58,055 nt of DNA, taken from Ignavibacteriales bacterium. Lineage in GTDB: Bacteria > Bacteroidota > Ignavibacteria > Ignavibacteriales > Ignavibacteriaceae. Below the pieces are notes generated by a model, which saw only the letters and a list, made by a program, of their open reading frames with translations, did no database searches and was not told the DNA's origin. Position numbers and translations under genes: made by a program. The first letter of the stretch is position 1. Each line of letters opens with the position of its first letter. The DNA is taken from the NCBI GenBank assembly GCA_012517155.1, contig JAAYVN010000107.1:1-58055 (forward strand), given 5' to 3'. Shown here piece after piece: positions 1 through 58,055 of this stretch.

Positions 1-429
1 GTTTACAGTGTTTTTTAACATTCTTAACATATATAAGAGAAATGCAATTCCGACAGAGATACAGACAAGCCGGCTGTAACAGTGATGCATCTTAACGGTC
101 TTTGAGTGAAAATAATTCCTCGTAATCTTCTTACCTTTTTTCTTCCGACTTCTGTCTCCTTCTCAACAACTAAACAACCTAGTCTCTTTTCTCCCTTCCC
201 TTCTGCTTCCCTTCTGCTCCCCTTCTGAACCTTCATCCTTAAATGAAAAATGCTGTTTTTAGCCCATTTTCGAAGTTTGACAAAATATACATAATTTTGA
301 CATTTTGTACACAAAGCCCCTCTAACTTGCCTCTGCCATGCCTTAAACTTGCCCCAAACTTCCCCCTTAAATTTCCCGTCTTTTGCCTTCCAATCTTCGA
401 CCGATCCCCCTTTATAAACGTTACAAACG
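1..429. other. Left-edge region without a convincing gene
   Basis: No reading frame here looks like a protein. The stretch is pyrimidine-rich on the plus strand and carries the CCCTTCTG tandem repeat at 198-230. Frames open at 24-314 (minus) and 243-452 (plus) are low-complexity or overlap repeats and have no recognisable motif. The decayed type IX tail begins at 430. Confidence 0.5.
198..230. repeat. Three tandem 11-base units (CCCTTCTGCTT-like)
   Basis: Units CCCTTCTGCTT, CCCTTCTGCTC and CCCTTCTGAAC follow one another without gaps. The 12-mer CCTTCTGCTTCC at 199-210 recurs in two other intergenic regions of the window (1944-1955 as its complement, and 28326-28337), so this looks like a dispersed intergenic repeat seed that has been tandemly amplified here. 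Confidence 0.6.
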
Positions 430-609
430 CTACTTCACCAGGCTCATCTTAATTGTCTTCACAAAATCAACTGCAATTATCCGGTAGATATATACTCCGC
501 TTGAAAGAATTTCCTGCATTAAAACTTATGTAAGGTGGCTTTCCGTTCGGCAGCGAATCCAATATCCTGTTTACTATCGTGAAAGGTTCATAATTATCAA
601 TATCTAAAC
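430..609 (-). pseudogene. Decayed tail of a type IX (Por) secretion sorting-domain protein
   Basis: Read on the minus strand, the last ~27 codons give LSSGVYIYRIIAVDFVKTIK followed by MSLVK and a TAG stop at 430-432. This matches the end of type IX C-terminal sorting domains (compare LSSGIYIYQL...KKMTLLK in the gene ending at 55150). Just upstream, another frame reads PPYISFNAGN. Removing one T in the run near 500 joins the two into FNAGNLSSGVYIYR, so a single-base insertion breaks the frame. No N-terminal cargo domain survives; the methyltransferase gene lies directly upstream. The fragment is a remnant, unless the insertion is a sequencing error, in which case most of the gene is still absent. 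Confidence 0.55.
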
Positions 610-703
610 ACATGATTGATAAGCAGCATAATCTTAAATTATTTGTTCGATTTAGCAGAAAGCTTTTATGATTTGCTGACAGTGTTTTTGTTAATAAATC
701 ATT

Positions 704-1639
704 TTATACAGACGGTCGTAATAAGAAAAGGAAATCAAGTCCGAATTTGTAGAGTCCTGGTAAATCATGAAAATGACTTTGAAGGTATCTGTATTTGTAA
801 TAAATTTCCGGATAGTCAGGCTTCTCAGGGAGGGTTATTTTTTTATTTACTGCTACTGTTTCTTCTGTCCTGGGATAGAACTCCCCTTTCCAACTCTTCT
901 TTTTAGGCAGCCAGCCGATATTTCTCATTCCCCTTTTTATGCTCCCTGTCTTTTTTGAAACCACGGTAAAGCCAACCTCATTAAAAAGCTTTAACAGAGT
1001 TGCCGAAGGAAAAAAGAAGATGTGTCCGCTTGGACTTCTGGCAGGAAGTTTCTCCTCATTGTAAAAATCTATTAAGTTCCGGCAATCATTTGCACCATTA
1101 GGAACAGAAAGAAAGAAGTTGCCATTATCCTTAAGAATTCTTCGGCATTCCATTAGCATGGTTTTGGGATCTCTAACGTGCTCAAGGACATTATTGACAT
1201 GGACGTAATCGAAGAATTTATCAGGATAACCAGCATCAATTATTTCCCCCTGTTTAACATTAAGTCCCAGATGTTTATTAGCGAATTCTACTGCATCAAC
1301 ACCGAACTCCAAACCGTAAACATCCCAGTCTGAATTTTTTCTGATTCCATCAATAAAGAATCCGAGTGCGCAGCCTACATCAAGAAATCTGCCAGAGGAA
1401 GCAAGCTTCTTCAATTTCCGGGAATAGAGTTTTCCTTTAGCCTCATCGTGCCAGCGATTGAAATTAAAGTACTCGCCGGAATAAAACTTGCCAAGATCTT
1501 CTGCAGTTGGCATTGGATCGAAGTAAATCCCACCACAACCGGTACATTCGATCAGGTTATACTCGGTTTTGTAAGTGAGGGATACTTTACATAAAAATTT
1601 TTTCTGTTTACCTGAATCGCACAGTTTGCAAGTCTCCAT
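704..1639 (-). CDS. Class I SAM-dependent methyltransferase with N-terminal zinc-ribbon-like cysteines
   Basis: This 311-residue protein should transfer a methyl group from S-adenosylmethionine to an unidentified substrate in the cytoplasm. Motif I is visible as FLDVGCALGFF (~residues 84-95), followed by an acidic post-I position (YGLEFG) and a VNNVLEHV motif (~148) typical of the Methyltransf_11/23 families. Residues 4-40 hold two cysteine pairs (CKLC and CTGCGG), a short Zn-ribbon-like head common in methyltransferases acting on sugars or surface polymers. The ATG at 1639 follows an AAGGCAG ribosome site. It stands alone, ~400 bases from the anti-sigma gene. The family is certain; the substrate is unknown. 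Confidence 0.85.
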   Translation of the reverse strand: METCKLCDSGKQKKFLCKVSLTYKTEYNLIECTGCGGIYFDPMPTAEDLGKFYSGEYFNFNRWHDEAKGKLYSRKLKKLASSGRFLDVGCALGFFIDGIRKNSDWDVYGLEFGVDAVEFANKHLGLNVKQGEIIDAGYPDKFFDYVHVNNVLEHVRDPKTMLMECRRILKDNGNFFLSVPNGANDCRNLIDFYNEEKLPARSPSGHIFFFPSATLLKLFNEVGFTVVSKKTGSIKRGMRNIGWLPKKKSWKGEFYPRTEETVAVNKKITLPEKPDYPEIYYKYRYLQSHFHDLPGLYKFGLDFLFLLRPSV

Positions 1640-2034
1640 GTCTGCCTTTTTTTTTAGATTTTTAACAACAAAATTACGATTTTTTATATTTAATAGTGTA
1701 AAAAGAATAAATCTGGGGTACTAATTAGTTTAGTCTATTACAAAAAAAGTCATTAATTGTAAAAAATGGAACGCGGAAAACACGGATTGTTGCAGAAAAG
1801 GCGATTTTAGCTTGAAATCAGGATTTGCGACACAAAACCACTTTTAAAGTCGAAGATACAAAAATCCTCTAAAATCCCCTTAAAATTGCCACTTTGTTGC
1901 CCAAAACCGAAATGAAGTGAAAAGGGGGAAAGCCCACTGAAAGGGAAGCAGAAGGTAAGGGTTACTAAAATTTCAAGGAAAATCAGTTCCCAAGAAAAGA
2001 ATTTCCAATAATGACAATTTCCCTAAAAAAGCTT
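1640..2034. other. 395-base intergenic stretch
   Basis: No coding frame is supported. It includes the methyltransferase leader and a purine-rich patch (about 1920-1960) containing GGAAGCAGAAGG, the complement of the dispersed CCTTCTGCTTCC repeat. No convincing terminator was found for the anti-sigma gene that ends at 2035. Confidence 0.5.
1944..1955 (-). repeat. Copy of dispersed intergenic 12-mer CCTTCTGCTTCC
   Basis: The complement of GGAAGCAGAAGG equals the 12-mer found at 199-210 and 28326-28337. All three copies lie outside genes. Confidence 0.45.
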
Positions 2035-2424
2035 TCAGGGGGAGGATTTTACTTTGACTGAGTCTTTTTTCACTTTTGGGGAGAAACGTGATATTTTGTC
2101 AATTTTTAGGAGGGACCGGGTATCTTCTGATGCAGGAATTACTGTACTTTCTTCCTGAAAAACAGCCTCCTTTCCCTCTTTGTAATCATATATATACGAA
2201 ATCCTTTGATAGGATTCGGTTACTACAAATACCAGGGAAAGTACAATAACCAGTGCCATTCCAAGCGTACCCCCTTTTGAAAATGAAAACCATTGCAGGA
2301 GAATTCTCGGATCAAGCCGGTTATATATTTTTTCTTCCAGTTCCTCAGTTGGTTCAACCTTTTCCAGTTTTGCCAGCGCTTTAAGGATTTCCTCTTCCTT
2401 GTTATTAAAATTTTCTGTATTCAT
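2035..2424 (-). CDS. Putative membrane anti-sigma factor
   Basis: This 129-residue protein is probably the membrane-bound inhibitor of the ECF sigma factor next to it. The only family-like evidence is position and topology: an N-terminal acidic helical region (~residues 1-45), one transmembrane helix (~54-70, GMALVIVLSLVFVV) and a Ser/Lys-rich outer tail. It lacks the HxxxCxxC zinc motif of ZAS anti-sigmas and matches no family I recognise by sequence. Its ATG at 2422-2424 overlaps the TGA of the sigma gene (ATGA), so translation is coupled. It could instead be another small membrane regulator. Confidence 0.6.
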   Translation of the reverse strand: MNTENFNNKEEEILKALAKLEKVEPTEELEEKIYNRLDPRILLQWFSFSKGGTLGMALVIVLSLVFVVTESYQRISYIYDYKEGKEAVFQEESTVIPASEDTRSLLKIDKISRFSPKVKKDSVKVKSSP

Positions 2425-2999
2425 ACGTTTTTTAATAGTTTTTGCAGTTTTTCCCTGCCTCTATTGATCCTTGATTTAACTGTTCCAATCGGGAGTCCGG
2501 TTATCTCAGTTATTTCCTCATAAGCAAGTCCCTGAATATCCCTTAAAATCACCATTTCCCTATATTGTTCGGGAATCTCAAGCAGCGCTTTTTGTATCAA
2601 TTCACCCGTTTGCCCCGATTCGACTATTTTATCAGGGCGATAAGTGCTGTCTGATATTTCATAATCCTCCCCCTCTTGTCCAAAATTACTAATTGAGAAA
2701 TTCTTGCTGCTTCTTATTTTCCGGTATTCGGTTTTTGTCAGATTGCTTGCAATAGTATATATCCAGGTAGAAAACTTCCCGATATTTTTATATGAATCAA
2801 CGTTCCTGAAAACGCGAATAAATGTTTCCTGAACAACATCCGAGCATAATTCATAATCTCCTAGAAATCTGTATACAAAGTTAAACAGAGGACTTTTGAA
2901 ACGTTTTACCAGAATCTGGAAAGCAGCTTCAGTCCTGTTCAATTTGAACTCAATAATAAGTTCCTCATCTGTGTATTCTGATAAAGGTTTTAAGCTCAC
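2421..2999 (-). CDS. ECF RNA polymerase sigma factor (sigma-70 family)
   Basis: This 192-residue protein directs RNA polymerase to an alternative promoter set. Region 2 is visible around residues 25-95 (FNFVYRFLGDYELCSDVVQETFIRVFRN, then FSTWIYTIASN), and region 4 around 130-185 (LLEIPEQYREMVILRDIQGL, then GLPIGTVKSRINRGREKL with its helix-turn-helix). The start is GTG at 2999, preceded by a GGAG 11 bases upstream; no better start is present. It is followed by an overlapping putative anti-sigma gene and preceded by a serine hydrolase 55 bases away, so the three may be co-transcribed. The stimulus is unknown. Confidence 0.93.
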   Translation of the reverse strand: MSLKPLSEYTDEELIIEFKLNRTEAAFQILVKRFKSPLFNFVYRFLGDYELCSDVVQETFIRVFRNVDSYKNIGKFSTWIYTIASNLTKTEYRKIRSSKNFSISNFGQEGEDYEISDSTYRPDKIVESGQTGELIQKALLEIPEQYREMVILRDIQGLAYEEITEITGLPIGTVKSRINRGREKLQKLLKNV

Positions 3000-3054
3000 T
3001 CCGGATTACACTCCAAATGACCAAAATAGTTCCTAATTCTACCGGATGAGTACT

Positions 3055-4611
3055 TCACTTTTTAGGTTTAAGAGTTAAATGGTGAAAATCAAAACTAAAA
3101 TCGGTATCAGGAGAAACTGCCTCCATCTTTACAAAGTCAATTTTGCCAGATGGAGTAAGATGGAAATTGACAAATGCATCTGCTCTGAGCTCCTGATCAT
3201 ACCAGCGGACCACGAATGTGTTGTACTGCCAGTGTTCAAGTTCCCCTGCCAGTACTTTAGTCTTGGAAAACTTCATAATCAGTTTATCACCGGTTAATTC
3301 AATTACTATATCTCCATACCAGTCATCTGTAAAAACACCTGCGTAACCGGAAAGAGGTAGTGAAGGAACGGAGGTCTTGTTTCTTTCACTTTCCAGTTTT
3401 GCCAGAAAATCCGAGGTATTGGATTCCCCTCTTTGCTTAACTATCTTATATGCTTCAAGCCATTCTTTTTTGGGGGCATTAATCAGATAGTCAACAATAT
3501 AATTGGTAATACTGCTGAAAACTTCTCCGGTTTCGGCGTTAGTCAGTACTGCAACTCCGATTTTCAGATCCGGTATCATAGTAACAAGGGAGTAGTAACC
3601 CGGAAGTGCTCCGCTATGGGATACCATTTTCAGACCACGATAGTCTCTCAGACCAAATCCGAGTGCATAACCGCGGAAATTAGACTTGAGGGGGGCAAGT
3701 TCCTTTACAGGATTCCGCACAGGAATTGGGGTAACCAAACCCCAGAGTTGTTCAGTAGTTTTAGGAGAAAATAGTCTTTCAGATGAACTTACCCGACCTG
3801 AATCCATTTGCACTCTCATCCATTTAGCCAGATCAGACGCGGTTGAGTTAATTCCTGCTGCAGGATTGGCATTGTCTTTTAAGAATGGAGCAACTTTACG
3901 AATCTTCCCGTTAATAACAGCGTGAGTACCTGAGACATTACCGCTATTAAGTAAATCTGCGAACCTGAGTTTGCTTCTGTTCATTCCTAGCTTTTGGAAA
4001 ATTTCTTTTTCAACAAAATCCTCCCAGGAAAATCCCGTCACCTCTTTAATCAGAACTCCGGCTACTATATAAAGAACATTATCATAAGCGTACTGCGATC
4101 TGAAGCCTGAAGAAAAAGGAAGGTACTTAAGCCGCTTTACAATATCTTCCCGGGAAAACTCTGACTCAGGCCACCAGAGGAGATCTCCTGCGCCAAGGTC
4201 CAGTCCAATTCTGTGCACCAGCAAGTCTCGTACGGTAGTTTCGCGGGTGATGTAGTGATCGGATAACTGAAACCAGGGGATATAGTTTACAACCGGTTTA
4301 TCCCATTCCAGTATTCCCCTTTCAACCAGAATGGCCAGAGCAGTTGCGGTAAAGGCTTTTGAATTAGAGGCAATCCCAAACAAGGTATTTTCATCCACGG
4401 GATCGTTCTTTCCGAGCTCCTTTGTCCCGTAACCTTTAGTCAGGAGTGTTTCTCCGTCTTTAATTACAGCAACGGAGACGCCGGGAACCTGAAATTCTTT
4501 TAACACTTGTTCAATGTACTTATCCAGATCTGCAGGCAGTTGGGACTGCGAACAAATATTAGTTACTATGCTTAAAACAAATAGAATTACAAATCTTAAT
4601 TTTCTGAACAT
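3055..4611 (-). CDS. Secreted serine hydrolase, beta-lactamase class C / DD-peptidase-like family
   Basis: This 518-residue protein begins with a signal peptide (~residues 1-21, hydrophobic FVILFVLSIVTNICS). The catalytic SxxK is in SNSKAFT (~residue 87), the Y-x-N equivalent in YAYDNVLY (~175) and the third motif in HSGALPGY (~335). Residues ~410-518 form a beta-rich C-terminal domain of the DUF3471 type often fused to these enzymes. Family members include esterases, D-aminopeptidases and penicillin-binding proteins; the true substrate cannot be read from sequence. A GAGGT ribosome site precedes the ATG. It lies upstream of the ECF sigma gene on the same strand. It has no type IX sorting domain, unlike the related gene at 55331. 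Confidence 0.9.
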   Translation of the reverse strand: MFRKLRFVILFVLSIVTNICSQSQLPADLDKYIEQVLKEFQVPGVSVAVIKDGETLLTKGYGTKELGKNDPVDENTLFGIASNSKAFTATALAILVERGILEWDKPVVNYIPWFQLSDHYITRETTVRDLLVHRIGLDLGAGDLLWWPESEFSREDIVKRLKYLPFSSGFRSQYAYDNVLYIVAGVLIKEVTGFSWEDFVEKEIFQKLGMNRSKLRFADLLNSGNVSGTHAVINGKIRKVAPFLKDNANPAAGINSTASDLAKWMRVQMDSGRVSSSERLFSPKTTEQLWGLVTPIPVRNPVKELAPLKSNFRGYALGFGLRDYRGLKMVSHSGALPGYYSLVTMIPDLKIGVAVLTNAETGEVFSSITNYIVDYLINAPKKEWLEAYKIVKQRGESNTSDFLAKLESERNKTSVPSLPLSGYAGVFTDDWYGDIVIELTGDKLIMKFSKTKVLAGELEHWQYNTFVVRWYDQELRADAFVNFHLTPSGKIDFVKMEAVSPDTDFSFDFHHLTLKPKK

Positions 4612-4731
4612 ATTTACCTCAAAACAATATTTTAGTAATTTGCTGACCTGTTATTTTATTTAACGTAATTATCGGAAAACACAAAAACCATTAATTTAGT
4701 CAAGTTATCAATTCTAATAGAGTCTGAAACC

Positions 4732-5031
4732 TCAGGTAATTATCTGAGTATTCAATGCTATTTCCTCGAGAACAGAAGAAACCCTGAGGCACTCGCTCAT
4801 AGGACCGGAGAAAACAATCGCTTTCCCCTTAACGTGGACTTCGAATGCAAAATCGCGGGCTGCTTCGAAAGAACAATTTATTGCCTTAATCAGTTGATTT
4901 ATCACTTCGTCAAAAGTATGCCATTCGTCGTTAAAAAGAACCACACGGCTCAGCAAACCGACGGAGTCTTCAATCTCTTCATTAATATGCTGAGATGGAT
5001 CTGACAACTGATATCTGATATTTCTGTACAT
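4732..5031 (-). CDS. clpS: ATP-dependent Clp protease adaptor ClpS
   Basis: This 99-residue protein binds N-degron substrates and hands them to ClpAP. The family core is present: VVLFNDEWHTFDEVI (~residues 31-45, with the N-end-rule pocket residues N and D), the helix with ARDFAFEVHVKGKAIVFSG, and a C-terminal helix. Its length fits the family (about 95-110). It stands alone; clpA is not in this window. No clear ribosome site precedes the ATG, as is common in this phylum. Confidence 0.93.
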   Translation of the reverse strand: MYRNIRYQLSDPSQHINEEIEDSVGLLSRVVLFNDEWHTFDEVINQLIKAINCSFEAARDFAFEVHVKGKAIVFSGPMSECLRVSSVLEEIALNTQIIT

Positions 5032-5138
5032 AATTGTTTTAATAAAAAAATAAATTCTATTTTTCTAATATACAAAAAAGAGTGTTACTTTCTGCTGTTG
5101 ATCCGGCAGAAGGTACTTTTTAAATTTGAATTATTTCT

Positions 5139-5146
5139 TATCTTTG
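5139..5146 (+). promoter_or_regulatory. Bacteroidota-type -7 promoter element for etfBA
   Basis: TATCTTTG matches the TAnnTTTG -7 consensus of Bacteroidota and sits ~40 bases before the etfB start, in the only intergenic space upstream of that operon. A T-rich stretch (ACTTTTT, ~5114-5120) could serve as a weak -33 element. The assignment is by consensus alone. Confidence 0.45.
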
Positions 5147-5186
5147 CATGTTAGCTTTTAAATGGAAAATAATTTAAGAGGCATAA

Positions 5187-5927
5187 ATGAGAATAGCTGT
5201 TTGTATAAATAATGTTCCGGATACTTCTTCAAAAATCAATGTGGAAGCGGATAATAAAAGTATTTCCCAAAAGGGTTTGACTTTTACTCTGAATCCTTAT
5301 GATGAGTTTGCTATTGAAGAAGGATTGCGGACAAAAGAGAAGTCAGGGGGTGAAGTTTTTGTGCTTAACGTCGGAGGGGAAAGTAATAAAGAAACCATCC
5401 GAAAAGCACTTGCTATGGGAGCTGATGAAGGATTACTTATTAAAAGTAATCAGTTTGAGCTTGATTCATTAACCGTAGCTAAACTTCTGGCTGAAGAAAT
5501 CAAATCTCGTAATTCCAGCATTGTTTTTACCGGAAAGCAGTCCGTGGATTACGATAATTCAGCAGTAGGGACCATGCTTGGTGAATTACTGGGATTCAAC
5601 AGTGTAAGTAACGTAGTAGCGTTTTCAATTGATGGAGAAACAATTACAGCCGAAAGAGAGGTTGAAGGGGGCAGAGAAGTTGTAAAGACAACACTCCCGG
5701 CGGTTATCACTTGTCAAAAAGGAATAAACGAGCCCAGATACGCCTCATTAAAAGGAATTATGGCTGCCAAGAAGAAAGTTATTTTAGAGAAGGAAGCTAA
5801 CGTACCTGAAAGCAAAATCCAGTATCTGAGTTATAAATCTCCTAAAGCTAAATCAGGAGGTCAGATACTTGGTGCCGATGTAACGGCTGTTCCGGAACTG
5901 GTAAAAATCCTGAAAGGAGCAAGATAA
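5187..5927 (+). CDS. etfB: Electron transfer flavoprotein beta subunit
   Basis: This 246-residue protein is the AMP/FAD-binding small subunit of the ETF heterodimer, which accepts electrons from acyl-CoA and other dehydrogenases in the cytoplasm. The ETF beta fold is visible from the N-terminal IAVCINNVPDT, through LNPYDEFAIEEGLR and ALAMGADEGLL, to the signature REVEGGREVVKTTLPAVIT (~residues 150-170). Length is standard. The ATG follows AAGAGG. Its TAA overlaps the etfA ATG by one base. No acyl-CoA dehydrogenase or ETF:quinone oxidoreductase lies nearby, so the partner is encoded elsewhere. Confidence 0.96.
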   Translation: MRIAVCINNVPDTSSKINVEADNKSISQKGLTFTLNPYDEFAIEEGLRTKEKSGGEVFVLNVGGESNKETIRKALAMGADEGLLIKSNQFELDSLTVAKLLAEEIKSRNSSIVFTGKQSVDYDNSAVGTMLGELLGFNSVSNVVAFSIDGETITAEREVEGGREVVKTTLPAVITCQKGINEPRYASLKGIMAAKKKVILEKEANVPESKIQYLSYKSPKAKSGGQILGADVTAVPELVKILKGAR

Positions 5928-6895
5928 TGAAAAGAATAGTTGCTTTTGTTGAGCAGAGAGACGGAGTAATTAAAGGCTCATCCTTTGAGGTAATTTCATT
6001 AGCCAACCGACTCGCAAATCAACTGAATTCGGAATTTGTTGCCGTAGTATTTGGCGATCAGATACAGAATATTGAAAATGCAGGGAACTATGGCGCCGAA
6101 AGAATAGTACATTTTAAGAGTCCCGAAGCAGTCAATTACTCCCCAAAGACTTACAGGGACGCTTTACTTGAGTTAATAAAGAAAGAAGAGATCGGAATTA
6201 TTTTAATGAGCAGTACAGCGTTGGTGAAGGATCTGGCACCGCGTCTTGCGGTTCATCTCGATGCTGCGCTGGTTTCAGACTGCACGGATATAAATGTTTC
6301 AGGTGAAGAGCTGGAGGCAACAAGACCAATATTTGCTGGAAAAGCTTTTGAAGTTGTTAAAGCTAAAACCCCTTATCAGATATATACAATTAGACCAAAC
6401 ATATTCCCTGCAGAAAAAGAAAGCAAACAAATTAAAATTGAAGAAATACCACTTGCCACGGTTGATCAGTCTATCGTCGTTCAGGAAGTTAAGAAATCTT
6501 CGGGAAAACTTGATGTTGCTGAAGCGAGTATTGTAGTCTCAGGAGGACGCGGGTTGAAAGAAGCCTCCAATTTCAAACTGATTGAGGAACTAGCCGAAGT
6601 GCTGGGGGGAGCAGTGGGTGCTTCAAGAGCAGTTGTAGATGCAGGCTGGAGACCTCACAGCGAACAGGTAGGACAAACCGGAAAAACCGTTTCTCCGAAC
6701 ATATATATTGCTTGCGGAATTTCAGGCGCCATACAGCATTTAGCTGGTATGTCCTCCTCAAAAACAATCATTGCAATAAATAAGGATAAAGACGCCCCTA
6801 TATTTAATGTCGCGGATTACGGTATTGCAGGGGATCTGTTCGAGATTCTCCCCGAACTTACTCTGCAATTAAGAAAAGGGTTATCTTCCGAATAG
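5927..6895 (+). CDS. etfA: Electron transfer flavoprotein alpha subunit
   Basis: This 322-residue large ETF subunit carries the redox FAD. The C-terminal FAD domain is clear: VSGGRGLKEASNF (~residue 203), GASRAVVDAGWRPHSEQVGQTGK (~230), PNIYIACGISGAIQH and AINKDKDAPIFNVADYGIAGD. The N-terminal domain begins RIVAFVEQRDG. It starts on the last base of etfB and is followed 9 bases later by the DUF151 nuclease gene, forming a three-gene operon. Confidence 0.97.
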   Translation: MKRIVAFVEQRDGVIKGSSFEVISLANRLANQLNSEFVAVVFGDQIQNIENAGNYGAERIVHFKSPEAVNYSPKTYRDALLELIKKEEIGIILMSSTALVKDLAPRLAVHLDAALVSDCTDINVSGEELEATRPIFAGKAFEVVKAKTPYQIYTIRPNIFPAEKESKQIKIEEIPLATVDQSIVVQEVKKSSGKLDVAEASIVVSGGRGLKEASNFKLIEELAEVLGGAVGASRAVVDAGWRPHSEQVGQTGKTVSPNIYIACGISGAIQHLAGMSSSKTIIAINKDKDAPIFNVADYGIAGDLFEILPELTLQLRKGLSSE

Positions 6896-6904
6896 GAGAG
6901 AAAA

Positions 6905-7528
6905 ATGTTTGATAAAGTAGAATGTGAGATTTTTGGATTGTCATCTGCTCCGACTACCGGAGGAGCATATGCACTACTTCTTAAAGAAGTTGATGGCAAC
7001 AGGAGACTGCCGATAATTATCGGAGCATTTGAAGCTCAGGCCATAGCAATGGCACTGGAGGGCTCAAAAGCTCCAAGACCGCTGACTCATGATCTGCTTA
7101 AGTCTGTAATTGATAACTTAAGCGCGAGAGTTCTTGAAGTCGTTGTAACCGAACTTGTGGATAATACTTTCTTGGCTAAAATTGTTGTGGAAATGAGCGG
7201 ACTAACAAATGAAATTGATGCCCGCCCATCAGATGCAATTGCGCTTGCTCTAAGAGCCGAAGCCCCTATATTTGTTACAGAGCAAGTAATGGAAGTTGCA
7301 GCTTTCAAACCGGAAGCAGAAAAACCCGGAAAACTGGAAACATTTGAAGAGGATCTTTCAAAGGAGGGAAGTGAATCCGATACTGAAAAAAGTAAAGGCG
7401 GAGTAAAGACCAAAGAAGCCCGGATCTCCGCCCTGCAAAATATTTTACGGGAAGCAATTGAGAATGAGGATTACGAGAGAGCAGCAAAAATAAGGGATGA
7501 AATAAAGAAACTAAGTTCTGAGAATTAA
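6905..7528 (+). CDS. Bifunctional nuclease-family (DUF151) protein with C-terminal UVR motif
   Basis: This 207-residue protein has the DUF151/BFN domain at ~residues 1-135 (GAYALLLKEVDGNRRLPIIIG, then LEGSKAPRPLTHDLL and SDAIALALRAEAPIFV). The end (~180-205, RISALQNILREAIENEDYERAAKIRDEIKKL) is a UvrB/UvrC-type UVR motif used for protein contacts; an acidic linker joins the two. Plant and bacterial BFN proteins are reported to cut RNA and DNA; the role in bacteria is unsettled. A GGAG ribosome site precedes the ATG. It is the last gene of the etf operon, and its stop overlaps the stop of the convergent DUF2851 gene. Confidence 0.9.
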   Translation: MFDKVECEIFGLSSAPTTGGAYALLLKEVDGNRRLPIIIGAFEAQAIAMALEGSKAPRPLTHDLLKSVIDNLSARVLEVVVTELVDNTFLAKIVVEMSGLTNEIDARPSDAIALALRAEAPIFVTEQVMEVAAFKPEAEKPGKLETFEEDLSKEGSESDTEKSKGGVKTKEARISALQNILREAIENEDYERAAKIRDEIKKLSSEN

Positions 7529-9012
7529 TTTTCGCTGAACACATGATCTCCTATTGCACATTCTCCGCATCTTTCTCTTGAGCAATAGTTTCTGAATAAC
7601 TCGAGCAGTCCCAGGTAAATCACGGACTTATCGTATTGGTTTTCGATCATTAGTCCTTTTGCCATCTCCCGGACTATACTGTTATCCAGCTTAAGTTTGG
7701 AATTCGAAAATACTGATAATGTTTTTTTTGCGAGATCAGTTTTATTGAAGAGAAGAAAGTAAACATACATAAACGGAAGGATTACATTCAGGACTATTTC
7801 ATCTGCCCTGTTAACTCCAATAAGCATTTTGTTGGGTGTTTTAGCAGGTTTATCCATTGTGTAATGTTTTTCCCAGAAACCTTCCGCCTTTTGCAGAAAA
7901 CAATTCCTGACTGAATTAATAAGTACAGAATCAGAATTAATTTCCGTAAACTTTTTAACGAGCACGGAAATAAGTTCTTTATTCAGAATTGAATCGACAA
8001 TCCTTGCCCCTCCGGCAACACGTAAAGTCGGGAAATTCTGCGGGCGCATTTTATAAAAGTGCCACTCCCTTTCATTAAGCGTATTCCCGTCATAAAATGT
8101 GCGCACAGAATGCCAGGTTTCAGTTATTTTTCTTATGTATGGGTCACCCAAATTTTTTTCGGCATACTTCCCGGCAATTCCGGAAATAAATAATAGTGAA
8201 GATTCGTAAGAAATAACTATATTTTCGTTAGAATTTACCTTTCTAAGGAAATTTAAATTAGCATACCGGGAAAGTTTTATCATGCTGTCTTTATTCAAAG
8301 GATAACCAAGGGCTTCAAAAACCGATTCATAAAGAAGTTGTTCCCAGATTGCCCTGTTATTGATTTCGTTATAAGAAAATTGCTTCTCGTAAAATTCTTT
8401 AGGGATTTCATACTTAAGAAAAGGTTCGTTTATCCCATTCTCCTGCAGATACAGCAATTCACGAATTCTTTCAATTAATCTCTCGCACTTTCTCTTAAAC
8501 TTCTGCATACCAAGCTGGTGAATAAAATCCAGTTTAGCTTCCACGTTTGGTTGACTGAATACCCATTTGCAAATTAGGTGATCAGTTTCGTCACGGAGTG
8601 GCTTGTTTTCCGAGAAAGTTTTGAGGTCAGGAGGAATGTTTTTGATTAATTTATAAATATTAAGTGAAGGTATTTTCCGTCCACTCTCAGTATAAACATA
8701 GTCAGCATGATTTGTGCTGTTATTAAAATACAAATGAAGGATTACATGGTTATATCTTTTATTCCGTGAATGGCCATGGTATTTCCAATCGCGGTATTCA
8801 GAGTCAATCTCAACATCCCCCACGTACACAATATTACCGAATTTGATTCGGGCATTCTTAAAATCAGGACCAGCTGTATCGCTGTTCAATTCACCTCGAT
8901 TAAGTATTTCAATTGTTTCTCCGGAAAAAGAATAGACATCTTTTTTCAGATCATTCTTTATCCAGTACTCATAAAGAAGACTTTCTTTATATACAATTGA
9001 TGACTCTGGCAT
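7525..9012 (-). CDS. DUF2851 family protein
   Basis: This 495-residue protein is a conserved Bacteroidota/Chlorobi protein of unknown function. The N-terminal region is diagnostic: LLYEYWIKNDL, then GELNSDTAGPDFKNARI, then VGDVEIDSEYRDWKYHGHS (~residues 35-80). The C-terminus carries four cysteines (NYCSRERCGECAIGDH), a possible metal site. A GGGGAG ribosome site precedes the ATG. The orphan gene upstream ends two bases before this start, so they form a pair. Confidence 0.85.
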   Translation of the reverse strand: MPESSIVYKESLLYEYWIKNDLKKDVYSFSGETIEILNRGELNSDTAGPDFKNARIKFGNIVYVGDVEIDSEYRDWKYHGHSRNKRYNHVILHLYFNNSTNHADYVYTESGRKIPSLNIYKLIKNIPPDLKTFSENKPLRDETDHLICKWVFSQPNVEAKLDFIHQLGMQKFKRKCERLIERIRELLYLQENGINEPFLKYEIPKEFYEKQFSYNEINNRAIWEQLLYESVFEALGYPLNKDSMIKLSRYANLNFLRKVNSNENIVISYESSLLFISGIAGKYAEKNLGDPYIRKITETWHSVRTFYDGNTLNEREWHFYKMRPQNFPTLRVAGGARIVDSILNKELISVLVKKFTEINSDSVLINSVRNCFLQKAEGFWEKHYTMDKPAKTPNKMLIGVNRADEIVLNVILPFMYVYFLLFNKTDLAKKTLSVFSNSKLKLDNSIVREMAKGLMIENQYDKSVIYLGLLELFRNYCSRERCGECAIGDHVFSEN

Positions 9013-9014
9013 TA

Positions 9015-9452
9015 TTAATCACTCCCCGATTCGTAAATAACTTGTTCTTTGGAAGCTTTCTTACCCAAAACATAGAAACAGGAAATAACCAAAGGATTCT
9101 CATCAATTATCATTTCCGATATTGAATATGTCCCCTCTTTAATCATATATAACTGATCATATTTCTTATTATTTACCAGGATATACAAATTAACTCTGGT
9201 TTTGTTAATGATTGAAATATTTACTGAAAAATAAAAACAGTTTTGCTTTGGAATCAATTTGTAATCGATTATTTTTACTGCCGGAAGTTCACAGGCAGGG
9301 ATAAGATTTTCAAATGTAATCTGATCAGGAAAGACCGGTTGAAAATCCGCATCAACGAGATCTTCAATTTTGTAAATTACTTCGGAAGATTCTGTTTTTC
9401 TTTTCACTTCAATTAATAATGTATATTGCCATATCGAAAAATAGCGTAACAT
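9015..9452 (-). CDS. Hypothetical protein, 145 residues
   Basis: I do not recognise this protein. It looks beta-rich, with alternating hydrophobic residues (FYFSVNISIINKTRVNLYIL) and the closing part VISCFYVLGKKASKEQVIYE; no signal peptide or membrane helix is evident. It lies just upstream of the DUF2851 gene, with two bases between them, on the same strand, so co-expression is likely. The first ATG is used; there is no clear ribosome site. Confidence 0.6.
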   Translation of the reverse strand: MLRYFSIWQYTLLIEVKRKTESSEVIYKIEDLVDADFQPVFPDQITFENLIPACELPAVKIIDYKLIPKQNCFYFSVNISIINKTRVNLYILVNNKKYDQLYMIKEGTYSISEMIIDENPLVISCFYVLGKKASKEQVIYESGSD

Positions 9453-9596
9453 TCATTAAAAACCAAGAAAGGATTATTAATAAATCTTTTTTTAGCAGTT
9501 TTTTTCTGTTGTCACGGGGAGTGAAAATATGAATTCCAAGTTTAAAAGCTCGTTAGAAAATAGTAATTTGCAAATATATTTTTTAATTTTATTTGT

Positions 9597-11747
9597 ATGA
9601 GAAAAATAAAAATCGGCATTGATGTAGGCGGTACATTTACTCACGCAGTAGCTGTGGATATCTCAGATTATTCCATAATCGGTAAATCGTGCATCCCCAC
9701 TACCCATAAGGCTGCAGAAGGGGTTGCCCGCGGAGTGGTGGACTCTATGCTCCAACTTATTAACGACACTAAGATTGATCCGCAAGAGGTTATTTTAATT
9801 GCCCACTCTACTACCCAGGCAACTAATGCCCTCCTGGAAGGGGATGTAGCTATAGTGGGGGTGATTGGAATGGGCTCAGGTTTGGAAGGTAAAATCGCGA
9901 AAAAGGAGGCTAATCCAAAAAATATCGAGCTCTCTCCGGGCAAGTTCCTGCAAACCCGCTTTCAGTATATAGATATATCTGTTGAGAATTGGAAAGAACA
10001 GATTCCCGAAATTCTTTCAGAGCTTCTTAACCAGGGGGCAGAGGTATTCGTTGCATCTGAGGTCTTTGGCGTAGATAATACGGAAAATGAGGATTATGTT
10101 GTTAAAATTGCATCCGATATGGGCTTCAGGGCAACCGCTGCAAGCAGAATATCCAGGCTGTATGGTCTGAGAGTCCGCACCAGAACTGCGGTTATAAACG
10201 CCAGTATGATGCCTAAAATGCTTGAAACTGCAAATATGACTGAACTTGCAGTGCGGGAAAGCGGAATCTCCACTCCGCTTATGGTTATGAGGTCCGACGG
10301 TGGTATTATGGATATTAATGAGATGCGTAAAAGACCTATCCTGACTATGCTCTCCGGTCCGGCTGCAGGGGTTGCCGCGGCACTTATGTATGCCAAGGTT
10401 TCCGACGGGATTTTTGTTGAAGTTGGTGGAACCAGTACTGATATTTCCGTAATTAAAAATGGAAAACCGCAGGTTAAAACTGCTCAAATAGGAAAAAACA
10501 GACTTTTCTTAAGAACTCTGGATGTACGTACTTTGGGTATAGCAGGCGGATCTGTCCCGCGTTTGCTAAAGAATAAAATTATTGACGTTGGACCGAGAAG
10601 CGCTCACATTGCCAATCTTCAATATACTGCTTACTCCTCAGTGACTGAATTTAAGAACATTGAAATTAAATTTGTTCAGCCTCTGAAAGGTGATCCGGAA
10701 GACTATCTTGCAATAAATGTTGGTACTGAAAATCTACTTACTGTAACACCAACTGAGGCATCATATCAATTGGGACTGGTTAAAGAAACAGGGCATGGTG
10801 TTGGAAATGATTCTGCTATCAGGGATTGCTTCACCTCTTTAGCGGATAGATTAAATTCTTTACCAGACACAATTGCATCGGATATTCTTACTATCAGTGC
10901 AGAAAAAATCAAACCGGTGATTAAACAACTAAGCAGAGAGTATAAACTTGACGAGGACCTGATCCAGTTTGTAGGCGGGGGTGGCGGGGCTTCAGCTATT
11001 GTTCCTTTTACTGCCGGGTATATGAACCTTCCCTATAAGATAGCTGAAAATTCGGAGGTTATTTCAGCTATCGGAGCTGCACTTGGTATCATCCGGGATT
11101 CAGTTGAGAGAAATCTGATTAACCCAACTGATGCCGAGCTTTCGGAGCTCAGAAATGAGGCTTATAATTCGGTGATCTCGATGGGCGCCGTCCCGGATTC
11201 TGTGGAGGTTTCCATAGAAATTGATAACAAGAATAAAAAAGTAATAGCAACTGCAATGGGGAGCAGTGAAATGAGAACCCGGGAATTGGGAATAAAAGAA
11301 CTTGATGAAACGGAAATAAAATCAATAGCTGCAATGTCGCTTAAAGTATCCCCCGAAGATATTGCGATTACCGCAAGTACTTCATTTCTTTATACATTGC
11401 TCTACTGCCAAAGAAAAACACATTTATTTGGGCTGATTAAGAACGATGTTAATAAACTTCGAGTTATTGACAAGGAAGGAACCATCCGTCTGCAATTGAA
11501 CGATGCATTATCCAGACAGGTACTCCCGAAGGAGGTAAAAACTGTGATCTCGGCTCTTATTGCAAAGTTAACTACATACGGTGACGCAGGCGCACTCCTC
11601 CCGGATATTTTTATTCTGGTTGGAAACAAAATAATTGATATGACCGGTTTAGTTCTGGAGTCACAGATTTTATCTATGTGTGATCTGGAGTTGCAAAAGG
11701 TTAATCCGGAAGAGTCTGTAATTATAGTAGCGAGGACTAAAAAATGA
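9597..11747 (+). CDS. Hydantoinase/oxoprolinase (HyuA) family protein
   Basis: This 716-residue protein has the HyuA architecture with an actin/hexokinase (ASKHA) ATPase fold: N-terminal phosphate loop [16 protein letters not shown] (~residues 6-21), [15 protein letters not shown] (~70), MRSDGGIMD and [16 protein letters not shown] (~230-265), then [12 protein letters not shown] (~275), and a late FVGGGGGAS (~462). Known members open cyclic amides (hydantoins, 5-oxoproline) with ATP, usually with a HyuB partner, which is missing here. It heads a five-gene sugar cluster and overlaps nanE by 4 bases, which argues for a role in amino-sugar or glycoside breakdown; that part is inference. No ribosome site is visible before the ATG. 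Confidence 0.85.
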
Positions 11748-12439
11748 GCGAACTTTTTAACAGCTTAAAAAATGGTTTGGTTGTTAGCTGCCAGTCTGAA
11801 GGGGACGATCCTTTCAACACTCCCGAAGGGGTTACACTCTTTGCCAAAGCTGCGGTTATGGGGGGGGCAGCGGGGATAAGAAGCCAGGGAATAGATAAAT
11901 CCACAATGATTAAAAATTCTGTGGATGTACCGGTTATTGGATTATTGAAATCAACTTTCCCTGACGGAACTGTAAGAATTACAGGAAGTTTCAAGGAAGT
12001 GGAGAAACTGACAATTATTAATATGGATATTATTGCTGTAGATGGGACTTTCAGGTTAAGGGAAGGACTAACGGGTCCTGAGTTTATTTCTGCTATTAAA
12101 GAACGTTTTGATTGTGTTATTATGGCGGATATTTCCACTGTGGACGAAGCACTGGCTTGCAGTAATGCGGGGGCGGATTGCATCTCTTCCACTCTTAGCG
12201 GTTACACTCCGGAGACGGCCCATAAACCGAAATTAATTCCCGACTATGAACTGGTGGAAATACTCGCGGGAAAGGTGGATAAACCAGTATTTGCAGAAGG
12301 AAAAATTATTACTCCGGAGGCAGCATCTGAAATGATTAAACGGGGCGCCTGGGGAGTGGTGGTTGGAACAGCAATTACACGCCCGCGAGTTATTACGCAA
12401 TGGTATATTAATGCGATGAAAGAATCTTTGGAATTATGA
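11744..12439 (+). CDS. nanE: N-acylglucosamine-6-phosphate 2-epimerase (NanE family)
   Basis: This 231-residue TIM-barrel enzyme should convert N-acetylmannosamine 6-phosphate to N-acetylglucosamine 6-phosphate. Family signatures: [15 protein letters not shown] (~10-24), GLLKSTFPD with the catalytic lysine (~66), [43 protein letters not shown] and [15 protein letters not shown] near the end. Length equals that of characterised NanE. It overlaps both neighbours by 4 bases. Neither NanA lyase nor NanK kinase is present, so the substrate source is open; a related N-acyl-mannosamine phosphate is possible. Confidence 0.92.
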
Positions 12440-13908
12440 AACGGATTAACTTTGGAACAGATGGCTGGCGAGCACTTATGTCCACTGCTGATTTCTTGAA
12501 TGATAATGCGCTCATTAATGTGGAATCTGTGGAAATTGTTGCCCAGGCTTTTGCAGACTATCTTAGGTATTCCGGGAAACCAGTTAACGGGGCTGCAGTG
12601 GGTTTTGACGGCAGAAGGAATTCGGAACTTTTTGCCGGTGTTTTTGCTTCCGTACTTTCAGGAAATAGTATTAATGTTTTCCTATCCGACAGGATATGCC
12701 CAACTCCCCTGCTCTCTTTTTATACAAAACATTTTGGACTTGATGCAGGAGTCATGATTACTGCTTCACATAACCCGCCGGAATACAACGGTATTAAATT
12801 CAAAGCCGCTTACGGAGGTCCATTATTAACCGAGGATACTCTTATGGTGGAGAAATTACTGGCGAAAAGCAAGGTTGTTCGAAATAACTCCCTCGTTTCA
12901 AAGGTTGATTTTTTTCCCCCTTATATTGAACATCTCCGTAAAGAGATTGATATTGAAATGATCAGCAAAAGCAAATTAAGTGTTCTGGTTGACTCTATGG
13001 GGGGCGCCGGGGAGAATTTAATTGAGTCGTTTTTTTCAAACTCCACTCTTCCCCATGATCCGGATTTCAGGATTAAAACAATTTTTGCCCCGGCAAATGA
13101 ATTGTTTTACGGAAGGTTTGCTGAACCAATTGAAAAAAACCTTACCCCGCTTAAATCAGCATTGATGGAGGGAAAGTACTCGATGGGATTAGCTACAGAC
13201 GGTGATGCAGACAGGCTTGGGGTAATGCTTGAGAATGGTGAATGGTTGAGCGCCCAGGAAACCATTCTGCTTCTGTCTGATTTTGCAGTTAATAAGAAAA
13301 ATCTGCTTGGAGCCGTGGTGAAAACCTCCTCTGTCACGGACAAGATTTCGCAACTCTTTTACGAAAGAGGACGGAAGGTGTTGGATGTACAGGTTGGCTT
13401 TAAGTATATCTGCGAGGAAATGATTTCCGGCGATGTTGCTTTCGGAGGTGAAGAGAGCGGTGGTTTTGGTTTTGCTAATCATCTTCCCGAAAGGGACGGA
13501 ATTTTTTCTGCTTTGATTTTTATTGAGATGGTAGCCGGTTCGGGATACTCCAGTCTCTCAGATTACGTAAATATCAAACGTAAGGAGTTCGGAAAGATTT
13601 TTTACAGCCGTATTGACCACCACTATTATGAAAAAGATATCAGCTTAAAATTACCCAAATTACTGGAATCCCCTCCAACAGAAATTGCGGGCTTCCCTGT
13701 TAAGTCTGTTCAGAAATTTTACGGGAGTCACAGGAATGTGAACGGAATTAAATTCTACCTTGAGGGAAAACCCCGTTGGTTATTAATCCGTGTTTCAGAG
13801 ACAGAACCGATGTTTCGTTTTTACGCTGAGGGAGAGAATGATTCCGAGGTGTTTGACCTTTTGGAAACCGGTAAAAATCTGATTCAAGGAAAGAAAATAG
13901 CATTATGA
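12436..13908 (+). CDS. Phosphoglucomutase/phosphomannomutase family protein
   Basis: This 490-residue alpha-D-phosphohexomutase moves phosphate between C1 and C6 of a hexose. The active serine lies in GVMITASHNPPEYNGIKFK (~residues 110-128), the Mg site in TDGDADRLG (~254-262), and the sugar loop in FGGEESGGFGF (~335). Domain 4 follows (VSETEPMFRFYAEG, ~455). Members act on glucose, mannose or glucosamine phosphates; the GEESGG loop fits glucose/mannose. It overlaps nanE and the HAD gene by 4 bases each, consistent with processing of mannose phosphate released in this cluster. Confidence 0.92.
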   Translation: MKRINFGTDGWRALMSTADFLNDNALINVESVEIVAQAFADYLRYSGKPVNGAAVGFDGRRNSELFAGVFASVLSGNSINVFLSDRICPTPLLSFYTKHFGLDAGVMITASHNPPEYNGIKFKAAYGGPLLTEDTLMVEKLLAKSKVVRNNSLVSKVDFFPPYIEHLRKEIDIEMISKSKLSVLVDSMGGAGENLIESFFSNSTLPHDPDFRIKTIFAPANELFYGRFAEPIEKNLTPLKSALMEGKYSMGLATDGDADRLGVMLENGEWLSAQETILLLSDFAVNKKNLLGAVVKTSSVTDKISQLFYERGRKVLDVQVGFKYICEEMISGDVAFGGEESGGFGFANHLPERDGIFSALIFIEMVAGSGYSSLSDYVNIKRKEFGKIFYSRIDHHYYEKDISLKLPKLLESPPTEIAGFPVKSVQKFYGSHRNVNGIKFYLEGKPRWLLIRVSETEPMFRFYAEGENDSEVFDLLETGKNLIQGKKIAL

Positions 13909-15269
13909 ATATATTTGCAAACCATAAAACTGCAGTGGATAAACTTTCTCAGCTGAGCGATGACTTCGTGCTTATCCAAAACCCCGACTATGTATTTCCT
14001 GAATATGAGGTAACTCCTCTTGCCCCTAAACTCACAGCCCCTTTACAAGGAACCATTGGCGTCGTGATGGATATGGATGGTACAACTACTACTACCGAGG
14101 AGCTTTGTATTTTTTCGCTGGAATACATGGTAAGACAAATGTCGGGTCTGTTAACTAAAGAGGTCTGGGAAGGTCTTAACCACAACGACTATCCATTCAT
14201 TATTGGTAATAGTACAACCAAACATGTTGAGTATTTGATAAGCAAGTACCAGCATACATTCCAAAGGGATGCTATGCTGCGTGCTTACTTCTACTCAGTT
14301 ATCTGGACTCTGAATCTGGGGCATGACGAAGGACGAAAAAAGGAAGTGCGGGATTCTCTTGCTGCCCTTAATTGCAAAGAACTTTTAGAAAGCAGGCATT
14401 TCGTTGATTTTCTTGCGATCGAGCATTCGCAGGCTGAAACTGATGAGTTTACCGATTTTATTAAGAATGTTTACGGAAACAGGATAAATCCAGCTTCATT
14501 TTCTGAACTAGTAAGAATCGGGATTGATATCTACTATCAGAAGTATCACCAGATCCTGAGAGATCTTGATTTAGGCAGGCGAGATGATATCATCGCAAGC
14601 CTTTCCTTTGAAAGCGGAAGGAAACTGATAGAACCAATGCCGGCGATAGGGATATTTATAGCTCTAATAAAGGGGTGGCTTGAAGATGATATTGTTAGAC
14701 TTATTCCTCAGCTTCTTGACTCTTACAGGAAAAAAATGAATAAGGATTTTACCGTAAAGAATATGGACCTACTAAAAAAGGACCTTCTTGATACTTCGGA
14801 TTATTTCAAAAAAAATCCCGCTAAATTGGCGGTAGTAACTTCGTCGATTGCTTACGAAGCTCAGATAGTACTGCAAGAGGTTTACAATGTACTGCAGGAA
14901 GAAGTAAGAGCATGGGAAATTTCTCACAGCCGAAAGCTGAAAATTGAAATGATGTTCAGCAGGTACAGGGAAATATATGACGGAATTATAACGGCAAGTG
15001 ATTCAAACGAAATTCGTTTAAAACCCCACAGGGATCTTTACTCAATAGCTCTTCACACCCTTTCAATTCCAAAGAAAGATTTTAGTAAAGTGATTGGATT
15101 TGAAGACAGTGAGAGTGGTTCAATCGCCATCCGAGCAGCCGGTATCGGCAGGTGCGTTGTTGTTCCATTTAATCAGACTTCCGGGCATAACTTTAATGCC
15201 TCTTCACTTATTGCAGAAGGCGGTTTGGCAGAAGTAATATTAAAAAATTCGGAACTTATTTATGAATAA
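13905..15269 (+). CDS. HAD-superfamily hydrolase with a large cap insertion
   Basis: This 454-residue protein carries HAD motif I as DMDGTTTTTEE (~residues 56-66), motif II as VVTSSIAYEA (~308), and motif IV in GFEDSESGSIAIRAAG (~395-410) followed by RCVVVPFN. The closest recognisable fold is the beta-phosphoglucomutase-like group, but members are usually ~220 residues; here ~240 extra residues separate motifs I and II and form an unusually large helical cap. It may be a sugar phosphatase or phosphomutase. Its start overlaps the phosphohexomutase stop by 4 bases and its end overlaps the mannosidase start by 8. Confidence 0.8.
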   Translation: MNIFANHKTAVDKLSQLSDDFVLIQNPDYVFPEYEVTPLAPKLTAPLQGTIGVVMDMDGTTTTTEELCIFSLEYMVRQMSGLLTKEVWEGLNHNDYPFIIGNSTTKHVEYLISKYQHTFQRDAMLRAYFYSVIWTLNLGHDEGRKKEVRDSLAALNCKELLESRHFVDFLAIEHSQAETDEFTDFIKNVYGNRINPASFSELVRIGIDIYYQKYHQILRDLDLGRRDDIIASLSFESGRKLIEPMPAIGIFIALIKGWLEDDIVRLIPQLLDSYRKKMNKDFTVKNMDLLKKDLLDTSDYFKKNPAKLAVVTSSIAYEAQIVLQEVYNVLQEEVRAWEISHSRKLKIEMMFSRYREIYDGIITASDSNEIRLKPHRDLYSIALHTLSIPKKDFSKVIGFEDSESGSIAIRAAGIGRCVVVPFNQTSGHNFNASSLIAEGGLAEVILKNSELIYE

Positions 15270-18030
15270 GAAATATCACGTAATTTCAAATACCCACTGG
15301 GACCGTGAATGGCGCTACCCTTTCCAAAGAAACAGGCAGATGCTTGTTGAGATGATCGATGAGGTCCTGAAAATTCTTGAGGATCACCCCGACTACCGGG
15401 CTTTCCACCTGGACAGCCAGTCAATTGTACTCGACGACTATCTTCAGATCCGCCCTGATAAACAGAACGCGATTAATGAATTCGTAGAGAAAAATAGACT
15501 TCTTATTGGTCCCTGGTACATTCTGCCCGATGAGTTTCTGGTAGGCGGGGAGAATCTGATAAGGAACTTGTTACTCGGCCATAAGACATGCAAAAGATTT
15601 GGAAGAGTAAGCAAAATCGGTTACTCCCCTTTCTCGTGGGGGCAGATATCCCAGCTTCCTCAAATTTACCGCGGATTTAATATTTCGCTTATTATGTTTT
15701 ACCGTGGAGTTAACTCACTCGACAGCGATAAAGCGGAGTTTATCTGGGAAGGGGCGGACGGAACACGCTCTCTTGCTTCCCGATTTTCCACCATGCCGAG
15801 ATACAATTTTTATTTCTATATCTACCGTCCAGTCATCCATAACGAGGATCCCTATACTATTGAACACAAATGGTCTAAAGAGGGAACCCTCTTCCACTTT
15901 GCCTCCTCTCCCCTTTATGATGAAGATTACTATATTATAAACGAACCGGATACTTTTTACGAGGAAAATATTGTACCCTGGGTTAAGAAACTTTCTGATT
16001 TGCAGGATAATGATTTTACGACTGAGAATGTTATCTGGATGGAGGGGCATGATTCCAGCGGTCCCAATGCCAAAACAGTCCGGATAATTGAGGATATTAA
16101 AAGACTGATACCCGGAATTGATCTGCTCCACTCAACACTTGAGGACTATCAGGAAGCTCTGCAGAAAAGCGTAGATACTTCAAAACTCCCTTTGGTGAAG
16201 GGAGAAAGGCGCAGCGCACAGTATGACAAAAGAAGCGGAAATCTTTACGGGCATGTTATTTCCTCCAGAACTTACCTGAAGATGGCTAACTTCAATTCCG
16301 AAAGATGGTTGCAGTACTACGCAGAACCGTTTAATTCTCTGGCAGGTGTTTTTGGAATGGATATTAACGATGGCTATCTGGACCTTGCATGGAATTACCT
16401 TATCCAGAATTCTGCTCACGATTCAATAGGAGGATGTAGCCGCGATTCCATACACGCAGATATGATATGGCGCTACAAGCAAATCGATGAAATTTCCACC
16501 GGAGTTTTTTCGCGTTCTATTAAGCATCTGCTTCTTAATACAAATACTGCTCCCCTTAAAAATAAGCATGACTTGTACATTACCGTTGTTAACCCCAGTT
16601 TCGTCCCGCGTGATGGTGTGGAGAAGGTTGTGATAGATATCCCTGAAGAGTTTGACAAGGGGGCTTTTACCCTCGTTGACGAATCGGGAAACGAAATCCC
16701 ATTTCAGCTTCTCTCCGTAAATGATTCTCAGCCCGTGCTGGAAAGTTTGAAAAACAGGCCGATGTACCTGCAGATGAAAAGATATACAGGATTGGTGAAA
16801 GTTAGCGGAATTCCATCTTTTGGATTAAGGACTCTCTCCGTTGTCCCTAAAAATAGGTTTACGCAAATAAAAGTCAAAGGAAAAGTTCGTTTATCAATAG
16901 AAAAACGAATTATTGAAAATGATTTTTATAAACTGAAATTCAACAAGAATGGAACATTTAACATTCTTGATAAAAAGAGCGGAAAGCGGTTTAACGATCT
17001 TGGCTATTTTTACGATGAGGGGGAATCAGGAAATGCATGGGTGCATAAATCCGAATCCCCGATTATCACGACTCTTAATTCAAGACCGGAATTCAGCAAT
17101 TTTTCATCGGGTGAATTGAAATGCTCAATAACTGTCTCCCACAAAATTAAAGTACCTCAAAACCGGTTAGTATCTTTTAAAAAGAAGGATGCAATCAAAC
17201 AACGGATTCTTCTGACTGTGGAATTAACCGCAAATTCCTCGTGTATTAGTCTTTACGTCTCGTATGATAATCAGATTCTAAATCACAGGTTGAGGATAAT
17301 GTTTCCGGCAAATCTTGCGGCTAAATATAGTTTCGCTGAGGGAGGATTCGATATCACAAAACGAGCTACCGAAAGACAGGAAACTGAAAACTGGGTGGAA
17401 CAACCCCAATATGACTATCCTTTCCACCAGTTTGTTTGTATTCAAAATGAATCAAAAGGATTGGCAGTCTTTGGCAACGGCCTTAAGGAGTATGAGGTGT
17501 TGAACGACAAAAAACAAACTCTGGCAATAACTCTCCTGAAGGGATTTACCTACAAAATTGCTCCGAGTTCCCAGCAGGATTATTCACACGAAAATGGCTC
17601 ACAGGTTTTAGGACCATTTGATTGCAAACTGGGGCTATATTTTATCGACACCGGAGGAACAGATTCTAAACTAATTACCGACAACGTTTATAATGCAGCT
17701 CTGAATTTCCATAACCCACTTCATCTGATTCAGCACGGAAAAACCGGTGGAACACTTCCCCTTTCGGTTTCTTTTATCTCGTTCAAATCGCTGACAATAA
17801 AAGTCAGTGCATTTAAAATATCTGAGGATGGTATGGGATTTATTCTTAGAATTTACAATCCTTCAGAAGACACACTGAATGAACAAATCCGCTTTGCTTT
17901 TCCGGTAAAAACAATTTCAGAAGTTAATTTAGAAGAAATTAATGAAAATGCACTCAGTTTCAGCGATGGGACTCTGGATATTTCTATTCCTTCAAAAAAA
18001 ATAAAGACTTTAAAAATATGCATCAAATAA
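15262..18030 (+). CDS. Glycoside hydrolase family 38 alpha-mannosidase
   Basis: This 922-residue enzyme should release mannose from alpha-mannosides by a retaining mechanism. The N-terminal zinc motif is SNTHWDREWR (~residues 9-18), the nucleophile region is around IGYSPFSWGQISQLPQIY (~118-135), and the typical SAHDSIGGCSRDSIH block is at ~390-404. The GH38 helical middle domain and long C-terminal beta domains follow. There is no signal peptide, so it acts in the cytoplasm, as MngB-type mannosidases do on imported mannosyl compounds. It is the fifth gene of the coupled cluster, and its start lies inside the HAD gene. Confidence 0.93.
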   Translation: MNKKYHVISNTHWDREWRYPFQRNRQMLVEMIDEVLKILEDHPDYRAFHLDSQSIVLDDYLQIRPDKQNAINEFVEKNRLLIGPWYILPDEFLVGGENLIRNLLLGHKTCKRFGRVSKIGYSPFSWGQISQLPQIYRGFNISLIMFYRGVNSLDSDKAEFIWEGADGTRSLASRFSTMPRYNFYFYIYRPVIHNEDPYTIEHKWSKEGTLFHFASSPLYDEDYYIINEPDTFYEENIVPWVKKLSDLQDNDFTTENVIWMEGHDSSGPNAKTVRIIEDIKRLIPGIDLLHSTLEDYQEALQKSVDTSKLPLVKGERRSAQYDKRSGNLYGHVISSRTYLKMANFNSERWLQYYAEPFNSLAGVFGMDINDGYLDLAWNYLIQNSAHDSIGGCSRDSIHADMIWRYKQIDEISTGVFSRSIKHLLLNTNTAPLKNKHDLYITVVNPSFVPRDGVEKVVIDIPEEFDKGAFTLVDESGNEIPFQLLSVNDSQPVLESLKNRPMYLQMKRYTGLVKVSGIPSFGLRTLSVVPKNRFTQIKVKGKVRLSIEKRIIENDFYKLKFNKNGTFNILDKKSGKRFNDLGYFYDEGESGNAWVHKSESPIITTLNSRPEFSNFSSGELKCSITVSHKIKVPQNRLVSFKKKDAIKQRILLTVELTANSSCISLYVSYDNQILNHRLRIMFPANLAAKYSFAEGGFDITKRATERQETENWVEQPQYDYPFHQFVCIQNESKGLAVFGNGLKEYEVLNDKKQTLAITLLKGFTYKIAPSSQQDYSHENGSQVLGPFDCKLGLYFIDTGGTDSKLITDNVYNAALNFHNPLHLIQHGKTGGTLPLSVSFISFKSLTIKVSAFKISEDGMGFILRIYNPSEDTLNEQIRFAFPVKTISEVNLEEINENALSFSDGTLDISIPSKKIKTLKICIK

Positions 18031-18044
18031 TTTCAAGGAAAAAA

Positions 18045-19262
18045 ATGAAAAAGTTTAGTTGTATTCTTCTTGTTTTAATTCTTAATATTAATTTATTTTC
18101 CTGTACTACAGCACTTATCTCAGGAAAAGCCACAATCGATGGAAGTCCCCTGTTAATCAAACACAGGGATTCAGATTATATGCAAAACCGGATGGTCTTT
18201 TTTAAGGATGCCAGGTATAGATTTATCGGACTGGTAAACAGTCCTGATGAAAAAAATCTGGAAGTTTGGGGGGGGTGTAACTCCGAAGGATTTGCGATAA
18301 TTAATTCCGCTTCTTATAACCTGAAAGCAAAGGACGACAATACTGAAGAGGCCGACCGTGAAGGAATACTGATGAAGATCGCTTTGGGGAATTGTGCTAC
18401 AGTTGCCGAGTTTGAAATGCTTCTTAATGATCTGCCCAAACCGCTTGGTGTAGAGGCAAATTTCGGAGTGATTGATGCACTGGGAAATGGTGCTTATTTC
18501 GAGACAAATAATTTTTCCTATACTAAATTCGATGTGAACGATACAAAAGTCGCTCCTCACGGTTATTTGATAAGAACCAACTATTCCTTCAGTGGCAGGA
18601 AGGACGAGGGCTATGGATATATAAGATATATGAGCGCCGAGGAGATGATATCCCTGGGAACCGCATCCAACAGGATAGATGTAAAATATGTTTTTAACAA
18701 TTTATCAAGAAATCTGCGTCATGCTCTAACAGGCGAGGATCTTACAAATAACCTTAATGCAGCAAATGAAATGAAGTTCAACTTCTTCGAGGATTTTATT
18801 CCTCGTTTTTCATCCTCATCCTCCATTATGATCCGGGGAGTAAGAAAGGGTGAATCACCTGATTTTTCAACTATCTGGACAATACTCGGATTTCCCCTTA
18901 CTTCCGTTGCCATACCTACTTTTGTATGTGGTGGTGAGAATCTTCCTAATGTGCTTGTAGGGGATAATACCGGGAATGCCCCATTGTGCAACTTTTCCCT
19001 TGTATTAAAAAATGATTGCTTTCCGATAAAAAGAGGTTCGGGGAAGAGATACATCAACGTCTCGGCTATTTTAAACACTGATAATACCGGAATCCTGCAG
19101 AAACTCAAACCACTTGAGCAGAGTATTTACGATAAGACAGACATTTATCTTAAAAAGTGGCATGATTCAGGGAGTGTTAAATCTATGGATATCAAAGAAC
19201 TGTACGACTGGATTGATAATTCCATTCTTTCTTCTTACAAAAACTTGTTTAATGTAAATTAA
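18045..19262 (+). CDS. Exported N-terminal-cysteine amidase (C45/choloylglycine-hydrolase-like Ntn hydrolase)
   Basis: This 405-residue protein has a signal peptide (KKFSCILLVLILNINLFS), after which the mature chain begins Cys-Thr-Thr (CTTALISGKATIDGSPLLI), as in Ntn hydrolases of the C45/penicillin-V-acylase superfamily, where that cysteine is both nucleophile and new N-terminus. A downstream HRDSD and GGCNSEGFAIINSASYN fit the same fold. The family cuts linear amides. I place the start at the ATG at 18045 behind CAAGGA rather than the in-frame ATG at 18018, which lies inside the mannosidase gene. The cysteine could be mistaken for a lipobox, but the CTT head argues for Ntn chemistry. It follows the mannosidase by 14 bases. 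Confidence 0.75.
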   Translation: MKKFSCILLVLILNINLFSCTTALISGKATIDGSPLLIKHRDSDYMQNRMVFFKDARYRFIGLVNSPDEKNLEVWGGCNSEGFAIINSASYNLKAKDDNTEEADREGILMKIALGNCATVAEFEMLLNDLPKPLGVEANFGVIDALGNGAYFETNNFSYTKFDVNDTKVAPHGYLIRTNYSFSGRKDEGYGYIRYMSAEEMISLGTASNRIDVKYVFNNLSRNLRHALTGEDLTNNLNAANEMKFNFFEDFIPRFSSSSSIMIRGVRKGESPDFSTIWTILGFPLTSVAIPTFVCGGENLPNVLVGDNTGNAPLCNFSLVLKNDCFPIKRGSGKRYINVSAILNTDNTGILQKLKPLEQSIYDKTDIYLKKWHDSGSVKSMDIKELYDWIDNSILSSYKNLFNVN

Positions 19263-19266
19263 TAAC

Positions 19267-20271
19267 ATGGCAGCTAAAAAAAATCCAAGCATCAATGAAC
19301 TTCCGGCCCATTTAAAAACAGGGAAATTCAAACCTGTTTACTTCCTTTTTGGCAGCGATAGTTACGGACTGAATAAGGTTGTTGAGCTTATTGAAAAAAC
19401 TTTTGAGCCAATCATCAACTCAGAGTTCGATAGTAAGATCTTTTTCGGTTCGGATAGTACAGATGCGGAGATTGTCGATTTTCTGACCACATTCCCCTTC
19501 GCCTCGGAAATTAAACTCGTTATAGTTAAAGAGTTTAATAAACTCAAGGATCATAAACTGATAGATAGCTATATTAACAATCCCATGGATACTTCTGTGA
19601 TGGTTTTGGTGTTTGAAAGCGAAGTTAAAAAGTTCGATACGAAATTCTATAAATCCCTGATCGAAAAAAACTGGCTTTACGAAGCAAATCTTCTTAAAGA
19701 GGAAGAACTTGCTAACTGGATTTTAAAATACTTCGCATCCCGCGGGAAGAAAATATCCCCTCAGGATGCAGGTTACTTAATTGATGTAACAGGAAATAAC
19801 CGGGAACTTTTACAAATGCAGGCGGAAAAGATACTGACCTATGCGGGGACGGAATCCGAAGTCACCTACGAAGTAATAAAAAAGCATGTTTATGAAGCTC
19901 ACAAATATACTGTATTCGACCTTTTCAATTATTTGAGTCAGAACGACAAAAAGAAATCGATGAAAATAGGCCTGCATATTGCAGAAGAGGAGGAGGTAAT
20001 TCCGTTAATTGGAAGTCTGAACAGATTCTTTTCCGGAGTAGCTCAGGTTCCGGAACTTGAAAAAAGCGGACTTGACCAGGTAAGCAAAGGAAGAATTGTG
20101 GGGGGTAACTACTACTCTTATCCTTATTACGTTGCAGCAGCAAGGCTATATAATGCAAGTCGCCTTAAAAGAATTTCGGAGGCGTTGCTGGATGCTGATT
20201 TAGCGGCAAAATCATCCCAAAACTCGGTGTTGATCATTACTACTCTGCTCGCTAGTATTTTCAGTGATTAA
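19267..20271 (+). CDS. holA: DNA polymerase III subunit delta
   Basis: This 334-residue clamp-loader subunit opens the sliding clamp. The family pattern is visible: PVYFLFGSDSYGLNKVVELIEK (~residues 21-42), SEIKLVIVKEFNKL (~80), ELANWILKYFASRGKKISPQDAGYLIDVTGNN (~145-178), and the C-terminal collar helices ending SSQNSVLIITTLLASI. Length is normal. It starts 4 bases after the amidase stop without a clear ribosome site. Confidence 0.9.
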   Translation: MAAKKNPSINELPAHLKTGKFKPVYFLFGSDSYGLNKVVELIEKTFEPIINSEFDSKIFFGSDSTDAEIVDFLTTFPFASEIKLVIVKEFNKLKDHKLIDSYINNPMDTSVMVLVFESEVKKFDTKFYKSLIEKNWLYEANLLKEEELANWILKYFASRGKKISPQDAGYLIDVTGNNRELLQMQAEKILTYAGTESEVTYEVIKKHVYEAHKYTVFDLFNYLSQNDKKKSMKIGLHIAEEEEVIPLIGSLNRFFSGVAQVPELEKSGLDQVSKGRIVGGNYYSYPYYVAAARLYNASRLKRISEALLDADLAAKSSQNSVLIITTLLASIFSD

Positions 20272-20284
20272 ACAAATTCACAGC

Positions 20285-20306
20285 TAATAAAAGCAATTTT
20301 TTATTA
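20285..20306. terminator. A/T-only hairpin after holA
   Basis: TAATAAAA pairs perfectly with TTTTATTA around a six-base loop. With no G or C in the stem it would be a weak terminator at best, and it may only be a chance inverted repeat. It sits between holA and the AAA+ gene. Confidence 0.25.
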
Positions 20307-20393
20307 CGAGCAAAGAAGTATAAATTTCTTTTTAAACAACTTTTTTTTACTTAAATTTATATTCTAAACATTACAATTAATTAATCACCGGTA

Positions 20394-23300
20394 ATGACTG
20401 ACTCAAACCAGGAAAAAAGAGAAAAACTGATTGAGATAAATCTCCGCAGGATTTTGAATGGGGATTTTAACCTGAAACTCAATGAGGCAAAAATACTATC
20501 AGAGGAAGCTCCATCTGATTACAGGATTTCCATAATCCTAGCTTATTCCCTGCTTGCCAACCAGTTTGCTCTGCAAGCTGCAAAAGAACTTGAAAAAGCC
20601 TCCGAAATCTCGGATGGAGATCCAGAAGTCTCTCTCTTCAGGTCGCTCTTCTTTTCTTATATCGGTCAGTATTCAAGGTCCGAGAAGGAGTTAATTCTCT
20701 ATACAAGATCCTTACAATCCTTACCGGGAGTTGCCCATCATATGTGGGCAAAAGTCAAAGCATCCAGGGGTGAATTTACTTCCGCATTCAAGGAAATGGA
20801 GAAATCCCTTGAACTCAGGGAGATACTTAAACCCGAGGACAAAAAAGTTCTAGAGCTTTTCAAAGAAGCTGCCGGACTGGATAAGAAATTTCAGCAATGT
20901 TTGTCCAACAACGATCCGGAATCAAATAAGTATGTTCTGAATGAACTTATCTTTTCCTGCGAATGCCGGGAATATTGGTTCGCAATCTGGCTAGCAAATC
21001 AAATCCTGGCTGACATGTCTAAAACCGCGATGCATAAGGAAATTCTTATTATTCTTATCAGAACCTATATTAAGGCACAGCAGACTCATCAGGCAATTAC
21101 TTTCCTGGATATTTACCGGGAACGGTTTGGCGAGGATGAATCTGCAATAATTTACAATGATGAAATAGATTCTCTCATTGTAAAGCAGATTGCTTTGGAT
21201 CCTTTTGCCTTTAAGAACGAAAAAAAAACTAATTCGTATATAACCGGGGAGACTGAACGGGAAACAGAAGAAGAACTCGCTTTAGTCACTAATCCATTGT
21301 CACTCTTCTCTCTTTTTTCTGTTAACCTTTATAATTTTGTGGACGAACTTTCTTCTGGTCAGAAAACATACTTTAAAGAATTTAATACCAGAGAAACCAA
21401 CTTTATCGGAGCTGATTTAGCCGTTAAAAATCCATTTTATAAGACAAAATCTCAAAACATTACCGGTTCAGTCCGGTGGTATAATAATCATGACTTTTAT
21501 AAAGAGAGTGTTTTTGAAGTACAAGTGGAAAAGGAATGGGAGTACTTCCTCTTCTCACAATCATTTGGCTCAGAACATAAAGGTTTCTGGAAAAAAGGCA
21601 CAGGCAGACTCGAAATATATCTTGCTAATGAACTTATCGGTAAACGGACTTTCATATTGGGTGATGAAAATATTAAGGAGGATTTAGAAACTGAAAAACC
21701 AAACCTCCCTACAGGATCTGCTAGCGCTTCTGATACATCAACTCAGGAGGAAGAACTAACTAAATCACTTGATGAACTGCTAGCTGAACTGAACTCCTTT
21801 ATCGGTCTGAATTCCGTCAAACAATCCATGCGCGATTTCGTTGATTATCTTCAATTCCAAATGGAGAGAAAAAAATCGGGTCTTAAAAGTGAATCGGTAA
21901 TTTCGCTCCACACTCTCTATCTCGGTAATCCGGGAACCGGCAAGACTACTGTCGCCCGGCTTATGGGAAAGATATTTCACGCCATGGGATTGTTAGAAAA
22001 GGGACACTTGGTGGAAGTTGACCGGAGCGCGTTGGTAAGTCAGTATATTGGAGAAACAGCTCAAAAAACCGATAAAGTCATCGAGGAGGCAATGGGGGGT
22101 GTTCTTTTTATTGACGAGGCATACACTTTATTCAAACAGGGTAATGCTCAGGATTTCGGCAAAGAGGCTATTGACACACTATTAAAACGAATGGAGGATA
22201 AGGCGGGTCACTTTGCGGTTATTGCCGCAGGTTATCCGGAAGATATGGAAGTTTTCCTTTCTGCCAATTCCGGAATGAAATCCCGGATTAATTTTACTTT
22301 TAATTTTGAAGATTACACACCCGACGAATTGATCGAGATTATTAAACGCTTCGCTGACAAGGAAGAATTCTGCCTTGCTGAAGACGCAATTGCTATGATT
22401 AAAAAGCATATTACTCTTATGTACCGGGGAAGAGATAAGACATTTGGGAATGCCAGATTAATGCGGAATATTTTTACCGATGCTAAAATGCACCTGGGTA
22501 AAAGGTACCTTCAACTCCCTCAGGAGGAAAAAACCAAGGAAGCTCTCTCCTTGATTTCCGTTGAGGATGTTGCCCCTATTTTCTGGGAGACTGTTGTTAA
22601 AAAAGCCAAATTGGAAGTTGATGAAGAGAGAGTTCAAAGTCTGATTGAAAAAATCGATGGTCTTGTTGGACTCACAAATGTTAAAGATGAGATTCACTCA
22701 CTTGTAAAACTCGCCAAATACTATTATGAACAAGGAGAGAATCTTAACGAAAAATTCTCTGACCATATAGTCTTCACTGGTAATCCGGGTACAGGAAAAA
22801 CTACTGTCGCCCGTCTTGTTAGTCAGATTTATTCGGCACTTACTATTCTACCAAAAGGACATTTAGTTGAAGCTGACAGACAGAAATTAGTGGCAAGTCA
22901 TATTGGGGGAACCTCTGAGAAAACGAATCAACTGATTGATAGCGCAATGGGAGGAACTCTCTTTATTGATGAAGCTTATACGCTTGTTAAAGGCGGTGAT
23001 GCTTCAGGTAGTGATTTCGGAACAGAGGCAATAGACACACTACTGAAAAGAATGGAAGACGATCGTGGAAAATTTATTGTTATCTCGGCAGGTTATACAG
23101 ATAATATGTCCGACTTCCTGAAAAGTAATCCGGGTTTAACCTCGAGGTTTACAAAGTTCTTTAATTTTGAAGACTATACTCCCGATGAATTAATGCTACT
23201 AACTAAAAATATGCTCACTGGGAAAAGTCTTTCTCTTTCTCCTGAAGCCGAGGAAATGCTTGCTAAACATTATAACAACCTTTTCCGTGCACGTGATAAA

Positions 23301-24323
23301 AACTTTGGAAATGCACGTCTGGTGAGGAGCATTGTTGACGGAATTCAGAAACGACAGCTTTTAAGGTTGGTGGATAGCCATGCAGAGGAAAGAGATATTG
23401 AAAGTTACAAAACCATAAATTCAGAAGATATCAGACCTCTTGTGTCCACTCTAAAAAGTGAAACTAAAAGTAAGAGTTATAAGATTCGGGGTGACGATGA
23501 AATGCTCCAAAAATATATGGATGAACTCAACCATCTCACCGGACTTTTCTCTGTTAAGTCATCTGTTAAAAAACTTATTCAGGGACTAAAAGTGACCAGA
23601 CTGCGCGAAGATCGTGGTTTGAAGGTAATTCAGAAATCACTGAATTCAGTATTCTTTGGTAATCCCGGAACCGGTAAAACCACTGTTGCACGATTGATAA
23701 GCAATATTTACAGGGAGATGGGAATCATTGAAAAAGGCCATATTGTTGAAGTGGATAGATCTGCTCTTGTAGCGACTCATATTGGTGAGACTGCCAAAAA
23801 GACTGACGAAGTAATCCATTCTGCACTCGGAGGCACCTTATTCATAGACGAGGCTTATACCCTTTACAGGGGTGGAAATGATTTCGGGCTTGAAGCGATT
23901 GACACACTTATTAAGCGAATGGAAGACTTTAGAGACCAACTCGTGGTTATCGTTGCAGGTTATACGAATGAAATGAAAGTATTCCTTGAAGCAAATCCCG
24001 GTTTGAAATCCAGATTCCCTCACTATTTTAGTTTCGAGGATTATACCCCTCGCCAAATGCTTGAAATTGTTTATCTGATGAGTGATAGAAATGGATATAT
24101 TCTGGACGAGGGTGCCCTGCAACTTCTTCTTGAGATATTCAAAAATGCATATGAGCAGAGAGATAAGAACTTTGGAAATGCTCGTACAGTTAAAAACATA
24201 CTAATGAAAGCTATTTCAAATCAGGAAGATAGAATTCTAACTATCGAAAACCCTACGGACGAAGACCTTATCACAATAAAGTTTGAGGATGTTGAAGCCG
24301 TAGATTTATCATCAGACTTATAA
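20394..24323 (+). CDS. Giant protein with three tandem CbbX/SpoVK-type AAA+ ATPase modules
   Basis: This 1309-residue protein has three AAA+ modules of the CbxX/CfqX type. Walker A motifs (GNPGTGKTTVARL) lie near residues 510, 796 and 1089; Walker B motifs (LFIDEAYTL) near 570, 853 and 1145; FGNAR sensor/arginine motifs close each module. Residues ~1-260 are helical repeats resembling TPRs, and ~330-425 look like a beta-sandwich (EIYLANELIGKRTFILGDE). Known relatives are rubisco activase CbbX, SpoVK and EccA of type VII secretion, which are single or double modules and remodel partner proteins. The partner here is unknown. All three ATP sites look intact. The gene stands after holA with a 122-base gap. 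Confidence 0.88.
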   Translation: MTDSNQEKREKLIEINLRRILNGDFNLKLNEAKILSEEAPSDYRISIILAYSLLANQFALQAAKELEKASEISDGDPEVSLFRSLFFSYIGQYSRSEKELILYTRSLQSLPGVAHHMWAKVKASRGEFTSAFKEMEKSLELREILKPEDKKVLELFKEAAGLDKKFQQCLSNNDPESNKYVLNELIFSCECREYWFAIWLANQILADMSKTAMHKEILIILIRTYIKAQQTHQAITFLDIYRERFGEDESAIIYNDEIDSLIVKQIALDPFAFKNEKKTNSYITGETERETEEELALVTNPLSLFSLFSVNLYNFVDELSSGQKTYFKEFNTRETNFIGADLAVKNPFYKTKSQNITGSVRWYNNHDFYKESVFEVQVEKEWEYFLFSQSFGSEHKGFWKKGTGRLEIYLANELIGKRTFILGDENIKEDLETEKPNLPTGSASASDTSTQEEELTKSLDELLAELNSFIGLNSVKQSMRDFVDYLQFQMERKKSGLKSESVISLHTLYLGNPGTGKTTVARLMGKIFHAMGLLEKGHLVEVDRSALVSQYIGETAQKTDKVIEEAMGGVLFIDEAYTLFKQGNAQDFGKEAIDTLLKRMEDKAGHFAVIAAGYPEDMEVFLSANSGMKSRINFTFNFEDYTPDELIEIIKRFADKEEFCLAEDAIAMIKKHITLMYRGRDKTFGNARLMRNIFTDAKMHLGKRYLQLPQEEKTKEALSLISVEDVAPIFWETVVKKAKLEVDEERVQSLIEKIDGLVGLTNVKDEIHSLVKLAKYYYEQGENLNEKFSDHIVFTGNPGTGKTTVARLVSQIYSALTILPKGHLVEADRQKLVASHIGGTSEKTNQLIDSAMGGTLFIDEAYTLVKGGDASGSDFGTEAIDTLLKRMEDDRGKFIVISAGYTDNMSDFLKSNPGLTSRFTKFFNFEDYTPDELMLLTKNMLTGKSLSLSPEAEEMLAKHYNNLFRARDKNFGNARLVRSIVDGIQKRQLLRLVDSHAEERDIESYKTINSEDIRPLVSTLKSETKSKSYKIRGDDEMLQKYMDELNHLTGLFSVKSSVKKLIQGLKVTRLREDRGLKVIQKSLNSVFFGNPGTGKTTVARLISNIYREMGIIEKGHIVEVDRSALVATHIGETAKKTDEVIHSALGGTLFIDEAYTLYRGGNDFGLEAIDTLIKRMEDFRDQLVVIVAGYTNEMKVFLEANPGLKSRFPHYFSFEDYTPRQMLEIVYLMSDRNGYILDEGALQLLLEIFKNAYEQRDKNFGNARTVKNILMKAISNQEDRILTIENPTDEDLITIKFEDVEAVDLSSDL

Positions 24324-24334
24324 AAGGAAATATT

Positions 24335-24772
24335 ATGAAAGACCATTTTCTCGTAGAAGCAATTAAAGAAGCAAAATTAGGACTTAGCGAAGGGGGAATC
24401 CCAATCGGATCCGTATTGGTTAGGGATGGGAAAGTAATTGCCCGTGGCCATAATAAGCGAGTCCAGGAAGGTAATCCGATGATTCACGCTGAGATAGACT
24501 GCCTTATAAATGCCGGCAGGATTGGGAGTTATAAAAATACAGTCCTCTATTCAACTCTTATGCCTTGTTATCTCTGCTCCGGCGCTGCGGTTCAATTCAA
24601 TATTAAAAAAGTTGTTGTGGGCGAATCAAAAACTTTTCCCGGTGGCAAGGAATTTATGGAATCTCATGGAATAGAGGTTATTGATATGAATGACCAGGAA
24701 TGTATGGATCTGATGACAGATTTTATTTCAAATAATCCCGAATTGTGGAATGAAGACATCGGAGAATTATAG
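24335..24772 (+). CDS. Cytosine deaminase of the yeast Fcy1 type (zinc nucleoside-deaminase family)
   Basis: This 145-residue zinc enzyme should deaminate cytosine to uracil. The zinc ligands are in HAEIDC (~residue 51, with the catalytic Glu) and MPCYLC (~77-82). The rest follows yeast Fcy1 rather than bacterial TadA or Cdd: NTVLYSTLMPC, KKVVVGESKTFPGGKEFM, and the C-terminal tail PELWNEDIGE, which in yeast cytosine deaminase closes over the active site. Most bacteria use the unrelated CodA enzyme. AAGGA precedes the ATG, and polA follows 11 bases later. Activity on cytosine is inferred from the tail; a related base is possible. Confidence 0.82.
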   Translation: MKDHFLVEAIKEAKLGLSEGGIPIGSVLVRDGKVIARGHNKRVQEGNPMIHAEIDCLINAGRIGSYKNTVLYSTLMPCYLCSGAAVQFNIKKVVVGESKTFPGGKEFMESHGIEVIDMNDQECMDLMTDFISNNPELWNEDIGEL

Positions 24773-24783
24773 GCGATTTCCGT

Positions 24784-27531
24784 ATGAAAAAACTAATAGT
24801 TATTGATGCTCTTGCTCTGGCTTATAAAGCTTATTTTGCATTTTCCAAAAGACCGCTAACCACAAAATCAGGAGAACCAACCAGCGCAGTCTTTGGCTTT
24901 GTTAACCAAATAATCAGAATAATTGAGGAAATACAGTCTGACTATATTTTTGTTGCGTTTGACTCAGCTGAACCAACTTTCAGACACAAGATGTATGACC
25001 TATATAAAGCAAACCGGGCTGAAATGCCTGATGATATGATCCCCCAGTTACGACGCATCAAAGATATTGTCAACGCCCTTAACTTTCCCCTGCTTATTAA
25101 ACCAGGTTACGAAGCTGATGACCTGATTGGTGCTCTGGTAAAAAAAGCTGAGAAGAATGATATCCACTCTTTTATCGTCTCCCCCGATAAAGATTTGCTT
25201 CAATTGGTCAACGATAAAACTCATGTGGTTAAAATTGACCGCAACACTAATGAACTGGATATAATTGACTCCTGGAAAGTACTGGAAAAATATAACTTCC
25301 AACCAGTCCTTATTATTGATTACCTTGCAATACTAGGGGACTCCAGTGATAACATCCCGGGTGTTAAGGGGATTGGTGAAAAGGGAGTTATGGAATTAAT
25401 TCCTAAATTTGGATCAATAGAGAATATTTTTAATAAAATTGATGACGTTCCCCCCAAGCTTAAAAGCAAACTATTGGAGGGAAAGGAGTTAGCATTTTTA
25501 TCAAAGAAACTCGCTACTGTTGATACCAGCGTCCCTTTGGATTTTTCACTTGACAAAATTCCAATCCCCTCGCCTGATTGGAAAAAGTTAGAAGTTATAT
25601 TCGATGAACTGGAATTCAGAAATACTTATATCCGTCTTCGCAAACATTTTGACGAGGATACAAAACTCACCTCAGTGCAATCGAAAATTCCGACCCAAAA
25701 GAAAACCTCAACATCTTATGTACTTGTAAAAAATAAGAAGGAAGCTCAAATACTGGCAGATATCCTGCAAAAAAACGATCACTTTGTTTTCGATACTGAA
25801 ACTAATTCGCTTGATACTCTAAACTTGCTAATTGCAGGGATCTCTTTTTGCTTTGACGATAAGCAGGCTTGGTTCGTAGCAGTCAATCCTTTCCCAACAA
25901 CCGGAGATTTGTTTAGCGCGGACCTTTCCGACCGTCTTTATCTCAATGACTTTGTTACTATATTCAAGCCGGTTTTCCAAAACGGAAAAATTAAAAAGAT
26001 TTGTCAGAACGGTAAATTTGATTTAGCTGTTCTTCGAAGTCATGGTATTAATGTCGAAAATTTCTTTTTTGATACTATGATCGCAAGTTATTTGATTGAC
26101 CCCGATCAAAAACACAATATGGATGACCTGTCAAGAAAATACCTCAACCACACCCCTATCCCCTTATCAGATCTTATTGGAAAAGGTAAGGAAGCTGCGA
26201 AAATATTTGATGTGGAATTGGAACGCCTCTCTGAATATGCCGCGGAAGATGCCGACATCACACATCGCTTGTACAAAGTGCTTGAAAAAGAAATCAAGGA
26301 TAACAATCTGGAAGAAGTGGCTTATAATATTGAGTTTCCGCTAGTTAACGTGCTGGAAGATATTGAGCGAACTGGAGTAAGAGTTGACAAGGAAGTTCTG
26401 TATAATATCTCCTGCGAATTATCTTCCAAGATCGATGATTTGATAGAAAGCATATACGCTAGCGCAGAAAAAACATTCAATATTAATTCCCCTCAACAAC
26501 TTCAAAAAATTCTGTTTGAGGACCTTAAACTACCTGCTGCAAAAAAAACTAAAACAGGTTATTCGACTGATGCTCAGACTCTTGAAACTTTGGCAGATTC
26601 TCATCCTATTATTAATCTCCTGCTCGATTACCGCACTATCTCAAAACTAAAATCAACTTATACCGATGCCCTTCCCAAATTGATAAATCCATCCACCGGT
26701 AGGATTCATACATCTTATAACCAAACAATTGCTTCCACCGGACGCCTATCCAGCAATGATCCTAATCTTCAGAATATTCCCATCCGCACAGATTACGGCA
26801 AGGAAATACGAAGAGCATTCGTTCCCGCAGATGAAAATCATCGTATTCTAAGTGCTGATTATAGTCAGATTGAACTCCGTATAATGGCTCATTATTGCGG
26901 CGACGAGAGACTGATTGATGCATTCAGGCATAATGAGGATATCCACAGGAAAACCGCAGCACTTGTTTTCCGGGTCCCTCCGGACGAAGTTACGGCAGAT
27001 ATGCGCCGGAAGGCAAAAGAAGTTAACTTTGGAATTTTATATGGGATAGGTCCCTTTGGATTGAAAAACAGACTTGGGATAACACAAGCCCATGCCAAGG
27101 AGATAATTGATAATTACTTCCACACATTTCCCGGGATTAAAAACTTTATGAACAGCTCGATCGAGACAGCCAGGGAAAAAGGATTTGCTTCATCCCTGAC
27201 GGGACGACGGCGCTTTTTAAAGAATATAAATAGTAGCAACGTTGCTATAAGACAATTTGATGAGCGGGTTGCTATCAATATGCCCATTCAGGGAACCGCC
27301 GCTGATATGATTAAAATTGCAATGATTAAAATATTTCGCTATCTTACAGAAGGAAATTTTAAAACAAAAATGATTCTTCAAGTCCATGATGAACTGGTTT
27401 TTGAGGTCCATAAAAAGGAACTGGAAGAAGTAAGCATTGTAATCAGAAAACTTATGGAAGAGGCAATGCCGCTTCAAGTCCCAATATTGGTAGATTTAGG
27501 CGTCGGCAATAACTGGATGGAAGCGCACTAA
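24784..27531 (+). CDS. polA: DNA polymerase I
   Basis: This 915-residue repair and Okazaki-fragment polymerase has all three domains. The 5'-3' exonuclease spans ~1-290 (VFVAFDSAEPTFRHKMYDLYKANR, DDLIGALVKKAE, LGDSSDNIPGVKGIGEKG). The 3'-5' exonuclease (~315-510) keeps its acidic residues (FDTETNSLDTL; AAEDADITHRLY), so proofreading is probably active. The polymerase spans ~530-915: DYSQIELRIMAH (motif A), RRKAKEVNFGILYGIG (motif B), QVHDELVFEV (motif C). It lies between the deaminase and adk. Confidence 0.98.
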   Translation: MKKLIVIDALALAYKAYFAFSKRPLTTKSGEPTSAVFGFVNQIIRIIEEIQSDYIFVAFDSAEPTFRHKMYDLYKANRAEMPDDMIPQLRRIKDIVNALNFPLLIKPGYEADDLIGALVKKAEKNDIHSFIVSPDKDLLQLVNDKTHVVKIDRNTNELDIIDSWKVLEKYNFQPVLIIDYLAILGDSSDNIPGVKGIGEKGVMELIPKFGSIENIFNKIDDVPPKLKSKLLEGKELAFLSKKLATVDTSVPLDFSLDKIPIPSPDWKKLEVIFDELEFRNTYIRLRKHFDEDTKLTSVQSKIPTQKKTSTSYVLVKNKKEAQILADILQKNDHFVFDTETNSLDTLNLLIAGISFCFDDKQAWFVAVNPFPTTGDLFSADLSDRLYLNDFVTIFKPVFQNGKIKKICQNGKFDLAVLRSHGINVENFFFDTMIASYLIDPDQKHNMDDLSRKYLNHTPIPLSDLIGKGKEAAKIFDVELERLSEYAAEDADITHRLYKVLEKEIKDNNLEEVAYNIEFPLVNVLEDIERTGVRVDKEVLYNISCELSSKIDDLIESIYASAEKTFNINSPQQLQKILFEDLKLPAAKKTKTGYSTDAQTLETLADSHPIINLLLDYRTISKLKSTYTDALPKLINPSTGRIHTSYNQTIASTGRLSSNDPNLQNIPIRTDYGKEIRRAFVPADENHRILSADYSQIELRIMAHYCGDERLIDAFRHNEDIHRKTAALVFRVPPDEVTADMRRKAKEVNFGILYGIGPFGLKNRLGITQAHAKEIIDNYFHTFPGIKNFMNSSIETAREKGFASSLTGRRRFLKNINSSNVAIRQFDERVAINMPIQGTAADMIKIAMIKIFRYLTEGNFKTKMILQVHDELVFEVHKKELEEVSIVIRKLMEEAMPLQVPILVDLGVGNNWMEAH

Positions 27532-27570
27532 AAACGAAAAATTCTATTTATAAATAAACAACGAAACTCT

Positions 27571-28218
27571 ATGTATATTATATTGTTCGGTTCTCCAGGC
27601 GTAGGAAAAGGTACACAGGCAAAAATTTTAAGTGAAAAATTGGGAATTCCCCATATATCAACAGGAGACATCCTGAGAGATGCAATTAGAAATAAAACCA
27701 CGCTTGGTCTGGAAGCAAAAAAGATTGTTGACTCAGGACAGTTAGTGCCGGATGAAATAGTTGTCGGTATCATCCGTGAAGTTCTTAAAAGTGAACAAAC
27801 AAAAAATGGGTTTATCCTTGATGGATTCCCCAGAACAGTTCAGCAAGCCGAATCACTTGAACATTTATTCAATGAATTAAATATTTCAGAAGTTTTCCTT
27901 ATTCATATCACCGCACATACTGAAGAAGTTATAAGACGATTATCATTAAGAAGAAGCTGTAAACAATGCCAGGCGATATTGAATCTTAACGAAATTGAGA
28001 ATCCGGAAGTTTGCCCAATTTGCGGAGCTATAAATTCACTCTACCAAAGGCACGATGATGAAGAGAGCGTAATAAAGGACCGTATAAATATTTATAACAT
28101 CACAACATTTCCGGTTCTTGATTTTTATAAGGACAGAAAAAAGTGTTTAACTATAGACGGATTTCAGCCAATTGAAGCCGTTAATGCACAAATAATGAAG
28201 GAACTTAAACCGGATTAA
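27571..28218 (+). CDS. adk: Adenylate kinase
   Basis: This 215-residue enzyme interconverts ATP, ADP and AMP. The P-loop is GSPGVGKGTQAK (~7-18), the AMP site HISTGDILRDAI (~28-39), and DGFPRTVQQAE (~85). It is the long form, with a LID zinc site of four cysteines (CKQC, CPIC, ~130-152), as in many AT-rich and Gram-positive species. The segment around RHDDEESVIKDRI holds the catalytic arginines. Confidence 0.97.
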   Translation: MYIILFGSPGVGKGTQAKILSEKLGIPHISTGDILRDAIRNKTTLGLEAKKIVDSGQLVPDEIVVGIIREVLKSEQTKNGFILDGFPRTVQQAESLEHLFNELNISEVFLIHITAHTEEVIRRLSLRRSCKQCQAILNLNEIENPEVCPICGAINSLYQRHDDEESVIKDRINIYNITTFPVLDFYKDRKKCLTIDGFQPIEAVNAQIMKELKPD

Positions 28219-28233
28219 TACCTATTCCCACTT

Positions 28234-28267
28234 AAAAAATCTGATTTTGGGACAAAATTGATTTTTT
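28234..28267 (+). terminator. Likely terminator after adk
   Basis: AAAAAATC pairs with GATTTTTT, and inside it ATTTTG pairs with CAAAAT around a GGA loop. The closing T-run lies in the stem, so the element could work on either strand between these convergent genes. Confidence 0.5.
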
Positions 28268-28325
28268 CTCATTTCCGAAATATATTTAAAACTAGCCCGA
28301 GCAATACAAAATTGGTAAAACCTTC

Positions 28326-28337
28326 CCTTCTGCTTCC
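28326..28337 (+). repeat. Copy of dispersed intergenic 12-mer CCTTCTGCTTCC
   Basis: Identical to 199-210 and to the complement of 1944-1955. A partial copy (CCCTTCTG) follows at 28353-28360. Confidence 0.45.
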
Positions 28338-28574
28338 ATTCCGCCCGGTTTTCCCTTCTGTTTTTAGGGGTACCCGGATGTTTCCAAAGGCGCTTTGAAA
28401 CGGCTTGAGCAAACCAATAAACGCGACTAACCTAAAGGCGGAATATTTCCTTTGAGTTTACTTTTACTGTTTATTACCAAAATAGTAAAAGTATGAAATC
28501 GTCTTAAGAATGAATAAATATCAAAATATTATATTTAATAAAAATATGACCATTTAGTTTTATTTCTCAATCTT

Positions 28575-30929
28575 TTATTTTGTCAACAAAAGTTTCGAAA
28601 CCTTTCTGATGCCACTCATCTCAAGTACACAATAATAGAAACCTGAACCTAATCCTTTCGCGATGAAAATGACTTCATATTCGCCGGCAGATTTGAATCC
28701 CCTCTCTATCATTACGACCTCACTTCCTAGGATGTCAAACACTTTCAGAGATATCTCTCCACTTTGTTTCAAACTATATTTAATCTTGGTGGAAGGATTA
28801 AATGGATTTGGGAATACTTGTAATCCAATTTTCAAAGGAACCTCCGTGTTTTCCAAACTCTGTGGGATATTTTGCGCTCCGGGTGTCGGTGGATTGAATT
28901 GCCAATTATTTGAGCCATCAGGAATCCTTGCAAACGATAGATTTCCTTGCTGCTGTCCAAAAGTAATTGAGTCCTGTACTGTGATTCCATCCTCAGCAAC
29001 CAATCCTATGTACTCTCCCCCCGCTGATAATTTGAAATTTGTGTGTATTCCCGGTTGTCCGGAATTTTCATCACACCAGATTACCAAATAACTATGTGGA
29101 TCGATATACAGATTTGGCTGGCTGAATCGCCACTTTATGAGATTGTCTTGTTTATCTGTTAAATACTTCCCTGTTAAGAGGATGGGAGAATTCGTTGAAT
29201 TATAAAGCTCTAACCAGTCATCATATTCCCCCACAGGATCGGGAATAGCTCCTTCATTATCTGCCATAAATTCATTAATATATAATCCTTGTGTTGATGT
29301 GGATTGGGTTAGAAAACGCACAGGATCTTTCCTGGGGTAAATCATAGTCCTTTGAATAGCATCTGTAATCCTGATCTTAAAAGAGGCTTTTTTTCCCTCC
29401 CCAAGTGGAGGTATCTTCACAATCCATCTGTCTTTATCCCTAACACGCTTGCCATTGTTATCTGGGTCTGTGATCATCGTGTAATTCTCAGTCCCCGCTA
29501 CTCCCTCAATACTTAAGGCAACTGCCATTTCCATTAATCCGTAAGTGCTGAAACCCGATGCCACAACAGTAATAGTATCTGTTCCTTTTGGATTTTTCGG
29601 AAAGAAATCAATTGAGTAAATTATTGGTTTCGCATTACGGTAATTAAGTTGTGTACCAATAGAATTATATCTATCTGTAAGGAATTGTTTAATCCCCTTT
29701 TTTACATGCTGATTTGAATAGGAAGTGCCATATGAGTTATAAAAATCATTCACATCAAATCCCCAGTCTTTTACTCTGAAAGAGTCCTCTATTGCAGCAG
29801 GAGCAATCATATCCCTAAGTGTATTTATCCTCTCCTCCCATACAGAAAGTTTAATGACTTTTTCCCTATAGAAGGAGATGAAATGTGTATATAAATCCCT
29901 GTACTGATCATTGACAAAAAGTTTTTCAACTAAAGGTCTTGAGCCGGCAGATACTCCTGGATCTGTGTAAGGATTTGCCGTTGCCCAGTTGTATGAAGTC
30001 CAGCCAATTCCAAATGTGTTATCGTAATCGTATGGAATAATCCGGAACTGATCGTTAAAGGGATGATGATAGAGGTAATAGTTGTTTGCAAGGTTCCAAT
30101 ATGCATCCCAGCTTCCGGTCATAATATTGAACGCCAGGTATTCAAGCACCTCACCTACATCCAGAAAATCCTCAAGGGAATCCGGCAGGGCTCCATCAGG
30201 AGTGTTATTGATAATCCCAATCAAGCGGACAAGTTTGGAGAAGTCACCCGTTTCCTCATTCTGAGTTAATTCATAGACCGGGACTCCGTTATTGTTAAGA
30301 TTTTTATATACATTCGGATCAGGACCCCGCCACTTCAAATCTGCTGGATAGAGGCATTTCCACAAATTTCCAGTATCATCCGGATAATTTTTATTCAGGA
30401 ATTCATCGTCAATATGCTCAACATTTATGTAAAGCCCGTAATATTTATTGTTAATATATACTCTAACATGGTTGGCACGCGAGGCGATTACCCCAAGTGT
30501 ATCGAAAATTTCAAAGCATAATTTACTTCTAACTATTGAAGGATCATTATGTTCCCCGTTGAGATTAAGTTTATCCACACCATAGAATTCTCTCCCTTGA
30601 ATAAAAGAATTAAAAGAAATTTTAAACGATTTCTTTTGACTGTAACGGGATGTGTTTCCCCTTAGCCTGAAACCTATTGAATCAATTGTCTCATCAATGT
30701 GATTATTCCTGAATCTGAAAATCGCATAATGCTCTGAATCACTCTGTACATTATTATAGATCCAGTTCAGGGAGGACGAATCAATGGTAATATCCACACG
30801 GGCAAGATAAGTATCGTCGAACACTTTCCACGAGAGATCATTCTGAGGAAATGACATAATTGACCACAATACTACAAAAATAAGCGTAAACCGAAACATT
30901 AGTACCTGCAAATATTTTTTCAAATTCAA
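28575..30929 (-). CDS. CotH-family protein kinase-like protein with lamin-tail domain and type IX sorting domain
   Basis: This 784-residue protein is a predicted exported or surface protein. A signal peptide occupies ~residues 11-30 (FRFTLIFVVLWSIMSF); the ATG at 30899 is a possible alternative start. A CotH-type domain follows (~40-400) with YYGLYINVEHIDDEFL and RIIPYDYDNTFG, which resemble the nucleotide-binding residues of spore CotH kinases. A lamin-tail-like domain spans ~550-680 (YINEFMADNEG, DWLELYNSTNSPI). The last ~75 residues are a type IX sorting domain (VFPNPFNPSTKIKYSL ... KVSKLLLTK). Relatives in spores phosphorylate coat proteins; activity outside the cell here is uncertain. 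It is a single gene divergent from the hydrogenase operon. Confidence 0.87.
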   Translation of the reverse strand: MNLKKYLQVLMFRFTLIFVVLWSIMSFPQNDLSWKVFDDTYLARVDITIDSSSLNWIYNNVQSDSEHYAIFRFRNNHIDETIDSIGFRLRGNTSRYSQKKSFKISFNSFIQGREFYGVDKLNLNGEHNDPSIVRSKLCFEIFDTLGVIASRANHVRVYINNKYYGLYINVEHIDDEFLNKNYPDDTGNLWKCLYPADLKWRGPDPNVYKNLNNNGVPVYELTQNEETGDFSKLVRLIGIINNTPDGALPDSLEDFLDVGEVLEYLAFNIMTGSWDAYWNLANNYYLYHHPFNDQFRIIPYDYDNTFGIGWTSYNWATANPYTDPGVSAGSRPLVEKLFVNDQYRDLYTHFISFYREKVIKLSVWEERINTLRDMIAPAAIEDSFRVKDWGFDVNDFYNSYGTSYSNQHVKKGIKQFLTDRYNSIGTQLNYRNAKPIIYSIDFFPKNPKGTDTITVVASGFSTYGLMEMAVALSIEGVAGTENYTMITDPDNNGKRVRDKDRWIVKIPPLGEGKKASFKIRITDAIQRTMIYPRKDPVRFLTQSTSTQGLYINEFMADNEGAIPDPVGEYDDWLELYNSTNSPILLTGKYLTDKQDNLIKWRFSQPNLYIDPHSYLVIWCDENSGQPGIHTNFKLSAGGEYIGLVAEDGITVQDSITFGQQQGNLSFARIPDGSNNWQFNPPTPGAQNIPQSLENTEVPLKIGLQVFPNPFNPSTKIKYSLKQSGEISLKVFDILGSEVVMIERGFKSAGEYEVIFIAKGLGSGFYYCVLEMSGIRKVSKLLLTK

Positions 30930-31170
30930 ATTATTAATATATAAATTTTAATGATTTAACCTAATAACTCCCTACAACCTCAATCCTTTGGGATATGGAT
31001 TTATAGACGTATCTAATAAGTGAGAATTTAAGAATGTTTCTTGATAAATAGAAAAAAAATGGGCGTTTTTGTTCGATTTCAGCTATTTACGATAAAATAA
31101 ATCGGTTTTTAAAATGGCACTTTATTTGCTTATATGAGGGCGATGTTCTAATATACTAAAAAGGAAAATT

Positions 31171-31656
31171 ATGCATTCAGAAATATTTAAAAATTATACG
31201 CAAAACGATAAAAGTGCCATAATTCCCCTGCTGCAGGATGTCCAGCAAATTTACGGTTATTTACCTGAGAAAGTACTTCTGGAAGTAGCCAAGTTTACTG
31301 GATTAGCTTTAAGTAGGGTTTACGGCATTGCTACTTTTTATAATCAATTCCGGTTAACTCCCTTGGGCGAAAATATCATCAGAGTTTGTAGAGGAACAGC
31401 CTGCCACGTTAAAGGTTCTGCTAACATTCTTTATACACTTGAACAAGAACTCAAAATTCAAGCAGGTGAGACCACTAGAGATAAGAAATTTACTTTAGAG
31501 GTTGTAAGTTGTATTGGTGCTTGTAGTATTGCCCCCGTTATTACCGTCAATGATGATTATTTCGGAAGACTTACCACTAAAGAGATACCGGGAATTCTTA
31601 AAAAATATGCGAACAAACCCAAAGCTGAAACCAAGAAAGAAGGGAGTGCATCATGA
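31171..31656 (+). CDS. hydC: [FeFe] hydrogenase gamma subunit, NuoE-like
   Basis: This 161-residue thioredoxin-like [2Fe-2S] protein passes electrons in the trimeric NAD-linked hydrogenase. The cluster cysteines are in CRGTACHVKGS (~residues 73-83) and CIGACSIAP (~115-123). The N-terminal helical part has LQDVQQIYGYLPEKVLLEVAKFTG. AAAAAGGA precedes the ATG. Its stop overlaps the next gene by 4 bases. Alone it could be NuoE of complex I, but the downstream H-cluster subunit settles the assignment. Confidence 0.9.
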   Translation: MHSEIFKNYTQNDKSAIIPLLQDVQQIYGYLPEKVLLEVAKFTGLALSRVYGIATFYNQFRLTPLGENIIRVCRGTACHVKGSANILYTLEQELKIQAGETTRDKKFTLEVVSCIGACSIAPVITVNDDYFGRLTTKEIPGILKKYANKPKAETKKEGSAS

Positions 31657-33638
31657 ATAGCTTCATAGGCTTATGCTGCAAAGAGTGCTGGCATACAAAC
31701 GAAAAACCCTGCAGTTCTTTTATACAATGCTGCACAGAAGGTCCTCTATGCCATCACGACGAGAAATGTGCTGAAAAAATACGCGACTACAATAAAGTTC
31801 TGACTTTCCAAAAACACGATTTTCCTATCATCTGGATTGGTATGGGGACTTGCGGTTTAGCTGCAGGTGCTAAAAAAGTTGAGGAGGCAATTAAAAATGA
31901 ACTTAAAAAATTAAATATTGAAGCCAAAATTCAACCGACTGGATGTGTTGGTTATTGCAGCCGCGAGGTAATTGTAGATATTAAACTTCCAGACGGGGAC
32001 AGAATCTCTTACTTCGAAGTAACCCCAAAACTGGTCCCAAAACTCCTTAATACAGCCCTTGTTGAAAAAGGTGTTTACAAGGATAATCTTCTTGGTACTT
32101 ATGGAACGGGAACAAAAGAAGTTCCGAATATTAGCCAATACCCCTTCTTTAAGAATCAATTGAAAATAGTACTTCAGAATTGTGGAGTAATCGATCCTGA
32201 TTCTATCGACGCATATATTGCAAATGGTGGATTCAAAGCCCTAGATAAAGTCCTTAGACATATGCAGCCCCAGGACGTTGTGCACGAGATACTGGAAGCT
32301 GGTCTTAGAGGCAGAGGTGGTGGAGGATTCCCAACAGGTAAAAAATGGGAAATGGCACTGGATCAGAAATCAGATAAAAAGTACTTGATTTGTAATGCCG
32401 ACGAAGGTGATCCGGGGGCATTCATGGATCGCTCCGTACTTGAAAGTGATCCATTCAAACTTATTGAGGGAATGTTAATTGGCGGATATGCGATTGGTGC
32501 TACTGACGGTTATATCTACTGCCGCGCTGAGTATCCAATGGCTATTGATAAACTTACTCATGCAATTAAAAAATGCGAAGAGTATAGTTTAATTGGTGAT
32601 AATATTCTTGGATGCAAGTTCTCATTTCATCTAAAGATTAAAAAAGGCGCTGGAGCTTTTGTCTGCGGCGAAGAAACTGCTCTAATGGCTTCAATTGAGG
32701 GTAAAAGGGGTATGCCCAGACCAAGACCTCCTTATCCGTCAGTATCAGGATTATTCGGAAAACCCTCCGTGGTTAATAATGTTGAGACTTTTGCAAACGT
32801 TGCACCGATAATAAATAAAGGCGCTGCCTGGTTTAATACTGTTGGAACAAAAAACAGTAAAGGTACAAAAGTGTTCGCATTAAGCGGAAAGATTACAAAC
32901 ACTGGCTTGGTTGAGGTACCTATGGGCGTAACTCTAAACGACATCGTTAACGTTATTGGTGGTGGTATTCCTAATGGCAAGAAATTTAAAGCTGTACAAA
33001 TCGGCGGTCCTTCGGGAGGTTGCCTCCCACAGAGCGTTATTGATACTCAGGTTGATTACGACTCTCTGAAACAAGTCGGTGCTATGATGGGTTCAGGTGG
33101 ATTTGTGGTAATGGATGAAGATACTTGCATGGTTGATATCGCTAGATTTTTCCTTACTTTCATTCAAAGCGAATCATGCGGTAAATGTGTTCCTTGCAGA
33201 GAAGGTACAAAAAGAATGTTGGAAATAATCGAAAGAATCCCGAAAAGCTATAAACACACTAAGGATAAAATCGAAGAACTTAGAAGATTCAAAGGTATTG
33301 TTTATCTCCAGAGACTTTCAGAAGTCATTAAAGATACTTCCCTTTGTGGACTTGGACAATCAGCTCCTAATCCGGTGCTTTCAGGTCTTCACTACTTCAG
33401 GGAAGAGTATGAACAGCACCTGTATGAAAGAAAATGTAAAGCGGGAGTTTGTAAAGACTTGCTTACTTACACCATCAATAATGAACTTTGCGAAGGATGC
33501 GGAGTTTGCGTTAGAAAATGCTCTGCAGATGCAATTGTAGGTGAGAAAGGCAAAGCCCATTACATCGTTCAGGATAAATGCATTCAGTGCGGTATGTGTT
33601 TTGAAGCTTGTAAATTCTGTGCAGTTATTGTTAATTAA
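31653..33638 (+). CDS. hydB: [FeFe] hydrogenase beta subunit, NuoF-like NAD(H):FMN subunit
   Basis: This 661-residue subunit holds the FMN/NAD site. In order: an N-terminal Cys/His-rich head (~1-45; GLCCKECWH, FIQCC, GPLCHHDEKC); a thioredoxin-like [2Fe-2S] domain (~65-145; GTCGLAA, GCVGYCSREV); the NuoF core with RGRGGGGFPTGKKWE (~217-231) and NADEGDPGAFMDR (~247); the N3-type cluster ESCGKCVPCREGT (~508); and two C-terminal [4Fe-4S] ferredoxin motifs (CEGCGVCVRKC, CIQCGMCFEAC). This order matches electron-bifurcating HydB. The Cys/His head adds ~50 residues before the usual domains. It is coupled to hydC by a 4-base overlap. Confidence 0.92.
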   Translation: MNSFIGLCCKECWHTNEKPCSSFIQCCTEGPLCHHDEKCAEKIRDYNKVLTFQKHDFPIIWIGMGTCGLAAGAKKVEEAIKNELKKLNIEAKIQPTGCVGYCSREVIVDIKLPDGDRISYFEVTPKLVPKLLNTALVEKGVYKDNLLGTYGTGTKEVPNISQYPFFKNQLKIVLQNCGVIDPDSIDAYIANGGFKALDKVLRHMQPQDVVHEILEAGLRGRGGGGFPTGKKWEMALDQKSDKKYLICNADEGDPGAFMDRSVLESDPFKLIEGMLIGGYAIGATDGYIYCRAEYPMAIDKLTHAIKKCEEYSLIGDNILGCKFSFHLKIKKGAGAFVCGEETALMASIEGKRGMPRPRPPYPSVSGLFGKPSVVNNVETFANVAPIINKGAAWFNTVGTKNSKGTKVFALSGKITNTGLVEVPMGVTLNDIVNVIGGGIPNGKKFKAVQIGGPSGGCLPQSVIDTQVDYDSLKQVGAMMGSGGFVVMDEDTCMVDIARFFLTFIQSESCGKCVPCREGTKRMLEIIERIPKSYKHTKDKIEELRRFKGIVYLQRLSEVIKDTSLCGLGQSAPNPVLSGLHYFREEYEQHLYERKCKAGVCKDLLTYTINNELCEGCGVCVRKCSADAIVGEKGKAHYIVQDKCIQCGMCFEACKFCAVIVN

Positions 33639-33647
33639 GGAACGGAG

Positions 33648-35375
33648 ATGAAAATGGTTGAACTCACAATAAATAAAATAAAAGTAAAAGCAGAACCGGG
33701 AATGACAATTCTTGACGCTGCGAAATCAGTCGGGATATCCATCCCGACATTATGCCATATGAAAGACCTCTTCCCTACCGGAGCCTGCCGTATTTGCTCT
33801 GTAGAAGTGGAAGGACAACGAAATCTCATCCCATCATGTGCTTATCCTGTTTATGAAGGAATGAAGGTCGAAACAAATTCTTCAAGAGTCTTGCGCGCAA
33901 GAAAAACTATCGTTGAATTGCTTATCGAGAACCACCCTCAGGACTGTCTCATATGTGTCCGGAGCGGTAATTGTGAACTTCAGAATCTCTCGATAAAGTA
34001 CGGTGTAAGAGAACACAGGTATGCGGGAGAATCCCGCCAGCACGCTGTTGACCTCTCCTCCGCTTCGCTGGAAAGAGATCCTGCCAAATGTATTCTTTGC
34101 GGCAGATGTACAAGAGCTTGTAACGAGATCCAGAAAATCGGCGCAATTGACTTCACTAACAGAGGATTCAAGACAATAGTGACTACCCCTTATAATAAAG
34201 GACTGAATGTTAGCGACTGTATCCTCTGCGGCCAGTGTATTTTGGTTTGCCCCACCGCCGCATTAAGAGAGAAAAGTGCAATGAAAGACGTTGCTACAGC
34301 TTTAGAGAAAAAAGGCAAATTCACTGTCGCTCAAGTAGCACCCGCGGTGAGAGCTTCACTGGGCGAGGAATATAATATGCCCCTCGGTACAGATGTAACC
34401 GGTAAATTGGTTACTGGCTTAAGAAGATTAGGATTCAAAAAAGTATTCGATACGAACTTTGCGGCTGATCTTACTATCTGGGAAGAAGCTAATGAACTTA
34501 TTCACAGAATACAGACTCGTGGTATTTTACCAATGTTCACAAGTTGTTGCCCCGGATGGGTAAAATACCTTGAACAAAACTACGGAGATCTTATTGGACA
34601 CGTATCAAGCTGTAAGTCCCCTCATGAAATGCTTGGTGCAGTTACTAAAACATACTATGCAAAAAAGATGGGACTCGATCCTGAAGATATTTTCGTTGCC
34701 TCTATAATGCCTTGCACCGTTAAGAAATATGAGTCCGAAAGACCCGAACTTTCCGGAAATGCGATGCAGGATGTTGATGCAGTGCTGACAACAAGAGAAT
34801 TAGTTAGATACTTCAATCTTACAGGTATTGACTTTGACGATCTTGATAGCGACGATTTTGACAGCACTCTTGGTGAATCCACTGGTGCTGCCGCAATTTT
34901 TGGAACCAGCGGTGGCGTTATGGAAGCCGCTTTGAGGTATGCTTATTTTACACTGACTGGTCAGCATCTCGATATTCTTGACTTTGATGCTGTTAGAGGC
35001 TTGACAGGAATTAAGGAAGCTTCGGTAGATATTAACGGTTTAACACTGAATATTGCTGTGGTGAATGGAATCGGGAATGCAGCTCAGGTACTTGATGAAG
35101 TCCGGGCAGGAAAATCAAAGTATCATTTTGTTGAAGTAATGGCTTGTCCTGGAGGTTGTATCAATGGCGGCGGTCAGCCAATCCATCAGAAACAGGACAA
35201 GGTTATCAAACGTATGAAAGCACTCTATGAGATAGACAAGAAGATGGTTAAGAGACGTTCTTATGAGAATGAGCATGTGAAAACTCTCTACAAAGAGTTT
35301 TTCGGAGAACCAGGAAGTCATAAATCTCATGAGATATTGCATACCACTTATCAGGATAAACGCAAGATCAAATAG
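33648..35375 (+). CDS. hydA: [FeFe] hydrogenase catalytic subunit (NADH-linked, trimeric type)
   Basis: This 575-residue subunit makes or consumes H2. Domains: N-terminal [2Fe-2S] (~1-80, SVGISIPTLCHMKDLFPTGAC), His-Cys [4Fe-4S] (HPQDCLICVRSGNC), two [4Fe-4S] motifs (CILCGRCTRAC; CILCGQCILVC), then the H-cluster domain with L1 FTSCCPGW (~297), L2 MPCTVKKYE (~354) and L3 MACPGGCINGGGQP (~497). The small C-terminal SSU segment ends EFFGEPGSHKSHEILHT. With HydB and HydC this is the bifurcating group A arrangement, reversibly coupling H2 to NAD and ferredoxin. Two starts are possible (33648 behind AAGGA, 33654 behind GGAG). Maturases HydEFG are not in the window. Confidence 0.95.
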   Translation: MKMVELTINKIKVKAEPGMTILDAAKSVGISIPTLCHMKDLFPTGACRICSVEVEGQRNLIPSCAYPVYEGMKVETNSSRVLRARKTIVELLIENHPQDCLICVRSGNCELQNLSIKYGVREHRYAGESRQHAVDLSSASLERDPAKCILCGRCTRACNEIQKIGAIDFTNRGFKTIVTTPYNKGLNVSDCILCGQCILVCPTAALREKSAMKDVATALEKKGKFTVAQVAPAVRASLGEEYNMPLGTDVTGKLVTGLRRLGFKKVFDTNFAADLTIWEEANELIHRIQTRGILPMFTSCCPGWVKYLEQNYGDLIGHVSSCKSPHEMLGAVTKTYYAKKMGLDPEDIFVASIMPCTVKKYESERPELSGNAMQDVDAVLTTRELVRYFNLTGIDFDDLDSDDFDSTLGESTGAAAIFGTSGGVMEAALRYAYFTLTGQHLDILDFDAVRGLTGIKEASVDINGLTLNIAVVNGIGNAAQVLDEVRAGKSKYHFVEVMACPGGCINGGGQPIHQKQDKVIKRMKALYEIDKKMVKRRSYENEHVKTLYKEFFGEPGSHKSHEILHTTYQDKRKIK

Positions 35376-35393
35376 AACCAAAGAACAAAATAT

Positions 35394-35422
35394 AAAAGAC
35401 ACGCTCTGGCGTGTCTTTTTTT
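35394..35422 (+). terminator. Rho-independent terminator of the hydrogenase operon
   Basis: An 11-base perfect stem (AAAAGACACGC with GCGTGTCTTTT) around a TCTG loop runs into seven T's. It starts 18 bases after the hydA stop. Confidence 0.9.
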
Positions 35423-35485
35423 ATTTAAATCAACTTGTATTTCTCGAATATTAACGTTTTATTTCTATTTAGAAATTTGGAAATT

Positions 35486-35944
35486 ATGGAAAATCAGGAC
35501 AAAATTAAAAATATAACAACCAATCGTAAAGCAAGATTTGAATATTTTATTCTGTCAACTTACGAAGCGGGTATTGTTCTTCAAGGAACCGAAGTTAAAT
35601 CCCTCCGGGCTGGAAAGATCAATCTTGTGGATAGTTATGCCATATACAGGAATAATGAACTCTGGTTGATAGGTACTCACATAAGCGAGTACACTCAGGG
35701 AAACATCAATAATCATGAACCAACCAGGGACAGAAAACTTTTGCTAAACAGAAACGAGCTGAGAAAATTATCTGCCAAGTCAAGCGAAAAAGGACTTACG
35801 ATTATCCCTCTCTCTCTATATTTTAAAAACGGGAAAGTCAAAGTGGAACTCGGCTTGTGTAAAGGTAAGAAAATTTACGACAAACGCGAGTCTATTGCAA
35901 AGAAAGACCAGAAAAGAGATCAGGAGAGGCGCGATCATAATTAA
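35486..35944 (+). CDS. smpB: SsrA-binding protein (trans-translation)
   Basis: This 152-residue protein delivers tmRNA to stalled ribosomes. Signature: NRKARFEYFILSTYEAGIVL, then GTEVKSLRAGKINLVDSYA, HEPTRDRKLLLNRNE and GLCKGKKIYDKRESIAKKD. The frame is open from 35435, but the ATG at 35486 gives the normal length and N-terminus. The tmRNA gene itself was not found in the window. It is a single gene after the hydrogenase terminator. Confidence 0.95.
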   Translation: MENQDKIKNITTNRKARFEYFILSTYEAGIVLQGTEVKSLRAGKINLVDSYAIYRNNELWLIGTHISEYTQGNINNHEPTRDRKLLLNRNELRKLSAKSSEKGLTIIPLSLYFKNGKVKVELGLCKGKKIYDKRESIAKKDQKRDQERRDHN

Positions 35945-36056
35945 CTTGATTTCTTTAAAGTTTTTATCTTATTATTTTTTCCATATATTTGTGAATAATT
36001 TTTTTATTTATAACAACCCCGAAAAAAATTAATTATTTAGGAGTCACCAGGAAAAA

Positions 36057-37283
36057 TTGAAAATTCACTTCCCCCCAATTAATGAGCAGATGGACCTCAT
36101 AAGAAGAGGCGCATCAGAAATAATACCGGAAGAAGAACTGCTTCAGAAATTAGAAATTTCTCGTAAAGAATCCAAACCTCTGAAAATTAAATTAGGTTGC
36201 GACCCAAGCAGACCTGATCTGCACATTGGTCACGCAGTTGTTCTAAGAAAACTTGCACAGTTTCAGAAACTGGGACATCAAGCAATTTTGATTATCGGTG
36301 ACTTCACCGGAATGATTGGAGATCCTTCGGGCAGAAATGCTACAAGGCCTGCATTAAGTCTTGATGAAACTCGTCAGCATGGTAATTCGTATTTCGAGCA
36401 GGCATCAAAGATCCTTGATAAAGAAAACACAAAAATAGTTTACAACTCCGATTGGCTCGGGAAAATGTCTTTTGAGGATGTCATAAAACTTGCTTCCAAA
36501 TATACCGTTGCAAGAATGCTCGAACGCGATGATTTTACCAAAAGATATAAAGCAGGTGAGCCGATTAGCATTCACGAATTTTTATATCCGCTTGCGCAGG
36601 CAATGGATTCCGTTGCTATAGAAAGCGACGTTGAACTTGGTGGAACCGATCAGAAATTCAATCTCCTTGTTGGAAGAGATATTCAAAGAGAATTTGGCAT
36701 GAAACCCCAAGTTATCCTTACTATGCCTTTGTTGGTTGGGACTGATGGAGTTGAGAAGATGAGTAAATCTTATAACAACTATATCGGCATTTCCGAGGAA
36801 CCAAACAATATGTACGGAAAAACTTTGTCAATTGCCGATTCCCTGATTTACACATACTTTGAGCTTGCAACAGACGTTTCCAAGGAAAGACTAACAGAAA
36901 TTAAAACAGCTTTGTCTGATACAAAAACCAATCCCCGTAATCTGAAGCGTGGACTCGCCAGAACTCTTGTATCATTATACTACAACGACGAAACCGCAAT
37001 TAATGCAGAACAAGAATTCGATAAGGTGTTTATTAAGAAAGAAACACCGGATGATATTCCTGAATTTGACTATTCGTCGCACCCGAAGTCTATTAATCCT
37101 GTTGATCTACTTATACTTACTAACCTGTCTCCATCACGGGGTGAGGCAAGGAGATTGATCCTTCAGGGGGGGGTTTCGGTGGACGGAAATAGAATTGAAA
37201 ACTTAAACACAGAAATAAATATAAATCACGGTACAGTAATTAAATTGGGAAAAAGAAGATTCTTAAAACTGACCGTTAATTAA
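36057..37283 (+). CDS. tyrS: Tyrosyl-tRNA synthetase
   Basis: This 408-residue class I synthetase charges tRNA-Tyr. HIGH-type motif: [12 protein letters not shown] (~residues 55-66); tyrosine pocket around [14 protein letters not shown] (~200); KMSKS motif in [12 protein letters not shown] (~231-242); and a C-terminal S4 RNA-binding domain (~345-408, [18 protein letters not shown]). The start is TTG at 36057 behind AGGA; the next ATG (residue 12) would remove the conserved FPPINEQ head. It belongs to the long TyrRS type common in this phylum. Confidence 0.96.
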
Positions 37284-37330
37284 CATATAATAAATTTCCG
37301 TCCGATGCGGAAATGAAAGGAGATGACGTA

Positions 37331-37876
37331 TTGTATGTACCAACCAAAATATTCTTTACAAAAGGCGTAGGAAGACACAAAGATTATCTTGCCTCATTTG
37401 AGCTTGCTCTCAGAAATGCGGGTATAGAAATCTGTAATTTGGTAACCGTAAGTAGTATTTTCCCTCCTCACTGCAAAAGAATTTCCAAAGAAGAAGGACT
37501 TAAACTTATCAATCCGGGACAGATTACGTATTGCGTAATGGCAAGGAATTCCACCAACGAGCCAAACCGTCTAATTGCATCCTCGATAGGAGTAGCTCTC
37601 CCCGCAGAACCGGGTATGTATGGCTACTTATCTGAACATCATCCGTTCGGAGAACCGGAAAAAACTGCAGGTGAATATGCTGAGGATCTCGCCGCCACTA
37701 TGTTGGCGACTACTCTTGGTGTTGAATTTAATCCTGATACTGATTGGAGTGAGCGGGAAAATATTTATAAGATGTCGGGTAAAATTGTGCGCTCCTTTAA
37801 TATAACACAATCAGCCGAAGGAGATAAAACAGGAATCTGGACGACAGTCCTGGCAACTGCCATTCTACTCCCCTAA
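37331..37876 (+). CDS. Pyruvoyl-dependent arginine decarboxylase
   Basis: This ~181-residue proenzyme makes agmatine, the first step of a polyamine route. Self-cleavage is expected before the second serine of [11 protein letters not shown], which becomes the pyruvoyl group. Other family parts: [24 protein letters not shown] at the front, and [26 protein letters not shown] favour a TTG start at 37331: a perfect AAAGGAG lies 8 bases upstream, whereas the ATG at 37313 precedes that site and has no good one of its own. The TTG gives the usual family start [10 protein letters not shown] terminator follows. Confidence 0.93.
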
Positions 37877-37883
37877 TTTTTTT

Positions 37884-37917
37884 AAGGCTGTCCAAAGGAA
37901 CAGCCTTTTTCTTTTTT
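37884..37917 (+). terminator. Rho-independent terminator after arginine decarboxylase
   Basis: AAGGCTGT pairs with ACAGCCTT and is followed by a T-rich run. The last bases overlap the stop of the small minus-strand gene at 37916, and the minus-strand side lacks a T-run, so it serves the plus strand. Confidence 0.8.
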
Positions 37918-38164
37918 AGACCATTCCTTCATATATGTCTTTGCAATCCTCACAGACATCCCGGATGAGTTTATTGAGTTGGGTAATCTCTTTCTCAAGC
38001 TCCGCAAGGGGTTTAGCAATTTTTGTCATCAGGGCAGGGTCTATCTCATTAATTTCAAATCCTTTGCGAAAATCATTTACAAATGGATTTAGATTATTTT
38101 TTAATGTGGTCAGATTGTTTAGCCCTTTATAGATCATCTCGTGGTAATAAGTTACCTGTTTCAT
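37916..38164 (-). CDS. Small helical (coiled-coil) protein, 82 residues
   Basis: I do not recognise a family. The protein is almost entirely helical, with heptad-like stretches (AKPLAELEKEITQLNKLIRD) and a CEDC pair near the end. A strong AAGGAG ribosome site 7 bases before the ATG supports a real gene. It is 27 bases downstream of the alpha/beta hydrolase on the same strand, so the two are probably co-transcribed. It ends inside the terminator of the convergent decarboxylase gene. Confidence 0.65.
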   Translation of the reverse strand: MKQVTYYHEMIYKGLNNLTTLKNNLNPFVNDFRKGFEINEIDPALMTKIAKPLAELEKEITQLNKLIRDVCEDCKDIYEGMV

Positions 38165-38191
38165 CGCTATCTCCTTATAGTGTGAAAATTA

Positions 38192-39097
38192 TTAATTTAT
38201 AAATTCAATAATTCTGCTGATTACCTCACCTCTCTCTTTTTCCTCTAAAAGATTATGCCCTGAGTTTCGGAACTCCGTGTATATATACTCAAACTTTCTT
38301 TCTGCCAACAGCTTTCGTACCTCTTCAGGAATTACAGTAGTATCGTTTTTTCCGCATATAATCAATACTTCGTTGCGCTTGATTCTTTCGTAATTTAGAT
38401 CCTCCAACAGAGACCACAACTCCCTTACTATTGATAGAGGGAATACTGGAATGGCGAAACGTCTTGAAGTTCCCATCATTTCAAGTTTCGATGCGTTCTT
38501 GCTCCCCTCTTTTGAAAGAACCGGATTGAAGTAACTCAATAAATTCCATATATATCTGTTCCGGATAAGTCTACTTCCCCACTTGTGATCATCTTTAATC
38601 ACCAGATACGGGGAAGTCAGTACGATCTTGTTTATTTCCCGCATGGATGCCAGATGAAGCGCAAGCAGTCCTCCCATTGAATGACCAACCACACTTATCT
38701 TGCTGCTGATCTGCTTCAGGAGATCATATCCGTAAACCACATCCCTTAACCAATCATTATATTTTATCTTCTGAAGGAGATGAAAATCATCTATACCAAA
38801 ACCCGTTAACATGGGTGCGTAATAGGTGATGTTTTTTTTCTTCATCTCCTCAACCAGAAAGCGGAACTCACTGGAAGAGGCTGAAAAACCATGTATCAGG
38901 AGTACTGACTCCCCCTCTTTGTTCCCCGAAAAGTGAAAATATGGATGCACTTCAGCAAAGCCACCTATTTTCTCGATCCCTGTAAAATACTTGAAATATT
39001 TTCTCGCCTTCTTGATTCTGTTTATAGAGATAAATTTCTCTGCAATAATCAGAAGAATAAGAATCGCTAAAATATTAAGAAGATAATCGGAAAACAT
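38192..39097 (-). CDS. Alpha/beta hydrolase (monoacylglycerol lipase/carboxylesterase-like)
   Basis: This 301-residue enzyme should cut ester bonds. It has a membrane anchor at the N-terminus (~5-20, LLNILAILILLIIAEKF), the oxyanion motif LLIHGFSASSSEF (~66), the nucleophile elbow GHSMGG (~142-147), a late Asp in CGKNDTTVIPEE and the catalytic His in RNSGHNLLEE. The cap region is small, as in the Est30/lysophospholipase group. The substrate is unknown; the anchor suggests action at the inner membrane. Confidence 0.85.
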   Translation of the reverse strand: MFSDYLLNILAILILLIIAEKFISINRIKKARKYFKYFTGIEKIGGFAEVHPYFHFSGNKEGESVLLIHGFSASSSEFRFLVEEMKKKNITYYAPMLTGFGIDDFHLLQKIKYNDWLRDVVYGYDLLKQISSKISVVGHSMGGLLALHLASMREINKIVLTSPYLVIKDDHKWGSRLIRNRYIWNLLSYFNPVLSKEGSKNASKLEMMGTSRRFAIPVFPLSIVRELWSLLEDLNYERIKRNEVLIICGKNDTTVIPEEVRKLLAERKFEYIYTEFRNSGHNLLEEKERGEVISRIIEFIN

Positions 39098-39203
39098 GCT
39101 TAAATACTAAATATTTGAATTTATAAATTGAAAATAGTGAAAAAATCCCGTTCTGTCAATATCAATCAGACATTGATTGCTCCCCCGTGCTCCGCTTAAA
39201 ACT

Positions 39204-42200
39204 TTATTGGGTTATCGAAATACGAACGTCGAGACCTGCTTCAGTAATTGTAGAAGGAGGAATTCTCGCTGCTCCTTCAGGTGTAACCGAGGAGTATTTA
39301 TAAAATATTGAAACGGTAACCCGGGAAGATATGATATATTTTATTCGCGGTTCGAGAGTTGAGCGAACAGTTCCATCCTGAGGAGTACCCTCTTCTTTGA
39401 AATTTTTCATCTCATAAACAATATTACTGTTTGTAGTATTGCTGTAAGAAAGCGCAAACTCAATATCATTTTTGAGTGCAATACCAAACAATGGTAAATC
39501 AAATCCGGTCTTAGAATAGTTTATTGAGAAGCCAATTTCTCTCGAAAATGTTTCGGTAATATTCTTTGTGGTTACTCCGAGATCATAGCTTGAACGTACT
39601 CCGTATTTCAAGTTTCCTGAGAGATTTCCCCCCCATAGCTCGTTAAACGTAACGTTAAGTCCAATTAAAGGTGAAAATCCAAATGAAACCCTCTGACTTT
39701 GAGTAACTTGCTTTCCGTCCGGTAAAAGTTTCCAGCTTTCGGAATAACTCGAAGTGTAAGAATGATCCATACTTACGCGCTTCGCAAAACTCTTGAATAC
39801 GCTCATCTTTTCAAGACCGTCCCACGTAAGTCGCCAGTTCGCTCTTGGAATGTAATTCATAAATTCCTTTAAGAACGGAACCTTGGTTAAGAATGGCAAT
39901 GTTTCGAATCCCTGCACAAAAGCATTCGAGAGATTGGTTGCAGCATCAGGATCATCAGGATTATAAAGTTCATGAACTTTTTTTATACCACTATCGAACA
40001 TTGAGAAAAGAAGAACAGGTGGTAAAGTGATAAATGATCTTTCAATTTTTCCGGAAGATGATATATTTTGAATTGATACACTTCCATCATCATTTGTTTT
40101 TAATTGAGTGGATTTACTTAAATCCCACCCGATTTTCCAGTTCAGATCAATCTTAGCCCCTTCCCACAAAGGTTTTGAGGTCTTGAAGTCAATCGAATTC
40201 TTCTGGGTATAATTATCGGTCAAATTACTGTTTTCCATGTGGGCTCTGGGACCAATATCTGTACCCAGTCCAAGCATATAAAGTCTGGATGGACCTTTTT
40301 CAACATCATACTTAATCCCCCAGAAATTACTGAATCCGGATAATGTTCCCTTAAGACCACCTGCAGAATAAGAGTTATCATTTGAAAAATTAATACTTAT
40401 CGACTCGTAATCGAATAGAGCTATTTTCACGAGGGTTTTCATAAACATCAGGGCATTTTTCAATACAGATGGCTTCTTGACTAGATTTGTCGTATCAACC
40501 ATCGTCGAGTCAGTAAAAGTCGTATCGGTAGTTTCAAGAGTTTCCCTTTCTTTTTTTAGAACCTCTTGTTTCTCCATCCATTCCTTCAACTCTTCCTCAC
40601 TCAGATTATCAGGGATCTTCATCTCTTCTTCTTTTTTCTCTTGATCTTCAAAGTTGCGTACCCTGCTGTTTTGAACTGGTGGAGGAGGAGCGATTTTTGT
40701 ATCCTCAGGATCCTCTGCAAACAAAGGTGCTGTCAGTGCCTTTAAGCGTAAGGTAAGGGATACTTTAGAACCACTTCTGAAACCTGCTGATCGACCAAGT
40801 ACCTCCTGTCTGAAATCATTCTGCCAGCTATACTGAACATTGTATCCCATGTTCAGAGTAAAAAACTTATTTAAATCCCAAAGAGTGGGTATCCTGGGTG
40901 ATGTTCTGAAATCCAGAGTTTGAGAATAACTGTAATCCCGTCCAAAGAAACCACTGTTTACTATATCCCTCCAAACATTTTTTTCGCTCTTTTCTAAATT
41001 CCTTTCATCTGTCTCAAGATATGTCAAAGAAGAGTTTACATCCACAGAATAATTTGCCGACAAATTCAGGAAACCATTCTCGCTGAACTTCCATGCCAAT
41101 GTAAAACCACGTGTTGCTGAAAAATCACGATTAGTAGTTGTGTCCGGTTTATTGTTATTTATTGGTCTAGTTATGTTTGTTCCCTTGCTCCTCTTCGCCG
41201 TTATATTCCAAGTAAAATTTTGCGGAGTATAATATAACTTAACATTTCTGTAATCTATCAAAAGGGATATTACGCTTCCAAGTACCGGTACGTCTGCCGG
41301 ATAGAAATGATAGTCCTGACTTATGTTTACACCATATGCGATTCCTGCATTCCATATCCAGCTTTTGTTAGATTCAACAGAGGGACTTCGAGAAAACGAC
41401 TTATTGTAGTTAAAATTATATGTCAGGCTGTTAAACGTATCTCTAATAAACCAATGTTCAATAGGTATTACAAGTTTAATCCCGGAAAGAGTCCATGAGT
41501 CGGAAGTAGTAACGCTTTGAGTTTCCATTCTGATCTGCTCAGCTGTTTTGTATCTGGAATTCTTTACAGCCTCTTCCACACGTATATCGGTTTGTGGCAT
41601 ATATAGTGGTTTGCCGACTGATTCAGTGTGAGAGTAATTTAAGCGCAAATTACTTCCCGTAAGGGGCAATGGAATAAACTTAAGTAGATTTGCATCAACA
41701 CTCACGCCCCATGCCCTTTGATCGACTCTGGATCCAAACCTATCTGCTAGTCTATGAAAGAATGGATCGGTTTGACTCAAATTAAGATTTAGTGTTAAAA
41801 TATCCGCAAATTTTATTGATGTTGAACCACTGTATGCCCAACCGGGAGTATCATCTGCTCCAATTACACGCAGTTCATTCACCCAGATTTCCCCGCTCAC
41901 TGAAGTTTGATTAACTGGATTTTTTTTGTTCATTATGCCTATTGAGAGAAACTTGATATTTGTAAGACTCGGATTCCCCTTAATACTGTATATAACCTGT
42001 TTCCCTGTAGGAAGTGTCGCAGTATCTGAAAAAACTGTGTTTGTCGATCCAGTATCCCTTGCCTGTTTTATAGAGGTTATCTGGCTGAATACAAGACTCA
42101 CCTCATCATTCCAACCCTCCTCAAGTATCTGGCGGTATTCATAGAAGTTGTTTGAATCAGCTCCAAATTTGAAGTACACGTCCAGACCTTTTGTCTCCTG

Positions 42201-45200
42201 ATCTCCATGCAAAAAGAGTTTCATCTCAGAATAATTGAACACGTCCAATGGTCTTGGGAGGTCTTTATATGCCTCTCGTTTATCTCCATATTTCAAATCT
42301 TTCAAAATTAAATTAAGAGACTGTTCATTTCTATATATTTCTTCATCGGGACGACTTCGGTCTCTTTCTCTGCCTACTCCCTGAGGACTTTGATAGACTT
42401 TAGGATTATCTTCTATGTTAATTACCGATATTGAAAGGACTTCATCTTCCTTGTCAATTTTTCGCCACTGATTTCCGACAAGATTAAGTTCTGTGATTCT
42501 CAGATGAACCAATGAGTCGGTACCGGTTATAAAAAGTCTTACAAACTCAACAAAACTCAAACTTGGAGTACCAACCTGATCCCGAAAATCTTTTAACGGG
42601 ATTCGGTACAGAAACCACTCTTCGTTTCCCCCCCCCACTATATAAGGATTTATTGTGGAATCAGGTTCAATCGGTATCTCATATCTGAAATAACTATTCA
42701 GCTGATCCAGAGTTCCATTCCTGTTCAAATCCTCTGTATCAGGGAATCTACCAACGTCGGTAAGAGCGGCATTCCCCTGAGTTCCGTTAATACTCTTAAA
42801 ATCATAAATACTATACTTTGTCTTTGCTCCCGATACGTAAAAGAAATTATCCCCCGAAGGATCTCCTAACTGAACTCCCGGAGGTAGCAGATTTTGTTCA
42901 CCGGCATCATTCAATCCATCAATACCAAGATCCTCCCCTTCATCAATAAGGTCGTTCCTGTTAATGTCCTCGGTGTTCAATTCGCCGTTTGGAATTACAT
43001 CTTCGGAAATTTTACCAAGATCAATATATATCTTTGTCCCTGGACTATAACTTTTAGCTTGCATCCAGAATTCGATAAACTCAATGTTCTGAGCTTCAAG
43101 GTTACTGGCCGTGGATGATAGAGTCTTCATCATACCGCCGTATACCAACGAAGGATCCGATATAATCGGATTGTAGTTATACGTTCCCGATTCGACAGGA
43201 TTAAATACATAGTCAAGTACTGTGATTTGCTGATCGCTTTTCGCCACACTTTTATCAGGCCAAATTACGTTTACATCAACATCCGAAGGAAGTATGTTGA
43301 ACCACCAGCTCTTGCCCTTATACCTGATAGTCGATGAATCAGGTAAACTTGGAATACGTGTTAATCTTGAAAGCTTGTTCGGAGTACTTAGGTCCTTCCA
43401 TGATGTGTAGGAAATTCCAATCGGCAGCACAGTTTTTGAGGCTTCAAAATCGTCTATGTACGCAATACTTTTTCCGTTGTCCGATTCAATAGTACTTTTT
43501 TTAGTGTTCGGATCGGGATTCATGTAGGCGAACTCACCTCTTAGAGAAATAGTGGACATTTCCCTGGTACTAAAAATATAATCAAGTGCCTTGGTTAAAA
43601 ATGGAAGATCTGCAGACGTAGAAAAGTCCATTCCATATATCGCATTACTCAGCGGTTCATCACCAATTCTTACTTTATCACTTAGAGTTTGCTGAGTAAG
43701 ACTAAGTGCAGTAAAACCGAGTTTTGTTCGCTTGGAGAAGTCAATCTCGCCCCGCATGCCGAAAAGTGTCTTCGATGCAAATTGATAAAGGTCATTTTCT
43801 TCATACGTGATTTTCAGATTTGCTCCCGGAACCAAAGCGGCGTCATTCCTTATCGTCAATTGTCCCACATTATAGTCAATATAGTAATCAACTCCGGGAG
43901 TAAGTTCCCTACCGTTAAGAAGAACTTTCACAGAATTTTCAACAAGATTAAATCCAAGACTGTAAGTAGACGATGAAGAACCTGAAGATTTACCCGTGAT
44001 TACCCACTTGTCCTTTACTTGATTTTGTTTTGCGAAAACCACTAGCTTGTCGTAAACATCATTATACCTGAGTGAATCATAATCAGGCAAAACACTCAAA
44101 GCCCCTGAAAGGCTTCTTCCGAAAGGCTGGAGGACAGGGAATATTACCTCTCCGGTTTCCGGAATAATGGTTTTATCGGGTAAAAAGTCAAATAGTCCGT
44201 CAGGATTAGGATTGTTTCCAGCATCAAGATAATCAAGTCCAAATGCATTCAGCAATTTAACACTACCTAGTACTGACTGTAGTTCCTGTCCCGGGACATC
44301 ATACTTAATATCCAACTCAAAGCCATCTTTGTTTATATTTCTTGGACCGAGTGGATAAATATTCTTTAGGAGCAATTGCCAAGCGGTAGTGTAGGATGGT
44401 TGCAAGTTTTCAGGTTTAACCAGTTTGAGGATCATTCGTTGTGAAGTATCGCTCCCAGCTTCAGCTATAAAATCGCCGTAGAAGATATCATCATCAATTG
44501 CTGCAGTTGGTCCATCTATCTGATATGCTACTGCAATAACTTCATTTTCTTCAACTCTGGTTTTGAATGTTATGTACCCTGTCTCTTTATGAAGAATATA
44601 ATCAATATTTTCCTGAAGCAGTATGAACCTTGTTTTTACAATCTGCCCTTCTACATCGGTGACACTCTCACTGCGAAGAGTTGGATCATAACCTGCCGAG
44701 CGTTGTGGGAGATGAATAAAAGCATTTGCGTTTCTCTCATTTGGATTTTTCAACGCTTGCTTAACCGATTTCCAGACTTCAATGTATTTTACAGTATAAA
44801 AACTATTAATAACAGGTTGAGCGTTTGCGTAGTATTTATTAAACAGATTTAAAGAGGCGGAAGTATCCGCATAAACAGAATCAATAAAGTAGTGGTTTTT
44901 TGAATAATCATAGGCTCTGATAGTAAAGGGAGTTGATTGAGATCCTCCAGAAAGTGATTTTTCTTTTGTTTCACCTTTTTTCTGTGAAGCAATTGTGGTA
45001 AGTGTTAATGGACCCATTTTAAAGCGCGCCTTAATACCGAACAATGCTTCGCCACCACCAATCAGCGAGGAGGTCTGCAAAGAGACGTTACCTGCTTCAA
45101 TACTTTGGATTATCTCATCCTCATATCCTGTGTATTTTATCTTGAGCTGATTCTCGTATTCAAAGGTTCTTTCTGTATTCCAGTCTGCCCCAATTTGAAG

Positions 45201-46052
45201 CTTGTCCCCAATCATTCCATTTACGTTAACCTGGACAGTTTGTCGGAAATCAGGTTCGTTCCTTGTATTACCAAGAGCTGAAGCAGTAACTCCCTCTGTG
45301 GTTTCGGTTCTCCATGCCCCATGAATATCCACTGCTCCTCCAATCTGGAGACTTATTTTCGGAGTTCCAAAAATAGTCAGCACTCCGACACTCGGAAGAG
45401 GTATTTCAAAATCTGTAATACTCTTAATTAATTCCCCCAGTCCTTTCATTGCGGTGTCTTTTAATTCATACTTGTACGCAAGGTCATCCCATAATGTCCT
45501 CTCGCGCGCCTTTAATCTGTAGTTTATGTAATCTTCTAAAGGAACTTTTAAGATCACCTTTACAGTCTGCTCACCTATCTTATCTCTGATTTCAACAAAC
45601 TTGCCCGTTGAGTCAATCTGTATTACTCTCTTTTTATTTGTAACCGAGGGTTCGATGAAAAATCCAGAAGGCTTTTGCTTGTAAAAAGATATATATGGCA
45701 CGTCGCTCCTCTTGACCTTGAAGTGTTCAAGTCTGGCAGTTGAGTCCAATAACCTGGGATCTTTTTTAACACTATCTGCAGCAGCTAGGGAATCGAGCAA
45801 CAAGGAATCGAGTGCAAGTGAATCAGTGAAAACAAAACCAAGGCTGTCCACTAAATGGTTATTAAGCCCCGTATCGGGAGGAACTGTAATAAAGGAAGGT
45901 ATTCCTGAGTTTCCTCCTAATAAATCAAAATCCGTTAAATCAGTGTTAAGTGGTGATGAGTCGGTTAAAACGTTTTGAGTATTTAGTGATCTTTCTAAAA
46001 GGTCGTTGGCATTCAGAGATGCAACATTTCGTACTGACGAAAAGTAGTTCAT
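39204..46052 (-). CDS. sprA: SprA, giant outer-membrane translocon of the type IX secretion system
   Basis: This protein of at least 2282 residues is a SprA homologue: the family forms the ~36-strand outer-membrane pore through which type IX cargo leaves the cell. Size, long beta-rich stretches with alternating hydrophobic residues (FSINYSKTGFDLPLFG), the N-terminal block with LQIGADWNTERTFEYENQLKI and IEAGNVSLQTSSLIGGGEALFGIK (~285-345), and the C-terminal EAGLDVRISI match SprA. The ATG at 46052 lacks a signal peptide, but the same frame stays open upstream to 46196 and encodes one (next entry), so this ATG is a conservative boundary. Other type IX genes are not in the window. Confidence 0.93.
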   Translation of the reverse strand: MNYFSSVRNVASLNANDLLERSLNTQNVLTDSSPLNTDLTDFDLLGGNSGIPSFITVPPDTGLNNHLVDSLGFVFTDSLALDSLLLDSLAAADSVKKDPRLLDSTARLEHFKVKRSDVPYISFYKQKPSGFFIEPSVTNKKRVIQIDSTGKFVEIRDKIGEQTVKVILKVPLEDYINYRLKARERTLWDDLAYKYELKDTAMKGLGELIKSITDFEIPLPSVGVLTIFGTPKISLQIGGAVDIHGAWRTETTEGVTASALGNTRNEPDFRQTVQVNVNGMIGDKLQIGADWNTERTFEYENQLKIKYTGYEDEIIQSIEAGNVSLQTSSLIGGGEALFGIKARFKMGPLTLTTIASQKKGETKEKSLSGGSQSTPFTIRAYDYSKNHYFIDSVYADTSASLNLFNKYYANAQPVINSFYTVKYIEVWKSVKQALKNPNERNANAFIHLPQRSAGYDPTLRSESVTDVEGQIVKTRFILLQENIDYILHKETGYITFKTRVEENEVIAVAYQIDGPTAAIDDDIFYGDFIAEAGSDTSQRMILKLVKPENLQPSYTTAWQLLLKNIYPLGPRNINKDGFELDIKYDVPGQELQSVLGSVKLLNAFGLDYLDAGNNPNPDGLFDFLPDKTIIPETGEVIFPVLQPFGRSLSGALSVLPDYDSLRYNDVYDKLVVFAKQNQVKDKWVITGKSSGSSSSTYSLGFNLVENSVKVLLNGRELTPGVDYYIDYNVGQLTIRNDAALVPGANLKITYEENDLYQFASKTLFGMRGEIDFSKRTKLGFTALSLTQQTLSDKVRIGDEPLSNAIYGMDFSTSADLPFLTKALDYIFSTREMSTISLRGEFAYMNPDPNTKKSTIESDNGKSIAYIDDFEASKTVLPIGISYTSWKDLSTPNKLSRLTRIPSLPDSSTIRYKGKSWWFNILPSDVDVNVIWPDKSVAKSDQQITVLDYVFNPVESGTYNYNPIISDPSLVYGGMMKTLSSTASNLEAQNIEFIEFWMQAKSYSPGTKIYIDLGKISEDVIPNGELNTEDINRNDLIDEGEDLGIDGLNDAGEQNLLPPGVQLGDPSGDNFFYVSGAKTKYSIYDFKSINGTQGNAALTDVGRFPDTEDLNRNGTLDQLNSYFRYEIPIEPDSTINPYIVGGGNEEWFLYRIPLKDFRDQVGTPSLSFVEFVRLFITGTDSLVHLRITELNLVGNQWRKIDKEDEVLSISVINIEDNPKVYQSPQGVGRERDRSRPDEEIYRNEQSLNLILKDLKYGDKREAYKDLPRPLDVFNYSEMKLFLHGDQETKGLDVYFKFGADSNNFYEYRQILEEGWNDEVSLVFSQITSIKQARDTGSTNTVFSDTATLPTGKQVIYSIKGNPSLTNIKFLSIGIMNKKNPVNQTSVSGEIWVNELRVIGADDTPGWAYSGSTSIKFADILTLNLNLSQTDPFFHRLADRFGSRVDQRAWGVSVDANLLKFIPLPLTGSNLRLNYSHTESVGKPLYMPQTDIRVEEAVKNSRYKTAEQIRMETQSVTTSDSWTLSGIKLVIPIEHWFIRDTFNSLTYNFNYNKSFSRSPSVESNKSWIWNAGIAYGVNISQDYHFYPADVPVLGSVISLLIDYRNVKLYYTPQNFTWNITAKRSKGTNITRPINNNKPDTTTNRDFSATRGFTLAWKFSENGFLNLSANYSVDVNSSLTYLETDERNLEKSEKNVWRDIVNSGFFGRDYSYSQTLDFRTSPRIPTLWDLNKFFTLNMGYNVQYSWQNDFRQEVLGRSAGFRSGSKVSLTLRLKALTAPLFAEDPEDTKIAPPPPVQNSRVRNFEDQEKKEEEMKIPDNLSEEELKEWMEKQEVLKKERETLETTDTTFTDSTMVDTTNLVKKPSVLKNALMFMKTLVKIALFDYESISINFSNDNSYSAGGLKGTLSGFSNFWGIKYDVEKGPSRLYMLGLGTDIGPRAHMENSNLTDNYTQKNSIDFKTSKPLWEGAKIDLNWKIGWDLSKSTQLKTNDDGSVSIQNISSSGKIERSFITLPPVLLFSMFDSGIKKVHELYNPDDPDAATNLSNAFVQGFETLPFLTKVPFLKEFMNYIPRANWRLTWDGLEKMSVFKSFAKRVSMDHSYTSSYSESWKLLPDGKQVTQSQRVSFGFSPLIGLNVTFNELWGGNLSGNLKYGVRSSYDLGVTTKNITETFSREIGFSINYSKTGFDLPLFGIALKNDIEFALSYSNTTNSNIVYEMKNFKEEGTPQDGTVRSTLEPRIKYIISSRVTVSIFYKYSSVTPEGAARIPPSTITEAGLDVRISITQ

Positions 46053-46196
46053 GAACGCATCGAACCAAAGCTGTGAATCAGCCTCGGTGTGCCCAGCGCT
46101 CTTAAATCCCAGACTTAGTACTACTGTCGAGGAAATTAATAAAGCAATAAGGGAAGAAACAATGTCCCTTAAGAATGAATATTTAACGCGAATAAT
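46053..46196 (-). other. In-frame 5' extension of sprA encoding a signal peptide
   Basis: Upstream of the sprA ATG the frame is open for 48 more codons, giving a basic head (IRVKYSFLRD) and a hydrophobic core (IVSSLIALLISSTVVLSLGF), a good signal peptide. No ATG, GTG or TTG lies in frame before the TGA at 46209-46211. An ATT at 46194-46196 sits seven bases after AAAAGG and is the best start candidate. A sequencing or assembly indel would explain it equally well. Confidence 0.6.
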
Positions 46197-46334
46197 CTCT
46201 GTACCTTTTCAAAATGACCGTAGAAATATTCTATAAGCACTTTCCTTATCGATTTATTATTTAACCATTAAAAATAATTATAATATGAAAATTAATCAAC
46301 AATATTTTAGTAAAAAAGTCAAAAAATGGGCTAT

Positions 46335-47687
46335 TTATAAATATTTTTGCTCTTTTGCATACTTCTCCAGTTCATCATGAAATTTGGGATTTGCAATCTT
46401 GATAAGTTCTTGAATTCTTTCCCTGATAGAAAGCCCGTGAAGCTGTGCAACTCCGTACTCAGTAACCACATAATGAACATCACCGCGGCTTGTAACAACG
46501 CCGGCTCCCGGCTTCAACTGCGTACATATTTTTGAAATATTCCCATCCCGCGTAGTCGAAGGAAGTGCGATTATTGGCTTCCCTCCCTCCGAACGGGAAG
46601 CCCCTCGAATGAAATCCACCTGTCCGCCAAATCCGCTGAATAGCCTTGTTCCTATTGAATCAGAGCAGACCTGACCTGTTAAGTCAACCTCGATACAAGA
46701 ATTGATCGCAACCATCTTCTTATTTTGTGCAATAACAAATGGATCGTTTACATATTCTTGAGGATGGAATTCTATCATAGGATTATTATCAATGAAGTCG
46801 TACAGTTTCCTGGTACCCAGCACAAATCCTGCAATCATCTTTCCGATATGAATTCCTTTTTTCTTATTGGTTATAATCCCCTTTTCAACAAGATCAATAA
46901 TTCCATCCGAAAACATCTCAGAATGAACACCAAGATCTCTTTTGGTGTATAAACACTTAAGAACCGAATCAGGGATAACACCTATTCCCATTTGAAGTGT
47001 TGAACCGTCCTCTATCAGATCGGCAATATTTTCACCTATACGGTCATAAATTTGCTGCATATCTTCTGTCATACCCTCATGCCCCTGCGGAAGTTCCAGA
47101 AGATCGACATCAGTCTCAACAATGTAGTCTATTTTATTGATATGAATAAAACTGTCTCCTAGTACTCTAGGCATTTTCGGATTGATTTGCGCAATAATTA
47201 TATCTGCAACATCACAAACTGTTTTTATAAGCCCCACCTCTATTCCGAAACTACAGAAACCATGTTCATCCGGAGGAGAGACGTGAATCATTGCAACGTT
47301 ACAATGAATGAATTTCTTTGAGAAAAGTAGTGGATATTCATAAAGGAAGATCGGTGTATAGTCAGCAATTCCCTTGTTTACGGCTTTTCTAGCTGCACCC
47401 CCCATAAAAGTCGAATTATGCCAGAAATGTTTTTGCATTCCGGGTTCCAAATACGCAAGTTCTCCAACTGTTAGAGGATGAACAATATTCACGTTTTCCA
47501 GCTCGTCTTTTCTTTTTACCATTGCGTCAATAAGTGCAAGGGGGAAAGCACAATTGGAATGAATAACAACCGTATCTCCGGACTTTATTGCTTTAACTGC
47601 TTGGTCAGCCGATACAACCTTTTTACTATAAATAGTAAGAATGTTAGTCGGTAAATTTGTCTTTCTTGAAGTTGCGTCTGCTATCAT
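46335..47687 (-). CDS. Acetyl-CoA hydrolase/transferase family (4-hydroxybutyrate CoA-transferase-like)
   Basis: This 450-residue enzyme moves CoA between short-chain acids and acetyl-CoA. Family signatures: SGDTVVIHSNCAFPLAL (~35), HVSPPDEHGFCSFG (~130), and MVAINSCIEVDLTGQVCSD (~302-320), which holds the likely catalytic glutamate, then FSGFGGQVDFIRGA (~327) and GVVTSRGDVHYVVTEYG. It is the last of a three-gene minus-strand operon after alanine dehydrogenase (14-base gap). GGGAG precedes the ATG. Butyrate or 4-hydroxybutyrate use is possible; the exact acid is unclear. Confidence 0.88.
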   Translation of the reverse strand: MIADATSRKTNLPTNILTIYSKKVVSADQAVKAIKSGDTVVIHSNCAFPLALIDAMVKRKDELENVNIVHPLTVGELAYLEPGMQKHFWHNSTFMGGAARKAVNKGIADYTPIFLYEYPLLFSKKFIHCNVAMIHVSPPDEHGFCSFGIEVGLIKTVCDVADIIIAQINPKMPRVLGDSFIHINKIDYIVETDVDLLELPQGHEGMTEDMQQIYDRIGENIADLIEDGSTLQMGIGVIPDSVLKCLYTKRDLGVHSEMFSDGIIDLVEKGIITNKKKGIHIGKMIAGFVLGTRKLYDFIDNNPMIEFHPQEYVNDPFVIAQNKKMVAINSCIEVDLTGQVCSDSIGTRLFSGFGGQVDFIRGASRSEGGKPIIALPSTTRDGNISKICTQLKPGAGVVTSRGDVHYVVTEYGVAQLHGLSIRERIQELIKIANPKFHDELEKYAKEQKYL

Positions 47688-47701
47688 ATTAAACTCCCTA
47701 C

Positions 47702-48820
47702 TTAATTATTTGAAAAAAAGTGAATTCTTTTATACTCAACATCAAATGTACTCGCTATTATCTCGTTAGAGCAATACCCGTTGTGAGTACAGACTCCCTT
47801 TGCCAAACCGGGGACATCAAGAACTCCTCTCTGAAGTCCTTTATCTGCAACCTGATGTATATATTCTATAGATGAATTGGTCAATCCATAAGAAGCTGTT
47901 CTTGAGACAAGAGCAGGCAGATTTGGAATACAGCAATGAAATACACCGTGCATCCTGAATACCGGATCGGAAATTGACGTCGGTCTTGATGTTTCGATGC
48001 ACCCTCCCTGATCAATGGAAACATCAACTATCACAGCACCTTGTTTCATAGTTCTTACCTGTTCATCAGTTACCAGATGAGGTGTTTTTTCTCCACGTAT
48101 CAGAACTGCTCCTATAAGCATATCAGCAAACTTAACTCCTCTGGCAATTGTTGAAGGATTAGCCACCACAGTAGTAACATTACTTAAATTTTCTTCTATT
48201 TTTCTTAATCTTATAAGATCTTTATCAAGTACAATTACCTGTGCTCCCATTCCCAGAGCAGTTTTTGCAGCTTGATATCCAACAACACCAGCGCCCAAAA
48301 TAACTACTGCAGCTGGAGCAACACCAGTCAATCCACCAATTAATACACCTCTTGAATCTTCATTAGTACTCTCTAGATATCGTGCTCCCTGAATAACTGC
48401 CATTTGACCGGCTATTTCGCTCATACAATGAAGTATCGGAAGGTCACCATCATTTTCAATCAGTTCATAACTAATGGCTGTTATCTTCTTTTCAAGCAAT
48501 AAATTAAGAACTTTTTTCTCAGATACTGACAAGTGAAGAAATGAAAAAATTATTTGATTTTCCTGAAGCATTAAGCATTCATCCGGAGTTAGACGGGCTA
48601 CTTTAGCTATGCACTCACTTCTTTGGAAAACCTCCTCAGCGCTATAGACAACCTGTGCTCCCATATGTTTATAGTCTTCATCGGTAAAATTACTTCCTAA
48701 TCCTGCTCCCTTTTGAACATAAACAGTATGTCCGGCTCTTACCAGCGAGTCAACTCCCGCAGGGGCTAGAGCAATTCGCTTCTCTTCAAATTTGGTCTCT
48801 TTAGGTATACCTATTCTCAT
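47702..48820 (-). CDS. ald: Alanine dehydrogenase
   Basis: This 372-residue enzyme converts L-alanine and NAD to pyruvate, ammonia and NADH. The N-terminus MRIGIPKETKFEEKRIALAP with the substrate arginine, the lysine/glycine region VYVQKGAGLGSNF (~33-45), the Rossmann loop VILGAGVVGYQAA (~172-184) and VDVSIDQGGCIETSRPTS (~268) are typical of AlaDH/PNT. Length fits Ald. AAGGAG precedes the ATG. It lies between the acyl-CoA synthetase (27 bases) and the CoA-transferase (14 bases), suggesting joint amino-acid and organic-acid metabolism. Confidence 0.93.
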   Translation of the reverse strand: MRIGIPKETKFEEKRIALAPAGVDSLVRAGHTVYVQKGAGLGSNFTDEDYKHMGAQVVYSAEEVFQRSECIAKVARLTPDECLMLQENQIIFSFLHLSVSEKKVLNLLLEKKITAISYELIENDGDLPILHCMSEIAGQMAVIQGARYLESTNEDSRGVLIGGLTGVAPAAVVILGAGVVGYQAAKTALGMGAQVIVLDKDLIRLRKIEENLSNVTTVVANPSTIARGVKFADMLIGAVLIRGEKTPHLVTDEQVRTMKQGAVIVDVSIDQGGCIETSRPTSISDPVFRMHGVFHCCIPNLPALVSRTASYGLTNSSIEYIHQVADKGLQRGVLDVPGLAKGVCTHNGYCSNEIIASTFDVEYKRIHFFSNN

Positions 48821-48847
48821 ATATTCACTCCTTGAATAAATCTTAGT

Positions 48848-50554
48848 TTAATTATTTACCAAGTATCGTTTTATTTTTTGCGTAGTGGTTTTTTCAAATT
48901 CATTTTCGCGGATGTAAAACTTCTTGATCTGCTTGAATGAAGCAAGTTGTTTGTTTGCTTCCTTAATAACGTCAGAGATTGTGGTATTTATTAGTTCCTC
49001 AGTGATTTTTGCATTCATTTTTTCAGCTAACTCAATAAATGCTTCTCCGTCAATCACAATCTTTGCGGCAATAATCTCGTGATGCTTGGTGTCTTGTTCT
49101 CCATAAATAAGTGACTCCAGAACAAAAGGACTTCTATTTAATACATCTTCAATTTCCTCAGGGAATACGTTCTTTCCGTTATTTGCGATAATAACGTTCT
49201 TTTTTCTCCCTCTTATATGCAGAAAACCATCTTTATCAAACGACCCCAGGTCCCCCGTCCTGAACCAGCCATCAACTATTGAATCTTTGGTCAGTTTTTC
49301 GTTTTTGTAATACCCAAGCATTACATGTTTTCCCTTGATCAGAACTTCGCCAACTCCGTCATTGTCGGGATCATCAATTTTGACCTCGGTATTCGGGAGT
49401 GGAAGTCCAGCAGCATCATCCTTAAAATTATCTAGTCGGTTCAGAGCTGAAATTGGAGAAGTCTCCGTCAGACCGTAACCCTGAACAAAAGTGAAACCAA
49501 ATTCTCTTAGTCCTTTTGCTACTTTTGGATCAGGAGCAGCACCCCCGGCAATAAATATCCTGATCGACCCGCCGAATCTTAGATGTATCTCTGCAAAGAT
49601 TTTCTTCTTAACACTTTTCCAGCCGATCATCTCAAATATGTTTGAGATTTTAACTAGCGGAGGAACAATCTTAGACTTGACTTTGTTGTCCATTATGGCT
49701 TTGTAGATTCTTTTAAACATTTTGTCATAAAGCAGAGGCACCGCAAGAAGGACAGTTGCTTTAACGCGTACAAGGTCTTCCACAACTGTTTTTAATGACT
49801 TGGCGAATGAGACTGAAGCCCCCGAATACAATGGACACAGAAATCCACATGTGCATTCATACGTGTGATGAATTGGAAGAACCGATAGGAATTTATCGGA
49901 AGGACCAATATAGATCATCGAACACATACCCATTAAATTTTCTGAAATATTTTTTTGTGAAAGCATTACTCCCTTTGCCCTGCCAAGCGATCCGGAGGTG
50001 AAAATAATTTCAAAGAGTTCTTCAGGATTAATCTTGGGTATGATAGCAGTACTTACCGGTAAAGCTGATGAAATCAGTGATGACATTGAAAGTACTCCGT
50101 CTTTCTCTTCCTTAAGATCCATTGATATGTAGTGTTTGACCCTTTTGAGCGAGGAACGAGCTTCTGTAAATAGCTGGCTATAAGAATCTGAAAAAACAAT
50201 AACTTCTGAATCAGATTCGTGAATTATGTTCAAAATCTCATTTGAACTGAGATTTTTATCAATCGGGACAATCACATAATTGAACATAGCTGAAGTCAAA
50301 TAAGTGATTCCCCATTGTACCCTATTCTCACTTATTAAAGCAATGTGTTTTCTCTCTTCTATTCCAATCTTCCTAAGTGCTCCTCCGAATTTTAGTATCA
50401 GATCCAAAAGTTGACCATATGTTACTCTAGGGATCGAAGTTTCACCAAGGTCCTCCATTGCAAGTTTGTTTGTGTACTTCCCGGAAGATTGTATAATCAT
50501 ATCCTGTATAGAGGATATCTTCGGTACATCATAGAGCTTGTAATTATGTCCCAT
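48848..50554 (-). CDS. AMP-forming acyl-CoA synthetase (long-chain fatty acid type)
   Basis: This 568-residue ligase activates a carboxylic acid through an acyl-AMP to acyl-CoA. The ATP loop is FTSGSLGRAKGVMLS (~190; Leu and Ala stand in place of the usual Thr and Pro), followed by GYGLTETSP (~360), GWFRTGDLGSFDKDGFLHIRGRKKNVI (~432-458) and a C-terminal KKFYIRENEFEKTTTQKIKR with the catalytic lysine region. It is the first gene of the operon with alanine dehydrogenase and the CoA-transferase. The acid chain length cannot be read. Confidence 0.9.
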   Translation of the reverse strand: MGHNYKLYDVPKISSIQDMIIQSSGKYTNKLAMEDLGETSIPRVTYGQLLDLILKFGGALRKIGIEERKHIALISENRVQWGITYLTSAMFNYVIVPIDKNLSSNEILNIIHESDSEVIVFSDSYSQLFTEARSSLKRVKHYISMDLKEEKDGVLSMSSLISSALPVSTAIIPKINPEELFEIIFTSGSLGRAKGVMLSQKNISENLMGMCSMIYIGPSDKFLSVLPIHHTYECTCGFLCPLYSGASVSFAKSLKTVVEDLVRVKATVLLAVPLLYDKMFKRIYKAIMDNKVKSKIVPPLVKISNIFEMIGWKSVKKKIFAEIHLRFGGSIRIFIAGGAAPDPKVAKGLREFGFTFVQGYGLTETSPISALNRLDNFKDDAAGLPLPNTEVKIDDPDNDGVGEVLIKGKHVMLGYYKNEKLTKDSIVDGWFRTGDLGSFDKDGFLHIRGRKKNVIIANNGKNVFPEEIEDVLNRSPFVLESLIYGEQDTKHHEIIAAKIVIDGEAFIELAEKMNAKITEELINTTISDVIKEANKQLASFKQIKKFYIRENEFEKTTTQKIKRYLVNN

Positions 50555-50725
50555 ATCAAACCTTTTCTTGTTTTTACTTCTTTGTACAATAACCTAAAAA
50601 TATCAGGCAAAGATAATAAATATTCTGCTAATTTTTAACTCTATCTTTCATTTTCTTAACATTCCCTTAACAATATATTAACACATCGGTAATATTGGGA
50701 TAATATTCTCTTAACATACCAGGCA

Positions 50726-50733
50726 TAACTTTG
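50726..50733 (+). promoter_or_regulatory. Bacteroidota-type -7 promoter element for the TonB receptor operon
   Basis: TAACTTTG matches TAnnTTTG exactly and lies 32 bases before the receptor ATG. No good -33 element sits at normal spacing. The region also has several TTAACA words (for example near 50656, 50666 and 50711), possibly regulator sites. Confidence 0.45.
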
Positions 50734-50764
50734 CATCGGAAATTAATTTTTTTTGGAGACAAAA

Positions 50765-53545
50765 ATGAACGTAATCAAAAAACTCAAAATGATAACACTA
50801 TATTTTCTGATAAATACCCTTGCTATTTATGCACAGCAAGGGGGAACGGTTAAAGGCAAAATTACAGACGCAGCCACAGGGGAAGAATTGCCGGGTGCTA
50901 ATATAATTTTACTCAACACTACTATTGGTGCTTCCACGGATCTGGAAGGGACCTTTGTCGTTAAAAATATTCCCCCCGGTCTTTACAGTATGCGCATTTC
51001 TTACATCTCATATCAGACAATTTTAATAAATAATTTGCAGATTGATGAGGGGGATATGAAAACGTTCAACTTGACTCTGGAACCAGTTACCACTGAATTA
51101 AGTGAGGTTATCGTCACAGCTGATGCCTTGAAGAATACCGAAGCAAATATGCTTAAAGTAATGAAAAACTCGAACGGTATTGTTGATATAGTTAGCGCTG
51201 AGTTAATTAAGAAGAATAACAGCTCCGATGGTTCTGATATTCTGAAAAGAATGTCCGGGATTACTATTTCCGAAGGGAAATTTGCTTATATACGCGGAGT
51301 TGGAGACAGATATAATAATACCCTACTAAATGGAGCTACTGTATCAAGTACGGAACCTGAGAAAAAGAGTTTTTCGTATGATATTCTATCCGCAAGTCTG
51401 ATAGAAAACATCGTTACAGCAAAGACATTCACTCCGGACCAACCGGCAGAGTTTACCGGAGGCCTGGTACAGATCAAGACTGTTGAATTTCCAGAAAGGT
51501 TTTTCGTTGATGCCTCTACTTCGACATCTTTTAGTCCAAATTCAAATCTGGTTTCTTTTAACTCATACCAAGGTGGTTCTTTAGACTGGTTAGGTCTTGA
51601 AGATGGAAGCAGAAGTCTCCCTTCTATCATTGGGACAGTTCCCGTAGTTGCAGGAAACTATCCAACTGATACTGATAAAAAGCTACAGGAAATAGGAAGA
51701 TCTTTCTCTAACAACTGGGTTGCTAATTCCGTAAAAGCCCCACTAAATACGAACATCAAACTTTCTTTCGGAGATAGATATTATTTTAACGGAAGCACTC
51801 TAGGATATATCGGCTCCCTTACCTACTCAAACAATTATGATAACAAAGAGATTGAACGGAATTTGTACGATTTTGAGGGACCCAGAATCCTCAAATCAGG
51901 AATAAACTCTACAAACAACGTAACGTGGGGCGGATTATTCAATATTAGCTTGAAACTCGATGACCTTAACAAACTGAGTTTTAAGAACATGTACAACCAG
52001 AATACCGATAACGAGATAACTATCCTTGAGGGAGAGGACTTTTATTCTACACAGATGCGAAAAACCACTTCGATGCGATTTATATCCCGATCCCTCTTCA
52101 GTACTCAACTGTCTGGTATGCACTTAATTCCGATTTTGCGAGGAACCAAAATAAATTGGATTGCTGACTATTCGCAGGCCCTTCGTGACGAACCAGACGC
52201 CAGAATATCTGCCTATCAAAGGGATGCGCTGGAACCTGACGAACCATATAGATTTCTTCTTGATCAGTCAGTAACCTATCGCTTCTTCAGTGAACTTAAG
52301 GACAACAGTTCCGGATTTAAGGTGGATTTTCATAACTCACCTTTTGCGAGTCCTCAATTTCTTTCTTTCAAATACGGCTTAGCAATTGAAAATAAGTTTC
52401 GTGTTTTTGCTGCCCGCTTTTTTGGTTTCAAGAATAAACCCGGAGGTAACTTCATGTTAGAGGATAGTATACTCCAACAGACTCCGGATAAAATCTTTAG
52501 TCCCGAAAATATAAATCCAACATTTATCGAACTAATTGAAATAACCAAACCGAGTGATAACTACGACAGCAAACAAAAAATTTTCGGTAGTTTTCTCATG
52601 ACAGAAGCGTCTTTACTAAAAAATATTAAACTGATTGCAGGAGTACGCTACGAGTTTTCAAATCAAATTCTTTCTTCCTCAACATCTACCGGAACCCCGG
52701 TGGATGTTAATTCAGAATACAGAGATATCCTTCCGAGCGTTGGTATAACATGGCTTTATAACCCTGATATTAATATAAGATTTTCCTACAGTAAAACACT
52801 GGCACGTCCAGAATTCAGGGAACTAGCTCCTTTTACTTACTATGATTTTGTTGCCAGCGAATCAGTAATGGGAAATCCCGGTCTGAAACGGACGATGATA
52901 AACAATTTTGATATTCGGTTCGAGTACTTTCCGAGCGGGAACGAATTAATAGCTCTTAGTCTTTATTCCAAACGTTTTGAAAACCCAATCGAGCAAGTGC
53001 TTATAGCTGCATCTCAATTTAATCCTATCCGAAGTTACGCCAACGCAAAGTCAGCTGAAAACTATGGAATAGAATTTGAACTGCGTAAGAATCTCTCTTT
53101 TGTCTCGGATATCTTTAATCACTTTTCATTTGTCGGTAACCTGAGTCTTATTAATTCAATTGTACAGCTAGATATAATCGATGAAAACAGTTTTCAGGAG
53201 AAATCAAGGAAAATGCAAGGGCAGGCTGATTTCGTTTTTAACGCCGGATTTTATTACGACAATTCATCTCTCACCTTCTCTGCTTCACTTGTGTATAATA
53301 AAGTTGGTGAGAAAATTGCAAAAGCAGGATTTGCGGGACTTGGTGACGTAATTGAAAAACCGAGAGATCAGATTGACTTTTCGGTATCCAAAGACATCTT
53401 TGAATTCCTTAATCTTAAATTCGTCATAAAGGATCTTCTGGCACAAGATCACATCTTCATTCAAAAATCCCCCTTAGGAGATAAAACCTTTAGCCGGGAT
53501 CTAAGAACGTATAATTATTCACTGACTTTTTCTTACAAATTTTAA
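50765..53545 (+). CDS. TonB-dependent outer-membrane receptor with N-terminal carboxypeptidase-regulatory-like domain
   Basis: This ~926-residue transporter takes up an unknown ligand through the outer membrane. It has a signal peptide (~1-24, ending IYAQ), a CarboxypepD_reg-like domain (~26-110; GGTVKGKITDAATGEELPGANI, NIPPGLYSMRISYISYQT), a plug (~140-230; ISEGKFAYIRGVGDRYNNTL) and a 22-strand barrel ending in an aromatic residue (LTFSYKF). The start is the ATG at 50765 behind GGAG; a TTG at 50753 overlaps that ribosome site and is not the start. Its operon partner is a secreted beta-helix protein, not a SusD lipoprotein. Confidence 0.92.
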   Translation: MNVIKKLKMITLYFLINTLAIYAQQGGTVKGKITDAATGEELPGANIILLNTTIGASTDLEGTFVVKNIPPGLYSMRISYISYQTILINNLQIDEGDMKTFNLTLEPVTTELSEVIVTADALKNTEANMLKVMKNSNGIVDIVSAELIKKNNSSDGSDILKRMSGITISEGKFAYIRGVGDRYNNTLLNGATVSSTEPEKKSFSYDILSASLIENIVTAKTFTPDQPAEFTGGLVQIKTVEFPERFFVDASTSTSFSPNSNLVSFNSYQGGSLDWLGLEDGSRSLPSIIGTVPVVAGNYPTDTDKKLQEIGRSFSNNWVANSVKAPLNTNIKLSFGDRYYFNGSTLGYIGSLTYSNNYDNKEIERNLYDFEGPRILKSGINSTNNVTWGGLFNISLKLDDLNKLSFKNMYNQNTDNEITILEGEDFYSTQMRKTTSMRFISRSLFSTQLSGMHLIPILRGTKINWIADYSQALRDEPDARISAYQRDALEPDEPYRFLLDQSVTYRFFSELKDNSSGFKVDFHNSPFASPQFLSFKYGLAIENKFRVFAARFFGFKNKPGGNFMLEDSILQQTPDKIFSPENINPTFIELIEITKPSDNYDSKQKIFGSFLMTEASLLKNIKLIAGVRYEFSNQILSSSTSTGTPVDVNSEYRDILPSVGITWLYNPDINIRFSYSKTLARPEFRELAPFTYYDFVASESVMGNPGLKRTMINNFDIRFEYFPSGNELIALSLYSKRFENPIEQVLIAASQFNPIRSYANAKSAENYGIEFELRKNLSFVSDIFNHFSFVGNLSLINSIVQLDIIDENSFQEKSRKMQGQADFVFNAGFYYDNSSLTFSASLVYNKVGEKIAKAGFAGLGDVIEKPRDQIDFSVSKDIFEFLNLKFVIKDLLAQDHIFIQKSPLGDKTFSRDLRTYNYSLTFSYKF

Positions 53546-53566
53546 CAAACAAAATAAAGGAATAAA

Positions 53567-55150
53567 ATGAAAAAACTAGTTCTCTTAATCAGCATTCTTT
53601 TTCTCAATCTTACTTCTGCACAGATTGTTGTGCAGGGAGACCTAACAACGGATCAAACCCTGACCTCTTCAAGCACCTATCTTTTAAGGGGTTTTGTGCG
53701 TGTAAAAGCCGGCGCAACCCTGACAATTGAACCGGGGACTGTAATATATGGCGAAAATAGTTCGCAAGGCAGTTTAATAGTCCAGCCCGGTGGGAAAATC
53801 GTAGCTAATGGAACAAAGGAGCAACCGATCGTTTTCACCAGTGAATTCCGAAAAGCAGGCGCTTCAAGACCTCCAACATACGGAGATTGGGGCGGGATAA
53901 TAATTCTTGGTAATGCGCGGATAAATGTTCCCGGAGGGACATCACAGATTGAAGGTCCCGGTGATACATTTGGAGGAACTAATGATGATGACAATAGCGG
54001 TGTACTTAGATATGTGCGAATCGAATACCCCGGAATAGCCTTCTCACCAAATAATGAGATTAATGGCTTAACGTTCGGAGGTGTAGGGCGCGGAACAACA
54101 ATTGAATATGTGCAGGTCAGTTATAGCGGTGATGATAGTTTTGAGTGGTTCGGTGGAAACGTAAACGGAAAGTATCTTATTGCATATAAGGGGTGGGATG
54201 ATGATTTTGATACTGACTTTGGATACGCAGGAAAACTTCAGTTCCTATTGAGTGTAAGAGATCCGCAGATCGCAGATCAGTCAGCATCAAATGGTTTTGA
54301 GAGCGACAACGACGGATCGGGTTCCGGCAATACTCCCCTTACATCTCCAACATGGTTTAACGTAACTTTAATCGGACCGAAGCAAGATGCTTCAACCCAG
54401 ATTAATTCTTTGTACAAACGGGGAATGCATTTGAGAAGAAACTCACAGAACAAAATCAGTAATGCATTGATTATGGGTTGGCCAACCGGTATACTTCTTG
54501 ACGGAGCGCCTACAATCAACGGAGCAATTAATCAAACAAACTATATTAAGAATAGTATCATAAGCGGAAGCACCTCTGCTTCTGTGGATACAACTAAATC
54601 AACGGGAGGTTTTGCCCCAGTAGATTGGTTCACGACTGATATGGCCGGAAGAATTTATACAACTAATGGAGAAATCCAGCTATCGAACCCATTCAGCAGT
54701 ACTCAACCTTCATTCCTTCCAACATCCAATTCACCCGTGCTTGTGAGTGCCGCTACACCACCAAATGACGGGTTTTTTGATGCTAGTGCTAATTATGTCG
54801 GTGCCTTTAAGGACATAGATTGGACATCTACCTGGTCGGACTTCAATCCGGTTGGACCAACATCTGTCAAGAATAAAGTTGCAATTAGTGATTTTCAATT
54901 AAATCAAAACTACCCAAATCCATTCAACCCTGTTACAAGTATTTCGTACCAACTCCCTGGATCGTCAAATGTTACTCTGCGGGTATTCGATATTCTTGGA
55001 AACGAAGTGGCTATCCTTGTGAATGAAAGCCAGGCTGCAGGAAGCTACTCAGTAAACTTTGATGCAGCTCAGTTATCAAGCGGTATTTACATTTATCAGT
55101 TAGCAGTAGAAAGTTTTATACAAACTAAAAAAATGACGCTTCTCAAATAG
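53567..55150 (+). CDS. Secreted parallel-beta-helix-like protein with type IX sorting domain
   Basis: This 527-residue protein has a signal peptide (~1-18, ending LTSAQ), a long region with beta-helix character (GATLTIEPGTVIYGE, GSLIVQPGGKIVANGTKEQPIVFTSE, DWGGIIILGNARINV), Asp-rich loops (GTNDDDNSG, DDDFDTDFG) that could bind Ca2+, and a C-terminal type IX sorting domain (~450-527; NYPNPFNPVTSISYQ ... KKMTLLK). Similar proteins sit beside TonB receptors across Bacteroidota; the function is not established. It follows the receptor by 21 bases with AAAGGA before its ATG. The sorting-domain DNA is a near copy of that in the next gene. Confidence 0.82.
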   Translation: MKKLVLLISILFLNLTSAQIVVQGDLTTDQTLTSSSTYLLRGFVRVKAGATLTIEPGTVIYGENSSQGSLIVQPGGKIVANGTKEQPIVFTSEFRKAGASRPPTYGDWGGIIILGNARINVPGGTSQIEGPGDTFGGTNDDDNSGVLRYVRIEYPGIAFSPNNEINGLTFGGVGRGTTIEYVQVSYSGDDSFEWFGGNVNGKYLIAYKGWDDDFDTDFGYAGKLQFLLSVRDPQIADQSASNGFESDNDGSGSGNTPLTSPTWFNVTLIGPKQDASTQINSLYKRGMHLRRNSQNKISNALIMGWPTGILLDGAPTINGAINQTNYIKNSIISGSTSASVDTTKSTGGFAPVDWFTTDMAGRIYTTNGEIQLSNPFSSTQPSFLPTSNSPVLVSAATPPNDGFFDASANYVGAFKDIDWTSTWSDFNPVGPTSVKNKVAISDFQLNQNYPNPFNPVTSISYQLPGSSNVTLRVFDILGNEVAILVNESQAAGSYSVNFDAAQLSSGIYIYQLAVESFIQTKKMTLLK

Positions 55151-55153
55151 TTG
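54905..55153 (+). repeat. Sorting-domain DNA repeat, copy 1
   Basis: This 249-base block aligns without gaps to 56603-56851; by eye about 35 positions differ (~86% identity), running from the CAAAACTACCCAAATCC word through the stop codon. It covers the type IX C-terminal domain. Confidence 0.8.
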
Positions 55154-55176
55154 ACCTAACCAAATGGGTTAATTTC

Positions 55177-55218
55177 CAAATCCCTCCCCCATGCAAAGCA
55201 TGCGGGGAGATTTGTTTT
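55177..55218 (+). terminator. Strong terminator after the receptor operon
   Basis: CAAATC pairs with GATTTG, CTCCCC-side bases pair with GGGGAG, and CATGC pairs with GCATG around an AAA loop, followed by TTTT. Two small bulges are present. It ends the receptor/beta-helix operon before the next gene. Confidence 0.8.
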
Positions 55219-55300
55219 AAATAGTACTTACTTGCGAGAGGGATTGGTAGAATATAATAATTTCACTCATCTCGATTTGTTTTTAATATCCTATAATATT

Positions 55301-55320
55301 ATTATCTTGCATAAGATAAT
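55301..55320. promoter_or_regulatory. Perfect 8-base inverted repeat just before the serine hydrolase gene
   Basis: ATTATCTTGCATAAGATAAT is a perfect dyad (8-base arms, GCAT spacer) ending 10 bases before the ATG. It contains TATCTTG, near the -7 consensus, so it may be an operator over the promoter, or a leader hairpin near the ribosome site. Confidence 0.4.
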
Positions 55321-55330
55321 AGGACAATAA

Positions 55331-56848
55331 ATGAAGCTTTTTATATCTTTCCTCTTTCTAATTAACGTTTTTGTTTTCCCTCAAGTAAGCGTGCTTGATT
55401 CACTTTTAAATCAAATAAAAAACAAACATAATCTGGTAGGCATGACTGTAAGCGTATCGAAGAATGGTGAAGTTGCTTTCACAAAGGGATATGGTTTAAG
55501 GGATGTTGGCCGCAACCTCATTATGAACGACAGCAGTGCTTATAGAATTGCGTCGATTTCAAAGACGGTAACATCCATTGCACTCATGATATTGTACGAA
55601 GATGGTTTATTTTCGTTTGAGGACGATATTAGCAATTACATCGGTTTTCAACTGCGAAACCCCAATTTCCCAACACAGATAATAAAAATCAAACAAATTC
55701 TATCCCACACCAGCAGTTTAAGGGATGGAACTGGTTACGATGGATTCCTCTCAGCAACGTATTCTCAAAATCCTCCACCCCCTATTTCTTCATTACTAAT
55801 CAGCGGAGGTAATTATTATACTGCAAATATGTTTAGTTCTTCAGCTGGGCCAAACAGCGACTATTTTTCTTATTCAAATATTAACTTCGGAATTATCGGA
55901 TCACTGATAGAAAAACTCTCCGGAAAGCGATTCGACATTTTTTGCAAAGATAATATATTTGATCCACTTGGGATAAATGCAAGTTATAATATTGACCATT
56001 TTAACGATGTGAATAACATTGCTGTGTTATACAGGAGAAGCGGGAATTCCTGGTCGCCACAGCTTGACAACTACGGTGGTATCAAACCTCCGCCACGAAA
56101 TCTTTCTGCTTATACAATAGGTTCTAATGGTGCCGTGTTCGGTCCTCAAGGCGGTTTAAGAATAAGCGGTACAGATCTTACAAAAATAATGTTAATTCTT
56201 TCTAATGGTGGAATATACGAAGGTATTAGAATTCTGAATGATTCAACCGTCGATAAAATTCTGACTCCTGTATGGATCTATAATGGTTCAAACGGTAACA
56301 ATTATTACGGGATTTTTAATGCGTATGGATTTGGGTGCAGCAGAACCACAGAACTGCTTTCGGGAGAGATATTATATGGGCATCCCGGAGAAGCATACGG
56401 ATTGATCAGTGATATGTATTTCTCAAAAGTTAAAAACTATGGAATTGTGTTTATAACTAACGGGGGACAATGGGGAAACGGAGTTTATAGCGGGTGGTAC
56501 AACGTTGAAGAACAAATATTTACAAGTGTACTTCAGCAAATCAATAATATTCTCCAATCTACTAGGGAGACTACTGGTAATATTTCAGACTATTTTTTAG
56601 AGCAAAACTACCCAAATCCATTCAATCCGGTTACGAGTATTTCATACCAAGTCCCCGGACCGTCCAATGTTACTCTGCGAGTATTCGATATTCTTGGTAA
56701 CGAAGTATTTACCCTTGTGAATGAAATCCAGATTGCAGGTAGCTATACAGTGAATTTTAATGCAGCTCAGTTATCAAGCGGTATTTATATATATCAGTTA
56801 GTAGCAGGAAGTTTCATACAAACGAAAAAAATGATACTATTAAAATAG
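55331..56848 (+). CDS. Secreted serine hydrolase (beta-lactamase family) with type IX sorting domain
   Basis: This 505-residue enzyme begins with a signal peptide (~1-17). SxxK is SISKTVT (~76-82), the second motif YSNINFG (~183), and the third HPGEAYG (~352, HPG in place of the usual HxG). The last ~80 residues form a type IX sorting domain (NYPNPFNPVTSISYQV ... KKMILLK), so it should be released or held at the cell surface. Substrates of this family include beta-lactams, D-amino-acid peptides and esters; the actual one is unknown. A second family member at 3055 has no sorting domain. It has its own upstream region with a dyad. Confidence 0.88.
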   Translation: MKLFISFLFLINVFVFPQVSVLDSLLNQIKNKHNLVGMTVSVSKNGEVAFTKGYGLRDVGRNLIMNDSSAYRIASISKTVTSIALMILYEDGLFSFEDDISNYIGFQLRNPNFPTQIIKIKQILSHTSSLRDGTGYDGFLSATYSQNPPPPISSLLISGGNYYTANMFSSSAGPNSDYFSYSNINFGIIGSLIEKLSGKRFDIFCKDNIFDPLGINASYNIDHFNDVNNIAVLYRRSGNSWSPQLDNYGGIKPPPRNLSAYTIGSNGAVFGPQGGLRISGTDLTKIMLILSNGGIYEGIRILNDSTVDKILTPVWIYNGSNGNNYYGIFNAYGFGCSRTTELLSGEILYGHPGEAYGLISDMYFSKVKNYGIVFITNGGQWGNGVYSGWYNVEEQIFTSVLQQINNILQSTRETTGNISDYFLEQNYPNPFNPVTSISYQVPGPSNVTLRVFDILGNEVFTLVNEIQIAGSYTVNFNAAQLSSGIYIYQLVAGSFIQTKKMILLK

Positions 56849-56851
56849 TTG
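56603..56851 (+). repeat. Sorting-domain DNA repeat, copy 2
   Basis: Gap-free partner of 54905-55153. Similarity stops soon after the stop codon and does not extend into the catalytic domain, so only the sorting tail was copied or converted. Confidence 0.8.
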
Positions 56852-56980
56852 GTTTTTAGTGAAAATCTTTTAACTTTAAAGGACAAAGATTTAAAAAGTG
56901 TTGCATCATTGTCAGACAGTAATTTTCCCCTAGAGCCGTGCGAAAGAGCCTTAAATGGGAAGGGAAAGGGAAAGTTGTTC

Positions 56981-57007
56981 AAAAAAAAGAGGCTGATATA
57001 CAGCCTC
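56981..57007 (-). terminator. Rho-independent terminator of the tRNA-Thr locus
   Basis: On the minus strand GAGGCTG pairs with CAGCCTC around a TATAT loop and runs into eight T's, starting ~10 bases after the tRNA 3' end. It shows this was a functional tRNA gene end. Confidence 0.8.
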
Positions 57008-57016
57008 AATATTTTG

Positions 57017-57071
57017 AGCCACTTGCCGGATTCGAACCGGCGACCTGCTCATTACGAATGAGCTGCAGCTC
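57017..57071 (-). tRNA. tRNA-Thr(CGT), 3' part only (5' half missing)
   Basis: The anticodon arm (GCTCA-TTCGTAA-TGAGC, anticodon CGT), variable loop, T arm (GCCGG-TTCGAAT-CCGGC) and acceptor 3' strand AAGTGGC are all present. The D arm and the 5' acceptor strand expected as GCCACTT are absent: upstream sequence is AT-rich and unrelated. CCA is not encoded. The junction sits at a 12-base palindrome, GAGCTGCAGCTC (57060-57071). A tRNA gene cut at the anticodon stem with its 3' end intact is the classic footprint of an element integrated in a tRNA gene; the complete gene would then lie at the far end of the element. Confidence 0.8.
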
Positions 57072-57314
57072 TTTTATTTATATAGACTTACAAAAAAAAG
57101 TACACTAAATTGATACCGGAATATACAAAAAACACTCTTTCAAAGAACCTAAAAAGAGAAAACCACCGGCAGGAAAACTTTAGGGGATTCAATCCTAAAA
57201 CTACCGATGGTTTCTCAATTAAAAATTTCTTTGTTTGAATCCGTTTAAGTTTTCCACCTGCAAACATACAAATAATTTTTGGCGAAGTCAAGTACCCTTC
57301 AAACTTGAAATATT

Positions 57315-57339
57315 GCTGCGGGTTATCAAGTCCCGCAGC
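57315..57339. other. GC-rich hairpin in the element
   Basis: GCTGCGGG pairs with CCCGCAGC (8 bases) around a nine-base loop, 28 bases beyond the stop of the helix-turn-helix gene. It lacks a proper T-run on the minus strand, so it may be a poor terminator or a recombinase/packaging site. Confidence 0.4.
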
Positions 57340-57366
57340 CAAAGGGTTTTTATTCCGGTGGTCTCT

Positions 57367-57729
57367 TTAGTCTTTCAAGTCTTCAATAAATGAAATTTGC
57401 AAAGGAAAATTTCCTTCAATCTGATAACGTTCTGAATAACCCCGACGGCGACCTTGCGTTTTCAGAAAAAATATTATACTTACTGTATCCCCGCTCTTTA
57501 TTTTTTCCATTAGTTGACTTTCTGCAAAGTCAATCGCCACCTCCCGTTCTGAATCAATCCTATCTTTCAAGTCCTGGTTTTTATCCAGATATTTATAAAT
57601 TGTGGTTCTGGATACGCCCAGGCGTTTTGCTATTGTGGAAATATTTCCGTAGCTGTCTGTGATTGCCTGCTCCAAAATTTCCGGTTTGGTTAATGCCGTG
57701 CAGGTGCTTTTTTTTGTTTTTTTCTTCAT
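57367..57729 (-). CDS. Helix-turn-helix protein resembling phage terminase small subunits
   Basis: This 120-residue protein has a DNA-binding helix-turn-helix (ISTIAKRLGVSRTTIYKYLDK, ~residues 30-50) followed by the block DSEREVAIDFAESQLMEKIKSGD and IIFFLKTQGRRRGYSERYQIEG. This combination is seen in small phage and prophage proteins often labelled terminase small subunit, which recognise phage DNA for packaging; some are annotated only as HTH regulators. AAGGA precedes the ATG by ~10 bases. It is the last gene before the tRNA-Thr edge; no terminase large subunit is in view. Confidence 0.65.
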   Translation of the reverse strand: MKKKTKKSTCTALTKPEILEQAITDSYGNISTIAKRLGVSRTTIYKYLDKNQDLKDRIDSEREVAIDFAESQLMEKIKSGDTVSIIFFLKTQGRRRGYSERYQIEGNFPLQISFIEDLKD

Positions 57730-57789
57730 TTATGATTTTTCCTTTTTTTATATTGTGCATTATATCTATTAGGTTGTTTACTTAAATAC

Positions 57790-57891
57790 TTAAATTTCGC
57801 ACACGTGCGGGGGTACGTGCCCTTTTCTCTGGTCAGGTGATACTTTATACCCCCCTAAAATTAAAACGTCCTTAAATCGCTTTGTTTTCAT
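57790..57891 (-). CDS. Very small frame (33 residues), coupled to the upstream frame
   Basis: The ATG at 57891 overlaps the TGA of the upstream frame (ATGA) and encodes MKTKRFKDVLILGGYK plus a short tail ending HVCEI. I recognise no family. The overlap is the main argument that it is translated. Confidence 0.3.
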   Translation of the reverse strand: MKTKRFKDVLILGGYKVSPDQRKGHVPPHVCEI

Positions 57892-58055
57892 TTTTGCCTC
57901 ACTGAAACAGGTTCGTTTGTGGATTGTAATTTGTCAAAAGGATTTCCGTCCTCCGGTTCTTTAGGTTTACTCTTTCCCTTATTAAGTTTATTATTAGCTT
58001 GCTTTCCGTTGCTATCTGGATAACCTCCGGCGAGTCAAATTCCGATACCGCAAAC
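57888..58055 (-). pseudogene. 3' end of a broken or partial element gene
   Basis: A hydrophilic frame (GGYPDSNGKQANNK ... EDGNPFDKLQ, ending VSVRQK and TGA) is open from 58034 to 57888 but has no start codon and meets a TGA at 58035-58037. Another frame is open from the window edge (FAVSEFDSPE...) and could join it by a frameshift near 58025. It is either a frameshifted gene or a sequencing error; the second frame could alternatively run on alone to its stop at 57899. Function is not recognised. Confidence 0.35.

Follow-up and report, generated by a model that had tools for sequence, protein, structure and literature searches.

A truncated tRNA-Thr(CGT) gene in an Ignavibacteriales genome as the probable far-end attachment site of an integrated mobile element

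Anticodon-centred attachment sites are used by 2083 of the 3919 islands in the Islander database (PMC4383910), and the model generally applied to tRNA sites of this kind places the integrase core sites in the anticodon stem and strand exchange in the 7-base loop (PMC4383910; PMC8371274). At these Islander 'A' sites an intact tRNA gene and a displaced 3′ fragment, in direct orientation, bound the element, a tyrosine integrase lies beside the intact tRNA, and sequence identity starts just before the anticodon stem (PMC4383910). The locus described here has each of these features and differs in nothing essential. For the kind of element involved, the closest described systems are the PICIs (PMC6092414), which are about 12-15 kb long, carry an integrase, a master regulator (Stl/AlpA) and a replication module (Pri-Rep) in conserved order, have terS without terL in some cases, lack phage structural and lytic genes, and depend on a helper for induction and packaging.

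The window, that is the whole stretch of DNA analysed, is the complete contig JAAYVN010000107.1 (58,055 nucleotides; C22 below) from an assembly of 160 contigs (GCA_012517155.1). Near its right end, direct reading of the minus strand reveals the 3′ part of a tRNA-Thr(CGT) gene, corresponding to tRNA positions 24-74 (Table 1). The preliminary description of this DNA held that the gene had been cut at the anticodon stem; truncated it is, although the break falls at tRNA position 24, where the D stem ends, three bases short of the anticodon stem on its 5′ side. Its statements that the 3′ half and terminator are intact and that the 5′ half has been replaced by AT-rich DNA are both borne out, the fragment matching an intact copy elsewhere in the genome at 51 of 51 positions and in the same orientation, the hairpin and T run that follow it being presumably the original host-side terminator of the tRNA gene, and the sequence 5′ of the break being AT-rich and unlike a tRNA. 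No tRNA is called by ARAGORN anywhere in the window, as expected of a truncated gene, and an Rfam search of the region gave sub-threshold matches only. We regard it as highly probable (roughly 0.94) that the junction is, as first suggested, an attachment site, namely the far-end site of a mobile element (element A) integrated in tRNA-Thr(CGT) by its own tyrosine integrase. The case is built from both ends of the element, a 51-bp direct repeat, an integrase gene, relatives in which the site is empty, and two similarly organised sister elements; the site is real and well supported, and of a very common type.

Table 1. Features at the element end of the window, with the basis for each assignment
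Feature	Position	Strand	Basis
Terminator-like hairpin and T run, just past the tRNA 3′ end	56981..57007	-	Sequence read directly
Displaced tRNA-Thr(CGT) 3′ part, far-end attachment-site core	57016..57066	-	All 51 bp match C121:3897-3947
Anticodon stem-loop GCTCA-TTCGTAA-TGAGC, presumed core site of the integrase, the 7-base loop being the overlap region	57047..57063	-	Position from sequence, role by analogy (PMC4383910, PMC8371274)
12-base palindrome GAGCTGCAGCTC straddling the identity edge 57066/57067	57060..57071	.	Sequence, counts, sister comparison
TGATACC, candidate integrase arm-type site, far side	57111..57117	+	Repeat counts
Conserved stretch rich in hairpins, separating terS-like gene from attachment site	57138..57362	-	Some 90% identity with the corresponding stretch of sister C (C98); present in B (C108)
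120-aa small-terminase-like helix-turn-helix protein (terS-like)	57367..57729	-	phrog_309, E=3.6e-9
Element gene, C-terminal end, cut by the contig end	57899..58054	-	98% identical in sister B

An intact tRNA-Thr at the other end of the element had been predicted, and a full tRNA-Thr(CGT) with the same 3′ half and a tyrosine recombinase next to it had been named as the things to look for; a genome search located these two together on a second contig, C121. The intact gene (G000:C121:3897-3970) is the sole tRNA-Thr(CGT) among the tRNA loci examined (30 of the 39 tRNA matches in the genome were read), and the second-best match to the fragment in the genome is only 82% identical. The recombinase (C121:2646-3710, minus strand) is a tyrosine integrase by both PF00589 (E=1.4e-33) and phrog_1 (E=4e-62), with a complete reading frame in which the family-conserved residues are present, and its start lies about 190 bp from the intact tRNA, past the tRNA 3′ end. 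Reading along the plus strands, C22 runs from host through tRNA fragment to element and C121 from element through complete tRNA to host, so the repeats are direct, as they should be after insertion into a tRNA gene's 3′ portion; the order of intact tRNA and downstream fragment is taken from their orientation on the separate contigs. Since no contig carries both ends and the assembly lacks the middle, we infer rather than observe that C22 and C121 carry the two ends of one element. A search of the genome with the contig ends found no contig that continues them; C22 (57900-58055) and C108 (G000:C108:19394-19548) alone have their last 150 bp or so in common, at 98% identity, and this common stretch is the probable cause of the break in the assembly and of the absence of the element middle from the genome bin. 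C121 (L004) also carries, at 133-1714, two tandem paralogous pairs of short genes (131/98 aa and 140/139 aa; identity about 30%), the second family of which occurs in elements of relatives as well (G085, L084).

Judged by its flank on the C121 side, the site is unoccupied in related genomes. In all 29 family members examined a zinc-ribbon TPR gene adjoins an intact tRNA-Thr(CGT), as it does on C121, and none of the 29 has a related integrase beside this tRNA in the stretch covered, which extends about 1.1-1.4 kb downstream in most and less at contig ends. What these relatives carry is the intact, empty gene, rather than the same truncated gene without inserted DNA that the preliminary description had named as evidence to the contrary. 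On C121 (3897-5146) an HU-like gene stands together with the TPR gene and the tRNA, and the TPR-tRNA pair is kept throughout the 29 relatives (L191-L219).

Two sister elements in the same genome repeat the arrangement. In element B the truncated copy is a tRNA-Met(CAT) on C108, and its intact counterpart, on C64, adjoins an integrase 84% identical to that of A; in element C a tRNA-Ser(CGA) is found truncated at the start of C98 and intact on C111, where it adjoins the N-terminal part of an integrase that is cut by the contig end. The stretch identical to the tRNA begins ahead of the anticodon stem, by 3 bases in A, 3 in B and 4 in C. A single-sequence query with the integrase gave no close relatives among genomes and viral contigs, and integrase relatives were recovered with an alignment query. 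In complete relatives the same pair of tRNA and fragment bounds 6.0-9.9 kb with the integrase inside, together with O-like or DnaD-like and DnaB-like replication genes; no structural genes were found among the proteins tested. The closest are a 6.0-kb element at tRNA-Thr(CGT) (PAAX01000011; G079) and an 8.5-kb element at tRNA-Glu (JAMCQL010000075; G085), whose integrases are 38-39% identical to that of A and whose breaks fall at nearly the same position, identity starting 3 bases and 1 base before the anticodon stem respectively. The tRNA-Glu element also has a small cargo protein family in common with C121 (34%), but unlike A neither element has a small-terminase gene of A's type that we could find. 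In two tRNA-Phe elements identity starts 12-13 bases before the anticodon stem and the integrase is at the opposite end; these are complete (L111 9869-17163; L105 9364-19340, G113), with the integrase beside the truncated copy and identity reaching into the D loop.

Element A would have been acquired by recombination between the tRNA gene and an attP that carried tRNA positions 24-74, most likely with exchange in the anticodon loop; such an event would have restored a full-length tRNA next to the integrase and displaced the original tRNA 3′ end to the far side, where the fragment now lies. By analogy with other tRNA sites, the anticodon stem would supply the core sites bound by the integrase, and the 7-base loop the place of strand exchange. 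The preliminary description had tentatively placed the crossover elsewhere, in a 12-base palindrome at the junction. The palindrome is present and straddles the break, but seven of its bases belong to the tRNA and five to the element, and as a crossover region it is unlikely, because the crossover must fall within the 51-bp identical block. Perfect 12-base palindromes are moreover no commoner than chance in the window (23 observed, about 19 expected from composition), and this one shrinks to 8 bp in element B and is missing from element C. We therefore reject it as the crossover and take it to be probably incidental, the anticodon loop flanked by its stem being the likelier place by the analogy drawn above. 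A repeated motif, TGATACC, occurs on both core flanks in all three elements, with integrase-side and far-side copies numbering 4 and 1 in A, 4 and 1 in B, and 2 and 2 in C; the integrase-side copies lie between integrase and tRNA, and the entire window contains eight, counting both strands. Their repetition and position make them good candidates for integrase arm-type sites.

The phage-like genes announced just beyond the junction begin about 300 bp away with a gene for a small-terminase-like protein. Homologues in viral contigs are 42-51% identical, and in eight of ten such contigs examined a large-terminase-like gene starts about 40 bases downstream of the homologue; all three of those eight neighbours that were profile-tested match. 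A ninth contig has a different neighbour, about 135 bases downstream, which is a large terminase by profile. In A and B, by contrast, the 300 bp or so after the terS-like gene hold no recognisable gene; they include the conserved hairpin-rich stretch and lead to the attachment site, and in A no large terminase lies between terS-like gene and attachment site. The hairpin-rich stretch could be a packaging or regulatory signal, and its stems show apparent compensatory changes between A and C (TTTTAGG/CCTAAA against TTTTGGG/CCCAAA). Few strong matches to the terS-like protein were found outside the source genome in a class-wide search.

A lone small-terminase-like gene suggests a phage satellite, a weaker claim than that of the attachment site, and plausible but unproven because the element middle is missing from the assembly. 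Like the PICIs (PMC6092414), element A pairs an integrase at one end with a small-terminase-like gene at the opposite end, next to which no large terminase stands, and its complete relatives are likewise small, carry replication genes and have no structural genes among the proteins tested. It differs in host lineage, and its relatives have DnaD/O-like and DnaB-like proteins instead of Pri-Rep. Within the recovered ends, which amount to at least 4.9 kb, an integrase was found, and neither an Stl/AlpA regulator nor phage structural or lytic genes were identified. The succession of terS-like gene and attachment site in A and B is likewise that of recovered ends, and a large terminase may lie elsewhere in the missing part. 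It is possible, and we propose it tentatively, that A, B and C represent a family of Ignavibacteria phage satellites with a small terminase only, three sister elements in one genome, and a recent switch of tRNA target between Thr-CGT and Met-CAT.

The principal rival to a satellite is an ordinary full-length prophage with its structural genes in the missing part, which would leave the status of the attachment site unaffected. Such a prophage would account for the phage-type integrase and for a small-terminase-like gene at the element end with homologues in viral contigs, but we consider it rather unlikely, as those homologues mostly precede a large terminase or a gene resembling one while in A and B the attachment site intervenes after a stretch without recognisable genes, and as the tested proteins of the complete relatives include replication proteins and no structural ones.

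Other alternatives bear on the junction itself. The tRNA fragment might derive from an old insertion that has lost the ability to excise, and the absence of part of the element from the assembly would suit such an immobile relic; the 51-bp cores are nevertheless still identical and the integrase frame is complete with its conserved residues, which makes a relic improbable and an element that may still be mobile the better reading. That the half tRNA is an artefact of assembly, or a chance similarity, is scarcely credible: the assembly is admittedly fragmented and the contig ends about 1 kb past the site, but the break in the tRNA lies within the contig and not at its edge, and the sister junctions, two independent cases on other contigs, are built alike. 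Read as an attachment site, the junction shows where host chromosome gives way to mobile element, in a class of bacteria that has been little studied, and indicates where the remainder of the element should be found; were the satellite interpretation also true, phage satellites would be extended to a lineage for which a narrow literature search found none described.

The sister-element family is itself modestly interesting with respect to target choice. Integrase clades are known in general to switch between tRNA genes. In a tree of 40 related integrases the targets, under 14 labels of which one is 'none', require 21 changes, the minimum being 13, and the integrases of A and B form a fully supported sister pair, yet have different tRNA targets. 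Near-identical integrases at two tRNA genes of one genome offer a handy natural experiment on how the target of a tRNA integrase changes, and the two proteins differ most in their C-terminal 50 residues, where 26 of 49 positions are identical compared with 84-94% elsewhere.
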